Shown in pieces: positions 1 through 64,000 of a stretch of DNA of 64,000 nucleotides (position 1 is its first letter; each line of letters starts with the position of its first letter). The stretch spans positions 2,604,001 to 2,668,000 of the forward strand of contig JALGAS010000007.1 of assembly GCA_023078685.1 (NCBI GenBank), given 5' to 3'. The notes under the pieces were generated by a model. That model was not told the DNA's origin, ran no database searches, and saw only the letters and a list, made by a program, of their open reading frames with translations. This DNA is from Neopestalotiopsis rosae (taxonomy: Eukaryota; Ascomycota; Sordariomycetes; Amphisphaeriales; Sporocadaceae). The translations under genes and the position numbers were made by a program.

Positions 1-1136
1 CGGTGTACATTGCCGCCGCGAGTGTCGGCCGCTGATGGGCCCATGGCGCCAAGGATCTCTCCCTCTGGTGAGTGAGAGCCGTCGCTCATTAGTGGTTCTC
101 CTGATCTTGTGTCAGATACGTTGCCATATTGAGTGCCGTCCGAGTAAGCCACACCTGCTGCACCACCGGACAAGGTAGTTGATGCTTTACGTCCTGTAGA
201 TCCGGCAAGGGTCGTGGAACCCCAGCCGCGGTATCCGGAAGAGGCATCCTCCTTCATTTCATAGGCACCACCGGCGGCGCTGCCGACATCAGGAAGAGTC
301 GGGTCGGCGTTGGGGTTGTAAATATAATCCTCAACCTCCTTCCTTCTTTCTTCCTCGGCATCCTTTCTCTGCTTTCGCTTCCTCCAGAGGAAGATGGCAC
401 CGACAACCAAGAGGGCCACGGCTGCAATAGGAACTACGACGGCAACGGCGATCTTGCCTCCACTGTCAAGTCCTCCACTGCTACCTGAGTTTGAGCCACT
501 CGTGATAATACTTCCATCGGCAGCAGTTGATGTGGTACCAGCGCCTCCAGTCGCCGTAGTGCCATCGACAGCCTTGGTCGAGGTGATAACGATCACAGTA
601 GTGCTTCCATTGGCGGAAGAAGTCAGCTCTGTAGTCACAACAGTGCTGGAGCGACTACTGGTGCTTGTGGTTGTCGGGCTAGTGGTAGTAGGTGACGTTG
701 TAGTTGGCGCAGTGGTGGATGTGGGAGATGTTGTAGTTTCTGGGGTACTTGTCGGGGTAGTTGAAGTAGTCAGCGACGTCGCCGACGTCGTTGTGGTTGG
801 GGTTGCTGAGGTAGTCGTCGGGTCTGCCGACGTCGTTGTTTCACTGGTTGTAGTTGGCGCAGCATCACTGGTTGTTGATGTTGTTGGGTCTGCCGCAGTA
901 GTTGATGGAGTATCGGCTGCCGATGTGGTAGCATCCGCTGTGGTGGTAGGTGTGTTAGTAGACGTCTCCTCATCAGTGGTAGAAACAAGATTTGATGATG
1001 GACTGGTAGCCGAATCCGACGCAGTTGTCGGGTCAGCAGCAGCAATGCCAGAGCCCGTACTGTTAACGTTTGACGAAGACATGGTCAATATCTGTCTTGC
1101 ACCCTTCACTCCAGAGAAGTGCCTGCGACGAGACAT
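1..1136 (-). CDS. Mucin-like Ser/Thr-rich single-pass membrane protein (C-terminus cut by window edge)
   Basis: The 378 visible codons start at an ATG at 1136 and stay open to base 1, so the C-terminus lies outside the window. Residues ~19-215 are almost entirely Thr, Ser, Ala, Pro and Asp in short TTTS-like runs, a typical O-mannosylated stalk. A hydrophobic membrane span lies at ~228-250, followed by a basic stop-transfer stretch (WRKRKQRK) and a Glu/Arg-rich cytoplasmic tail. This layout matches fungal wall-stress sensors of the Mid2/Mtl type, but there is no Cys-rich WSC domain and no clear N-terminal signal peptide, so that role is inference. An ATG at 1082 (MSSSNV) is an alternative start. 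A possible 5'UTR intron (donor 1426, acceptor 1150) lies just upstream. The reverse-strand long ORF here is only a shadow of the repetitive codons. Confidence 0.7.
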   Translation of the reverse strand, partial: MSRRRHFSGVKGARQILTMSSSNVNSTGSGIAAADPTTASDSATSPSSNLVSTTDEETSTNTPTTTADATTSAADTPSTTAADPTTSTTSDAAPTTTSETTTSADPTTTSATPTTTTSATSLTTSTTPTSTPETTTSPTSTTAPTTTSPTTTSPTTTSTSSRSSTVVTTELTSSANGSTTVIVITSTKAVDGTTATGGAGTTSTAADGSIITSGSNSGSSGGLDSGGKIAVAVVVPIAAVALLVVGAIFLWRKRKQRKDAEEERRKEVEDYIYNPNADPTLPDVGSAAGGAYEMKEDASSGYRGWGSTTLAGSTGRKASTTLSGGAAGVAYSDGTQYGNVSDTRSGEPLMSDGSHSPEGEILGAMGPSAADTRGGNVH

Positions 1137-4100
1137 CTTGTTAGCCGAGCTGCATAGAGAATGGGCAACGATAACGGTGATGGCAAGGTGAAATTGAATT
1201 AAGCAAGAGTGAAGACATTGCGAATGCTGTAGTACTGCAGAGCCATTGATCATTCACAAACGACGACAGAGCGCAATGGCGGTTGTGAGTCGACTAGTGT
1301 CAGGAACTGAGCGGCAACGATTTGTCGCAGTCGAACCAACTGGGGCCATGGCTCTGCATCACGACGAAACAGACGGGCAGCAATGGGGAAAGAGATCAGC
1401 AAAGAAAGAGTCAGTGGTTTGCGTACCTTTTTGAAAAGCCTTGGCAGTCGTGCTAGGCTTTCTCGCAGTCTTTTTTGGGATAAAAAGACTGGACGAGAGA
1501 AGCGCAACTCGAAGTGGATTGAGTTGGCGATGTGTTTCGAAGTTGACGACGTGAGACGTTGAGAAAGCGAGACAGTGGACAGAAAGTGTCGAATGGATTT
1601 GAGGAAAAGGCAGGCCTGGCAAGGAAACGGGAGGATCCTGCACAAAGTACGGAGTAACGTAGCCTGGAACAGGACTGGCGCCTTTTTTTGCCTGTCGCGC
1701 TCTTTTTTTTTTTCTGGGCTTGGGGGCCTCTTGGGCTGGGTTCAGGTCTTGTGATGGGCGGTCCTCTTGCTCGCACTGGCTCAGACGGCACTATGGATGC
1801 AACCTGTGTATGCACGGCAGCACGTATTTGGCCAACCAGGGTGGTGCTGGGAAGCTTTGCTGGATGGGAGAGACCGAGGCGATTGGTTGGCGGGCGCTAG
1901 TAAGCGTGGCTGAGTGTCCCCTCGTGTCGGATCTGGTCGGTTGTCTCGTCTCGCTCTCACTTGGTCACTTTTGGAGTGGTGAGTGATGAAAGAGACAGAG
2001 AAGGAAAACCGACAGACCGGCCCAAAAAGGAAGAGAGAGGCGCCAAGCCAACGCTGATTGATCCAAGAGGCTGGGTTGTTGCCAAATTGGGGGGCCGTGT
2101 CTTACAGAAAAGGGTGGCCGTCAGAAAAAGCCGTTGCCAATTCAATTCCAATTAATTGGTGTGGACAAGTAAATAATTGAGAGCGAAAAAAAAAGTTGTT
2201 GCTTGAAGCCTGGCAAAGGGAGAGAGGATGACGATATGACGCCTGACGCCCGGAGTTCCCAGCTGGGATTGCAAATGAGACGGTAGCAAGCAGGGAAAAA
2301 GAGGAGAATTGACTTCAGTCAGTAGCAGCCAAAAAACCAGGCGGGTGTCGCAACCAAACCAAGCCCAGCGTAGGATAGGCAGGCTGGCTATGGGACGGGG
2401 ACGAGGGGATGGGACGGGGCCGTCAGTGCTCTTGCTGCAGGTTTGGCGAGCAGCACAAGGAGCCAATGAACGGGCGACCGAGCACTAAGGGAATGAGGGC
2501 TTATGGGGGTGAATGATGAGATGAGCTACTATTCCCTGTCGCCAATCTCCGCATTGACAATCAGAGACAGTCTTTTTGGTAGGTCGCTGGTAGCAAGCTG
2601 GTAGTAGGCACGGTAGGTAATCCCAAGAGCCGAGAGCAGAACCAAAGCTGGCAAAGCTGGCTGCAAGTAAGGCGAGATGGCGTCAGTCGCTTACGACAAG
2701 GGGGCTCAATTCAGTTCAGATTTATTTCAGGGTGTTCAGTGCCGCAGTGCTGTTCTGTGCCTTGGCGTCGCCGTGTGCCAAGTAAATAAATATCGTAGCC
2801 CGCTGAGCAATAGTGGTCTGTCCACTGTAAGTCCGTACCGGCATGCGAGTAATGTATGGCCCGAATACACGTGTGTAGAGGTTGCTCCCGGCTTTATTGA
2901 TGAGTCGTGATGATTCAGGGAGAAGGAGGAAACAGAAGATAGAAAAATGAGTGGATGAGTGACTGATAGCTTTGGCTGGGATTCGCTAATGCTGACCAGT
3001 GATGAATGACTTTCCACCAGTGTGCATGTAAAACAATTGATGGGAAATAGTAGAGGGGGAAGCCCTTAGGACTCGGGCAAAGCGAACGAACTCGAGTCGA
3101 TGAGATCCGGCAAAGCGTGCAGTGATGCAACCAACGATTTGCAAGTGCCTGCCCGGTGTGTAGTATGATTCGGGATTCCGGAAGCACCACACAGCAAGAA
3201 GAGGAAAAGCCTTACAAGAGACTCTGCGACTTGCACCCTTTCGTGCACCAAAAGACCAAAGGAGGTAGGGGGAGGGTTGGAAAGGCTTGTTTTTAGTTTT
3301 TCACGCCGATTCCTTTTGCACCGGCGTTCGACTTTGCTGATGTGTGCGTTGCTGCTGATGCTGGTGCTTGCTTGTTCTTCTCTCAAAGCTTCTTCTCTGC
3401 TTCTTGACCTACGAATCATTCGCAGATCGTTGATCTTGATCTCTCCTGCCTGAGAGCGGCTTTGCTTGGGTTGCTTGGCTGCCGCGCCCGCTGGAGCTGG
3501 CTAGGAGCTAAGCAGGTAGGCTTCGGATAGGATGGGGCCGGTTAGCGGGTCTGCAGCTCTAGACTACAGGGTAAAAAGACCCCGCTAATGCCGATCCAGG
3601 AACTGATACGCGCTGCCGGGAATTGCCAGTCAGTCAGTTGTCGCCTCTGCCAAGTTGGGCGGGTTGTTTGACTGTCTGACTGTCTTTTTTCGGCGCAGCC
3701 CTTTTCGTATTCGTGGAGAACTTTGCGTCAGAATCGCTTTATTTGCCGCGAATTATGACGAGCACCGCGGTAGACTGTCGTATTGGTGGTAACAATAGTC
3801 GGTCGTTTTTTGCTCCTCTTGCGGTGGGTGGAAAGAAAAAAACCCTCTAGTTCAGAATTCGATAGTCTGCCGGTTGCAACTCTGTCTGTCACGAACTGCA
3901 AAAGTGACTGATAACCGTCGGGGCTTGCGATCTGCCATGCAGTTTTGAATCCAGCGCGACGCCAAAAGTCGTAAAGAAAGTTGCCGCAAGTAACAAGAAG
4001 GCGCAAATTTTCATTCAGCGACTAGGTAACCTTCTTGTTGTCAACCCCCTCTTTCTGGGGTTGGGACAGTCGCTGTTGATTGTTGTAGTATAAATGGAAC

Positions 4101-7100
4101 AGGCTGTGTGTGTTTTTTCTGAAGGATTTGGCTTATATGATGACGACGGTTCACGCTGACGATGATGGTGAAGTGTGAAGTGACGAGAAGAGGCTCGTCG
4201 TCGTCGCCCTTGTTCAGCTATTAGCTGGCTATGCTTCTCAACTTAACAACTTGACCTCTTAAGATGATCAACAACCCAAACACCCTTCCTGTCTCTGTCT
4301 CTTGCACTGTCCCTGCTTCAGACGACGTTTGTTGTGCGTACGAATGCGTACTATGGTACAGAAACCTCGGGTTTGGGAGGGTCTCAGGAGTGCGAATTGG
4401 GTTTTGCGGGATCCCGATAAGAGGCCCTTGTTGCCTGTGTACGAAAGGGTAATGGTGGCGCGGCGGGGACTGCGGATTGCCCGTTATAGGCCGTAATTTG
4501 CTTCGAATCGTTGAAAGCTTAATTCAGCCTCCCGGTATAAGCTCGTGGTTTGCTTGTGATATTTTCTGGAGACCTGTATGCTCTTATTTTCTTTATTTTT
4601 CCCGTCTCTGGATTCTGGCCTCGTGGAAACGTGAAAGGTTCTGCAAAGTGGATGGGCAGAGCCTCGTGTGCAGAGTCCAATAAACTTCTCGAACCACAAA
4701 TGTCATTCAAATCCACCAAAGATGCTCAGGTCAGACTCAGATGGCATGAAGCGCTATGTGGATTCAATTTTTGGTTACTCCGCTGCTTCATTCATTCAGA
4801 CCTTAGCATCCTTCTCATCAGGGCGCGGTAACGTTGTTGCTTGTTGGACGGTGGGCTGGAATCGGTAACAATTTGGTTTGGGTTGGGCTTGTGCGAGCCG
4901 CGAGGCTTACAGTACGGGAATCATGCTGGGAGACGGAAATGCCGCTTTTGGCAGTATCATGCTGCTGCCAGTCACAACGCCAATTCCTGACAGTCTCTGT
5001 CAGTTTTGTCGTGTTTCTTGAATGTTTAATGGTACTGAGATCGATCCCGTTGCTCGTGGCAGATTGTCTCGCCAGTTGATGAGATGAAATGTAGGTACCA
5101 GTCAGACCTTTTTATTACTAACAAGCCGCAACGCAATCAAAAACTCGGCAGTTCTTTCTGTTATATTCAATCTATACACCAACATTTACAGTTACCTGTT
5201 TTCAATCCTGGCAGAATAATGCCGACCTGCCGCAGTCACCATGATTGTGAGCTTGGAGTCTGGCCGAATCGGCTCTTGCCTACCACTTACGCCAGGTCGC
5301 ATTCCGGTTGTCGTGGTGGCCGGCGGAGCGTATAATGCCCAGTTCTTTAGCATTGGTTGCCCATGTATGAAGTAGTCGAGAGTCTAGAAACCCGAGAAGT
5401 ACGCAAGCAGAGCCTGGAATCCTTTCCCCCTCTATTATCTGCTAAACTCCGACGCATCGTGCACTATGATCTGCACATCTCTAATTGAAGCCGATCTGCA
5501 GAAAGACAGGTCAAACCATGTGGCGCGTCTCCTGGCGGCCTGGATCAGTGCCCCTAATAAATCTTGACCAGTCGATTATATCCAAAGATAAATGACTGGT
5601 CTTGGAAATCTGGTCTGACCTACCGATGAACTACTGGTGGACATTGCTTTCACGATCTGGATCTTAGGACAGACCATACACACCTTTGACTACCCCTGTT
5701 CGCTTCCATGAGTTTACCTCAAGGTTGAATGGTGCGAAGGGGGCCATGCTTGCCATGCTTATTACCATGGTCCCCCAGGGTCGAGCTGCACGTTGATGGC
5801 AGGGCACGCGAAAAAGCAGAGGACCCTTCAAAAAGCTCTCAGGCCTCTAACTGAAGATGAGCTATGAACCTTGAATATCTAGTAGGTACGTGTGATCTTT
5901 TCGCGATTTCCACGGTGCCGTGCCGGCTGCCCCTTTCAACGGGAGCTTAATCGCACGCTTCAACACGGGCCGGCTGGTAACGACTTTGCCCGCAAGGTCA
6001 GCAACGTGTTTTTGAAAAGACTTAAGATAAGGACAGCAGTTTGTTATTGTTCTCTCTGTAGCTCCGTGTCCTATTCGGAGAGGCCATCAATGTTGCCCTC
6101 CCTTTCTCGCCAGACGACATGTCATTGCATAACAAAGTCGTCGAGCCAGGAGCCGACACGGCACCTTTCTTTCCAACCAGATCTAGCACACACCCTTTTC
6201 ACCGATGTCCGATGGGTATCGTGGTTCATCTCCGCTGGCCTATAATCCCCCCCGTTCATGCTTCTCCTCACTACTACGACATGACGTGCCATTTGCTACC
6301 TTACCAAGACACCATTGTGTTCTTTTACCAGGTCTGGATCTTTTTAGTGCAAGAATCGCCTGGTCAATAGCACAGCTCCGCTATAACCTCTTTTCATCTT
6401 GACCGGGCCTCCCCAGACAAGCAACAGCCAGCCAGCTTCAAAAATTCCCCTTGGCAAAAGTTGGAGAAACCTGGCGAGCCTGGAGGGAGTAAGCACTTCT
6501 CTCACAGGGCCTTGTCTGATCTGCTATTGGCGCGCCCTTGGCTCTATTATCACAAGCTCTTTCTCTTATGCCTCTGACCTTTACCCTCATCTCATCTATT
6601 GATTCGGTCCGCGCCGGTGTACACACACACACCACGCGACGTCATCAATCTCGACTGAGGCGGCCGGCGGGCTGGCGGACGGACCAGTTGGCAGTCGGAG
6701 CTCACCCTCACCCCCCCGTTCAAGCCATGCTCACCGACCCAAAGAAGAAGTTTCCCGGAATGGCAACTCTGCTCCTGACCCTGACCATGCTCTCTTTCTT
6801 CCGTACCCGGGGAATTTTGTTTTGATCGCAGATTTTTATCAGCCGATTTGTTTGGGACCCAGACGGAGCCAAGAGAGAGAGTGAGAGAAGGGCTCATTTA
6901 CCCAGGTTGCCACGGCTGCCCGATGGAGAGTTTCCCATCGATCGGGAACGATGAGAAAAGCCACGTGCGGTAATCTCGTAGCTTCTCGACGCATTGACAG
7001 CAGTCAAGTGATGAGAATATCTCGGACACCCGAGCCAAGTGGATCGTGACCTTTTCGAGTGTACACAATCGGCAATACCACACGTGCAGTATTGACATGA

Positions 7101-7546
7101 AGGATTGCTCGAATTCCTCATCGAGGTAGTCCCTCGAGTTAAGGCCATCAAGTCCAGTATGACCGTGGGCCGTCTTTGCATGACAATTCGGACAAGAGAT
7201 CCATGATATTGAAGCCAAAATGGTTGTAGATATGTTCAGAAGAATTTTATAGTTTGTCAACCTCTCGCTCGTCTGAAGAGCCGTCTTTGCAAGATTCATT
7301 GACGGCGCAAAAATCATTTGGCACCGTTTCCGACCCAACCGCTCTATCTATATACATGTAACAAAAGCTGCTTATAATTGCCCGCCATGCAAAGGTACTT
7401 GATCCGTCATGTTGACCCATGAGATACTCCGGCCAAAGAAGAAAAAGAGAATTATCAATACGGGAAGATGGCTAATAAGTGTTCCGATTGAGCCTCAACG
7501 CCGGTGGAAATGCAAGGCCAAGAGACAAATGTTTTCAATGGAGCGT
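1137..7546. other. 6.4-kb stretch without a recognisable gene
   Basis: Only short ORFs occur on either strand. None matches a family I know and none extends through plausible introns. The part nearest 1137 is the promoter and leader of the mucin-like gene and holds a possible 5'UTR intron. CACGTG hexamers occur near 2869, 6963 and 7081. Polypurine/polypyrimidine stretches and short A/T runs are common, as in long fungal promoters. A long untranslated leader or a non-coding RNA is possible but is not shown by the sequence. Confidence 0.5.
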
Positions 7547-9816
7547 CTAGTCGCGCATTCCCCATTTCGGCTTCAGCTGGACTCCGGAAGCGGCCTGAGT
7601 GAAGATTTCGTCCTCGGGCAGACGGCTCACACGTCCAGCACCCTGGCGGAGGGCATTGTTTGTTCTGGCAGAGATACCACTGCCCATGCTGCGTACGCTA
7701 CCAGCATCGCTCATGTTCTCGGGATCCTTGAACCTGCGAGGAGGTGCAAAGTCAAGGGCAGTGAACGTGCCAGACTTGCGCATGGCGTGACTAGCGAGGT
7801 ATTTGTTAGCACATATATCTTTTTGCAAGGGGGGAGAAATGCTTTCAACTTACGGGCTGGGCAGAGCTGGAGTGTCATCAAACGAGCTCACCAGGGGCGA
7901 GGAAACAGGGACGCCGAGGTGGTAAGGACGGCGCTCTCCCATGGGACTTTGGGAGCGACCACCGGCCTGGTCCTTGTATGTGGGCGGAGGAGCAAAGTCA
8001 AGAGGGTTCATGATCATGAAGCTTTCGTCCTTGAGCATGGCTGGCGTAGGCAGAGTTGTCAATGCCGCCGGTGGGGGCATGGGCTTCCTGGGTCCGGCGG
8101 GAGACCGACCACCCATGCGTGCAGAGGCAGAAGATCCTGGCCGGGGGCTCATGGGAGGCAGGTGACGGCCAGACATGACAGAGCCGGCACGGGGGCGCGG
8201 TCCTGGGCCACCCATACCCGGTCCTCGAGGCGGGCCACGTCCGCTAGGTCCGGGCATTGGTCTCCTGTTGCTGGGAGGCGGCGTCATGGCGCGACGTGTG
8301 ACTGGCTCAGCATAGGGCATAACGAAAGCATTGGATTCAGGGTCGAAGTAGGCTGCGTCTCCGTATCCCTGATCATGCGACTCATCGTAGTATTGAGCTG
8401 CGCTTGGCTGGGGCATGGGAGGTCTGGGTGCGCTGCCGTCGTCAAAGTACTCCTTGTAGAAGGAACGGATTCGGTTGGCTCTGAATTCGGGATCCTCCGA
8501 CTCAAGGTAGTCGCTCGGAGGCAGGGGGCGGAATCCAACAGAGAGACGGTTGCTCTTGTTTCCAGGAACTGCAAGACCAGCAGACTGAGGTTGCGCCTGT
8601 GCAGGGACAGGAGCGGTCACCTCTTGCTCCTTGACGTGATCATCTTCAGCGTCATGGTCCTCAATGACGAAGTCCGAGTACTCAGAAGGAACATCAGAGA
8701 CCACTCTTGCAGGCTTGCCCGGACGAAGGCTGGCAGGTGTCTCATCTACCAGCTCAGCCGATTGTGGTGCCATAATACCCAGGCCAAGCTCAGAGTCTCG
8801 GTTTGCAATGACGGGCTTGACTGACTCAAAAGATTCGGGGCGAGCTTTCTGAGTAACATCGTGGCGCTCCTCAGGTTCGTGGACAAGCGGCATGGCAGGC
8901 ATATCAACGTGCTCTCCTCCAACGTGGGGCGGGGTAGTGACTTCTTCAGTGAAACGGAATTCGGCCTTTGCCTCATCAGCATGGTGAGGTGTCTCGACTT
9001 CATGGACTTCTGGTACAATCGATTCCTTGATAGGAGCAGGGACGCGAGGACGGTGTGCATCGGGGAGGGAGTTCTGACGCGGTGGCACACCACGCATCGA
9101 CTGGGCTCTAGGAGACTCGAGTCCACTCTGGGCAGTGATGACAGAGGCCCGACGATCGCCACCCTTGGGGAAAGATCGCATCGAAGCACCATCGCTGATG
9201 AAGGAGTCGACGTGGCGGTAAGGGTCCTCGCTGTTGTGCAAAGTCTTTGCCAGAGAGTTGAAAGATTCCCGAGATTGTTGCATAGCCGGGGGAAGCAAGT
9301 AGGGGCTGGACAGGTTCATGTCCATCGACATGCCTTTTGCGTGACCGCTTTCCTTCTCTCCACCAAATAACTTGCTCTTTCTCTTGCCAGGAACACCCGC
9401 GCCCATACCGAAATCCATAGACTTGTATCGCTCGTCAGTATCCTCCTGCTTTTGTAGCCTCTTTGTCCGCCGGTGAAGATAGATCAGCACGAAGAAGGCG
9501 AGAATCAATGGTATCCTTGAGACGGCATTAGCACAACGCAAACAGCACCAGGGCAAACTCCTTACACAACGGCCAGGGTGATGGGCAGGGTCAGTGACGA
9601 TCCGGACATGGGCTTCTCGCAAGCTGATGAAGTATCGCCATCCGCGCAATCTGCTCTCCGGAACAGACGTGATGCGAAATTGTCTGATGCCAAGGATCTT
9701 TCCACCACACTGGGACGCTCTAGCATGCTAGGAGCTCTTTCGACCGGCCTCGAAGCGACGCTCGCGCCGAGTCCACGGCGGTGATGGTGGCGGTGGCCAT
9801 GTAAGTGTCCGTCCAT
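7547..9816 (-). CDS. Conserved fungal single-pass transmembrane protein with long Pro-rich cytoplasmic tail
   Basis: Three exons (9816-9566, 9515-7854, 7790-7547) joined by canonical introns of 50 and 63 nt give 718 aa. The ATG at 9816 starts a His/Arg-rich segment (MDGHLHGHRHHHR). A short Cys-containing lumenal part is followed by a membrane helix at ~80-100, assembled across intron 1 (LPITLAVV|IPLILAFF), and then by a basic HRRTKR stop-transfer signal. The remaining ~600 residues are low complexity and rich in Pro, Ser, Arg and Met, with acidic patches and SPRP/PPR motifs. The C-terminus repeats a short LDFAPPP/LDFAPPR motif just before and after intron 2. The helix region resembles the Skg6/Axl2-type transmembrane segment of polarity proteins. 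I cannot assign a function beyond a fungal membrane-anchored scaffold (inference). Confidence 0.75.
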
Positions 9817-12426
9817 GATTGCAATAGATTCCACGAGTATTTAAGCCAGGTTGAATGAATACAGTTGGAAATATGTTGCAATAGTGGGCGATATTACGGA
9901 AGATGATTACAATGAGCTGTAGTAAACGATTGTTCTAGTCGTGACTGGTTGTCTTGATTATCGCCATGAAACTGAGAGAACCGACTCGCTCCGTATTAAC
10001 GTATCCGGGATTTGTCAAGTAATCGATATTCGCTGCTGGATAGTGATATGTACTGGATTCGAGAGGCACCAAAAATTATTTCTCGTCGACAGAAAAGAAC
10101 AACACGGTAATGACGGTAATGAGTGACCTAAGGTACGAAAAAAAGAATGACTGATAGTTGGTTGCTGTGAAAGAATGGCACGCCTGCTATGCAAGCTGGA
10201 ATCAGACAACCGTTGTTCAAGGACGCCCGGGAGTTGAAGATTGCGGCGGTCGAGGAGTAGAATAAGGAGAGAAAAGACGAAAGAAAGCCGTCTGAACAGG
10301 TGAAAGCCACTAAGCGTAGGTGGAGATGCTGCTCAAGTCCAGGGTGGATTGGATGGTAGGACGTATGGATACCAGTCCCACGTACCGCACCGCTCTAGAT
10401 TGTACTGGGGTCGCGAATTGAAATTGTTTTTGGCGGAAATGAAGTAGGGGGGTGGGGAGGGCTTCGCAACCTTGGTATGAGATACAGGGAATGGCTTGAG
10501 GCCGTGGGCTCTCCTCGAGCGACGACGGAATTCCTCACATCGCAATTCAAACATCAATAAATCATATATATAGTGGATTAGGCTATTACCTCGTGGCGTG
10601 CCCGAGAATTCCTCTCAGGTCTTCTCCCTTCCAGAGTTGGACCTCTCAAGTCAAATAAGAAAAAAAGACCAAGTAAAAGGCTCTTACTGTTGGAGATCAC
10701 CATCGATCCTACAGTTCAGTCGGGGATGACCGTCCTCTTCTGGGGGAGGAGTTCGGCCCTCCTAAGGGAGGAGTATTGTAGAAGAGCGGCGCCAGGGGCT
10801 CAATGCAGGAACAGGAGAACCGACATGGATCTCATCGGGCGCTAATCTTGTTTGTCGCTAAAAGCCAAGCCGGTCGTTGGCCTTAACCCCCGTCAGTCCC
10901 GCCAATGGTTGCTGTCGACTTGTTTCCAAAAGAAGAGACGCCCCTGGCTATGTGGCCAGTGGCAGGCCATTGAGCACTGGCGAACAGACGGCGCGGCCCC
11001 TCTTCAGATGAAAAATGTCACTTCCCTCATAAGAGTGAGTGGGACGGTACTTTGTATTATGTTTTCCCCCGAGATGAAAATAAGCGATCCTTTCCCCTTC
11101 ATCGCAGAACGGCTCAAGGGGCAAACCCAGGCAAACCCAGGCAAGCCCACGCTGATGAAGCTTGTCAAAGACAGGCATGGCTTTTTTGCAAAACCACGAC
11201 GGCGGCCCTTTGTCTGCTCGGTTGAGGCGTAGTTAGGTAGCCTGGAATCTGGATCTCGGCGGGCCGTCATTGATAGTAGGTATCCAGAGTCCAGAGCGAT
11301 ATGAGCACTTGCTCTCCCTACGATCGCGGCGATGCATGGAGCAATCGCATGAACCTGACGATTTGGACTCGCTTGTCTAAATGACAATTAATTCTCTCAG
11401 AGTTTGAATAAATGACATGCTATTATTCCGTAGTCTTTTTGCATGCTAGGAATCCGTGGTTCAAGGTTGGTGCTGGTGCACTGAGGATGCCATGATGCGT
11501 CCTGAACGCAACCGCAAAATGATGAATTGGCTGATTAAGAATCCTGAAATTGTGAAAGTCCATTGGTTGGCAGGTCTGTGAGTGGTTATCTCTGGCTTGG
11601 GTTTCCGCCTCGAAAGCAGGCATATGGGCCTGATGGGAAACCCCGCATCATAGAGAAAAAGAGTCAAGCTAATGAGGCTTTTCTTTTTTAAACTTGCCGT
11701 CGGATGGTGTGATCCGCAGTCCAGTTGAATATGAACATCGGATGAAACTCTGTGGGAAAAGCAATACAAAATATAGTCGCGGGCGAGGTGCAATGCAGCA
11801 ATACACAACTCGTGTCGTGCGTGTGCGACTGCGTGGTTTTCGTGGAAAATTGCATCGAATTTACAGAACCACGGATCTACAGGCGACTGTGCGTCCGCTG
11901 CCTCACCATCAAGCGAGGGACGCGCAGCCAATGGGGGAGCGCAAATGCCGCGATAACGATTGGTTGGTCCATGACTCAAGTTATGATCCGAGTGTCAGCT
12001 ACCGTCGCAGTACGGTCAATGTACGCTTGACTTTCAATAGACACTCCCAAAGGACATGGTGCTGAAATGACCGAATAATAATACTTTCAAGGTTTTTTCG
12101 TTCAGGCTCAAGCTCCAAATATAGCCATCTCGACATAAGGTTCGTCCTTCGGGAAGAGTTCTAGAAGATGAGCACGCCATATTCCACAGGCACAAATTTG
12201 CACAGACCATCTGTGGAAGTTGGAACAACGTGGTTCGAATTTGCTTCTGATGGGACTCACATGATGAGGCTTTTCTTTGGTAAATATCAATTCCGCATTA
12301 ATGGAAAAAAGCAAGTAGCGTATACGCCCGTCTTCGTATTGACACAGATGGAGGCTGCCTTTCGGGACTGACGATATGGTGAAAGATCTTCTCTTCTGCC
12401 TCGAACCGGCTCGAACCGAGCCCATA
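9817..12426. other. 2.6-kb intergenic region
   Basis: This is the promoter of the transmembrane-protein gene (minus strand) plus the 3' flank of the helicase gene. ORFs are short, overlap on both strands and look non-coding. A short tandem repeat of GGCAAACCCA lies near 11120. The 14-mer ATGAGGCTTTTCTT occurs near 11672 and again near 12264, without further similarity. No gene recognised. Confidence 0.5.
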
Positions 12427-14424
12427 TCAGGGCTTTACTTGATAAAAGTCAGCTGCGTACTCTAGAAGCCATTGTTTTTCAATCTTGGTAATGTCTCGAA
12501 TGAACGTCTTGTTTCCGGTCTCCATGATCTCGTGAAAGACGACCCATTCCGCTTTCCGATTAAACATGAGGGAGCTGGGGTGAGCATGGAAGACGACGCC
12601 GCCCTCCACGTTACGAAAGGTGCCGTCCGGCTGCATCTTGGCGGCATGTGCAAAGTACCCCGTTGTGAGGCAGCGTCGAATCTGCTCGCCTTTGTCCTTG
12701 GTTGTGGTTGTCGGATTCTCAGGGATCCCGAAACGCTCGAGATATCTCTTGAGCTGTGCACGGATGCTCACTGCGCGGCTCATTGCTTTGAAGTTCAATT
12801 GATTCTCGTAGCAGAATTTGGCTTCCTTCTTTCCCTTGGTCACAAACGTTTGATAAACGTTCAAGAGAGTGAGATGGTCACCCTCCTCGGCGGCAAACTT
12901 GCGTCTCGCTGATTCCATCTGTTTCTTCTCTCCGTCTCGTTGGATCCAGATGGCGCCACCCACGCTCGTCATGGCAGCGATGGTAAGAATTTCACTAAGA
13001 CAGTCAAATGAAGCTGCGGATAGCAATGTCTTTGCCATCATTGGTTCAACTGCAAGCTCGGCCATTCGCATTCCCATTGGACGCGTCAACTTGGCGTAGT
13101 CATCTAGTGCCCCTAGAGAGAAAAGAAGCTCGGTGGCTTTGATCAAGAGCTCAGCGGGAGGAGGCGTAAAGTAGTCGAAACGCACAACATTGTCGATGCC
13201 CAGGGCTTTGAGTTGTAAAACAAACGGTGCAAGATTGGTTCTTTGGATCTCTGGTACATTCGCCGCCGGAAGCGCTTGGAAGTTATCTTCAGTGTAGAGG
13301 CGGAAGCACTTTCCCGGCTTGGTTCGACCCGCCCTTCCAGCTCGCTGAGAGGCTGACGCCTGGGAGATCGGTGTGGCTGTCAGCGTTTCGATGCCTGTCT
13401 TGGGGTCAAAGGTGCGAAGCTTGACGAAGCCGCAGTCGACTACGTAGACAATGCCATCAATGGTGACGGAAGCTTCGGCTATATTCGTCGCGACAATGAC
13501 CTTCCTAGTGTCCTGGGGCGCCTCATCAAAGACATACATCTGCTGTTCCGTGGTCAGTCCAGCGTAGAGCGGCAGGACAAGTATCGATTGTGACCCGGGC
13601 TGCAAATCAGCGGCCCTCTCAGAAATTGCCTCAACTGCAGTGTCAATCTCTTCGCGACCAGTCAGGAAGACGAGGATGTCGCCCTCGGCTTCCTTGGTGT
13701 GAATGTCAAAAACTGTTGCTATCGTCTTCTCCACATAGTCCTCAGTTGGTGATTCGAGGTAAAGGACATCGATTGGAAATGTTCTGCCCTCGATGCTAAT
13801 GATTGACCCGGTCTGATTCTTACTCGTGTCTTGAGCAACATCTTCGTCATTTCCTGATTGAGAAAAGAATGCAAGGAATTCTTCGGCCTGCAGCGTGGCA
13901 CTGCTGATGATGACGCGCAACTCGGGCCGGCGTTTGAGAATCTTCTTGAGCAAACCAAGCAGAATATCGGTACTGATGGATCTCTCGTGAGCCTCATCTA
14001 CCATGATGACGGAGTAACGGGAGAGAAGAGGATCGACAAGGGCTTCTCGTATGAGGAGACCATCAGTGAGAAACTTGATCTTGGTTGCCGCTGAAGTCAC
14101 ATCCTCGAATCTGATGGAAAAGCCGACCTCCTTGCCCAGCTCGCAGCCAACCTCTTCTGCGACCCTGATGGCGACAGTGGTAGCCGCAACCCGTCTCGGC
14201 TGGGTAATACCGACGACCTTGCCATCCTCACACCAGCCTGCTTCAGCGAGAAACTGGGGTATCTGTGTAGTTTTACCACTTCCAGTCTGGCCAACGACGA
14301 TGGTGACTTGGTTCGTTTCGACCAGGTAGAGAAGACTGTCCTTGTGCTTAGCAATCGGCAACAGCGCCGAAGGTTTATGCAGAGAAGGAATGAAGCTTGA
14401 GCCTAGTTCAAGATCTGCAGCCAT
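12427..14424 (-). CDS. DHX35: DEAH-box RNA helicase, DHX35-like
   Basis: An intronless 665-aa ORF. RecA domain 1 carries Walker A GQTGSGKTT (~45-53), motif Ia TQPRRVAA (~74-81), DEAH at 143-146 and SAT at 175-177. RecA domain 2 has VATNIAEASVTI and the arginine-finger motif QRAGRAGRTKPGKCFRLY. The C-terminal half holds the winged-helix/ratchet (HA2) and OB-fold regions typical of DEAH spliceosomal helicases. The ratchet and OB domains follow almost at once from the short N-terminus, without the long N-terminal extensions of Prp2, Prp16 or Prp22. Length and layout fit DHX35 (about 700 aa in animals), a helicase linked to late spliceosome complexes. Prp43 is the main alternative but normally has a longer N-terminus. 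It is transcribed away from the CUE gene, with a shared 0.7-kb promoter. Confidence 0.88.
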   Translation of the reverse strand: MAADLELGSSFIPSLHKPSALLPIAKHKDSLLYLVETNQVTIVVGQTGSGKTTQIPQFLAEAGWCEDGKVVGITQPRRVAATTVAIRVAEEVGCELGKEVGFSIRFEDVTSAATKIKFLTDGLLIREALVDPLLSRYSVIMVDEAHERSISTDILLGLLKKILKRRPELRVIISSATLQAEEFLAFFSQSGNDEDVAQDTSKNQTGSIISIEGRTFPIDVLYLESPTEDYVEKTIATVFDIHTKEAEGDILVFLTGREEIDTAVEAISERAADLQPGSQSILVLPLYAGLTTEQQMYVFDEAPQDTRKVIVATNIAEASVTIDGIVYVVDCGFVKLRTFDPKTGIETLTATPISQASASQRAGRAGRTKPGKCFRLYTEDNFQALPAANVPEIQRTNLAPFVLQLKALGIDNVVRFDYFTPPPAELLIKATELLFSLGALDDYAKLTRPMGMRMAELAVEPMMAKTLLSAASFDCLSEILTIAAMTSVGGAIWIQRDGEKKQMESARRKFAAEEGDHLTLLNVYQTFVTKGKKEAKFCYENQLNFKAMSRAVSIRAQLKRYLERFGIPENPTTTTKDKGEQIRRCLTTGYFAHAAKMQPDGTFRNVEGGVVFHAHPSSLMFNRKAEWVVFHEIMETGNKTFIRDITKIEKQWLLEYAADFYQVKP

Positions 14425-15145
14425 GATTTTGGTTTGGGAGGTGGTAATTGGGGATCGCGTACAGGAATATGAATTGTATCGAGATTTAAGCCACTCAAGT
14501 GTTGAGGAAGAAGCCGCGATTCGTGTCTTGTTTTCATCTATAAGGAAACAAGGACTGCAAAACCGACAGGTCTAAATACTATGATTTCCTCACCATAGTG
14601 ACTCTTCTATCCTCTTGAAGCCTGATTCATTGACTCACAATGAGGTTTTATGTGCAACTATAATGCATATTTTCTATCCATGTTCCAGTCATCAAACCTA
14701 TTTGATCTGTGTTTTAGCTCTACGTATCGAGTCATACAGGTAGCTTGGCAGCTAGGCAACTGCTGCAGCAGGTGATGGGTGGGCTTGGTGGAAGGGAGAG
14801 CCTAGAAGGAAGGTAAGCACCAGGGATGGTCACTACTTGTGGCTCGGCAGTGTGGCACAGCGTACTTACAGCGTACTGCACAGCGATGTCACCCCTAAGA
14901 ATAGATGGGAGTTGACGTTGCCCCTCGGTTCCAGGCGGGGCCCACCCACTTGGACTAAGCAGCTGCCTCCTGCCCAGGTGTCAATCTACAGTCTTCATTC
15001 CAAACGGCCGACTTCTTTCTCACCAAGGCAGATAGCTGATACAACAAGCGATCGGAGTATCTATTCGAGAAGCTGACCGGCTGACGGGTTTCCATACTAC
15101 ACCGATTTTGCATCTCTGCCCAAGGTGCCGCGCAATTTAGCCAAT
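14425..15145. promoter_or_regulatory. Divergent promoter region, helicase / CUE gene
   Basis: 721 nt separate the start codons of two divergently transcribed genes. A GC-rich patch lies around 14925-14950. No TATA element is obvious. No ORF here continues into either gene. Confidence 0.55.
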
Positions 15146-16652
15146 ATGGCTTCTAATGAAACGGTAAGTTTCATCGAGACGGCTTCATGCGCCATCGCCC
15201 CCCGACCTCATTCTGGCTTGCTGCTATTGATGAGCTTGATTCATTCGTCCCTTTGTTTCCTCCTTCTCGACTAACATTATCCTTTAAAGAAGAACAAGCG
15301 GATGTCGACTACCTCGCTCCGGGGTCCAGAGTCGCCTACCACTGTCAAACCGTTCGAGATGGATGACGACGATGTTCAAGAGAGTTCGCTGCTAGAAGAA
15401 GATGAGGGAGCGCACGACACTTCTGCCGCCACTTCTGCAGCACCAGCCGCTGCTACGAGCACCGCCGCCGCGCCCGCGACAAGCGATGAGGCACCGCCTT
15501 CCAAACCTCCTCGACCTGTCACCGAGGCTCAAAAGAACGAGCAAGTCTTGAAGGAAGCCTTCCCAAGCATCGATGCCACCGTTATCAAAGCCGTCCTCGT
15601 CGCCAGCGGTGGCCAAGTTGAACCTGCTTTCAACGCTCTCTTGAGCATGAGCGATCCCGATGCTGTCAAGAATGAACCTGCTGTCGAAACCGAAGCTCCT
15701 CCCCCGCAACCACCTCGGCCTACCGGGCGCACGCCCATGTCTCAAATGGAGGCCGACGAGCTCTATGCCCGACAACTGGCTGAGCATTACGACAATGCTG
15801 CCTACGAAGCGCGGACCCGGAACCGAAGCCCTGGTCAGCCGGTTCGCCGCTCAGCTACTGGACTCAAACCCAATGAGATGTATGATCGCGAACACAGCTT
15901 TGTTGACGATGATCTTCCCGTCATTCGCGAAAACTTGCGCAAGGGCTTCCTCGAGACGCAGTCAAAAGTCAACACCTGGTTTACCCAGTTGAAGAAGCGT
16001 ATTGATGGCGAATATGATTCAGAAGAAGATGAATCTCAACCCAGCAGGCGCACCCAGCCCGGCAGCAGCCAGTATGGCGCCGGAACCGCTCGAAGAAGCA
16101 CGGATTATGACCGCTATGATGCAGACCCTCAGGTGCTGAGTGACGACTTTGCTGGCATAAGACTGAATCCTGATGGCAGTAAGTTGTGGTCATCTTCCTT
16201 GCATATACAAGTGATTAACCATTTTCCTAGCCGCACCCCAGGGACGCTCCAGCAACCCGAATGTGTATAGACCTCCGCCCAAGTCTGCATCTCCCAGACC
16301 CGACGGTCGCAAGGTCGCTTTCAAGGACAGCCATGAGGATATCGACGATCCTTACAATGCCTCACCGAAGGTTCCCCCCAAGGACGCATCCTCTACGCCG
16401 CCTCCTGGAGGTAAAACCAGCAAGTGGCAGCCCATGTCTACAGTGGACCCAAGTCCAATTACCGACCATGATCCCTTCAGTCTTGGAGACAGCGAGGACG
16501 AGAAAGAAACCAAGGACAAGCCCGTGAAGGACACCAAGGACGTAAAGGATGCCAAGTTGGATGACAATGAAAGATTGAAGCAAGCCACAGCCGACGCAAT
16601 GGCTGATACCTTGATAGATGATACGAAGAAGACGGATGCTGCCACCAAATAG
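15146..16652 (+). CDS. CUE5: CUE-domain ubiquitin-binding protein, Cue5-like autophagy receptor
   Basis: Three exons (15146-15163, 15290-16178, 16231-16652) give 442 aa. Exon 1 codes only six residues (MASNET) before a 126-nt intron. A CUE domain lies at ~89-130: NEQVLKEAFPSI, then a second helix ending PAFNALLSM. CUE domains bind ubiquitin. Around it are acidic and Pro/Ala-rich low-complexity segments and a central charged region. Near the C-terminus, at 16425-16436, lies W-Q-P-M, at the place where yeast Cue5 carries its W-x-x-L Atg8-interacting motif. It is followed by DPFSLGDSEDE and a Lys/Asp-rich tail. The likely role is to bring ubiquitinated aggregates to Atg8 membranes (family knowledge). 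Confidence 0.87.
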
Positions 16653-17203
16653 GCGCAGGGGTAACTTACTGCTGTGTACGAGAAGCAATCGAGGCAAAGC
16701 AGCTTGGAATTCCATTCGTTTGATACCATTCTAGTAGATCCGCTCATCATAATGTATATTCAAGGATCTCTATGACCAAGTCTTCAGCCTTGGTATAGTG
16801 CCTAGCTCTCGCCAACATTGCCAAACTCTAGAATCTGGTCTCCCCTCCGAGACTTCCACACTGAATAACCTTGGCTGGGTATAAATTCGCTTGTCAACGA
16901 ATATGTCGACACATTATGCTTTGTCAAGAAATGTCTGGATCAGAGTGAGAGTCCCCGTGTGGCAGGACATCACATCCAGAAACTCGGCGCTGGGCGTCAA
17001 GAATGAACTTGCTACGCAACAAATGAAAGCCTGTTGTATGATAGACTTCCCAGTCTTGCTCGATAGTCTAGCGCATGATATGTTTTGCTGATCCGAAGGC
17101 ATCTCAGTCGAGCGTGAGCCTTCTCTTCTCTTTGCAGGTGCGACAGCCATTGTGTGGGAAAAGGGAACCTGGTCTTTGTTGACACGCCCGTAAAAGCGCC
17201 CCA
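16653..17203. other. Convergent 3' flanks of CUE gene and MZT1
   Basis: 551 nt between two genes that end facing each other. It should hold both 3'UTRs and polyadenylation sites. No coding signal seen. Confidence 0.5.
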
Positions 17204-17608
17204 TCACGCGTCCTGCTCTTGGTCCCGGAGCCTAAAGTTCTGCTTTTGCGCCTCCTTGCGTAGGTACTGGACGACTTGCTACAGAATCGAGTAATTAATG
17301 AGCAAATGGGGTTAACAAGGAATGAATAGATTTTATTCTTTTCTCTCTTACCGCCAGTGCCTCGGGGTTGACGCCGTTCTCAATCATAGAAATACAGATC
17401 GATAGCTGTTTACGATCCAGTTGGCAGTTCTAGAAGATGTACATCAAGTATTAGCGATTTGCAGGCCGTAGTTTCAAGTCAGTGTAATAAGGCACCACCA
17501 CCGCGACGGGGGACGAACCAGGATTGTGGAGATCTCGTGCAGAATGTCTACGGCCTGCTGAGCAGCCTGCTGCTTCTCGCCTTGGTCTTTCGAGGTCGGA
17601 GGTGGCAT
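17204..17608 (-). CDS. MZT1: MZT1, gamma-tubulin complex recruitment factor (mitotic-spindle organizing protein 1)
   Basis: A tiny three-exon gene (17608-17519, 17429-17352, 17278-17204; introns 89 and 73 nt) encoding 80 aa. The start is [14 protein letters not shown], followed by a helix ([12 protein letters not shown]). The family signature is then split between exons: [20 protein letters not shown], then [12 protein letters not shown]. All three junctions keep frame and the protein is the usual MOZART1 size. MZT1 binds N-terminal domains of GCP proteins and is needed to place the gamma-tubulin ring complex at spindle pole bodies. Each exon is under 100 nt, so the gene is easily missed by ORF scans. 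It lies head-to-tail with SPC25. Confidence 0.93.
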
Positions 17609-18043
17609 GTTTGCGAATGTTCTGTGTCAATGGTCGACGACTTTGAGCATGTCTGGCAGAGAAGGTTTCCCTGCGTGCGGTTTTGTGCTGTAGAGGCACA
17701 GTTGGGATGTGGAAAGCAGGAAGCGCGTTGAGGGGTGGCAGTGAGAGCTTCGGGACGTGCTGCGACTAGATTAGGTAGGCTTCACGCGTGCTAGCAGCGC
17801 AATCACTATATATATGGCAATCAACTGAGCACGCAGCGCAACTTTTCAAAACCGCAGAATGGAATGAACAGTGGCTCTTTTAACGGCATTTTTTGCGCTC
17901 ATAAGAACAATTTACTCGTCATTCGTTATTTCCTAAGATACTGCAGCAGGGTGCATATTTTTACTTGGATAATATCACAGAAATCAAATAGGGTATCCCA
18001 ACTCTATAACGCCAGTCACGTCGTCCATGTAATATCACAAAGC
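17609..18043. promoter_or_regulatory. Gap between SPC25 stop and MZT1 start
   Basis: 435 nt holding the MZT1 promoter and the SPC25 3'UTR (both genes on the minus strand). A TATATATA run lies near 17810, about 200 nt upstream of the MZT1 ATG. Nothing else recognised. Confidence 0.5.
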
Positions 18044-18882
18044 CTAGGCCTTCATGGCCTCGACAAATAACTCTCGCATGCCCTTGAGCAGAGTACTCAG
18101 CTCTCTGGTCTCATTGACTTTATCCAAGACCCTGTCAATCTTCTCCCGCTCCAGCTTTGGGCGACAGTGCCTGACGTCGTAGTCTCTTGAGCTTGTGCAC
18201 AGCTCGAACCAGGCCTCCCTCTCCCAGTCCCTCTCGTCCACGTGGCTGTATACGAACTTGAGTCTGTCCGTCTGGCCGGCGCCCTCGATTTTGAGGCATA
18301 GGTTCGTCATCCAAAAATCGAGCTCGGGGACGTTGAAGCGCGACTGCGTCTCGAGGTAGGCAGCATGTGCGCGCTGAGCTGCCAGCTTGGTATCAATCTC
18401 TTTCTGTGTCTCCGTAATCTGGTGCTTGAGCGTGTCGCGATGTTCCTGGGCCTTGTTGCGTTGCTGGCTGAGGGCGGCGATCGCAGCCTGCATCTCCTGT
18501 GTCTCGGCCTCTTCCTTTGAAATAGTCTGCTCGTGTGTCGAAGTCTTGAGCTGAAGAATCTCAATATCCTTCTTTTTCATGCGCTGATCCTCTGTATCGC
18601 TCTTGTATTAGTAACGTAATGTGTTCCAACCCAGAAAAGACTTGACGAACCGTGTAGCTCTGCAATATTCATCCGAAATTGGTTGCGCTCCTCTAGTACG
18701 CGCTTGCGCCCTTGCTCAATGAATGCGTCGAATTTCGCAGTGAACTTTGCCATGCGGTCGCGCAATTCATCAAAACCAAAGTTGATATCGGGTAATGAAT
18801 CAGCCATGGATGGCGCGGTCGTGGACAGTGGGAGTTGGCCCCTCAAACTGGCCGAAAATGATGGCTCAAAGGAGGATGCCAT
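18044..18882 (-). CDS. SPC25: Kinetochore protein Spc25 (Ndc80 complex)
   Basis: Two exons (18882-18651, 18591-18044) with a 59-nt intron give 259 aa. The N-terminus (MASSFEPSFSAS) leads into INFGFDELRDRMAKF and ERNQFRMNIAEL, typical of filamentous-fungal Spc25. A long coiled coil follows at ~75-170 (EDQRMKKKDIEIL onwards). The C-terminal globular RWD-like domain contains FKIEG-type beta strands (LCLKIEGAGQTDRLKFVY) and ends LLKGMRELFVEAMKA. Spc25 pairs with Spc24 to anchor the Ndc80 complex to the inner kinetochore. The start at 18882 is preferred to the internal ATG at 18807 because the extra 25 residues match related proteins as I remember them. Confidence 0.9.
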
Positions 18883-19433
18883 TTCGTAGGATTTGAAGTA
18901 GTGACGTGGTGTAGTTGTTCTCTTTCAGGAGCTTTCTCTCTGATGGTGATGGTGATTGAAGATCGCGAATGCAATGCAGGGTGCAACTTGATGATGATGT
19001 ATTGAGGGTGTTCAAGGTCCTCCAAATCTGAGAAGGACCTGCCCTGCGACTTTGTTTACTCGCGCCGGCCGTTGCTAGGTCCCATTGCCCAAGGGGGGTA
19101 GTGGCGCTAAGATAAGATAAACGACCTACAACTTTTTGGCGGGACCGTCCGTCTGCAGGGCCAGTCACATCAATTCCGCATACAAAGTGGGAAGGAAGAG
19201 CTCGAGTATGGACTCGGCTCTTAAAAAACGTCGTGCACGCTTGTTTCTTTTTTTCCACTCTTTTAAATGACCCAAATTGAGCAGGGCAGCATTTTCCCAG
19301 TCTGCTGTCGCCTCCTTATTCCTCATACGCAAAGCTGAAAGTCGATTCACAGGCCAGCTCTGGCTGTCGACTATGAACCAGCTCAGCGAGGAAGTGACTG
19401 TGCAGACGAAATTTGAGTTGAGCCGTCTGCCGG
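18883..19433. promoter_or_regulatory. Divergent promoter region, SPC25 / RRN6
   Basis: 551 nt between divergent start codons. A tandem GATA element (GATAAGATAA) lies at 19111-19120. Its use by a GATA factor is inference. Confidence 0.5.
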
Positions 19434-22400
19434 ATGGCTGACAGGCGCTACAATGAATCACTTCTCGGCAACCCAGGACGTCTGCAGTACTATCCATTGG
19501 ATGTGCGACAGGCGGAAGACCAGGGTTGGCTGACTGTACGAAACCACGAGACTAATGGTAAATACATACTGGTTCTCACAGTGTTTATTTTCAAGAACAT
19601 GCTGCTGACTGCAATCTCTAGAACCTCAAATCAGAGAGCTGGGCTCTCATCATGTATGGCCTGCTTCTGCAGTTCACACGGCGCCACCAGTGATTCCGCA
19701 AGGCTCGTTCCACGAGAACCGGAAGCAGCAAAAATGGCTTGTGAAAAATCACCCAGAAGCTGCACTTGGCAACGATGAGCTTCGCCATATGTTGGCTGAT
19801 GAAGGCCCGTCGAGCAACAAGCCCCACATGCCATCATGGGAACTTACTCAATTCGCCGTTGGCGAGATGACAGACACAATGAATGGGCAAAAACCTATTG
19901 GTGCGCCGCTCATTGCTATGGCGACAGGCTCGGCCGGAGATATTCTACGATTTACACGACCTTCTGCGAAACAATGGCATATTGGTTCCAACGGTACAAT
20001 TGGCTCGCTTCTAGAGCCTGATAATCACCAAGAAACTCTCTGGAGTAAGGATATAGGCACGATCCGTCGCATCAAGGCTGTTGTCAATACCAAGAGATTC
20101 GAGCCTGTCCGCTGGCTGGTAGTACAAAGGGAATCCGTGACATCTGTATTTCGCCCCGAGTATCAACGAATTCCCGTCGTCTCAGAGACATTCTCCGGAA
20201 CTGGCCCACAATATCCCTCGTATATTGCGCCCAACTTGCTCTTCAAAATTTCCAATCGCGATACCGGTCTCAATCCTCATTGTGACGCGGCTTTCAATCC
20301 AGGGATCAAGTCAAAGCGACCTCAGCTTGCCATTGTCGATGAAGGTGGCGAATGGACGGTCTGGGATATATCAGGAACTCGAAATCGAACCTACAAGCAT
20401 CCACGAACCCATCTCAGTGTCTGTGGCAACATTCGCACCGGTGTTCACCCGCGACCATCTACCATACCTACTACTCAATCCCAGTGGCATCGAATCTTTT
20501 GGGTGGGCGGCTCAGAACCCAACGATGAAGACTATAGCGATGAAGATGCACCCGCATTAGGCTCAACGACTGAGTTTCCGCCCCTAGAACGCTCATCAAT
20601 TTTGCTCCTTTGCAATCCGAAATCATTGCGATTGATGAATACGGAAAAGAACGAGTTCTTGCCAGATTTACGGCTCTTTTCTGACACAAGCAAAGATGTG
20701 ATCCTTGACGTGCAAGTGGACCAACAGGACCGGCGATATTTCTACGTTGCCACAACCTCTCGAATTTTTGTGGTAACAGTCAATACTTCAATTGAACCTG
20801 CAAGTGAGGTCAGCACCGAAGAAGCTTCAATAGTTCACTCGTTTCCACATTTGAGGAGCAAGCTCGACAAATTGAAGATGACGATAACGTCTGAGCCCCT
20901 AACAAAACCGGACAGAAACGCGCTCATCGTTCTCTATTCAGAGCATAGCGACTGGCACGATGTCTTCAACATTGGGTTCAGGAAGAAAGGGGCTGGCACA
21001 ATCTCTTGTCACCACGGTTACCTTGTTTCTCAGGACATTCGACCAGGCTTTCAGGGCAAGGGGTTGCAGACATTTTCAATGAGTAGGATTTCGCACTCCA
21101 TTCAACAGCCACCTACCAGGAATACTGCACCCCTGCCCTCAAACCGTAGTACGTGTTACTTCCAAATGTTCTCATTTAAAGCGGATCTCAGCCTGAGCTA
21201 CTGCCTCGGAGTGAGCACAAGCAACGAATGGGACCAGAAGACCACGACGGCACATCGAGTGCCTGAAATCAGCGACACAGATGCTCTTGCCAGGGAATTA
21301 GATCAAGTCCACCAAATGGACAAACTTTCGCGCCAAGACATTGAACGTCAACGAGCTGTGAATTACCTTAGCACGCGTTTCGTTCTTGCCGACAGCATCG
21401 CAGAATTCCGGTACCAGAAGGATAATAGTGTCACAAGGAAAAGACTTGCTAGGAGGTCTTGGAAGCCGGAAACCATTCGACGAATGATAGAGCCTGTATA
21501 TGCAGCGCTCTCGGAGATGCTGTCAAAACTCTGGGTTGAGGGCACTGGCGACGTAGAGGCACTGGATGGTTTTAGAGAGGCTCCATTTGATCCTGTATTT
21601 ATTCTGGTCCAAGAAGCCATGGAGACAAAGAGTTTGGCAAAGATTGCCTTGTAAGTCACCACGATCCATGACATGCTCTCATTTTGCTAATTCTCGCATA
21701 GGTCGGATATAGTAACGGAATTTCGCGTACCCGAAGACTATAGGGAAGCCAGTCGGGAATGGGAGGCCGAGATTGAGCAATTTCGACAAGTAGATCCGGG
21801 CCTGCAGATTTCCTTGCTTGACAGGCCACCGCGCTTCTTTGGCAATGACAGAACGCTAGAGGACTTGTTCCAGACCCTCGTGAAAATCACACTAGGGGCT
21901 GATCCCTTGGAGCTTGCGTCGGATGACACAAATGGCCTTGACTTTGTAGTACTCTGCCGGACTGCCTGTGAACTATATTTGGCTCGCACTGGTATGGTAT
22001 ACCTGGAACCGAGCATACGAGAGCCCATGAGAAGTCAGACAACCGATATTCGATCCTCGCCTCCATTCATGTCAGACAATACACTCGTCGAAAGCCAGGA
22101 CAACTACGGCTCAACGTTTCGGTCCTCTAGCTTTGCTCCGGGGAGCCAAGCCAGCAGCCGGGCTTCCACACCGACTTCTACTATTGGATCAGCCGCGACC
22201 GAGACTGCCAGAAGTGCCAACGAAGAAATTAGCTTGATTCGAGCTCTCACAAATTCTGGAGATGTTGGAACTCGGAAGCTGCGACTCCCAACATCCTGGG
22301 ATGTAGGCGGAGACGCTTCGAATACATTCTTCAGTGTTGACAACAACACCGAGATCACGGAGGGAATGCGCAGACGAGCCAAGCAAGAAGCTCGAGAAGC

Positions 22401-22650
22401 ACGTAAGCGCAAACGGGCCGAGACTCTTTTCCGGCTGCAAGAAGAGCACAACCTGCTACCATCAACACAACCAGTCACAAGAACAGGATTTTCCACTCAA
22501 GTCAGTCAACCCATGACCGACTTTTCCTCGCAACCGCGTTTCTTGTCTTCTACGCCAGCTGTTGCAATGTCCCAACCGACGGCGGGTGCTTTTGGTGGAC
22601 GATCTATGGAGCGGCCGAAGAAGAAGCCCAAGCGGAAGGGTGGGTTTTAA
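19434..22650 (+). CDS. RRN6: RRN6-like RNA polymerase I core-factor subunit
   Basis: Three exons (19434-19557, 19622-21650, 21702-22650; introns 64 and 51 nt) give 1033 aa. The N-terminal ~500 residues are rich in beta strands with repeated aromatic and Asp positions (for example QLAIVDEGGEWTVWDISG), as expected for the Rrn6/TAF1C beta-propeller. The middle is helical, with a Trp-rich patch. The C-terminus is disordered, contains SSQ-like motifs (TQVSQPMTDFSSQPRFLSST) and ends with the basic tail RPKKKPKRKGGF, characteristic of fungal RRN6-like proteins. Rrn6 works with Rrn7 and Rrn11 to place Pol I on the rDNA promoter. Assignment rests on overall layout and the C-terminal signature, since this family is poorly conserved. 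Confidence 0.8.
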
Positions 22651-23326
22651 TGGGCAATATCCATGGTTTGGAGCGTTATAGATATCCAGAGGCGCAGCAT
22701 GGGTGTGTTCAGAGTGGGAAAAACGTGGACTGGCAAACTTATGATGTACATAGCGGCATTATTCAAATCTGATGCACTGCACAAAGGGTATTCCAAGAAA
22801 GTTGTTACGTCGTGATGATTACTTTTGCTGCCTGCCAAAGTGCGTCTTCGGCGTGGGAGTAGGCGTACATGTACTCTCATGTATACTCTTGGTCTGTGGT
22901 ATACCTTGAGGATGCTAGATTAATGAATGTCAAGATTCTCTTGCAAAAAGATGCACACTGTGTACATAATTCTATGAATGATTTTCCTGGCTCGCTGCAA
23001 TTTTCCTCCCATTCACCAGTCATTGGTGGACTGACTGGGCGTGGGCGGGATTCCCTTTGGTAACTGAACTGTAGCTTCCATGACACGTCCCACAGGTGGC
23101 GGGCCATTGGTAATACCCTATGTAGCTACTGCCTCAAAAGCTTCAACCTGGTTGGCCACCTTGATTCAACACTCAAAAAGGCAAACCACTTCATTCAATC
23201 ATAAAAGGTGTCCGTATTCACACATTAAACTCGAGAGCAGTCATCTTTTTGGTAATTATTCACACAAGGAACCAGAAGCGAAAAAGGCAGACAGGCAGAA
23301 AGCGGCCCCTCAGACAAACAAACAAA
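22651..23326. other. Gap between RRN6 and the PITH-domain gene
   Basis: 676 nt with the RRN6 3'UTR and the promoter of the PITH gene. Short ORFs here overlap on both strands and look spurious. No gene recognised. Confidence 0.5.
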
Positions 23327-24216
23327 ATGTCCCACCACTGCCACGACGAACACCAGCACTCGCACGGCGGCGACGGCCACGACCACGTGCACGACCACTC
23401 GGACGACATCACGCCGGCCCTGCAGCACAGCCTGTACCAGCACATAGACTTTGACGGCATCAACACCATGAACGAGGCCGCCGACGACTCGGGCCGCGCC
23501 ATTGTCAAGAAGACTTGGGCCGAGCGGACGCAGGTGGAGCCTGAGCTGGAGAGCGACGCTGATGAGCAGATTATCATGAGCGTGCCGTGAGTTTTTATTT
23601 TATTTTATGTTCATTCATTTGTATGCCTTGATGTTGTGGAGATTTATCCCATTCTTTTGACATTCATGTTGTTTTGTTACCGGCTTTTCATTCCCAGACA
23701 TGTCTCGCAAGCTGGAACCTGGGAATATAGCAGCCTCGTTTTATAAATTCTACCAAATTGATACTATACTAAAAGCACAAAATACACAGATTCACGGGTC
23801 AAGTAAAGCTACACTCAATCCTCCTCCGCTCATCGCCATCAGACTCGGCGCCCCGGACGCTCAAGGTCTTTGTGAACCGGCGGGACCTGGACTTTGAGAC
23901 GGCCTCGGAGCTGGCGCCGACGCAGGAGTTTGAATTGTCCCAGACCTCGGACGTGCAGGAGCTGCCGGTGCGGCGGGCCCTGTTTGGCAAGGTGCAGAGT
24001 CTAAGCCTGTTCTTTGAGGACAACTTTGGCGACGACGACGACGAAGAGGTTACGCGCTTGAGCTACCTCGGCTTCAAGGGCGAGTGGATGCAGCTGGGTC
24101 GGGCACCCATCAATATCACCTATGAGGCGGCGCCCAACCCTAGCGATCACAAAATCAAGGGTACCAATGTGAATGCCATGGGAAGTGGTATCGGTGGAAG
24201 AGGGCCGGGAGTGTAA
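23327..24216 (+). CDS. PITH-domain protein (PITHD1/TXNL1-C family)
   Basis: Two exons (23327-23586, 23790-24216) around a 203-nt intron give 228 aa. The N-terminus is His-rich (CHDEHQHSHGGDGHDH), common in fungal PITH proteins and possibly metal-binding. The PITH beta-sandwich follows from ~30 to 200: LYQHIDFDGINTMNEA, the split strand MSVP|FTGQVKLHSI, VFVNRRDLDFETASE, and LSYLGFKGEWMQLGRAPI near the end. PITH (proteasome-interacting thioredoxin-like) domains link thioredoxin-like proteins to the 26S proteasome. This protein has no thioredoxin domain, so it is the stand-alone PITHD1 type. The gene converges with CCDC25, with under 200 nt between stop codons. Confidence 0.9.
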
Positions 24217-24410
24217 AGGAGGATCATCTCCATCCGAGACCATGGAGACAGATATGGGATGTGGTGATGGGTGTCAGGTACTCTTGCCAGGGAGAATGCC
24301 CAACAGTGTGGTCTGAATTTTACTGTATTATTACCATCATGGTCTTTCCAGCATGTCCAATCGACGATGGTTTTGACGCTTTTTATGAAACAAGCACCAA
24401 TTTTTGGTCT

Positions 24411-25429
24411 TTACATGAAATCATCCTCCCAATCCGATCCGACCTCCTGATTGCTAGAGCCGGCAACGTTCTCTGCTGAGAAGAGATCGTCGTAGGCGTG
24501 GTCCTTCTGATACTTCATATCGGCTCGCTCCTTGGCGACTCGCTGCTCTTCCTTCTTCTACAACATTTGTTAGTACCCACCAGGCGTGTTTGTTTGATCC
24601 ACATGTTAAGACAATTCTTTTGTATCATGAAGTGGATAAAACTTGAGTAACCGCAAGAAGAACTCACCCTAGCCTGTACGGCAGCCATGTCCTTGCGCCT
24701 CCGCTGCTTGAGCATATCTTCGCGCTCCTGGGCGAAATCGGGCTGCTTCTCGACCTTTGTCTTGTTGAGGCGGTTGATGATGGCGTTCTCGCGCGTGGGC
24801 ACGAGGACGCGCTTCACCTTGCGGGGGTCCTTGAACGAGACCTGGCCCACAGCCATGGAGCCGTCCTTTTTCAGGTTGGACCAGGGCGTGTAGATGACGG
24901 TTACATTGTCCTTCTTGTTGCCCTCGATGCTGTTGGCCTTTGTGAGCTGCGCCAGGTCCGTCACCAGCGCCTCGGGGATGGACTCCCACGAGTCCTCCTC
25001 GTTGGGCATCCGCAGGTAAATGTGTGCCGACGAGAGCTTGTCGGCGTGGAACTATAAAATGAAGAAAAATTCATGGTAAGGATCCCGCCAACTAATCAAA
25101 GGTATAATTATATGATTTGAGAGAAAAGTGGCCAATAAAGGATTTGTTCTCATACCCTTGAATTAATGTTAGTCTTGCGTATCACAGTAGAAATAGAATA
25201 TGGGGGAAAAAATAAAATCAAGGGTGCTGAAAATGTTCAAATTCTTACCAAACATCTTGCTCCCAGCCATACTTGATCAAATCCTCATCTAAAAGAAAAT
25301 GTGTGTTAGTCGTGGTTCTCCTCCATAGAGGCTAGACTAGGTATTTTCTTTCGTACTCTCGAATTTGTCCTTGCCGACGTAGACAAAAGCGGAGGGGGAG
25401 ACCGCAGTCGAAGTAAAGTAGTAAACCAT
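24411..25429 (-). CDS. CCDC25: CCDC25 homologue (NFACT-R/DUF814 domain) with an apparent one-nucleotide exon
   Basis: Best model: exons 25429-25357, 25288-25249, 25156 (1 nt), 25051-24668 and 24557-24411, giving 214 aa, close to the ~208 aa of animal CCDC25. It begins MVYYFTSTAVSPSAFVYVGK, continues with NEDLIKYGWEQDVW, then FHADKLSSAHIYLRMP, TPWSNLKKDGSMAVGQ and a coiled-coil tail, and ends SDWEDDFM like its relatives. The NFACT-R domain spans ~1-120. The conserved Trp before FHADK needs TG from exon 2, a single G at 25156 and TTC from the next exon. Human CCDC25 is a membrane DNA sensor; the fungal role is unknown. It shares a divergent promoter with mitoribosomal uL3m. Confidence 0.9.
25156..25156 (-). 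other. Candidate single-nucleotide exon in the CCDC25 gene
   Basis: On the minus strand, intron A (25248-25157; starts gtaagaat, branch-like gactaaca, ends ttcaag) is followed by one G and then intron B (25155-25052; starts gtatgaga, ends tttatag). Without this G, the downstream exon shifts out of the frame that encodes the conserved domain. Reading on past the G meets TGA within three codons, and retaining intron A gives TGG TAA at once. Confidence 0.8.
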
Positions 25430-25898
25430 GTCGCCAGTTATAGACTCGGATGCACCTCAAGGCCGGTATATTCGATTTGACAGGCTTTTGCCAAGAAGTG
25501 AATCATAAAAAGTTGCTCCGCATGCAAATTAACTGCAAGACAATTAAATAACCAAAGAGTTGCATCCAATCCGCAGCCTGATAATTGGCAGCAATCGTCG
25601 AGACCCGCCAGCCGAGAGTAGTGCACGGACAGCTGCTAAAACTCACTGGAGCTTTCTGGCGGCCCGGCGCATTTTTTCGATATCGAACCTCGATGGAAAG
25701 CTTCAATTCCGACCATAGGAGAGAAAGAAAGAAGCTCGACAGCCCCAGGTTCCACGGGTCCAATTGCGACAATTACCACGACGATCAACCCAGCAATCAA
25801 AGCCATCGTTCGGAAACGGTGCCGAGTTTTCTGCCAGTCCCAACAAAGGGCATAGAATAACCAGCAACTACCAAACCTCCAGCTCCCAGCGAAGCATA
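25430..25898. promoter_or_regulatory. Divergent promoter region, CCDC25 / uL3m
   Basis: 469 nt between divergent start codons. A CCAAT box lies near 25565. No coding signal independent of the uL3m upstream frame is seen. Confidence 0.5.
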
Positions 25899-26981
25899 AT
25901 GGCGCCCAGGATGCCAGCCCGCTGGGCAGCCGCCCTCCCGACACACCTGCTGTCGCCCTGCACAACCACCACCTCCACCGGCCTCATCTCAGCAGCATCC
26001 TCGAGGATCCTCATCACCCAGAGCGGCAGCGCGCTCCTGCCCCGGACCGCCCGGCGCGGCGTCAAGTACGGCTGGTCGACGCGGCCGACGCAGGACAAGC
26101 CCACGCGGTTCAACCAGGTCTCGTCGGGCCTGCCCATGCCCACGGCGGGACCGGCGGCGGCGCTGGAGCGCAAGCGGGCCACCACACCGCTGCGCACGGG
26201 AGTGCTGGCCACGAAAAAGGGCGTCTCGGCCATGTACGTCGCCGGCCGCCGCGTGCCCTGCACCATCCTGCAGATGGACCAGTGCGAGGTCGTGGCCAAC
26301 AAGACGCGCGCCGGCAACGGCTACTGGGCGGTCCAGCTCGGCTGCGGCCTCAAGCGGCCCGGAAACGAGACGGCGCCCATGCTGGGCTACTACGAGGCCA
26401 AGGGCCTCGCGCCCAAGCGCCACCTCGCCGAGTTCAAGGTCCGCGACCGTGACGGCCTGCTGCCCGTCGGCGTGCAGCTGCAGCCCGACTGGTTCAAGCT
26501 GGGCCAATTCGTCGACGCCCGCAGCAACTCGCGGGGCATGGGCTTCGCCGGTGGTATGAAGAGGCACGGCTTCGCCGGTCAGGAGGCGTCGCACGGTAAC
26601 TCCAAGAACCACAGGACGATCGGTACGACGGGTCCCAGTCAGGGCGGCGGTTCCCGTGTGCACCCGGGCAAGAAGATGCCGGGCCGCATGGGCGGCGAGC
26701 GGGTGACGGTGCAGAACCTCAAGGTGCTAAAGGTGGACAATGAGATGGGCATCGTGGTCATCAAGGGCCATGTCGCCGGCCCCAAGGGCTGCCTCGTCAA
26801 GCTGTCAGATGCCATCAAGAAGGACGCTCCAGTGCAGACCTTTATCGACAAGGCTAGAAGGATAACACTCGACAGAAACCCGGATGTCGAACAAAAGCTG
26901 GAGGAGGCAAGAGTAAGGCATCTGGAGCTCAAGGATATGAGAAAGGAGGGCACCATTGGTGGTGCTGCGTTGATGGACTAA
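25899..26981 (+). CDS. MRPL9: Mitochondrial large-subunit ribosomal protein uL3m
   Basis: An intronless 360-aa ORF. The ATG at 25899 starts MAPRMPARWAAALPTHLL, an Arg/Ser/Ala-rich presequence of ~50 residues ending near TARRGVKYG. The uL3 core follows from ~95: GVLATKKGVSAMYV, QMDQCEVV and an extended loop containing GFAGGMKRHGF, ASHGNSKNHRTIGTTG, PSQGGGSRVHPGKKMPGRMG and RVTVQNLKVLKVD. That loop is diagnostic of bacterial and mitochondrial L3, which reaches the peptidyl-transferase centre. Yeast calls this protein Mrpl9. The open frame continues upstream of 25899, but that part is the 5'UTR or promoter. The gene is strongly GC-biased compared with its surroundings. Confidence 0.96.
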   Translation: MAPRMPARWAAALPTHLLSPCTTTTSTGLISAASSRILITQSGSALLPRTARRGVKYGWSTRPTQDKPTRFNQVSSGLPMPTAGPAAALERKRATTPLRTGVLATKKGVSAMYVAGRRVPCTILQMDQCEVVANKTRAGNGYWAVQLGCGLKRPGNETAPMLGYYEAKGLAPKRHLAEFKVRDRDGLLPVGVQLQPDWFKLGQFVDARSNSRGMGFAGGMKRHGFAGQEASHGNSKNHRTIGTTGPSQGGGSRVHPGKKMPGRMGGERVTVQNLKVLKVDNEMGIVVIKGHVAGPKGCLVKLSDAIKKDAPVQTFIDKARRITLDRNPDVEQKLEEARVRHLELKDMRKEGTIGGAALMD

Positions 26982-27456
26982 GATCCGAATTCTGTACGAT
27001 TTTTTAAAAGGCATGAAGTAAGAGCTGAGAGAGCATTTTGTGTTCATTTTTGTACTATACAGCAGTTGTACACATAATCGGTGCTATCAAATGATATGGC
27101 ATCTATGAAGACATTCCACGATTCCACATTGAGCTTTCTCGAAAGCATCTTTGAAGGCTTAATTCAGAGGAGTAGGGGCCACTCCTGACTCAATCATTGT
27201 AAGGTTTTGGACCTCCTCTTGAGTGCACAGCCGGGTCCATTCCGAGGTCCTGTGCAATCTTGTCGATTCTGGGAGCCACCCAGTTTGGCTTTCGCAGTCC
27301 CCTTCTGGTGTGGGACTTTTAGATTTCCTACGGCCATTTCCTTCTTATCCCAGCTGTTCCAGTCTGTCCCGCGAATTCTTTCTGTAATCTGCAGCATGGG
27401 CACAGGTACGTTTATAGTTGTAACCCAATTACAGATTCGACAAGACCCAGAGCCGC
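26982..27456. other. Convergent 3' flanks of uL3m and COA1
   Basis: 475 nt between convergent genes. On the minus strand it holds an open frame with an ATG near 27396 (MLQITERIRGTDW, about 67 codons), preceded by a CAG acceptor-like site, which could be an alternative last exon of COA1. Confidence 0.4.
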
Positions 27457-28178
27457 TCACCTGAGCTCGGTACGGAACCCGCGGCCCTTTTGCTGCATCT
27501 CCTCCTCCTCGTCGAGGAACGCGGTGCCCTCGAGGGCGCGGAAGGGGTCGCCACCCTCGAGCAGGTCAATGGTCTGGCCGTTCTTGGTCTCGAGGGACCA
27601 CTCGGTAGTCTCAAACATGGCCTTGGGCCCGGGGCGGAAGCTGCAGAAGCGCATGACGCCCTCGTTGCGGGAGCCGCGGACGCGGAAGCTGATGTCAATG
27701 ACGCCGCGCAGCTGGTTCATGGTGCCCGAGATCCAGGGGATTTGCTGGGCAAAGTAGATCTCGTCGCCCAGGTACTCGCGGGCGCGCGGGCTCGTCCGCA
27801 GCGCGTACATTGTCGAGGCCACCGTCGGCGACGACATCTTTTGGTAGTTGAAGATGGCCAGACTCGAAAGGGTCACCAGGACGGCAAAGATGGGAAAGGT
27901 GCGCGACCAGCGGAAGGAAACGGATTCGACGCCTGTGGGAGACAAGACATTGTAGTTAGTGGGCGATTCAATCCTGAATGTGCTATGCAAAGGGCTGTAT
28001 GATTTTTGGGATGTTGGCGCATACTGGGAAGTTCGCGGTCCGCCCTGCGCTCCATGAGAGGGCCATCGCCGGGCTTGGGTGCGCGCACCATAGTCCGCCG
28101 TTGGACCGGTGTCGCAACTCTGGATTGAAGTTTTCGTAGGCCGGGCAGAGCCCTCTGCCTCAATGTTCGAGACAACAT
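27457..28178 (-). CDS. COA1: Cytochrome c oxidase assembly factor 1 (COA1)
   Basis: Two exons (28178-28025, 27932-27457; 92-nt intron) give 209 aa. The N-terminus is an Arg/Ser/Leu mitochondrial presequence (MLSRTLRQRALPGLRKLQ) ending around QRRTMVRAP. A single membrane helix (FPIFAVLVTLSSLAIFNY) lies at ~60-78. The COA1/TIM21-like soluble domain follows, with a first helix (SSPTVASTMYALRTSPRA), LGDEIYFAQQIPWISG, GVIDISFRVRGSRNEGVMRF and a C-terminal helix. COA1 (Shy1-linked) acts early in assembly of the Cox1 module in the inner membrane. The TGA stop overlaps a canonical donor (AG|GTGAGC), so a spliced, longer C-terminus is possible. Confidence 0.87.
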
Positions 28179-29056
28179 GTTGCCTGAGAGATCCCTCCAG
28201 ACAGTGCTGAAGTTGTGATGCTGAGAAAAAATGTTCAGACCAATTGTCCGAATACAGCTTCAAATGTCAAGATTTTGAGATCATCCCACATCGAACCGAA
28301 TGGGACCTGGGGACCGGCGGCCGGACGGGACTGGAGCTTCTGCAAGGCGGAAGATCGGGCTTACAGATTGGCCGTCAACCTCTGGCGCGCCCGCCTAGGT
28401 GAGCTCCAATAGCTCTACGGGTTACACGCAACGCGCAACCAGCATCTGGACCCATTAAATAATTCGTTTGATCCTCCCGCTTTACCGCAAACCCAGCACC
28501 CAGAAGTTGCGCTTAGCCAAAAGTGGACAGCTGCATACGTCACTCTGTCGTTTGGGCCTCTGCAGCGGCCCCAAAAAAATAATGCCTGGGGCGGGATTCT
28601 GGATTCCAGGGTCCAGTGATAAACATATGGTCTACATCACATGGCAGATTGAACCAATCCGCATCCAGCATATCCAAAGACGTTCATTCTGCCTTGCTTT
28701 GCCTGCTTTTGGAGAAACAAACAACTTTGGGCTTGATGTCTAGGTTCTAGGGTTGGGCTCGTTTGCGGGAAAGGGTGGTCGTCAGAAGCTGTTTTGAGTT
28801 GTTCACACTACACTTACCAAATAAATCTGGTTCCCAACATTTATCTGGCCTTTTTGTTGTTTTGTTTACTGTCTGAGTACAATTCCCACTTGTTCCAAAG
28901 ACGAAAGCCGGTCTCGTTCATGAGCAACAACACACGACTTAACTTGTACATGGCAACAATACAGTAACATCACCGTTGCCAACTGACCGATCAATACTCA
29001 TCCACACACAAAATCCAACACACAACCAACCATCACCCTTCCTACCACCGCCAAAA
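28179..29056. promoter_or_regulatory. Divergent promoter region, COA1 / four-span membrane protein
   Basis: 878 nt between divergent start codons. The part near 28300-28400 is GC-rich and the part near 28840-28960 is pyrimidine- and A-rich. No gene seen. Confidence 0.5.
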
Positions 29057-29776
29057 ATGGACGCCGCCTCTGCCCGCGCCCGCCTCCGCCGCACCTTTGC
29101 CTACCCGGCCGAAGACGACGACAGCCGCAGCGGCAGCTCCTCGGCCCTGGCGCTCGACGAGACGGAGCAAGAAGACGTCATCGCCTCGCTGGCCACACAA
29201 AACCACGCCACCAACTCGCAGTTCCGACTCTTCCTCCTGGCCCTGCCCGCCGTCTCCGCGGTGCCGTACCTGCTGGCCCTCGCCGACCCGGGCGCCCAGC
29301 ACACCTCGCGCGCCACCGCCTCCCTCGCCCTCACCAGCCTCGCCTCCACCGCCTGGCTCCTCTGGTCCCAGCTCCCCGGCGTCACGGGCATCGACCCCCT
29401 GGACCGCTGGGCCACGGGCCGCCCGGGCGCCCTCGACACCCTGCACGGCGACCACGGCCACCACATCTCGACCCGCCGCCGCGATCGCCGCCAGAGCTTC
29501 TCCGTCACCGCCGCCGTGCCCATGGCCGAGACGCGCTCCCCGCTCGCCGTCTGGCTCCCTTACCTCAACTTGGCCCTCTGCGGTCTGCTCGTCCTTGCGG
29601 GCCTGGTGGGTACGAGCAGCAGCAGGAGCGGTAGTGGTGGCTCCTGGGGTCATGTCAGCCTGGCCAACATGCCCGGCGTTGTCTACCTGGTGGTCTTGCT
29701 CGCCAAGGTGGTCATGGGTGGCGTTGACCCGGAAAAGGAGCTGAGCGGTCTCAAGTACGAGTTCAAGGGAGCATAA
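29057..29776 (+). CDS. Predicted four-span membrane protein of unknown function
   Basis: An intronless 239-aa ORF from the ATG at 29057, preceded by a CCAAAA start context. The N-terminal ~50 residues are soluble (MDAASARARLRRTFAYPAED) and acidic near TEQEDV. Four hydrophobic segments follow: FRLFLLALPAVSAVPYLL (~57-75), a second Ala/Leu-rich helix (~90-112), LPYLNLALCGLLVLAGLVG (~178-200) and GVVYLVVLLAKVVMG (~212-227). A polar His/Arg-rich loop (GDHGHHISTRRRDRR) separates spans two and three. It ends DPEKELSGLKYEFKGA. I do not recognise the function. The gene is extremely GC-rich with C-ending codons, which also leaves long open frames on the opposite strand. Confidence 0.75.
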   Translation: MDAASARARLRRTFAYPAEDDDSRSGSSSALALDETEQEDVIASLATQNHATNSQFRLFLLALPAVSAVPYLLALADPGAQHTSRATASLALTSLASTAWLLWSQLPGVTGIDPLDRWATGRPGALDTLHGDHGHHISTRRRDRRQSFSVTAAVPMAETRSPLAVWLPYLNLALCGLLVLAGLVGTSSSRSGSGGSWGHVSLANMPGVVYLVVLLAKVVMGGVDPEKELSGLKYEFKGA

Positions 29777-30338
29777 TTCGAGACTCGATTCTACATTTCC
29801 GTGAGTTCGAGCGGAGAAAAATGGGGAAATGAGTATACACATAAAAAGTGGGAAGACGATCCGGAGGGAGCAGGTCCAACGAGGCCATGGATATAGTTGG
29901 CTACACCTAGATGCTATGTGTAGTCAATTGGAGGATAAAGCATGACGGGTTGGGAATTTTTTTTACGACTTTTATGATACCCCTGCGCCATGAATCACAC
30001 CGGTTTGGACCAAAATTTAGTATTAATTAATACTATGTAGGTACGGCTCTGCATGATAGCCGTAGCCACCTAATAGAGTGTTTGCACTGTGCTGTTTGAC
30101 CAGCGACTATACTCCTCCATAGTGACAACTGCTCCGTAACGTCCATGAGTCTAACCTTCTTCCCTATGTGAATGGCCAACGCACCCCAATCTATGGCATC
30201 CAGTTCTCCCCAACGCCAATTTCTGACAACAAGACAGCTACCTGATCTTCATCTGGTGTGTGACACCTTGCCCCCTTTTACCATCTCGCCATGCAATAAA
30301 CCAAGTGCAACAAACATGAATACAAGAGACTAATCTAT
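29777..30338. other. Convergent 3' flanks
   Basis: 562 nt between the four-span protein gene and nuc-2, which converge here. It holds both 3'UTRs and an AT-rich patch near 30010. No coding signal. Confidence 0.5.
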
Positions 30339-33300
30339 CTACACGTCTATCGATTCGTTGAAGCGTAGAACTCCATTGCCCCTTACGACACCATCAATGC
30401 CCTGAGGCATGCGTGGGAACGGGTCGCCAAATGGTTGCGACTCTGTTGGCGCTTCCGCAGACTTGTCAATGACTAATGCCAGGCCCTGAGATTTGATCGC
30501 ATCCACCAGTGCCGGAACCATGTCCTGCAAAACGGATTAGCCAGAGATCTTATGCATCCACCAATGACATGTCGAATATCGATCATGTTGCGTTCGGAAA
30601 AGAGGGGGGAAACTTGACTCACCAGAAGCCGCGAACTGCAAATCAAGCCCATAAAGTTATTGCTCTGCGCAATGCGGACCACTTCCTTGATACTGCTTGT
30701 CCGACGTCCGCCATTCTGAATAACCCCGTTCTGAGGTTCTGAAGGAGTGTCGTCTCTCCCCAAGTCGTTGCAGAGGAAGACTGGAAAATTGGGCTGTTTC
30801 CAGTTGAGAGTGGTGCAGAGCGTCGAGTTGTAACTGCTGAATACAACTGACCGAACGACATCAGGTGCCTTGATAGTATGCCTCTGTGCTCGAGCATGGT
30901 CGAACACAACACTCAAAACTGCATCCACAAAAAGATTGACATCCACAGTAGGGCCCAATCCGAGATGACGTTCCTCATATTCAGAAGGATATATGATCTG
31001 AAGGTTGACGTGCATGGTGGCAGGCAGGATGGAAAGGGCTTGCTGAAGTGTTATACCAGCCGTCGCCAAGACTCGGTGGACATCCGCAATATTCTCTTGT
31101 GGCTGAGAAGGCACTGCAGCTAGGTGAGCTCGTGCTGGGCTTTGTGATGTTATGGCATTGAACTGCTCCAGAGACAGGCGGGAGACGGGAATGTCGACGC
31201 CGCCACAGTTGATCCGCCATTGTGGCCACAGTACAGGTACCCCGTCACTGGTAGACTGCACGAATAACTGAACAAAATCACCAGAAAGACTTGACCCAGT
31301 GACAAACATGCTCTGGTGCGATTCCAGCTGACTCGTTGCTTTCCAGTATGTCTCGAAATCAGTAATTTCGAGCGGAACGCCCTGGAAAGGCTTAATGACT
31401 TGCGTGTTGAAAGTAATTTGGCCAATGGCCCGTAGTCTCGGATCGAAGAGGGGAAGGCAGCATCGTCCCGAGCTTTGCAACAGTGCCCGAAATGTGTTTG
31501 GTAGTGCCACCGTCTTGGCAATGACCTTGGCACCATACGCGGGAAAGACGTCAAAGTCGAGGGAGAATGTGTCCAAATCTTCAACCTGGAACGACACCAG
31601 CCGCGTATCCTCTTGGAACGGCAATATGATGTTCTTTGGGATGAGGTCGGAAACCTTGGACGATATGGTAAGTCGTGCTGCGGGATACTTGCTGTCGTGG
31701 AAGAATACAAGCGGCTGCTCCCCTTGCTCTTCAAAGCTAATCTGCACAACTGTCTTGGTGTCCAGGAAGTTATGTCCATACCTCCTTAGGGGAATGATGG
31801 GAGGGGGTAGCTCAAGAACGGGAATGGCGTCGGGATCCAGAGCATCGAGGGCCATGGGCATGGGCCCGCTCCCGCTGCCCATGGGTCCCAATGACGGAGC
31901 GGTTGCCTGCAAGCCACGAGGACTGGCAGTTCTGCCTCTCTGGTAGGGTGTGAGAAGCTTCATGCACTCCAAATGTCCTTCCCAGGCCGCATAGTACATT
32001 GCTGGCAGGTCCTTCTCGTCTAGGATATTGGGATTGGCGCCAACGGCAAGGAGTTCTCGTAGACAGGGCACGTTGCCTTCACTGGCAGCATGAACCAGAG
32101 GTGTCCAGCCATATAGTTTGTCTATTTGGTCCAAATCTGCCCCAAAACTCTGCAGCAAACGTAGGAGCTGGGGTGTCTGACCAGAGCGGGCGACGAGATG
32201 CTGCGGATACAGTCCCTCTGCGTCGGGCAATATTTTTGCTCCATTACGCAAGAGAAGCTCTACAATGGCGAGAGAGCCATGTTCGCAAGCCAGATTCAAC
32301 GGGACATGGTCCGTTTCTGACTGAGGGTCCAGTCGCGTGGTTGCTGCCAGAAGGCGTTCCACACAAGCCAAATGGCCATGGATGATTGCGTGAATCAGGG
32401 GAGTGAAATTGTCGTGATCAATCAGATCAATGGTTGCAACGTCCGCTGCTATTGTCAGCAATGGCTATATCTAAGTGACTTGATAGGATTGGACTTACAC
32501 TGTAAAAGGGCATCCAGCATATCTAAGCGGCCGTGCATGCTGGCATAGTGCAACGGAACTCTACCGTAGACATCTGTTCTGTTGACTGCTACGCCTCTTG
32601 AAAGTCCAACTCCAAGCACAAACGTGTTTCCGTATATTGTTGCCTGGTGTAGACAATTTCGCTCGTTGATGTCATCTTCAGACTGGACGTCGACGAGTCC
32701 TGTGGCCAAGAGGACCTCCAAAGAAGCCTGTGGAGCCTCATGAATAGCAGCCAGGAAAGTCCTCGTGATTCTCTCCATGAGCGAAGCTTCCATGGTTGCG
32801 GAGGAATCTGTCGCTGCCCTCATTCGTGATAGAAGGTCCCTCAAAGATTCCAAATTGCCCGAGATGGCAGTATCGAGCAACAGGGAGTCTGCGTCTCCCT
32901 CGTCGGTACCCAGGAGGTGTTGGCTGCTCACAGTATGTTCCTGCCGGACTTCGAAGCTGACATTATCACCCTCTGACCAGGCTCCCAACTCCTGCAAACT
33001 GGTCGTGGCCTGATCAGACAATTCGCTAATGACTGTGGCATTGAAGAATGGCTGTACCTCCACAGCACGTGAAAGGTACAACTCTTTTGTTTTAGATTTC
33101 GATGTCTTGTCCCATTTCTTCAATATCTTGGAGAAGGCAGTTCCGTTGATCTCAACGAATTGTTGGAGCTTATTGAGGTCATTGGCAAATTGTTGGAAGC
33201 CTTCTTGAAGAGTTGTGAACTTGGCAGATCGTCTGGAAACACCTTGGCGCGACTGAAGCACCTTCTTCTTGTCAAGTAAAGTCTTCAACCGGATTTTGAG

Positions 33301-33900
33301 CTGAACCATGAGTTAGTCACACTATACTCTGGGTCCAGGTGAGACACTGGTTTCACGACAGATGGCTTACCTCGGCTTCCTTCTGCAGGTAGAAGGCATT
33401 CACTTTTTCGAGTTCTCGCTCCTGAATGGAATCAGCTCAATTCCGCAGCACAAAGCAAGAGAGTTTGGAGACCTACCAATTGGAAGAAGAATTTCGCCTT
33501 GTTGGCTTGCAGGGCAGCTTGCGAGTCTATGGGCTGGTTGGGGTCATTCTGCGCGCTGAGCACCGGTGTAGCAGAGAGCCGTTTGATGAGCTGGTTCCAA
33601 AGCGTGAGTGACACAAACTTGGACAGGTACAATAAGCGGACCACGAGAGGAATCAATCAAGTCTCTTGTGTTGCAATGAAACTTGCTTTTCGCCAGACTC
33701 TTCTTGAATGCGTGGAGCTACTGCAAATTTGATATTGACGTACCTTCTTCAGAGCCTTGTAGTTGACGAAGCTGGCGGCATATTCCGGTACTTCGAGCTG
33801 GCGCTTCTGTATTTGTTTGCCGAACTTCCTGCAAGAGTTGTCAGTCGATCCCTTCCACTAGAACCATAGTCAGGTTTTGATGGGTAAGTTTGACTCACAT
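30339..33900 (-). CDS. nuc-2: NUC-2/Pho81-type CDK inhibitor (SPX-ankyrin-GDPD) of the phosphate pathway
   Basis: Seven exons (33900-33899, 33828-33744, 33590-33477, 33421-33371, 33300-32499, 32448-30623, 30524-30339) give 1021 aa, near the size of Neurospora NUC-2. An N-terminal SPX domain (MKFGKQIQKRQLEVPEYAAS, then FVNYKALKKLIKRL and a basic stretch, to ~170) binds inositol pyrophosphates. Six or so ankyrin repeats follow at ~240-480 (YGRVPLHYASMHGRLDML, FTPLIHAIIHGHLACVERLL, YGWTPLVHAASEGNVPCLRE and others). A degenerate GDPD-like domain follows, ending DGVVRGNGVLRFNESIDV. By homology it inhibits the PHO80/85-type kinase when phosphate is low, which frees the bHLH factor NUC-1. The start codon is split by an intron, and exon 6 has TAG/CAG tandem acceptors. 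Confidence 0.94.
33899..33900 (-). other. Two-nucleotide coding part of exon 1 (AT of a split ATG)
   Basis: The AT at 33900-33899 is followed by gtgagt; the 70-nt intron ends at 33829, and G at 33828 completes ATG before AAG TTC GGC (KFG). Unspliced RNA reads ATG TGA. In-frame sequence upstream of AAG inside the intron has a stop and no ATG, so splicing is needed to make the start. Confidence 0.8.
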
Positions 33901-36725
33901 GTTGCAGCGTGTAAAAGAGCAGCCAGCCTATGGAGGCTGCTTGCTCGAGCAGGTTATTTGGGGCCAACAAGCAATGTTTGTCTCAATGGGGGATTGAGCT
34001 GCTCCTTCTTTGAAGTTATTGGGCACGGAACTGGACAACGGGCTGTCGCAATTAAGCAGTATTACGTGGCTGTCTGTTGATGCTTCTAGCCCTTGACGCC
34101 CAAGCTGATGTACGGCAACTGATCGAGATATCCGGGCGTAGAAGACTGCAATTGAAGCACGAAAGGGAATCAGATTGGAGCCCAACCCACGTGGTGCCTG
34201 CTATGGACAAAATAGTCTTTGGGCACACAAATAAAGTGCTTGACAAGCGGATGAACGGAATACCAAAAGCGGTATTCCCGGATCGTATCAATTGCGTCTG
34301 TCTATAATAGTCAATACATTATAGCTTTATGGCATGATCAACCAGGAGAGACGTGACGATGCTCCATTAGAGGATGAATACCCCCGAAGAGAGTGACGCT
34401 ATGCCATTTGTGCAGGATGTTTTACCTTGAGGCAAGAAGACTGACTGACTAGATATTTGGATAATGTCAGCCGCCGATCCAGAGTAATGCAGAGGCAGAA
34501 CAACAAGCTAGCGTGGGGGGAAACAAAAGACAGTGAATGGAACAAGTCTGGATTCTCCAGCGAGGCCAAGCGAGTCCATGGCTAAACTACCCAAGACGTC
34601 CCAGGTAGCGATACCACCCAGGCTAGGTAGCCAACGAGGACAATGGGTGGGAGGTCAGGTGTAAGAGGTGCGTTGGAGGCATGGGACTGACTCAAGGGAC
34701 GTGCCTGCTGGAAGCGGTACCGGACTCGATCACAACCGGTCACCAGACGTACGTATTCCGTATTGACCACCCTGCTTGGTGTAACCGATGGTTGCAGGGA
34801 GCAGTATAAACAGTCCCTCGGTGGGCAGCTTTGCCGACCGACGGGTTGGCTCCTAGGCCGTGCAGAAGGATGGACCGCGAGGACCCCTACTTGGACTCAG
34901 CAAGTGTGGGATGGCCGTTGCTTGCTTGCAGCAGGGCCAATATGATAAGCAGCAGGCAGAGCGGCAGATGGCTGCTCAATGCGGTAAGAAGCGGTGCCTG
35001 GGTCAAGAGATAGAGACACAGAAAGGCGACCTGTTTGAGGCTGGGTGCGGAAGTACAACCAACGGGGCATGGGAGCAAGCAATGCAACAAAACAAGACAG
35101 CCGGTGACTATAACGGCTCTCGTTTTCTGTCTCGGTAGATGCCGCCCTTGACAGGTCCAGGTACAACAGGCAAGGGGAGCTAGGGATTGACGTACGAAGT
35201 GGCGTTTCTGGCAGCGCGACGGACTCTCGTCCAGCACTTGTTTTTGGCCGTTTTGAGGTTGCAGAATGGTCTCAGAAGAAAGATCGATCGATATGACCAG
35301 TCACTCATAAGGTTCGGGTTGGATGAGGCTCAAAGAAAGTTTTCCAAGGGAGATTTGGAAAGGGCATCCGAAAAGGTCATAGATGGTGGGGTTGGCGACT
35401 TTGGCGGTTAGGGGAGGGGCTTTCTGGACTTGACTCTCAAGGGCCGAACTTAATGGTGGGACGGGTTCTAGCATCACCTACTACGAGATACATTTCTTCA
35501 TTTTTCTCTTACTACTTTGCAGGCATTTGGTTTTTCTAAAATGTTCGCTAGTCTTTTTCGTGTCGTTTGTAGCTGTCGAGTTCCCACACACAACTACACA
35601 TGTTTTCTGTGTGATTGATGGCAATGCAATGTCAAACTTTATTAACCACGGCTCTAAAACAACCGCTACATGGCACCAATTCAATGCCCCCAAGAAAAAC
35701 CATCTTCAATGCTTCTGCCCCCTACGTCTCACTGATCTACATAGAGCAGTATCCAGGAATTCCCTCCAATCCACATGCAATGGCCACTAGAACGGTGTGA
35801 AGAGAGCATAGAGGGGTTCTTTGTTGGATTTCATGGGTATCGTTCATGGTCGATATACGAAATGCAACTGAGTTGGGGGGCCTTTTATACAACCAATCAG
35901 CGGCCCCAACGCGACCTCGTGGCAGCTCAAGCATCATTTTTCGGCAAGGCTGATTGGAACCATCCCCCTGTTCGCTCTATTCAGCTAGTAGCCATGGACT
36001 TGCATGTAGGCCAGCATCAATCATCCTCAATAGGTGAATCCAAACCCATGGAAATAGTGGAGAGACTCAATGTTGTACAGGATGATGTATGTATGCGTCG
36101 ATTGTGTGTAAGCACCATCCAGCACCCAAGGCTGGTGGTACCTACGTACCTCCACTATCTTGCCCTTGGGTCTAGGTATCTTGGCCAATCGCCCAAATAG
36201 GAGCATACGGCTCTTTCAGCCGAGGTATTATACTGCCACCCATGTTTGGGTCACAAATGCTTGAAAAGCTTGTCATGGATCTTCGACTATCCCCTAATTT
36301 GAGTGTATACTCTATGTGTATAATTCGTTCTGAAAGTCTTCCTATGTGGCATCTTGTATTCCCAAGGCGACACTGTTTTTTCCGCGTTCATATTTGTATG
36401 AAAAATCAAATCATTTCTAGGCACGCAATTGATATTGCGATCCAGGCCCTTCCATAACCAAGCGATCGTGACAAGTCGAAAGAAGGAACAAGACCAAAAA
36501 GAAGACAACGCCATCCCATTTCATCTCTCAGTATTGTAGTAATTGTTTTTTTCTCGCTCAACTGTGTGCCCCGTCCAGGAAATACTCAGGGCCGCAGTCC
36601 AGTCAAACAAATGTGTATCTCCCATGTAGTGTCGAGCTATTCCCAAACGCCGATGCTGTGCCTAGACCAAAAAAACTCTTTTTTAAAAACAAACCAGCCC
36701 AGTCCTATATTCCGAATTAACCCAT
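33901..36725. other. 2.8-kb region upstream of nuc-2
   Basis: It contains the nuc-2 promoter and leader and the 3' flank of the RING gene (both genes on the minus strand). Short ORFs occur on both strands but none is family-like. A (GATC)-rich spot lies near 35281. No gene recognised. Confidence 0.5.
34188..34193. promoter_or_regulatory. CACGTG element upstream of nuc-2
   Basis: CACGTG lies about 290 nt upstream of the nuc-2 start. It is the core site of the bHLH phosphate regulators Pho4 and NUC-1. Several other CACGTG hexamers occur in the window, so autoregulation is only suggested. Confidence 0.4.
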
Positions 36726-38817
36726 CTATCGATGCCCGAAAAGATTGATTTCGTCCTCCTCGTCCTCGGCGTCGTCTTCGTCCATGTCGTCTGCCGTGGA
36801 AGAAACGGAATCATCGTCCGAGTCATATTCTTCTTCGTCTTGTTCGTCGTCATTGGACGTGATACTCCGCGGAACGCGACTCCATAGGCCAATCATATCT
36901 TCTTTATCCTCGTCCGAATCGTCCACATTGCCGCCGGGATGATTGACTGCTGTAGGCGAAACTGATCTAGCAAACCTTTCTTGCACAACATAAGATCCAA
37001 TCTCCGGGGGCCGGAGGTTTAGATTGTCCGTGCTCAACTGCATGAGATTGGAAGAGTGTCGCCTCCTTGTCCTTGGAATGTCTCGAGCAATAGAAGCTGT
37101 TGAAGACTGTAGCAGGTCTGCATTGCTGCTGAGCAGTGACTCCGGCACCTGAACTTCGGGCACAGCAGCAGAGATAGTCGCGCGCGTGTCTTCCTCGCCT
37201 AGTATTTGAACTTGTGAAGTATTGTAGGACTGACAGACAGCACACTTCAAACCAAGCCAGTGATACTTCACTGTGGTCTTTGCAGAACAGTCGTTGCACG
37301 AGACAATAGCGCGAGTGTCTTGGAACTTCTCCGGCATTGGTTGTGTCTCAATCGCAATGTCAAGTCTCCTGAATTGTGTTTCCATGTTGACTATACTCTT
37401 GCTGCAAATGGGGCATTTGTATGCGTGCTTGATGTGCTCATCCCAGCAGTCCTTATGCAAGGTGTGTCCACACTTCATGTGACAAATGCCGCGGGTCGTA
37501 TTGAACATGTATTCGCCGCATATAGGACAGTCGCAGTCCAGCAGCCGTTCGATACATTTGTGCCTGTTTTCAAAGTTGATGTTGAGGCAAGCATTGCACG
37601 TCTGCAATACATTGTCAGCTTGAAGAAATAATTCAAGAGAGGATGTCACGACCTACCTTGCAATGGAAGAAGTCCTTACCGAGCCCTCTTCCCACCCGAC
37701 AGATACCACAGTCAGGACAGTGGTAGATGCTCCTGTCTGGGTCGTTATTCCATAATTTACAGATCAAGCAGTAATACATGGCCGCAGTCTCCCCACAGCT
37801 TACACATGCTTCGCCAGCCTTCTGTGCAACTCCACAGTACATGCAAAGCATATTCCTCGTGTCTTTTGCAATCATGACATGGCTCTCGACCTTGTCGTGG
37901 CAGAATCTGCACGTATACCAGCGCCCACAGATGGAACACTCTGATTTGACGTTCCTCTTGTAATGCTCACATCCCAGGGCACGATACTCGGATTCCTCCT
38001 CTCCGAGCTTCAGGGGAGCAAAAGTCGGTCGAATGTCCTCTTCTGTGAGACGGAACTTTTCCGCGGGCTCCTCACCAAGTAAGTGGTTCCAAATAAAAGT
38101 GTCGAGCACACCCTGGGTTTGTTTCTGCTCCCACCCAGTTGAACTGGATGGCGAGATGGGCCTGTCTTCCTCATGTACTGCCAGTGCCTTCTTGTTGTAG
38201 TTCTCCATCAATAGTAGATGCATCAGACGAGCTTGCTCTGTAGCCGGTAACTTCAGGGCCTGGACTTCTAGGATCCGTTTTCTCAACGCGCCCATGCCAT
38301 CGTCTTCCGGCAGAGGGTCAGGTCGCTCAGTGACCGGTGGAGCAGGATCGGTCGCGCTTGACGCTTGAGCTTCTGCAAGTTCACCATCGGCGGCGGGGGC
38401 CGAGGTCATCGACACATCCGACGTGTCTCGTTCTCTAGTGACAGTTTGCCCCCCAGATGCGCTGGCGACGCCGCTCTCGGATGCCGTGGGAATTGCATTT
38501 GACGCTGACGTACTCGAAGGATCCTGGGATATAATGGACCGATCTCGTTGAATCTCTGACTCGATATCCTCACAGCCCAAATGAGGTATTAGCGGACTTG
38601 GAGAGACGACGGGTGGGGAGGTGTCCCCGTCTCTGTTTTTAGAGGGGGAACCCTCCTCAGTCTCGGAGATTGCATCGTCGCGATTGGAAGAGAGGTAGTC
38701 TTTCGATCGACATGGAGAATCCGGTCTGTCGGTCTCACTTATGACACTGGAGCGAGAGAATCGGCGGACTTGTTGTAGGGCAGGCCTGATGATATACTCC
38801 GAGACCATGTAGGACAT
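36726..38817 (-). CDS. RCHY1: CHY/CTCHY/RING zinc-finger E3 ubiquitin ligase, RCHY1 (Pirh2)-like
   Basis: Two exons (38817-37657, 37601-36726; 55-nt intron) give 678 aa. Residues 1-280 are Ser/Pro/acidic and largely disordered. A CHY zinc finger starts at ~282 (GCEHYKRNVKSECSICGRWY, CRFCHD, MLCMYCG). The CTCHY finger follows (YYCLICKLWNND, YHCPDCGICRVG, FFHCKTCNAC) and spans the intron. A RING-H2 lies at ~410-453 (CPICGEYMF, CGHTLHKDCWDEH, YKCPICSK). A zinc ribbon (CNDCSAK...LKCAVCQSYN) follows. The C-terminal ~150 residues end in a long Asp/Glu tail. Plant and animal relatives are ubiquitin ligases for p53 and other substrates; the fungal substrate is unknown. It shares a divergent promoter with the LYR-like gene. 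Confidence 0.93.
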
Positions 38818-39471
38818 GGCGAAGGTGACGAATGTGACATCAGACGGCCAGGACTGCCGGGGTCTGGAAGGTCATGCCGTGCAAACGGTTTCGTAGAAGT
38901 TGGGAAGACGCAGGTCCTAGGGAGACGGGCACGATGGGGGCTTTTGTGATCGGTTCAACCTTCATTCAGGGATGACTCGGAAACAATGGAAGGGAATCGT
39001 GTGACTCTGTACCCATGAATCAATCGATTTGATGGAGTCGTCTGGTCGGGGGCTCTTCCAATGACATAAGATGGTTCCGGCGGAGAGTTTCCACTGCGTT
39101 CAGCGTTGACCATTGAAGGTTCTAGCGCGGGCGGGCAGGCGGGGACGGCTCAGCTGGCAGTGGTCCAGGCTCCTTGGAAGCCCATTGGAAGCCTATTGCC
39201 CAGCATGTGATGGGCGCTGCATACCGCGGTCTATTAGCACATAGCATCCGCTGGAAGGCCGGTCGGGTTGGTCAGTCGGCTGGTCCTGCGTTTTCAACTC
39301 TCAGCGCTTGGTGCCAAGAACAAGTGAAAGAACCTCAACCTTTGCAATTTGCCAGATATCCCAGTACAACAGCGTATTCATAATTGCCCCAGGAAACCTC
39401 AATTCAACTACCGAGAAAACCTAGTCAGCCAAGCTTGTCAGCAGGGGTGTTCTGCCCATCTACAGAATTTT
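38818..39471. promoter_or_regulatory. Divergent promoter region, RING ligase / LYR-like gene
   Basis: 654 nt between divergent start codons. The middle (39130-39300) is GC-rich and the part next to 39471 is AT-richer. No coding signal of its own. Confidence 0.5.
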
Positions 39472-39919
39472 ATGATGGCAGATATTCAAGTGCTCCACGC
39501 ATATCGTCATCTTTATCGTCACGGCCTCCGCGCCATCCAGTTCTCTAAACCAGCTCGCTTTGTTTTGAGAGATCTGCTCAGGACTGCCTTTCGCGAAAAA
39601 GATGCAGAGCTCGACTCCGCCGGCGTAGCAAGGACTGTGCAATTCCTTGAAGCGGCACAAAGGTCTCGGGGCTTGGAGCACAAAGTTTTGAAAAACCTTT
39701 TATTTGTTGCGTACCACCGTTACGAGCCGAGAAGCATGAAAGTGTCGTCTATTGAAAATTTCAAGTAAGCTGTTCTGTTTGATCGAATCATGTCCATTGA
39801 TCTTACAATTGCCTAGGATTGGTCGATTGAATCAAGGATTCAAAGCGACAGCTTTCAAGCATTATGATATGACAATAGCTATGCTCAATAAGTCCATGGG
39901 ACTGTGTTTGAGAGGATGA
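39472..39919 (+). CDS. Small LYR-motif-like protein, probably mitochondrial
   Basis: Two exons (39472-39764, 39817-39919) with a 52-nt intron give 131 aa. The tail after the intron (IGRLNQGFKATAFKHYDMTI, AMLNKSMGLCLRG) reads as a natural continuation and supports the model. The N-terminus has an LYR-like helix (VLHAYRHLYRHGLRAI) and a basic second helix (KPARFVLRDLLRTAFREK). This suits the three-helix LYR/complex-1 fold, which serves Fe-S transfer, respiratory-complex assembly or the mitoribosome through acyl-carrier protein. I recall fungal proteins of this kind as an unnamed DUF family; no specific role can be given. Start: ATG ATG at 39472/39475; the second is equally possible. In-frame codons upstream lack a good ATG context. 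Confidence 0.8.
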
Positions 39920-41977
39920 GCTTGCTCGACATATTACACCGATGCCGTTGTGTTGTCATCATCGACAGTGAGGCTTGGAAACCTGGTTCCGACCAGCTAT
40001 CGTCTTTCTGTTGTCACATGGTGACACTCTTACATGTTGTGAGAGCTCACACTATGTCCAGCTGCGAACGAGACTTGGAGCACAAGCAGTCGAATTCTTC
40101 TCCGACCTCATGAGCTCGGAAATCATGCTGGGACTCACAATACCTTCAGACTTGATCCCTGTTCAGACGTTGGACTGATAACGACCTGCAGCATGGTCGC
40201 CGAATATTTGAGATCGTCCAACCCGAGCGGCTGCTCATACAACCAAGCGCGATGAATCATACACTAGGCGCGTATCAGCGATGGCACGTCGACGAAAGAT
40301 ATTCCTAAGACGTTGCATTAGGCTTTCATTTATGGTGGCTCGACTCATCCGGTTCAACAACAGACAAGAATTTAGTTCCGCTTTCACGAGTGCCAGGTTG
40401 ATAACACATGAGGGTCTGTGCCTTCATGATGCACGTACATGTGGACGAATGGTGGAATATGGGACTGGAGTTTCTTGCAACTACAAGACTGGACGTAAGT
40501 ACTGTACAGAGGCCACCATAGGCGAAATAGAGGCGAGGAAGATGGCAGACTCGCCGGCTTCAAATTCTCAGTAAATCAGACTTACTCAAGGGTTTCATTC
40601 CACCAAGCTCAAAGTTGATCGAGAAATCACCCAGTCAAAAGGGGGTTTCCAATGTTATTGATGTCAAGTACTGCTTAATCTCGAGCCGGACGGCAACCAA
40701 TAATAGCAGATGCACTGAGCTTCACGTGAGATGTCATCGTTGAAGAACTTGAGTCTATACGCACAATCTCCTTTATCAAATTTTAAAGGATGTTATAATT
40801 GCTTACTATAAGAATTATGCAATCGCTAGTATAGGAATATAAGAGACTAACATCACCGTGCGTTCGCTCTCCTATACTTTATGATTCAATCTATAGTTGT
40901 ATACAGCCAGCTCGATTGTATATGGGGTAAGAAGAGTTACTTTGTTGCTGGAGACACGATGATTTTGACGTAATACAATTGTCTGGGGTAACTCGTGATA
41001 TATTGAATACGATATGCATTGACTTCTGCATGCTAGTAGTCCGGTATATATATGTAATCTACATATTCGATTTTATGTAATTGAGTAATCATCCAGTCTG
41101 TAACAATTATTCAAGGACGCGTTCATGTTTCTATTGTGGCACCGCTTCCGATGTTTTTACGTATTCATGACTGTATAGTATATACTCATCCCCTATGGAT
41201 TACGTACGACTGTAGTTAACGAAAGCTCATAGCACAATATAGCTGCCAGGAAATTGTCTCCGTGCGACCTGCCGTGCTGAAACCTCGTTGAGTGAAGCTC
41301 TACGCACGTGATTGAAATGAACTGGGAAGTCGGAAGAAATCGGTCGATTCATCTGCTCATCATTCTCCTGTCTGTTGAGGAAGTCGGGATCCGTGCCGTG
41401 AGTTTCAGTCTTTGTACAGGTAGAATAGAAGGGGCGGCAAATCCGCGTCCCCCAGCCGCCCATTGGGCAATGCGCTAGGCCAGTTACAGCGAAAAGCTGC
41501 TGAGAAGTGGAACGAGCGAACTGTCTGTACTACCGAGAGCTCCAGCTCCGTGGGACATTAGAGCAACTCCAGACGGCCAGGGGACAAAAAAAGAGGGAGC
41601 ACTTTTGGAGCAGAGCAAGCTATCAACAAGTAGTGACGAGTACCAGCAACTTAACCAGAAGAGAAACATACGACCCCGCAATTTGGAAGCATCAACCCAT
41701 CATATCACAAGACAGACCGGTTCCAACCCAAAAAATAAAGGGAACCAGAACTCAACACCCCCCAGACAAACAAGCAGAGCCAAGAGAGAGAACATCTCCC
41801 TTTCTTTGATGGCAACGCCCCTGCCGAGACTCGATATCAACACAGTATAGCGACCGCGCTGATGACTCTGGTCTCCTCCCATGGGGCCACTGTCTGAAGC
41901 TGCCTGCCCCGCAATACTAGGAGGACAAACATAGGCGGCACACGCCCAATCTCCCCCGATACAGCCAAGAGGAGGCC
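39920..41977. other. 2.1-kb intergenic region with an AT-rich, TA-rich core
   Basis: Short ORFs between 39900 and 40570 show no family signature. From ~40600 to ~41230 the sequence is AT-rich with many TATA and TA steps (for example around 41045), unlike its surroundings. From ~41400 on it becomes the promoter and leader of the carrier gene. No transposase or long terminal repeat seen. Confidence 0.5.
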
Positions 41978-43475
41978 ATGCCGGCTGCTACTGAGGCGGT
42001 CGACTTCAATCAACAAGATGTCACAAGGTTCCAGAACCGACCCGCCAGCAGCATGCCTCAATTCAGCAGTGGAAGTAGTAGATCGACGACGACGGCGAGC
42101 AACTCTTCAGCGTCGAACCAGCAGCAACACCAATCACAACACCAACAACGGCAACAGGACCAGGACGAACCGAGGCGCTGGATAAAGCGCTACAGGACAC
42201 AAGTTTCAGCAAGCTCGGCCAGCGTACTGTCCACCATCACCGCCTTCCCTCTCGACAGCGTCAAGACTCGACTGCAGACATACCCTTACAATGGATTCTT
42301 GCATTGTGTTGGAAAAACGTACCATTCGGAAGGAATTCGAGGCTTCTTTCGAGGTACGCTTCCAATTGAAAAACATGTACTCCACATCCTTATACACATA
42401 CCCTCTACAATACCCTGCATGGTGCATTCTACGAAATTCGGAAGTGGATGACAGCTGAATCCATGCTGATTTGTTGATCGTAACAATAGGTGTAACTGCT
42501 CCTTTGGCTAGTGTGACACTCGTACGAACCGTCTCCTTCTCGATATACCAACGATCCAAGTACGTATACTCGGACTGGATGGGCAAACACATGGGATTTT
42601 GCCCTCTCGAACATGTCAACAAGAATGGCACGTATCCGAATCTAGGCACCATCGCCTGTTTTGGAGCTGCTGGGGCCACTGCTGGTTCTGGTATTACCTT
42701 GATCGCATGTGAGTCGCCGGTTCAATCCGTACTTGAGATGAAATGTAATCGACATCTTTCAAGGACGTCATGGCTAATTCTTCTTGTGCGCGGCAAGGTC
42801 CCTTCGAGCTCACCAAGATAAGCGCACAAGTCTCGGTCCTCATGGCTAATCAGAAGAATGCGGATCCGAAGTGTCAGGAGATTGCAATGAGCTACCATAA
42901 CAAGGGCACCATCATGACTTTGCGAAACCTGGTCAAGCACAGAGGTCTCTCGGGAATGTACACTGGTCTTAATCTACATCTGTGTAAGTTCAGCCGACGA
43001 GATGGTACTGTGAGATAGCACCTCTGACACTCCACTCCAGTGAGAGATACCCTGGGGACTGGAATCTACTTTGCCACATACGAGAGTGGTAAACAGCTCT
43101 TGACTACTTTCAGCGGTACGGACGCACACAAGAACCCTATTGCCGTCCTGATTGCAGGTGGTCTCTGCGGCATTGTATCGTGGGCCCTGATCTGTGAGTA
43201 TATCAAGCTTCGGCCATTGTTCTGGGTCCGAATCTATGTTGGACTAACACCCTTTCCCAGACCCCCTCGATTCGGTCAAGAGCATTTACCAGCGTAACGC
43301 CCTGATGTACTCCAAGGGCGAAACGGTGCCGATGCCCAAGATTGAGTTCTTCAGAAAAGACATGTATCGAGGGCTCGGCGTATCCATGGGTAGATCGGCT
43401 GCAGTAAACGCAGTCTTCTTCTCCGCCTTTGAGTTTTTCAAGAAGAAAATCAACAACCTCGAGGATATTGACTAA
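41978..43475 (+). CDS. Mitochondrial carrier (SLC25 family)
   Basis: Five exons (41978-42353, 42490-42708, 42798-42983, 43041-43193, 43261-43475) give 382 aa; every intron interrupts in phase 1. The first ~68 residues are a Gln/Ser/Asn-rich extension that carriers usually lack. Three repeats follow, each with the P-x-[DE]-x-x-[KR] signature: FPLDSVKTRLQ, CPFELTKISAQ and YPLDSVKSIYQ. The repeat separation and the residual GxxG patterns (GGLCGIVSW) are as expected for six spans in the inner mitochondrial membrane. The substrate cannot be read with confidence; a carnitine- or amino-acid-type carrier is possible. Start at ATG 41978 after a stop-containing leader. Confidence 0.88.
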
Positions 43476-44322
43476 TGACCCACTCACATGCACACATACA
43501 CACGTATGACGAATCGGCCTGGAACCGAACAGAAACGGGAGACCGAGCGCCTCAAGTCAGCCTGATTATGAACTTCATTTGCATTTATAGGAACGAACGC
43601 GGCGCAATCAGGCGCATATGGTATTGGCGTTTTCCCCTCAAGTGGTCACATATTCGCCACTGCAATAACACTCCCAAATTGAGAAACAAAAAAACGGGCA
43701 AGACTATGACGTCTATTCCAGCGAAACGTTTTTTAGTGGTAGGGAGGGGCACGAGATCCTTACGAGATTCTGATGAATGAGAATTTGGCGATTCGAGTGA
43801 AGGAGATACCAGATATCTGGCATGAGGGAGCATATTTCCCAGATCAAATGATGTGCTATAAGCAAGTGCACAAGCAGTAAATGAACAAGAAATTTTGCAA
43901 AACAAGAATAATTTTCGAAGACTGGTGTGTCATGAGCATGAGAATTATTGTTTGCTCGCAACTGCCTCTCGGTCTCCGCCCGTATCAAGACGAGTTGATA
44001 CACCAGTAGCTCTGACCTGGGAATTCTATCAATTGATGGAATTCATACGTATGAATCTCCCCTTGTGTTGCCTATTGTGTTGCCTATTCCGTACAATAAA
44101 AGACCTTGATCCGCTTGTCCATGCGAACGCCAAACGACCGACCAAAACCAAAACCGTGGTCCAGATATCAAACGCCGCTCCTTCTTTCTGATGAGAAATA
44201 TGCCGCCAGCAGCAACTACTGGCGGCGTTCCATTACTCTCGTCCTCGTGAACCGTTACCTGAACCTTTCCTATGCAAAGTGTCCAAGTATATGCCATTCG
44301 CGTATTCATTCATGAAAATACC
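43476..44322. other. Convergent 3' flanks of carrier and MOB1
   Basis: 847 nt. A short direct repeat of TGTGTTGCCTAT lies near 44063-44088. No coding signal. Confidence 0.5.
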
Positions 44323-45180
44323 CTAGTCGCTCTTCAGCATGCTCTCAACCAGGTCGCCCAAGGGTCCCCAGTAATCCTTGCCGCTGGCGAGGTGGTGCTC
44401 GTCGATGAAGAGGACGTACTGCTTGAAGCTGGTATTGAGGTGGGGCTCGAGGCCGAGCTCGCGGATGACGGGGTAGTGGTGGCAGTAAATGTGGGCGTAG
44501 ACGCGGTACATGCGCTTGAAGATCTGGCGGACGAGGCTGGGGAACTGCTTGGGGAAGGGGACGCCGATGCGCGAGGGCAGGACGGCCTCGTTGTCAATGT
44601 TGCCTTGTATCCACGACATGAGCTGCTCAATGTAGGCCGGCGCCGGCATCTTGGTTGGGCGCTTGTAGTTTTCGTTGTCCTGCCAGAGGTACTCGAATCT
44701 GTTTGTTGGGTTATTGGGTCAGCTGCTTGATCGATCTGCCTTTTGTGACTTGGCTTGGCCCATGATTGAGGGCAATATAGTATGCAATGATAGAGAGAAC
44801 GTACTCATCTGTCGCCTTCATCTCTGGGCAGCTCTGCGGTGAGCAGAACTCGGTGATGGCGCCGTATAGCAGATTGACCTGGTTGTAGAAATCGACCATG
44901 TTGACAGCGAGCCACTCGTTCTCGTCCTCGCCCTCGGGCAGCTTGACCACCTTGCGCAGTGAGCCACCGCCCAATGTCGCCTCGGCATACTGGCGCAGCT
45001 GGTAGGATGTGTTGCCTTTACCGCCGGCGCGGGGCCGGAATTGGTTCCGGGTTCGCTGATTGCTGTGAGAGGAAAGAATATCGTGTTAGTTACTGTTGTT
45101 TGTGCCACATGATGGTGCTTTGCTCTCAACATGGAGAGCGTGAAGGAAGATGCGTACACTGTCGTTATAAAGGAAGTCAT
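44323..45180 (-). CDS. MOB1: MOB1 kinase activator (mitotic exit / septation / NDR pathway)
   Basis: Three exons (45180-45158, 45062-44805, 44698-44323; introns 95 and 106 nt) give 218 aa. The start [19 protein letters not shown] and [20 protein letters not shown] are typical of Mob1. They are followed by the core [20 protein letters not shown], the zinc ligands in [30 protein letters not shown], the second zinc pair in [12 protein letters not shown] and the C-terminal [15 protein letters not shown]. Mob1 binds and activates NDR/LATS kinases (Dbf2/Sid2 type) in septation. Exon 1 codes only seven full residues, so the start is easy to mis-annotate. In filamentous fungi MOB1 acts with the septation-initiation network (family knowledge). 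Confidence 0.96.
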
Positions 45181-46661
45181 TTTGAGAGTAGTTGATCGGT
45201 CAGTAGTCTTGGTATCTGATTGTGTTTGTGGTCAGCGGGGCGCTCTTCAAGGGGGTTTGTTGGCGGCAGAGGACGAATCCTACGCGAATGGAAGTCAGGA
45301 CTCACCAGTATAGCGAAAGACTTGTAGTAGTCGAGATTAGAGGTTGTATCTGAGAATGCTTGGTTGCGTGGCTCTCGGAGTGAGGTTTCTAGTAGTGAAG
45401 TGTCGGGAAGTGCGAGACTCGACAAATGTGATAAGGCGCAAATCAAATCAAATTGGTCTGTTTACTGTCCGATTGAATGAGATGCGGCCCCGTTGCCCAG
45501 CACTAAGACCCAGCAGTGACGTTGCAGGTGCCCCACCTCTGAGCCCGGCGGCTTGGGGCCCAGGTGGGCCGTGGCTTCTTCCCCTGATCTGGAATCTGTG
45601 GTCCCTGGAACGTCTGCCCCAGTTGGCCCAGCTGACAGGGGAATGGATCTCTTGGTACAAAGTACTAATGCGAGTTAATCCTAAAGTCTGGGGAATCACC
45701 AGTCGATCTTAACCCAACTTCGAGTTTGCACATTACATATCTGAAGGAGCTCAACGATAGTCGAAATAAGACAAATAACTTCAAGTCTGAGATACAAAAC
45801 CAAACAACAAGGATTCTGCAGCCAGCCTAAATCTGCAATGAAAAGAGTGCATATTCATTGTTTGGACAGCACAGCAAAGAATTATATCTGCTCACTTCGA
45901 ATCAATATAGTGATAAAATCTATATCGCTACTGTAATCAGGCTGACAGTGATTGGAGCACTCTTGGCTCGCGTCATACATAGATTTTTATTGCGTTCAGG
46001 GTTTTTCTCTATGTGCTTCAATGTATCAAAATGCATAAGGGCGCTGCTTTTGTTGCTCTCAAGTCCCGAAGTTCCCTTGACATGTTGCTATACACGAACA
46101 CAATGATTCAACCTGGAGTTCACTGTCAAGTAAACTGACATTGATTATGTAGCATTCATTCACATTTTGCTGAAATTTTCCGTTTCAAATCCAGTATAAA
46201 CAAAGCATCGCTCTTTTGGTAGTCATCATCTTTATATCCGTGAGTCCTCGATGGCCTTGAGTTACAATTTACAAATCTTGATTGAATGGTTTAAGAGACT
46301 CAAATTCGAACGTCCATCGATCCACTTTGACCACTGACTTCTCTCCCAGAATAGATCTCAAACTCAAGATCACTTGCCCACATAAAGAGCTCGTGAACCC
46401 TGCTCCAACCAGTTCAGCAGAATGCGTTCGAATGGCTCATGACCGAAATTCACAACTCACAGACTACATAGCCGGAAGCACTCTGCCATTCCAAACAGTC
46501 AATAAGATCATCAGGGGTCCGCATGCAAGTGCATTTATGAATAAGAATTTAGTATTGCCCCACCCTATAAGAGGCTTCGAACATTCGACACCACTAAGGC
46601 ACACACGCGGACGAGCAGTCGATATAGCCTCTTGAATATGGTCATGATTCATTCCCTTCTC
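45181..46661. other. 1.5-kb region between P450 and MOB1
   Basis: It holds the MOB1 promoter and the P450 3' flank (both genes on the minus strand). A GC-rich segment lies at 45480-45660 and an AT-rich one at 45700-46230. No gene recognised. This marks the step from the housekeeping block to accessory genes. Confidence 0.5.
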
Positions 46662-48642
46662 TCACTCGTCACGTACCGGTATAAATCGAATCCAGAGGTC
46701 GGGCTTTTCCAGCATACCCCAGAGCTTAAAATCCCTCTCGTAATTGACGTTCTGGCCCGGCAGCATTTCCACGTCAAACGTCCAGAGGACCTTGGCAATG
46801 ATGAGTCGAATCTCGTGCCACGACAGTGTCATCCCGGGACAGGCCCGGACCCCGACGCTCCATGGGTGAAACTCGTCCCTGGCATCGTTCTCATAGGCGG
46901 CGTCCCAGTCCGGATGGTCGCGAGGCAGCCAGCGCTCCGGGTGGAATCTGTAAGGATCATGAAAGAACCTCGAGTCACGCGTGAAGCCATAGTTGCTGTA
47001 TTGTACCTCGACCTTGAGTTCTCGGTCAGCATCACTACTCTACTTCCGCAAGAAATGAGTTAGTATATGACTTACCCCCTTGGGAATATAGTGCCCGTCG
47101 ACTTTGGCCCCGGGGCTCACGCGCGGCTGGCCGGTGGCTCCAACGACAATGATGCGGAGCTGCTCTATGACAGTGGCATGTAGAAACTTGAGAGACACCA
47201 GTGATTCGGCCGTAATTTCATCGTAGCTGTTAAAAGCGCCTCGAATCTCCTTGACCAGACGTTTGTAGCTTTGGGGGTCCTGTAGAATCAATGCGACGAT
47301 CCCGTGAAACGAACTCGAGATGGGCTCGTATCCGGCAAGAAGCAGGTGAAGACAAATCGTCTCAAGGGAATCGAGATCCTTCTTCGGGGGCACTGGTGCT
47401 CCGGGAGCCAAAAGCTGATCGAAATGGTCAGGATGTTGTGTCTTGCCGCGGTCGTCGATGCGTTTCATGAATGCCTTGTTGTTGGCACCAATTGCTTTGA
47501 CGTAATTGCCAATGGCCGAGGGTGGCACGGAGAAGAACTGAAGCCAGCCAAGGAGGGGAAACTTTTTCGCATTTGTGTGCATCGTGACGAAGAAGTTGGC
47601 AGCCCAGATGGACTCCAGGTAGGGTGAAGATTTCTCTGCATGGTGTGTCAGTAGAAGGACGAGGACGAAGAGGTGCTAGAGCAGATATAGACTTACCCTC
47701 TTCCAATTGATTCATTTCTCGACTATAACCCAGATCGGCTGCGATATCCATGGCCAGCCAGTCTGCCCACTAAAGAAGAATGAATAAGAATGCAATCGTT
47801 CTCGCAACACGACAATGAGCACTCACTTGTCTAAGTTCGATACCCTGCTCCCTGCTGCCAATTCTTTTCATCTTCTCGACCAAGATGTCAATATACTTGT
47901 GAATTATTGGCTCCTTACTTCTGAGTGACTTTGAGCTGAATGCGGGTGAAAGCCACTTGACTTTCTGACGGTGCTTGACGGGGTCTGTTTCCCATGTGAT
48001 GCCCTGATCAGCCCACCCAAGGCTAATGAAATCAGCTTTGGTGAAATGCTCATAGCCTTTCTGCTGAGAAGCAAACATGTCTAGGGTACGTTGTTTAGTA
48101 AGAAAATGAATATTGTTTTCTTTCTTTTGAGACTACTGACCTGTTCCAGCCTTGGGAGTGATGAAAGCCAGCTCATTTGGTGCGATGCGGACAACGTCGC
48201 CTGTACCAAATATCAGAAATCATATACTGCTAGAGCATGGTTTTCTTTCTCAGTGTTCCTCACCATATCTTTTGTGGGCGTCCGCAATCGCAAATGGATA
48301 TTTGCCGGTGATCCTGAAATCTTAACATAAGCTGCCAGAGCCGAAAGAGTGGGCGTATCAGACAGCGAACTTACCATTGGTACGCGTACCATACATTGGA
48401 GATGGCTGCAAGCTTGGGTCCCGGGTGTTGAGAAGCAGGATGGAAGTAGAGGTTGTAAATGCATCGAAAGGTAGCATATGTTAAAACCTATAGTAGATAT
48501 GTCAGAACCAAGAGAATGAATCATTTGCCATTGTCGATGGAATGTGGGGGCGCTTCGGTGTCTTGCTTACAGCGACAATGGCAAGCTCAACTTTGTGTGA
48601 TGCAGCATCCTCAATCAAGGACTCAATTACTTGCGACGCCAT
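46662..48642 (-). CDS. Cytochrome P450 monooxygenase (CYP58/CYP65-like clan)
   Basis: Eight exons (48642-48571, 48487-48375, 48313-48264, 48200-48141, 48080-47827, 47769-47697, 47635-47076, 47012-46662) with introns of 57-83 nt give 510 aa. An N-terminal anchor (~18-35) precedes [16 protein letters not shown]. Other landmarks are [13 protein letters not shown]-helix [16 protein letters not shown]-helix E-x-x-R (IEQLR), FHPERWL and the heme loop [10 protein letters not shown] with the Cys ligand. The general look is like fungal class II P450s such as Tri11-type hydroxylases. The I-helix lacks the usual Thr (AGYEP instead of AGxET), and the heme loop has Trp where Phe is usual. It is divergent from the Zn2Cys6 regulator and is probably controlled by it (inference). 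The substrate is unknown. Confidence 0.92.
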
Positions 48643-49227
48643 ATTTGGCGTTGACAGATCATTCAAGTCCTCTACCGCGTGGTGTGTTTTGAGAGTAACG
48701 AAAGAGATGGGCGCAAAATAATCCAACCACTGAAAACTTATAGATTTACAACCAACAGACTACGTACATGTAGTATCCATCCAACCAGGGTACTGTAGTT
48801 GTTGGCACCCGCCTAAATCCCTGATTGATCAACTCGACCCTTGTGGTGGGACGGTTATAGTGCTGGGCCGTACGGAGAGGATGTTTGGGCTCCGTCTCAC
48901 ACTGTCCCATTCTGTACAATCGCATTGATCCTGCTGACAAAACATCGCGTGATCTCAAAGTCTCACCTACGTCCTACTTTTGCGGATATACTACTTCGAG
49001 CAGAACAATACTTACCCATCTATGGTATTCTAAGCTTAAAACGTGCGCAGGTACCCAGGGCTCTTCGCATTGCAACGGAAGACGGCCAGCCATCATTGCA
49101 ACCACCAAGGCCTGTGAAATCGACAATCACGGAGGGCTGGTGGTACAGATTCCCAAGATTATCGCATTTTATATAACCTGTGTTCCAGCAATCGCACGCT
49201 GGCGCCCGCTTCAGTTAGCCCCCGGCC
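48643..49227. promoter_or_regulatory. Shared promoter of P450 and Zn2Cys6 regulator
   Basis: 585 nt between divergent start codons. The palindrome CCGTACGG lies at 48868-48875. Zn2Cys6 factors bind paired CGG triplets, so this everted pair is a candidate site. A TATATAA-like element lies near 49170, about 55 nt upstream of the regulator's ATG. Confidence 0.5.
48868..48875. promoter_or_regulatory. CCGTACGG palindrome, candidate Zn2Cys6 site
   Basis: Everted CGG half-sites with 2-bp spacing, between the P450 and the regulator gene. Binding is inference. Confidence 0.35.
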
Positions 49228-50417
49228 ATGCCCAGCGAGGAAACAATTAGGACGAATGGAGGACAGTCACGTCACATTGCATGCAAGGTAGGTACTGGAT
49301 CTCGTGTGTTCTTAACCAGGCACCGCCTTCAGCTAACCTACAGCAAGCTATGTCGTGATCGCAAGGTCAAATGTGGCGGCGAGCAGCCAAAGTGCCAGAA
49401 GTGTATACAGGCTGGCGAACAGTGCGTATATATGCCAGTGCAGAGACCAACTAAAGCAGAACTGGCCCAGACAGTGGAGTCATTACAGAAGCGTCTAGGT
49501 GAGTTCGTCTTCTCATTGACCCATCGTGCTGCCATGACATTTTCATAGCTGTGTATTCATCCTATCAATGGTTTGATCACTGATGCTAAGTCATGTGAAT
49601 AGAAGAAGCAGAAGCCTACATTGCTCGGCTGAGCAGGTCCTCCGGGAATACCGTCACCGCACCAGCTTCTCACTCGTCTAGCGTACCTAGCAGTGCTGAG
49701 GCCGATAGTCACCTATCCTCAACCGCGGAGACGCCCTCGACAGTGCACCCAAGTATTGATGGCGACGTCGGCGTCGGTGCACCTTACAGTACCCTGAACC
49801 AGTCAGATTTGTTGTACCAACAGCAAAATCTGCATCCGCCCGCTCCAGGTCTCTCAGATCCGCCCATATGGCAAGACCTGGAGAGACAGACCACCATGGC
49901 TTCGTTCGCAATTATTGGCGATGACATGAATATCGATCCCATGGAGCTTGAATTTTACTCACAGAACGGGTTTGACTCTCACAAGAACATCAGCGAGGAA
50001 ACAGGCGCAGCCATTCTCGGGCCGGTGACAGCCTTCTCGTCCGCAGTGCTCCGCAACCAGGCTGAGTCCTCCGTCATGGGCTCTCTGATTGCAGACTACA
50101 TAGCCTGGCTTCGAAAGGTGCCACCCGGCGGTGGCGGCTCCGTCAACCAGGGGCCGCACTACGTGGGCATCCTGGAGACGCTTGAGACGCGCGTCCGGGA
50201 ACTCTGCGATACGAGCCGGTCGAGGAGTAGCAGCGCTCTGCGAGAGCTGGTGACGGCACTGAAAGTTGTTGCGCCGCCGGGGGGTGCCATGGCTACAAGG
50301 CTGGACACCCTGGAAGACGAGCTCCAGAAAGAGGCAGCTGAACGTGCAGAGTTCTTCCGCTCACGATATAACATATGTGCACTGCTTACGGAACAAGCTC
50401 GTAACATGTCACAATGA
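49228..50417 (+). CDS. Zn2Cys6 fungal transcription factor
   Basis: Three exons (49228-49287, 49348-49498, 49603-50417; introns 60 and 104 nt) give 341 aa. Intron 1 cuts the zinc cluster after ACK; the joined motif is C-x2-C-x6-C-x5-C-x2-C-x6-C (ACK|LCRDRKVKCGGEQPKCQKC, then GEQC). A basic linker (VQRPTK) and a coiled coil (ELAQTVESLQKRLEEAEAYI) follow, then a Ser/Thr-rich middle and a helical C-terminal ~150 residues with no fungal-TF homology domain that I can see. The small size is like pathway-specific regulators (AflR type). The gene sits between a divergent P450 and a convergent MFS exporter, so the local targets are probably these two genes (inference). Confidence 0.9.
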
Positions 50418-50687
50418 TATCGGATACCGAACATGATCGAACGTCCTGAATGACAAAAATAGAAATCATGTTTCATCGGCAGCAATCCTTTTATACCGAG
50501 TCTATAATGCTGCTGTTGTGATCTATGATATCTTGTGTCTATGTCTAGTTGCACGAAGTGACCTCGAGTATACACATCTTACAACTCCATCGTAGAGTCT
50601 GATTCTGTCAAAATTGGGCTAGATAGGAAGTGGCCCAGCACGTTCCTAAAGTTGATGGCACTTATCGGAGTGGTACACCTTGAACTT

Positions 50688-53008
50688 CTATGCAACGGCA
50701 CCACCTGAAAGAAAGAGTTTTCTCGGCTAAGAAGGTGGAAAAGATAAGTCAGCGAATTTGAGCTGGCTTTGGAAATTTATATGGATGGACTCACACTCAA
50801 GAACAGCGAGGTCACGAAGCCAATCGCCGTAGCGGCTACCAGGTAATAAAATGCTTCGCTGATGGCTTTTGTAATCTGGTCGACGACCAATGCCTGATCA
50901 ACCGCGCTGAGACTCTTGTAGAATCTGCCGCTCGCTCCCGTAATCAGCTGCGGGAGCTCATCCTGGGGTATGTCTGGCAGGACCCGCGCAATATATTGCA
51001 TTGCTCTGTTCTGGAAGATCGACCCGGGGATGGCTAGGGCAAAGGTAATGCCGATAATTTGGGCTATGAGCATTGAATGTAAGGATCCTGTTTCGTAGAG
51101 GAGGATCTGGACTCTGCATCTATAACGTACCAATTGTCATGACTGAAACGACGTTACTGATCTCGGACGCCGGCGCAATGGCCGATGCCACACCGATACC
51201 CGCACTTTGGAAGGCACCGACTCCCAGTCCAATAATGACCGTATATCCATATAGAGCAGAGTTCGATATGTCCGAGTCAATTGTTGCTATTGGCAAATTA
51301 AGTCAGGAAATCATGACCAGTCATCGAACCCTCTCACATTGGATTGAAATTGAGAGAGCAAGGGGGAAAACATACTCATGAGCGCGGCGCCAGCCACCAG
51401 CAAAGCATTGCCAACAACATACCAAGGCAGGTAGTATCCAAACTTGGGCATGGCGAAGCCGTTGAACAGACATCCAAAAACGATCATGCAAATCAATGGC
51501 AAGATGCGCACACCAGCCATCAGGGGACTGTCTCCTCGGGTGAACTGGAACACCAAAGGGGTGTAGTAGATACTCATCATCATACTACCGGCCACTAGGA
51601 AGGCCTGTAGAGGTATGATGATCAGGTCCCTAGTTATCATGAACTGCACCGGCATGAGCCTCGCTTCTGCGGGTACCAGCGGATGGTATATGGTGACGAG
51701 GATAAAGGCGATGAACAGAACAAGGGTAACGACCCAGAGGGCGATTTCCGAGCCGCTGTTCCAGGCGTAGAGGCCACCCCCGAAACTTCCCGCCATGCAG
51801 AAACATGCCATTAGAGCAGTGAAGATGACAATTCCGACCCAATCTTGCTTGCGAATCTTCTGCATAAAAGGTGTATCCGGCATAGCGTTGATGTTGGGGA
51901 TCAGAAAGACGAACGCAGGTGCAAAGATGCCAGCAATTGGAAGATTCTGTATAAGGATACAGTTAGTTACAACTCTTCTTTCATATAATCTGGAAGCGGG
52001 AAGATGTGGAAACTCACAATGTAAAATCCCCACCGCCAGGTAGCCGAACTGACCGCGAATGAGCCACCGATGATGGGCCCCAAAACGTTGCCAAATCCCC
52101 AGACCGACATGAGAATGGCAAGGTACAGCGGACGTTCGTGTGGTGTAGTCAAGACGCTGATGTAGGTCAGTCCTCCGACGTAGACGCCGGCGCCCCCCAC
52201 ACCCGCAATGGCGCGGCCGACGATGATGGCGACCATGTTGGGTGCGGCTCCGCAGATGGCGCTGCCGCCCTCGAAGAGAATGAGGCTGATGATGAATAGC
52301 CATTTCATGTTAAACATGCCATATGCCTTTCCACTGCAATATGTTGAGAGTCAGCAAGACGACTCTTTGTCCGATTCGAGGTCCTGGAGAGAGCTCGGGG
52401 GCGACAACGTACACGGGCAAAGTGACGACTTGGCCAAGAATGAAACTAACTCCGATCCATGCTAAACTTTGTTGGTCATCGAAGGCCTCGACGATCTCGG
52501 GTTGAATGGTTGCGACCTTGGAAGATTCATGGTTAGTAGTTACCTTTGCCGATGGAGAGATTGCTACTTACAATGGTGTTATCCAAGGCAAAAAGAAGTA
52601 CCTGTGATGGGGCCGCGATATTAACATTTTCACATCTTCCGAGTGCTCTGGCAGTGTAGACCCAATAACCAGACGTATGATTCTCTTCTGTGGCAACATT
52701 GTCGAAAAACTACTGGATAGCAGGATGGAAGCGGCAACTTACGGTAGACATAAGAGATGTGTAGATGATGAACCACTAGGTAAAACAATTGGTCAGATAT
52801 TGCCATCAAGGCGACATTTGTTGAGCGAACACACCTTGAGACCTGTGACAGTCCTCTTGGGCTCTTCATCTGGCGTCTTGGCCCTTTTGTTGTCGTGATC
52901 TAACTGCTCTATTTCGCCGCCATGCTCTGGAACTCCGATAGAGGCTTCGGATGTTTTCTCGTCGTCGTGGCCATGGCCATTGTGGACGGTGCATTCGTTG
53001 GCAGTCAT
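50688..53008 (-). CDS. MFS drug:H+ antiporter, 14-span DHA2 type
   Basis: Nine exons (53008-52835, 52775-52743, 52601-52572, 52516-52413, 52333-52018, 51946-51376, 51286-51131, 51063-50795, 50726-50688) give 563 aa. The cytoplasmic N-terminus (~58 residues) is acidic and His-rich. Motif D1 is LDNTIVATIQPEI, assembled across intron 3. Motif A/B region: PVGKAYGMFNMKW, GRAIAGVGGAGVYVGG. The antiporter motif C is GFGNVLGPIIGGSF. About 14 hydrophobic segments follow, to the end. Exons 2 and 3 are only 33 and 30 nt. The last exon (13 codons, PRKLFLSGGAVA) is the least certain. It probably exports the product of the neighbouring P450 or a toxic substrate (inference). The CGG repeat upstream suggests control by the adjacent regulator. 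Confidence 0.9.
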
Positions 53009-54634
53009 CTCTCGTCAGGATTATTGTGACTCTAAAGGATTTGACATTTGAAGTCAACGAGTGACAAAGAGGTAGTCGAGTCGCAGGTTTTGTGGAATTT
53101 GTATTTTTTAGTTGCATCTCTTGGAAATGGAACATGGAGGTTGGATCGATTTGTAAGCTTCGGACGGACGGTTATTTTTATTTGTTTGTGTCGTGGGCAA
53201 ACCGACCGAAATTTTTTCATTCCCGTCGGAGAGATGTTCAAACGCATAGAAGAGACAACAATTGTAGAGGCTCTCATGTGTTTGAAGAATGCAACGGAGA
53301 CGCATTATTGGCCAGCGTTCGCTTCGGTCCGAGTTGACCGAAAGTCTGGTAAACACATTTCGGGCAGATCTGGCCGAGTAGAGCTCGGTGAAGAGAATGC
53401 TTATTTCAAAGAACATAATTAATATGACTGGTTGATTAATCTCCAAATCATATGTGCCAATTCTAACTCTCCAGACTGGAGGCGGCAACAAAGACATTTG
53501 GTCATTTACTTTGTCGTTATTCAGCAATGACCTTCCAATCATGTACCTACTTGAGTGGCCGATTATACTCCTGTATTGACCTTGCTATAAGCAGTTCCAC
53601 TCCAGAGTCATAAGCGGGCAGATGCTGAGATGCCAGTGGATCAGTTGCGCTAAGGCAAGACCACTAACTGATGCTATAGTAACTTTGGTGCCAGCCAATG
53701 TATACATATGTAGTCGGCAATTTGTATTTGCGCAAACAATTTTACCTGCCTAACCATAATGCATATCGGCTTATAAGCAATTGGAAAAGAGTACCGACCC
53801 GGAATGCTCGTCTTCAATTACTTCGACCATAAATGCCACGGGCCCCAATGAAGGACAAACTTACCAAAATCACTCTTTGCGGGATTTGAGCATACATTCT
53901 CGACTATGAACTTGTTTCAATTGTTATTAGCACTAGCATGCCCAATGCAATCATAGGTTTGTGTGAGGCAACACAATGTACTCTGTGAGTGCGAAGTAAT
54001 CTGGGCGATATAAAAAAGCAAACGATATCAAAAATTTGAATTGTCTCCTATGCAGAGTTTCCATGTGACTGGTGCGCCACTGCGCCAGCTGCTGGAACCT
54101 GGGGCTGAACTTTGCAGAGAGATCACAGCTGAAGATAAACATACCTATGCTTCAGCAGCTTTCTTAGCTCGAGATGCAGCACAATCTCTGAGCTGAATAG
54201 ATCTGCACAATTAAGCGAGGAATGCAGGTCAGGGAAGAGCTGAGCACTAGTAGTTCGGAGCACTGTTCTGTCGTTTGTTATTGGTACGTAGCCATCATGT
54301 GGCGTTCAGATTGGTACATCGGCCTGTTCAGCCCATCGACGTTCTGCTGTCAGATCATTTACCGTCACAAGCTATCGCACCAGCCTTCTGGACCACAGGG
54401 CCAGAGAACACTATGTCAAAGCCAATGACAGACCACACCCACTCACTCGATCTAGCGATATATTTGCTGCTTCGCTGAGCGAACGTTTCTTACCATGAAC
54501 TGTGATCACGTGGATCTAATTGTGCAACACACTGCGCGCTGTTGATTCACTTTTACAAGGACTGTTGTCTGCTCCTGAGACGCGAACCCACATCACGTAT
54601 CTATAATTTCTCCTCGGAGTCGAGCCACGTCAGT
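53009..54634. other. Region between MFS exporter and HET-ankyrin gene
   Basis: 1.6 kb holding the two divergent promoters. CGGACGGACGG lies at 53161-53171, about 150 nt upstream of the MFS start. A further CCGTCGG lies near 53222. The rest (53560-54500) is AT-richer with no coding signal. Confidence 0.5.
53161..53171. promoter_or_regulatory. Triple CGG direct repeat upstream of the MFS gene
   Basis: CGGACGGACGG gives three CGG half-sites at 4-bp spacing, close to the MFS start. It is a candidate site for the nearby Zn2Cys6 protein (inference). Confidence 0.35.
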
Positions 54635-57243
54635 ATGAAAATGGAATTGCAATATCAATACAAACCATTTATCGAGCCAGGTAGCATCCGACTACTTCGA
54701 GTTCTACGGGCAAAGATGCCAAGGCATCGATTCAATGTCAGCTATTCGAGTACAAGTTGGATGAGTTGACAGAGTGGACAGGAAGGGAGCATATTTTTGA
54801 AGCCTTGTCCTACTGCTGGGGCAGCTCGCAGAAGACCCATTCCATTACTGTTGATTCGTTTGTTCTCGGCATCACTTCCAATCTACATGCGGCACTTCTA
54901 CACCTTCGCAACCACTTTTTTGACAGGATTCTATGGATTGATGCCATCTGCATCAATCAGATGGACGAGCAGGGGAAGGAGCATCAGATCGGACTCATGT
55001 ATAGCATCTATTCGTGTGCAAATCGTGTAGTTGTTTGGCTTGGGGATGAAGCCGACCACAGCGATCAAGCGATCAAGGTATTGCACGTTGCAGGACGCCA
55101 GAAAGCCGCCAGCTCTACCTATGATGAACGCTCCAAGGATGCTGTTTTGCGGCTCCTCAAACGAGACTGGTTTCGACGAATCTGGGTAAGAGTCAAAAAG
55201 TTACGTACCACGATTCGGGCAAAACACTAAGAAAAGTCCATTCAGGTACTTCAAGAGGTCGCTGCCGCTCGACACATCCAAATTCTATGTGGCCGCTCAG
55301 CCCTGGATGGGTACACCTTTTGCTTGGCAATAGATTCATTGAGTCAATCCTTCCTTGCAATTTATGAAGCACCGCCGGTATGGTCTGCGATCCAAGCAAT
55401 TACAGAATTGATAAGAGGCGCAATATCCAGACCTACACATCGAGATTCAATCAGAACTTCCAAAATCAGACCTTTTCATGAGTTGGTCGATATGTTCCAC
55501 AATCATAATGCGACCGAAAACTGCGACAAGGTTTACGCTTTGCTTGGCATGTGCTCTGATGATATGACCAGTTCAAGGTTATTGCCTGACTACAGCGTCC
55601 CCTTCCATGAGTTATTCAAACGAGTAGTTCAGTATATACTATCTCAAATTGTATCCATAGAGACACAGGGCACCAAGGAAGTTGCTGTCATCAGGTCGAA
55701 GATCTATGTCCTGGGTACCATTCATTCAGTGCAGGAAAGTCTGACAGCTAGCTACGAGCAACGCGTCAAGGTTTCATGGAAAGATATTTCAGGACTCTCA
55801 GATTTCCCAGAAACTTGTGACTTGCCTTGGACACTGCATCATCCAGCAACACCTCTACAGAAAGGGGACCTTGTCTGCCTTCTTCCGAATGCTAAAAGTC
55901 CTTCGATTGTTCGCTTGTATCAGGACTTCTCGGTTGTTCTCATCATTGCCCCCACCATGCCGCCCGTCGTACCAAGCGAAGGCATGCAGCTGGAGTGGTC
56001 AAAAGCTCGGAATCGCATACACTTGCCAGCACGAGACCTTGTCTTGGTTTGGGACTGGCACTATTCCTTGGAAGGATATTCCGAACTCGAAACGTTTGCA
56101 CGTTGGGCACGAAGAACCGACTGGGTAACGCAAGGCTCAGGAACGGTGGCGGCCGCCTGTGGTGAAGCCATCAGAGCTTTCAATTCTGCATGCATACTTT
56201 GGGACTTGAAAGCCTTTGCACAAGCAACAGAAAGAGAAAGTGAAGGAATGATAGGATTTGAGAAGGTCATTGCATCGATCAGAGGGCATAGACCGCCTCC
56301 AAATAACCTATCAATCTCATTGCATGGTGTCCACAAGCAGATCAACAAAACGCCCAGCCTATCCATTTTTAATGATTCAGAGGGTAGGAAGTCGACGCTA
56401 GAACAAGTCGTCTCAGAGATCTTTGCGTGGTCAGTACAAGCGGGGCACATACTGGGGGCTGGACTCCTCTTCGATGCCACAAATGTGGACGCAAGCTCTA
56501 GGGATCGCCATGGGATGACTTTACTTGCGCATGCAGCCAAGAGTGGCAATGTCGACATCGTGGAGCGTCTGCTTCGAAAGAAGGCAAGAGTCAATGATGA
56601 AGCTGGAAGAAAAGATGGAAGGACAGCGCTTCAAGCAGCGGCAGAAAGAGGCCATTTGAATATCGTCAGGCGTCTGCTTCGAGAAAATGCAGATGTGAAT
56701 GCACCACCAGGTTGGTAGAATGGAAGAACCGCCCTGCAAGCAGCAGCGGGGAGCGGTCATCTACATGTCGTGGAGTATTTGCTGAGACACAATGCAGATG
56801 TCAACGCCGAAGCAGGAATGTGGTCTGGAAGAACAGCCCTCCAAGCAGCGGCAGAACGCGGACACCTCAGCATTGTCGAACGTCTCCTCAGACAATGGGC
56901 AGACGTTAATGCGGATGCGAGTGAGGACAATGGAAGGACAGCCCTTCAGGCGGCGGCAGGAAGCGGTCGCCTGGACATTGTAGAGCGCCTGCTTCAAGAA
57001 CATGCAGATGTCAATGCAGGGGCATGTCATAATAATGGAAGGACGGCGTTACAAGCTGCGGCAGAAGGTGGCCATCTGATGGTAGTGGAGCGTCTGCTGC
57101 AAGAAGATGCAGATGTCAATGCCCCCAGAGCAGAGATGCGTGGAAAGACGGCCCTGGAAGCAGCGGCAGAAGGCGACCACCTCGACGTCATAAGACAACT
57201 ACGAGAGGCGGCTGGTTGGCGGACATATATAAAATGGAAATAG
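54635..57243 (+). pseudogene. HET-domain / ankyrin-repeat gene with a frameshift and an in-frame UAG
   Basis: HET-domain landmarks are clear: YKPF...IRLLRVL at the N-terminus, FEALSYCWGS, ILWIDAICINQMDEQGKEHQ, VVWLGDEADHSD and, across a 60-nt intron (55186-55245), RRIW|VLQEVAAARHI. The typical second half follows (NCDKVYALLGM, LPDYSVPFHELFK). From 56512 seven ankyrin units of exactly 35 codons follow. Two lesions break the frame. Between about 54703 and 54712 the first part (ATG 54635) and the HET core are offset by one base. At 56716-56718 a TAG falls between ankyrin units one and two of the near-identical set, after which the same frame stays open to 57243. HET proteins trigger cell death on nonself recognition after hyphal fusion. 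An intact shorter form starting at ATG 54757 is possible. Confidence 0.8.
56512..57240 (+). repeat. Seven ankyrin units with exact 105-bp period
   Basis: Units begin at 56512, 56617, 56722, 56827, 56932, 57037 and 57142 without any indel. The last six share GRTALQAAA (once GKTALEAAA), then GHL or RL, IVERLL and ADVNA. The first unit is more divergent. TAG 56716-56718 sits at the second-last codon of the unit starting at 56617. Confidence 0.9.
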
Positions 57244-57500
57244 GGCTACTGGTAAGTCTTTTGAAATAACGTTTAGTTCCGCCCTGGAGGTACCATTGCA
57301 AATATAAATAGTACATCCTAAATTCTCCCAGTCTATTTTTAGAAGAAGATTAAGTCAGAGATTCCTCCAGAGTGTGCTTTCACACAACTAGCTTTTAAAC
57401 AAGTAGCGGATCAAATCCTCATTCATGCAAACAATGAATTAACAACTCCATAAGTGAAGTTCGCAATGAGACTGAGGTTTTATCCACTTCGTTTCCACTG

Positions 57501-59671
57501 TCAAAACTCGAAGTCCATTTCCATAGTAGTGTCTGAGGCAAGCATCTCCAAGGATGTCGTGTCGTTCAAATCCGTACGCTCTCCTGCCAAAGCTAGATAA
57601 CTCTCTAAATCCTCTCCTAACGGTAGCGGCCAATTTCCAGCGGCAGCTGCCGTCAGTGTCTCGAGGACGGGCAGAGGATCGCCGCGTCGCGGGTCTTCTT
57701 GTTCGACCGAACTGGCTACCATTGTTGCGTTGTCTGCTACGACCAGGTCTGATAGAGTGATGAAAGGGTGTGCGACATGATTGGCGTTTGGCATGGAGCT
57801 CCTGGAGCTTGCTGCAATCGAGGACTCTCCACTCGTGCTCGCACTGGTCAGAGGTGGAGACATCGCTGTACCTAGATATGATGTGGTGTGAGAGGTAGAC
57901 CCCCTACGACCGACCCATTGCTCGTAAATTGAATTCAGGCCTCTGGCCAAAATCTGCCTTGTCTGCGTTTCTCGCTCATCTGGAGATAGTGACCATACGT
58001 TGTTATTGTTAAGCTCGTTCATAAGGACGTCGTGGCCTCGATTTGTCCAGTACTCCTGGAAGGAATTCAAATCCTCGCTCAAGTCTGAGTCCACATAAGC
58101 TGAAGCTGGTCTCGTTGTACCGGGGAAGAGTATGTCCCATACTATGTCATCAACTCGTGTCAGTCATTGCCCATCCACGTGTCTCGGAGTCAAAGGCTGC
58201 CTCAAGTATCTATCTGAGTCTACCGTCTAAAGACATTGTGCCAGAAAAGATATGACAGCACAGCCGAGATCAAAGTTAGGAAATTACTTACTGGCGAACC
58301 ACTGCTCTTCCTCTCCTAGGTTACGGTCTGACTTTTTGCTGATCGCTCTACTCTGCATCCTCGTGATGCCCCTCAGCCGGCTCTCGGGGATCCTGAAGCA
58401 GGCTACCGTAGATTGTACATGTACATCATAGCGATCGGTATCCTCAAAGATCTCTAAACACCGATCGCAATACAAATCTGGTGTATGGCGACGGTGGAGA
58501 TGCTGCTTGACGTCTCGTATGCGCCGCAGAGTCAATTTACAGCACAGACGATGGCTTTCCCTGTCTTGTTTCCAAAAAGGACATGCAAGTACTGCCGAGC
58601 GGTCGCCATCTTGACGTGCTTGTTTTGCGATCTTCGACAAGGCACCGCCGTTAGATCCCCCGCTAGTGTCTCTCTGGCTGGACATTGTCCTATTTGAACT
58701 CGTCTGAGACGTGCCGGAAGTAGAAATACTGGAGGCACTTGCGGGGGGTGTAGCATACCCATTGCCTCCATTATGAGACCTCGTTGTCTCCTGGTAGTCT
58801 CTCAGGATAAAGTCGAGCATATGTTGTTGAAGTGGAGAGAGTGGCCCAATTTCGAAGCACATCCCGGGATCAGTTGTATCTGATATCGACAAGAGGTCCG
58901 AGTCGGTAATGATGCTATGATCCTTGGTGGAACTACTGCAACCTGCGGAGCTGGCTTGAGAGTGACCGTCTTCGAGCAACTGTGTCACAAATTGACCCCG
59001 GATATGCCTATCCTTATCCCCTAGGACTTTCTGTTCCCGGTCCCAGATTTTTGTTCCAATCACTGCGGTCTTTAGCGGGTTCAATGTATGAACGTAATTA
59101 TACAACTGAAGAAAGTTATTGACGCGTGAAGATGTGCTAGTACTGTCCACAAAGCCAATTAATGGATCCCACTGTTCAGAGTTAGAATTTATGCTTATAT
59201 CGCTCCTGTGGAAAGGTAGGACGAATATAGACGAAGAGCGCAAAGCAGGGCAGTTTGGCTTACCTCTGGAAGCAGCTCCGGGGTTTTACCAGCTATATTA
59301 GGCGGCCCATTGCGATCTGACTTGCTCACTGGTACGTGCTCGACGTACGGGGCACCTGTCACTAGCATTTGAGGATCATTGTGATCGTGATATTGACTGA
59401 TCAAATGATCGCGATAACGGTCATCACTAACATACCCACTGTCGACAGTGGGTTTCGGTGAAGGACCAGGACAATCGAGGATCTCCAGTGGTTCAAATAT
59501 CGTTTCTGGTTCAGGCAAGGCTTCCGGTAGTTGTTCTGGTGTCAGCGGGATGTCTTCAAGAGCTTGATCTAGGACCTTGGGGGCGCTTTTGGATTGCTTG
59601 AATAGTCTGTCCGGGCTTTCTTTCGATCTCAGCCTAAAAGTCCTGTTCCTTTTCGAATTGGTTTGGCCCAT
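57501..59671 (-). CDS. C2H2-like zinc-finger protein with predicted N-myristoylation signal
   Basis: Three exons (59671-59264, 59171-58292, 58141-57501; introns 92 and 150 nt) give 642 aa. The ATG at 59671 starts MGQTNSKRNR, which fits the MGxxxS N-myristoylation signal plus a basic patch. Residues ~20-330 are mostly low complexity (Ser/Thr/Pro/acidic), with one more ordered part (WDPLIGFVDS, FLQLYNYVHTL). A Cys/His region lies at ~330-395: LACPFWKQDRESHRLCC, RIRDVKQHLHRRHTPDLYC, then a second half-finger ending VACF. This is the degenerate C2H2 pattern of a large fungal family that ends with QWFAIWDILFPG, split here by intron 2. Function unknown. It converges on the HET-ankyrin gene, 257 nt away, which suggests a shared nonself or defence locus (inference). 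Confidence 0.82.
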
Positions 59672-62221
59672 GACTCCTAATTCTTTCGGCAACTCAGAAA
59701 GAATCCTTCAGTTGAAACTGATATTTTGAAGCAGATATAGATTGCTTTAGTCTGGTGGAACGACTAAGGAATACCGAATGAAGGCGAAATAGCGGGGAAT
59801 CTGAAGTCGTCTCTTACGCCACGATTGTCGGGGAGAATTTACCAAATAATGTGACTGGTGGGGAGCTTTCTATGACCCTTTGGGTTTGTTCCATCCGTCT
59901 GCGGCATGTCGTTTGCGATAAGAACTTTCGCTTTGGACTGGTTGAGGCTTGAAAAGTCAAAGATCAATTAACAGCCCACAAAGCCAGCAGTGACTCGACC
60001 TCTTCAAAGTGCATCAGCATCAAGCTGCAAGAGCACAGCTGGGGTTTTGTTTCTTTATTGGCTCGCTAAAGGTTTCCGCCCCCAGGACCCCATGCAGCCG
60101 ACCCATAACTGCCGGTCCTACAATGCGGTCCGCTACAATGGATGGTGGAGTCTTTCAATATTTCCGAGCATTACCAACAGTCCTTCCCGTATGCTATTTG
60201 ACCTGGAGTAGTCACGGAGCTATGTTTAGCTAAGGTATCATCAATTAGTAGCTACGTACTTATACGGTGTACGTATGCTGTTTTCCACTTCGAAGGGAGT
60301 TGTCAGACTGTAAATGTCAGTAGTACAGTGACCAGACAGATATCTGCGCACGGCAAGTGATAACAAGTTTCTCGAAATAAAATGACTTATTATAAATGTA
60401 CGCTATTTCAATCTTGGCACTGCATACCTCGAATGGGAATGGGAACACGTAGCGAACGGGTTTTTTTTATTTTAATTTTTTTTTTGATTCTTTATTTTTG
60501 ATTTCTTTTTTTTAGATTTGTTTTTAGAATTTTTTCTTAGATTTTTTTGGGGGGGTTTTTTTTTTCTTGGTTTCAATCTAGTAATTGCATGTGTGGAAGC
60601 CAATAAGCACTTACAGCACATCTGTGCTTTGCGAAAACCGACAGCAACACAAGTAGTCCATTCTACCTCACAAAAGTAAGGCCAGTGTTATTTCCTGCCT
60701 GGAATGACTCGAAGTGTAGTGAATGCTATTGTGCTGATTACGGCAGCTTATTAGTCCCAATCTTGCAAAGAGCGATATCGCGCTCGTATGTAAATATTGT
60801 CATTGGGCAATGACACCCGCTCGTCTTCAAACGTGCAGCCATTTTAGACACAAGACCTCCAGGATCGCACTTCGAACCATGTATTATAAATAGACCGTAT
60901 ATTGAGTTCACAGATTCCTCAAGATCCATTGATGGTCTATAGTGCATAAACATTATGCGCGATTTCGAGATCTTACAGGCATTACAAACGTTTGATTTCT
61001 CGGACCTGAAAAGCACTGCATGAAATCAAAGTAGGATATGTCGTCAAGATCTGCTTCGAATGTGGCAGCCACGGACAAATGGTGAGCGCGAGGACCTCTC
61101 CATTACGATGCTGAAATCGTCAGCTGATAGCTCGTTGAAGTGAATTCAAACGCTGTGAGCTATCTACATCAAGGCGCGAAATCACTGCAGCTTTCCTGAA
61201 TATGGTCCCTCACGGAGTGGAACGTCTGGCTTTTATCAACTACAGTGCCAACACCCACATGATAGAAGCTCGTAGGGTTAAGGCAACTACAACGTATCTC
61301 AAGAAGTGGCAGGCGCGTTGGGATAATCTGGCTTTCAAGAAGTCGAAGCAGGCATAAACAATCAATTACTGAGGCAACGAAGACATCTGCGAGACAAGTT
61401 TTGATATTCGATATGCTGAATGAATCACACCTTTCTACCAAACCCACTAAAAGTCTGCTTGTTTTCTTTGTTCGCGATTTGGCGAATCCCAGAATGCGAC
61501 GCGATGTTCATCCACGCCATAATTGCTTGATATTATGTACCAAGACACCAAGGTATTTGTATGCTTCCCGAATACTGAACCCAATATTTACTCCAAACAG
61601 TTTTTTGTTATTGTAGCGAAGTCGTGGTCACCCAAACCTTAAAAAAATGAATGTCAAGAGGCTAACTTTAAAAAATGGTTGTTTCACTGAAAATAGATGT
61701 CAATAAGATCTCAAGTTTGGATATTTTCCAAGACTAGACTGAATTCCGAAACAATCGGATCGCTCATACAGAAGAGTAATTTGAAGCTGTAACAGATTCT
61801 GTTTCGTGAGACCAAATTATACCTATAATTCTCACGTACTGGCCATCCAGTCAAATACTTTGATGAGTTCCGGAAAATTCAAGTATTCAGTTCTCGGCCC
61901 CTGCTAATGATTCATCTCCAAGTGAAAGGCATATTTCTTTACCTTTACGTTTCTTCAATATAACTCGCTGTCGGTATATCATCCATCCGAGGCACCACAA
62001 CAAGCATCCCCGCACAATGTTAAGTCAATACTCGCTAGTGCCAGCGATCGACAGCGTTCCTGTCTTTGGCATGGGCGATCCGGTTAAATTCAAGTACCCC
62101 TCTTACAATTGGATATAATTACAGCGTGTGCATACAAGTTCAGTTGTTATCTAAAGTTTCGACACTTACATATCGATAATGCAAGGTACAACGCCGGAAT
62201 TGGCGCTGTGATTCCTCGGTC
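59672..62221. other. 2.6-kb region between C2H2-like and glycosidase genes
   Basis: Two divergent promoters with a T-rich low-complexity tract in the middle. Short ORFs at 60738-61016 and 61169-61447 (minus) have no recognisable family. No gene seen. Confidence 0.5.
60461..60570. repeat. T-rich low-complexity tract
   Basis: About 110 nt made almost entirely of T on the plus strand, with interspersed A and G and one run of G. Probably prone to length change and sequencing error. Confidence 0.8.
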
Positions 62222-64000
62222 ATGATTCTTTCCAAATGGCTCCCACTATATATCCTGATTGGATGCGGTGAAGTGGTGATCGCCGGAGACCATAATACCA
62301 CCAAAATCGACAGGCAAAAGGTTATCCAGCAATTTCATCCTCGTCGCAACGCAAGCTCGACTTCGACGCCGCTGCAGGTTGGTAACGGGAATTTCGCATT
62401 TGGCGTCGACGTGACCGGACTTCAGACCTTTCAATCGTTTGGGGCCCTGTCGACTTGGGGTTGGCACAACTTTAGCCTGCCTACAACTCCGGGTCAAACA
62501 TCTGTGGATGGTGAGTTCAGTCAACATTTGAAATTGACTGGAAACATGGATGGCTAATGATCACGGAAGATTTCACGGGGCTGGATTGGTGGACTCATGG
62601 TCGTCTAGTCAATTACGACCAACCCAACCCAGCCGAGAATGACATCTCGCAATGGCTGATCCAGAACCCCCAGCGAGTGAACCTTGGCAGGGTTGGACTG
62701 TCCTTCAACGATGAGGTCGTGACCGAAGACATGCTTGAGGATAAGTCGCAGACGCTAGACCTGTGGACCGGTTCGATCTGCTCGACATTCACCTATCAAG
62801 GCCAACAAGTCACGCTCGAGACATGGTCGAACTCGGATTCTGACACTGTAGGAATCAGGATAGATTCTTCACTGCTGTCGAATGGCAGCATCGGGATCTT
62901 CTTTGACTTTCCTTTGCCGACGCGGAACAAATTCGATGCCCCTTTCGTCGGCGTCTTCAATGCCACGGCCAACCACACCACGGCCCTCACAGCCGGTCAA
63001 AACAATGCCAGCATCCGTCATGATATGGACGATACTACGTATTTCACTTCGATAGCATGGAATCAGGGTGGCTCGATATCTGGTCCAGTCAATGACACCC
63101 ATCGTTACTTGCTCACTCCCGACGGCGAAAGCGATACGCTGGAATTTTCCGTGACGTATTCTCCCGTGTCAACAACTGACGTGCCATCGGTTGCCGATAT
63201 TCAGACCTCTTCGACAAGTTGGTGGGAAGAGTATTGGACAACAGGCGCATTCATTGATCTTACATCGTCGAACTCGCCCAACGCTACCGAATTGCAGCGC
63301 ATCACTATCCTGTCACAATATTTGGTCGCAGTCAATTCTGCTTCATCGAATCCACCTCAAGGTAAGTTATGTGGTCATTTACCTAAAACACATACTTGTA
63401 GTTGACACATTGAAAATAGAATCCGGACTCGTAAATAACGGTTGGTATGGTAAATTCCATGTAAGTCTGCAGAAATTTCACCCATCCAAATCACTCTCTA
63501 CACGATGCTCACAAATCAAAGCTGGAAATGGTCCTATGGCACACTCTACATTTCGCCAGGTGGAACCAATGGTCCATATTTCAACGCAGCCTGCCCAACA
63601 CCTACCAGCGCTTCCTCGCCTCGTCCATATCACGCGCCTCCGCTCAAGGCTACGCCGGCGCCCGCTGGGGCAAAATGACGGACCCGACCGGCCGCTCCGC
63701 CCCGGGCGAGATCAACTCGCTGCTAATCTGGCAGCAACCGCATCCCATGTACTTTGCCGAGGTAGAGTACCGTTCTTCCTCTGCCCGCAACAGCAGCAAC
63801 GACACCCTGTCATCCTGGGACGAGGTCCTGACCGCCACGGCCGACTTCATGGCCAGCTACGCCTGGTGGAACGCCAGCACGGGCGTCTACGACCTGGGCC
63901 CGCCGCTGTATCCAGTATCTGAAAACACCAATCCCAACGTCACCGTGAACCCGGCGTTTGAGCTGGCCTACTGGCGCTTCGGCCTCGACGTCGCAATCCG
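62222..64000 (+). CDS. Secreted six-hairpin glycosidase-like protein (3' end cut by window edge)
   Basis: Four visible exons (62222-62510, 62570-63361, 63420-63460, 63522-64000+; introns 59, 58 and 61 nt) give 533 complete codons and the frame runs off the window. A signal peptide (MILSKWLPLYILIGCGEVVI) is followed by an N-terminal beta domain with RNASSTSTPLQVGNGNFAFG and FGALSTWGWHN. An (alpha/alpha)-barrel type domain then begins: WWEEYWTTGAF, ITILSQYLVAV, VNNGWYGKFHLEMVLWHTLH, GYAGARWGKMTDPTGR, EINSLLIWQQPHPMYFAE. The E-M-x-x-W-H motif and overall order resemble the GH65/GH95/GH15 clan of six-hairpin glycosidases. I cannot name the family or substrate. Many N-x-S/T sequons support secretion. 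Confidence 0.78.

What the first reader, a model, noticed from the sequence alone, without database searches (positions are those of the whole stretch)
25052..25248. One-nucleotide exon in the CCDC25 homologue
Seen: the conserved Trp codon before FHADKLSSAH must be assembled as TG (25250-25249) + G + TTC (25051-). The only solution with canonical splice sites is intron A (25248-25157, gtaag...ttcaag), a single G exon at 25156, and intron B (25155-25052, gtatg...tttatag). Using the whole 197 nt as one intron leaves the frame one base short, retaining intron A gives an immediate TAA, and keeping only intron B gives TGA. Known: single-nucleotide exons are extremely rare (one is reported in a plant APC11 gene), and fungal stwintrons (nested introns excised in order) are described. 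Inference: either a true 1-nt microexon or a stepwise, recursive-type removal in which intron A must go first, because exon definition on one base is not possible.
Basis: partly seen in the sequence, partly recalled or inferred. Interest (0 to 1): 0.88.

Follow-up and report, generated by a model that had tools for sequence, protein, structure and literature searches.

The report
Single-nucleotide exon in fungal CCDC25 gene
A fungal gene has one letter of its coding sequence standing alone between two introns, and the same one-letter exon seems to exist across a whole class of fungi, where it derails about half of the published gene models that were examined.

Summary
In this CCDC25/JLP2 (NFACT-R) gene (minus strand, 25429-24411) the conserved Trp codon is TG (25250-25249) + G (25156), followed by TTC (25051-). 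Of the GT-AG one- and two-intron solutions enumerated, 16 keep an open frame and only the one with a 1-nt exon gives the conserved protein. A protein with one residue different comes from a 970-nt contig, shorter than the 1019-nt unspliced gene, so the expected mRNA exists in a close relative.

The organism is a Neopestalotiopsis (Amphisphaeriales), not Hypocreales. The larger result is conservation. At this codon 86 of 172 Sordariomycetes gene models are broken, against 0 of 35 from Leotiomycetes, 0 of 4 from other classes and 0 of 43 transcript-like rows. Two conflicting wrong models from Fusarium decode to one DNA string, G|GTGAGGTCGCATGGTCAACT, with the lone G in place.

Single-nucleotide exons are known (APC11 and VPS55 in plants, CYP621A in Fusarium), so this is a new member, probably class-wide. 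It is not a stwintron by structure. The order of removal is open; intron A need not go first. No DNA of relatives and no raw reads were available.

The parts
24411..25429 (-). CCDC25/JLP2 homologue, ATG to TAA, 1019 nt genomic, 645-nt coding sequence, 214 aa; NFACT-R_1 domain
   Evidence: homologues; Pfam PF05670 on the near-identical P0001, E 2.8e-33
25357..25429 (-). exon 1 (73 nt)
25289..25356 (-). intron 1 (68 nt), GTACGA...TTTTAG
25249..25288 (-). exon 2 (40 nt), ends with the first two bases (TG) of the Trp codon
25157..25248 (-). intron A (92 nt): donor GTAAGA, branch site CTAAC with its A 12 nt before the last base, acceptor TTCAAG
25156..25156 (-). single-nucleotide exon G, third base of the conserved Trp codon
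   Evidence: only enumerated solution that gives VW-FHADK
25052..25155 (-). intron B (104 nt): donor GTATGA, candidate branch site CTTAC with its A 25 nt before the last base, acceptor TTTATAG
24668..25051 (-). exon 4 (384 nt), begins TTC (Phe of FHADKLSSAH)
24558..24667 (-). last intron (110 nt), GTGAGT...TACTAAC...GTTGTAG
24411..24557 (-). last exon (147 nt with TAA)

Best explanation
Position 25156 is a genuine, constitutive single-nucleotide exon. Two ordinary U2-type introns of 92 and 104 nt, each with its own donor, branch site and acceptor, lie one base apart. The spliceosome pairs splice sites across each short intron and removes the two one after the other, because the machinery at acceptor A and U1 at donor B would compete for the same few bases (inference). 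Either order gives the same mRNA, TG-G-TTC. A retained, B retained and G skipped all bring an early stop, so only complete removal makes the protein. The arrangement is old: a lone G between acceptor and donor can be read out in a second subclass of Sordariomycetes, and it is probably ancestral to most of the class. Shown: the sequence, the single canonical solution, the mature coding sequence in a near-identical relative, the site-specific breakage of gene models. Inferred: that G25156 supplies the base in vivo, sequential removal, its order, and the age.
For: Single conserved-protein solution among 16 in-frame ones; chance tests; of 77 genome sites with a CTRAC..AGGGTRNG-type motif this one ranks first for a two-intron model with coding flanks. 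P0001 (one residue different, VWFHADK) comes from one contig of 970 nt, less than the 1019 nt of the unspliced gene. The Trp codon is broken in 86 of 172 Sordariomycetes ncbi-type models, 0 of 35 Leotiomycetes, 0 of 4 other classes, 0 of 43 transcript-like rows; ncbi-type 86 of 211 against 0 of 43, Fisher p 4.8e-9. Within-gene controls: intron-1 site broken in 4 of 172; length around the last intron outside 46-50 aa in 1 of 167 scorable Sordariomycetes models. P0190 and P0192 decode to one string G|GTGAGGTCGCATGGTCAACT, against 1 of 20,000 random peptides compatible; P0103 (DGE) agrees. P0114 of Apiospora arundinis (CKFQGM) fits TTYCAG|G|GTATG (my reading).
Against: No DNA of relatives could be fetched and no reads could be mapped. 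The mRNA alone does not tell which base supplies the G. 86 of 172 Sordariomycetes models are normal at the codon, and I cannot tell whether those genes have the 1-nt exon correctly modelled or a simpler structure. Acceptor A ends AAG rather than CAG or TAG, and the branch candidate of B is CTTAC rather than CTRAC, both less usual (recalled). P0024 and P0114, both labelled A. arundinis, cannot be readings of exactly one string: by hand they agree at 8 of 9 compared bases before the G and conflict at one, as a one-base difference in an A run would give.
Confidence: 0.92

Rival explanations
1. One 196- or 197-nt intron with a non-canonical end and no 1-nt exon: GT...TA (TG|GTAAG...TTTATA|GTTC) or TA...AG (TGG|TAAG...TATAG|TTC). 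The mRNA would be the same.
For: The mRNA and protein evidence fits it equally well.
Against: Both inner introns carry full canonical signals one base apart, and the lone G between acceptor and donor recurs in the Fusarium decode and fits Apiospora, which an ordinary intron interior would not keep.
Confidence: 0.04
2. Stwintron or recursive-type removal in which intron A must be excised before the donor of B becomes functional.
For: Adjacent introns, a complete class of Sordariomycetes with a stwintron in bioDA (PMC5639578), and the expected steric conflict at one base.
Against: Donor B (G|GTATGA) is contiguous in the primary transcript and acceptor A is too; no shift of the boundaries gives a split splice element with GT-AG ends and the right frame (my check of the sequence).
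Confidence: 0.02
3. A base missing from this assembly; in truth a simple intron with a frame-matching end.
For: One-base deficits are a common assembly fault (recalled).
Against: N. clavispora (P0002, Val-Trp skipped) and many other genomes show the deficit at the same codon.
Confidence: 0.01
4. The 1-nt exon is real here but local; the broken models elsewhere in the class have unrelated causes.
For: Half of the Sordariomycetes models are normal, and relatives' DNA was not seen.
Against: The breakage is specific to this codon and to this class, occurs in species that also have a correct model, and the lone G is decoded in Fusarium.
Confidence: 0.1

Closest known systems
CYP621A single-nucleotide exon of Fusarium (PMC12940212; parts 1 and 2 of 3 read)
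   Same: A lone G in an AGGGT core between two short introns of a Pezizomycotina gene, needed for the frame inside a conserved motif, and wrongly modelled in databases
   Different: A rarely expressed P450 reported from Fusarium species only, with 18 reads as proof; here a different gene with signs across at least six orders but no reads mapped
APC11 single-nucleotide exon of Arabidopsis (PMC4674806; part 1 of 3 read) and of land plants (PMC8831610; passages)
   Same: Constitutive 1-nt exon kept over a long time in a conserved gene and missed by annotation
   Different: Plant; base A in Arabidopsis; proved by mutating the base. No such experiment exists here
VPS55 single-nucleotide exon of land plants (PMC8831610; passages)
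   Same: Conserved 1-nt exon with well-kept donor, missing from annotations
   Different: Used to make two protein forms in some plants; no sign of alternative use was looked for here
Fungal stwintrons, e.g. bioDA [D2,3] (PMC5639578; Background section and passages)
   Same: Two U2 introns at one apparent position, removed in two reactions by intron definition; the bioDA case spans Sordariomycetes
   Different: A stwintron has one splice element split by the inner intron and no exon base in between; here nothing is split and one base lies in between
Mitochondrial 1-bp exon of placozoan cox1 (PMC5436844; abstract in search listing only)
   Same: One-base exon
   Different: Mitochondrial introns, other splicing machinery

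Membership tests
Single-nucleotide exon | Mature mRNA holds exactly one base that is contiguous with neither neighbouring exon in the genome | tested here: met
   Window needs one base between TG (25249) and TTC (25051); mature sequence seen as protein P0001 of a near-identical relative, contig shorter than the unspliced gene
Single-nucleotide exon | The base is flanked by AG and GT of two complete introns | tested here: met
   TTCAAG|G|GTATGA with branch candidates CTAAC and CTTAC
Single-nucleotide exon | Leaving it out breaks the frame | tested here: met
   Skipping gives a stop after 67 residues
Single-nucleotide exon | Reads or RT-PCR join the base on both sides; changing it changes the cDNA | not testable with these tools
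   No reads available; protein-level evidence only
Single-nucleotide exon | Conserved in relatives | tested here: inconclusive
   Strong indirect evidence, but no relatives' DNA
Stwintron | A donor, branch or acceptor element of one intron is interrupted by another intron | tested here: not met
   Donor B and acceptor A are contiguous in the sequence
Stwintron | Two consecutive reactions with an obligatory order | not testable with these tools
   Needs splicing intermediates
CCDC25/JLP2 family | N-terminal NFACT-R_1 domain over the whole profile | tested here: met
   P0001 residues 1-113, profile 1-112 of 112; close homologues named CCDC25

The most novel reading that the evidence does not exclude
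A single-nucleotide exon that arose near the base of the Sordariomycetes has been kept by most orders of the class in an expressed gene. It is spliced accurately by two successive rounds that share one exon base, and standard annotation does not see it. It would be the most widely distributed single-nucleotide exon known in fungi.
Probability: 0.75. Interest if true: 0.68.

Novelty: new member of a known kind. Interest (0 to 1): 0.6.

Why it matters
If true, a one-base exon can last in an expressed fungal gene over about the depth of a class, so exon size is no barrier where introns are recognised by intron definition. It offers a series of species for asking how two spliceosome cycles share one exon base and in which order. 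It also exposes a systematic annotation fault: 86 of 172 Sordariomycetes models examined are wrong at one codon, in several different ways.

Tried and rejected
Rejected on sequence: one 197-nt GT-AG intron (frame one base short); donor GTTTGG at 25253 (drops Val-Trp; the junction seen in N. clavispora P0002 and P. fici P0005); donor GTATGG at 25272 (drops eight residues); an 18-nt exon ending at 25156 with donor 25253 (TNINSR in place of Val-Trp). Stwintron reading rejected on structure.

Led nowhere: DNA of relatives in viral contigs and genome contigs (48 and 173 pattern matches, none a relative); stwintron paper PMC9024468 searched for six terms, no occurrence; paper searches for this gene and for fungal microexons or related terms found nothing on it. 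A motif test at the last intron counted mostly substitutions and was replaced by a length test. The first count of broken models (34 of 120) used too narrow a pattern and included rows that are normal at the Trp (P0078, P0084, P0088, P0100); corrected. The first genome scan for coding flanks handled only plus-strand sites (20 evaluated) and was redone on all 77 (23 gave any two-intron model). That scan covers only a G exon and five branch/donor patterns, so other 1-nt exons in this genome are not excluded. L016 ranked second; its upstream flank scored negative and it was not followed up.

Full report
What is there. On the minus strand at 25429-24411 lies a CCDC25/JLP2 homologue (NFACT-R_1, PF05670, found on the near-identical P0001). 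With exons 25429-25357, 25288-25249, 25156, 25051-24668 and 24557-24411 it encodes 214 aa from 645 nt. One locus was found in the 53.8-Mb genome (only the best candidates are scored there). The finding's coordinates are correct to the base.

Why a 1-nt exon. Exon 2 ends GTT-TG and the next exon begins TTC, one base short of the conserved VW-FH. Enumeration of GT donors and AG acceptors gave 16 in-frame, stop-free solutions, and only TG|intron A|G|intron B|TTC restores the conserved sequence. Intron A has GTAAGA, CTAAC and TTCAAG; intron B has GTATGA, a candidate CTTAC and TTTATAG. In 20,000 dinucleotide shuffles, CTRAC-N4..24-(C/T/A)AG|G|GTRNG with room for both introns appeared 0 times, the same without the branch site 17 times, AGGGT alone 647 times (patterns set after seeing the site). 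In the genome CTAAC...AGGGTATG has 14 hits against 33 for the reversed control; over five branch/donor variants 77 against 199. Of the 77 sites, 23 allow any two-intron model by my rules and the window's ranks first for coding flanks.

The mRNA exists. The best homologue, P0001, differs at one residue and reads VWFHADK. Its source label is lgn, which I take to mean contigs assembled from public reads (recalled, not stated by the tool). Its one contig is 970 nt, shorter than the 1019 nt of the unspliced window gene. This shows the mature coding sequence in a very close relative. It does not show which base was used.

The organism. The nearest named protein is from Neopestalotiopsis clavispora (P0002, 99%); the genus belongs to Sporocadaceae, Amphisphaeriales, not Hypocreales.

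Conservation, read from wrong gene models. I collected 254 distinct homologues: the best 120 listed by each of three searches that had 4463, 3474 and 3801 hits, so this is a capped sample. I sorted them by source label into 211 ncbi-type rows and 43 transcript-like rows (labels lgn, jgi or ena only; contigs of 907 to 5290 nt, so that not every one need be a transcript), and the ncbi rows into classes by organism name (from recall, with one genus per order looked up). At the Trp codon 86 of 172 Sordariomycetes models are broken, counting P0117, which starts downstream of it; 0 of 35 Leotiomycetes, 0 of 4 other classes and 0 of 43 transcript-like rows. Ncbi-type against transcript-like gives Fisher p = 4.8e-9, though the groups differ in taxa. 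As within-gene controls, the intron-1 site is broken in 4 of 172 Sordariomycetes models, P0117 included, and the stretch around the last intron has a length outside 46-50 aa in 1 of 167 (P0006; 5 rows could not be scored).

The breakage takes recurrent forms: Val-Trp skipped (42), TG joined to a site inside the next exon (14), TG plus a wrong acceptor (10), VWY forms that fit a shifted or read-through donor A (9), and a few others. Broken models occur in Amphisphaeriales, Xylariales, Sordariales, Ophiostomatales, Glomerellales and Hypocreales. Some species have one normal and one broken record: F. avenaceum (P0069; P0197, P0231), F. venenatum (P0058; P0232), V. dahliae (P0016; P0074), B. bassiana (P0234; P0241). 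The other 86 Sordariomycetes models are normal, and I cannot tell which of those genes have the 1-nt exon.

DNA recovered from errors. P0190 (F. keratoplasticum) reads ...DGEVAWST-FHVDK and P0192 (Fusarium sp. LHS14.1) ...DVWVRSHGQL. Taken as two frames of one string, they fix the bases GGTGAGGTCGCATGGTCAACT; 1 of 20,000 random peptides was compatible with such a pairing. P0192 joins TG directly to this first G, so the gene finder placed an acceptor just before it, and GTGAGG follows one base later. P0103 (F. solani...DGE) agrees. In Apiospora arundinis three records are broken in three ways, and P0114 (CKFQGM) fits TTYCAG|G|GTATG (my reading, not tested against chance). P0024 of the same species cannot be read from exactly the same string: by hand, 8 of 9 compared bases agree and one conflicts. 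So the lone G lies in Hypocreomycetidae (decoded) and Xylariomycetidae (the window); in Sordariomycetidae only the one-base deficit is seen.

How it works. Most likely two rounds of ordinary U2 splicing by intron definition, which holds in filamentous ascomycetes (PMC5639578, Background section). Simultaneous occupation of acceptor A and donor B is sterically unlikely (inference), hence sequential removal. Either order is possible on sequence, so intron A need not go first. A retained, B retained and G skipped end after 38, 39 and 67 residues, so partial products are probably discarded by mRNA surveillance (inference).

What is known. APC11 in Arabidopsis, proved by mutating the base (PMC4674806, part 1 of 3 read); APC11 and VPS55 across land plants (PMC8831610, passages); CYP621A in Fusarium with the same AGGGT core and 18 reads (PMC12940212, parts 1 and 2 of 3 read), a paper that calls its case the second example and the first in a fungal gene. 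A longer microexon with regulatory use is reported in Trichoderma (PMC11121469, abstract in listing only). I found no report on CCDC25/JLP2 in the two searches that named the gene nor in the listings for one-nucleotide exons; the library holds open papers only. Stwintrons differ by a split splice element, absent here.

Verdict. Real, and very probably a 1-nt exon (0.92). It is a new member of a known kind, notable for apparent class-wide conservation (0.75), which needs relatives' DNA or reads to prove.

Noticed in passing
window 25719-26981 (+): Neighbouring open frame of 420 aa with a Ribosomal_L3 match (E 6.4e-11), divergent from the CCDC25 gene; probably the mitochondrial L3 protein (inference).
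   Followed up: partly
window 23773-24216 (+): Downstream open frame, end of a PITH-domain protein (E 1.7e-39), convergent with the CCDC25 gene.
   Followed up: partly
whole genome G000: Acceptor-G-donor motifs (CTRAC..AGGGTRNG type, five variants) are fewer than their reversed controls, 77 against 199.
   Followed up: no
G000:C1 1848335, 2019039 and 2360860: Three P450 places with identical score and frame length (339 aa), and a fourth, similar one at 1526989: perhaps recent copies.
   Followed up: no
protein P0117 (Neopestalotiopsis sp. 37M): The public model starts at an internal Met (MPNEEDSW) and lacks the first 52 residues, a likely further result of the broken codon.
   Followed up: partly
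proteins P0046, P0061, P0077: Colletotrichum and Sodiomyces models read VW-F-FH with one residue more; whether this is a shifted donor or a real extra residue is unclear.
   Followed up: no
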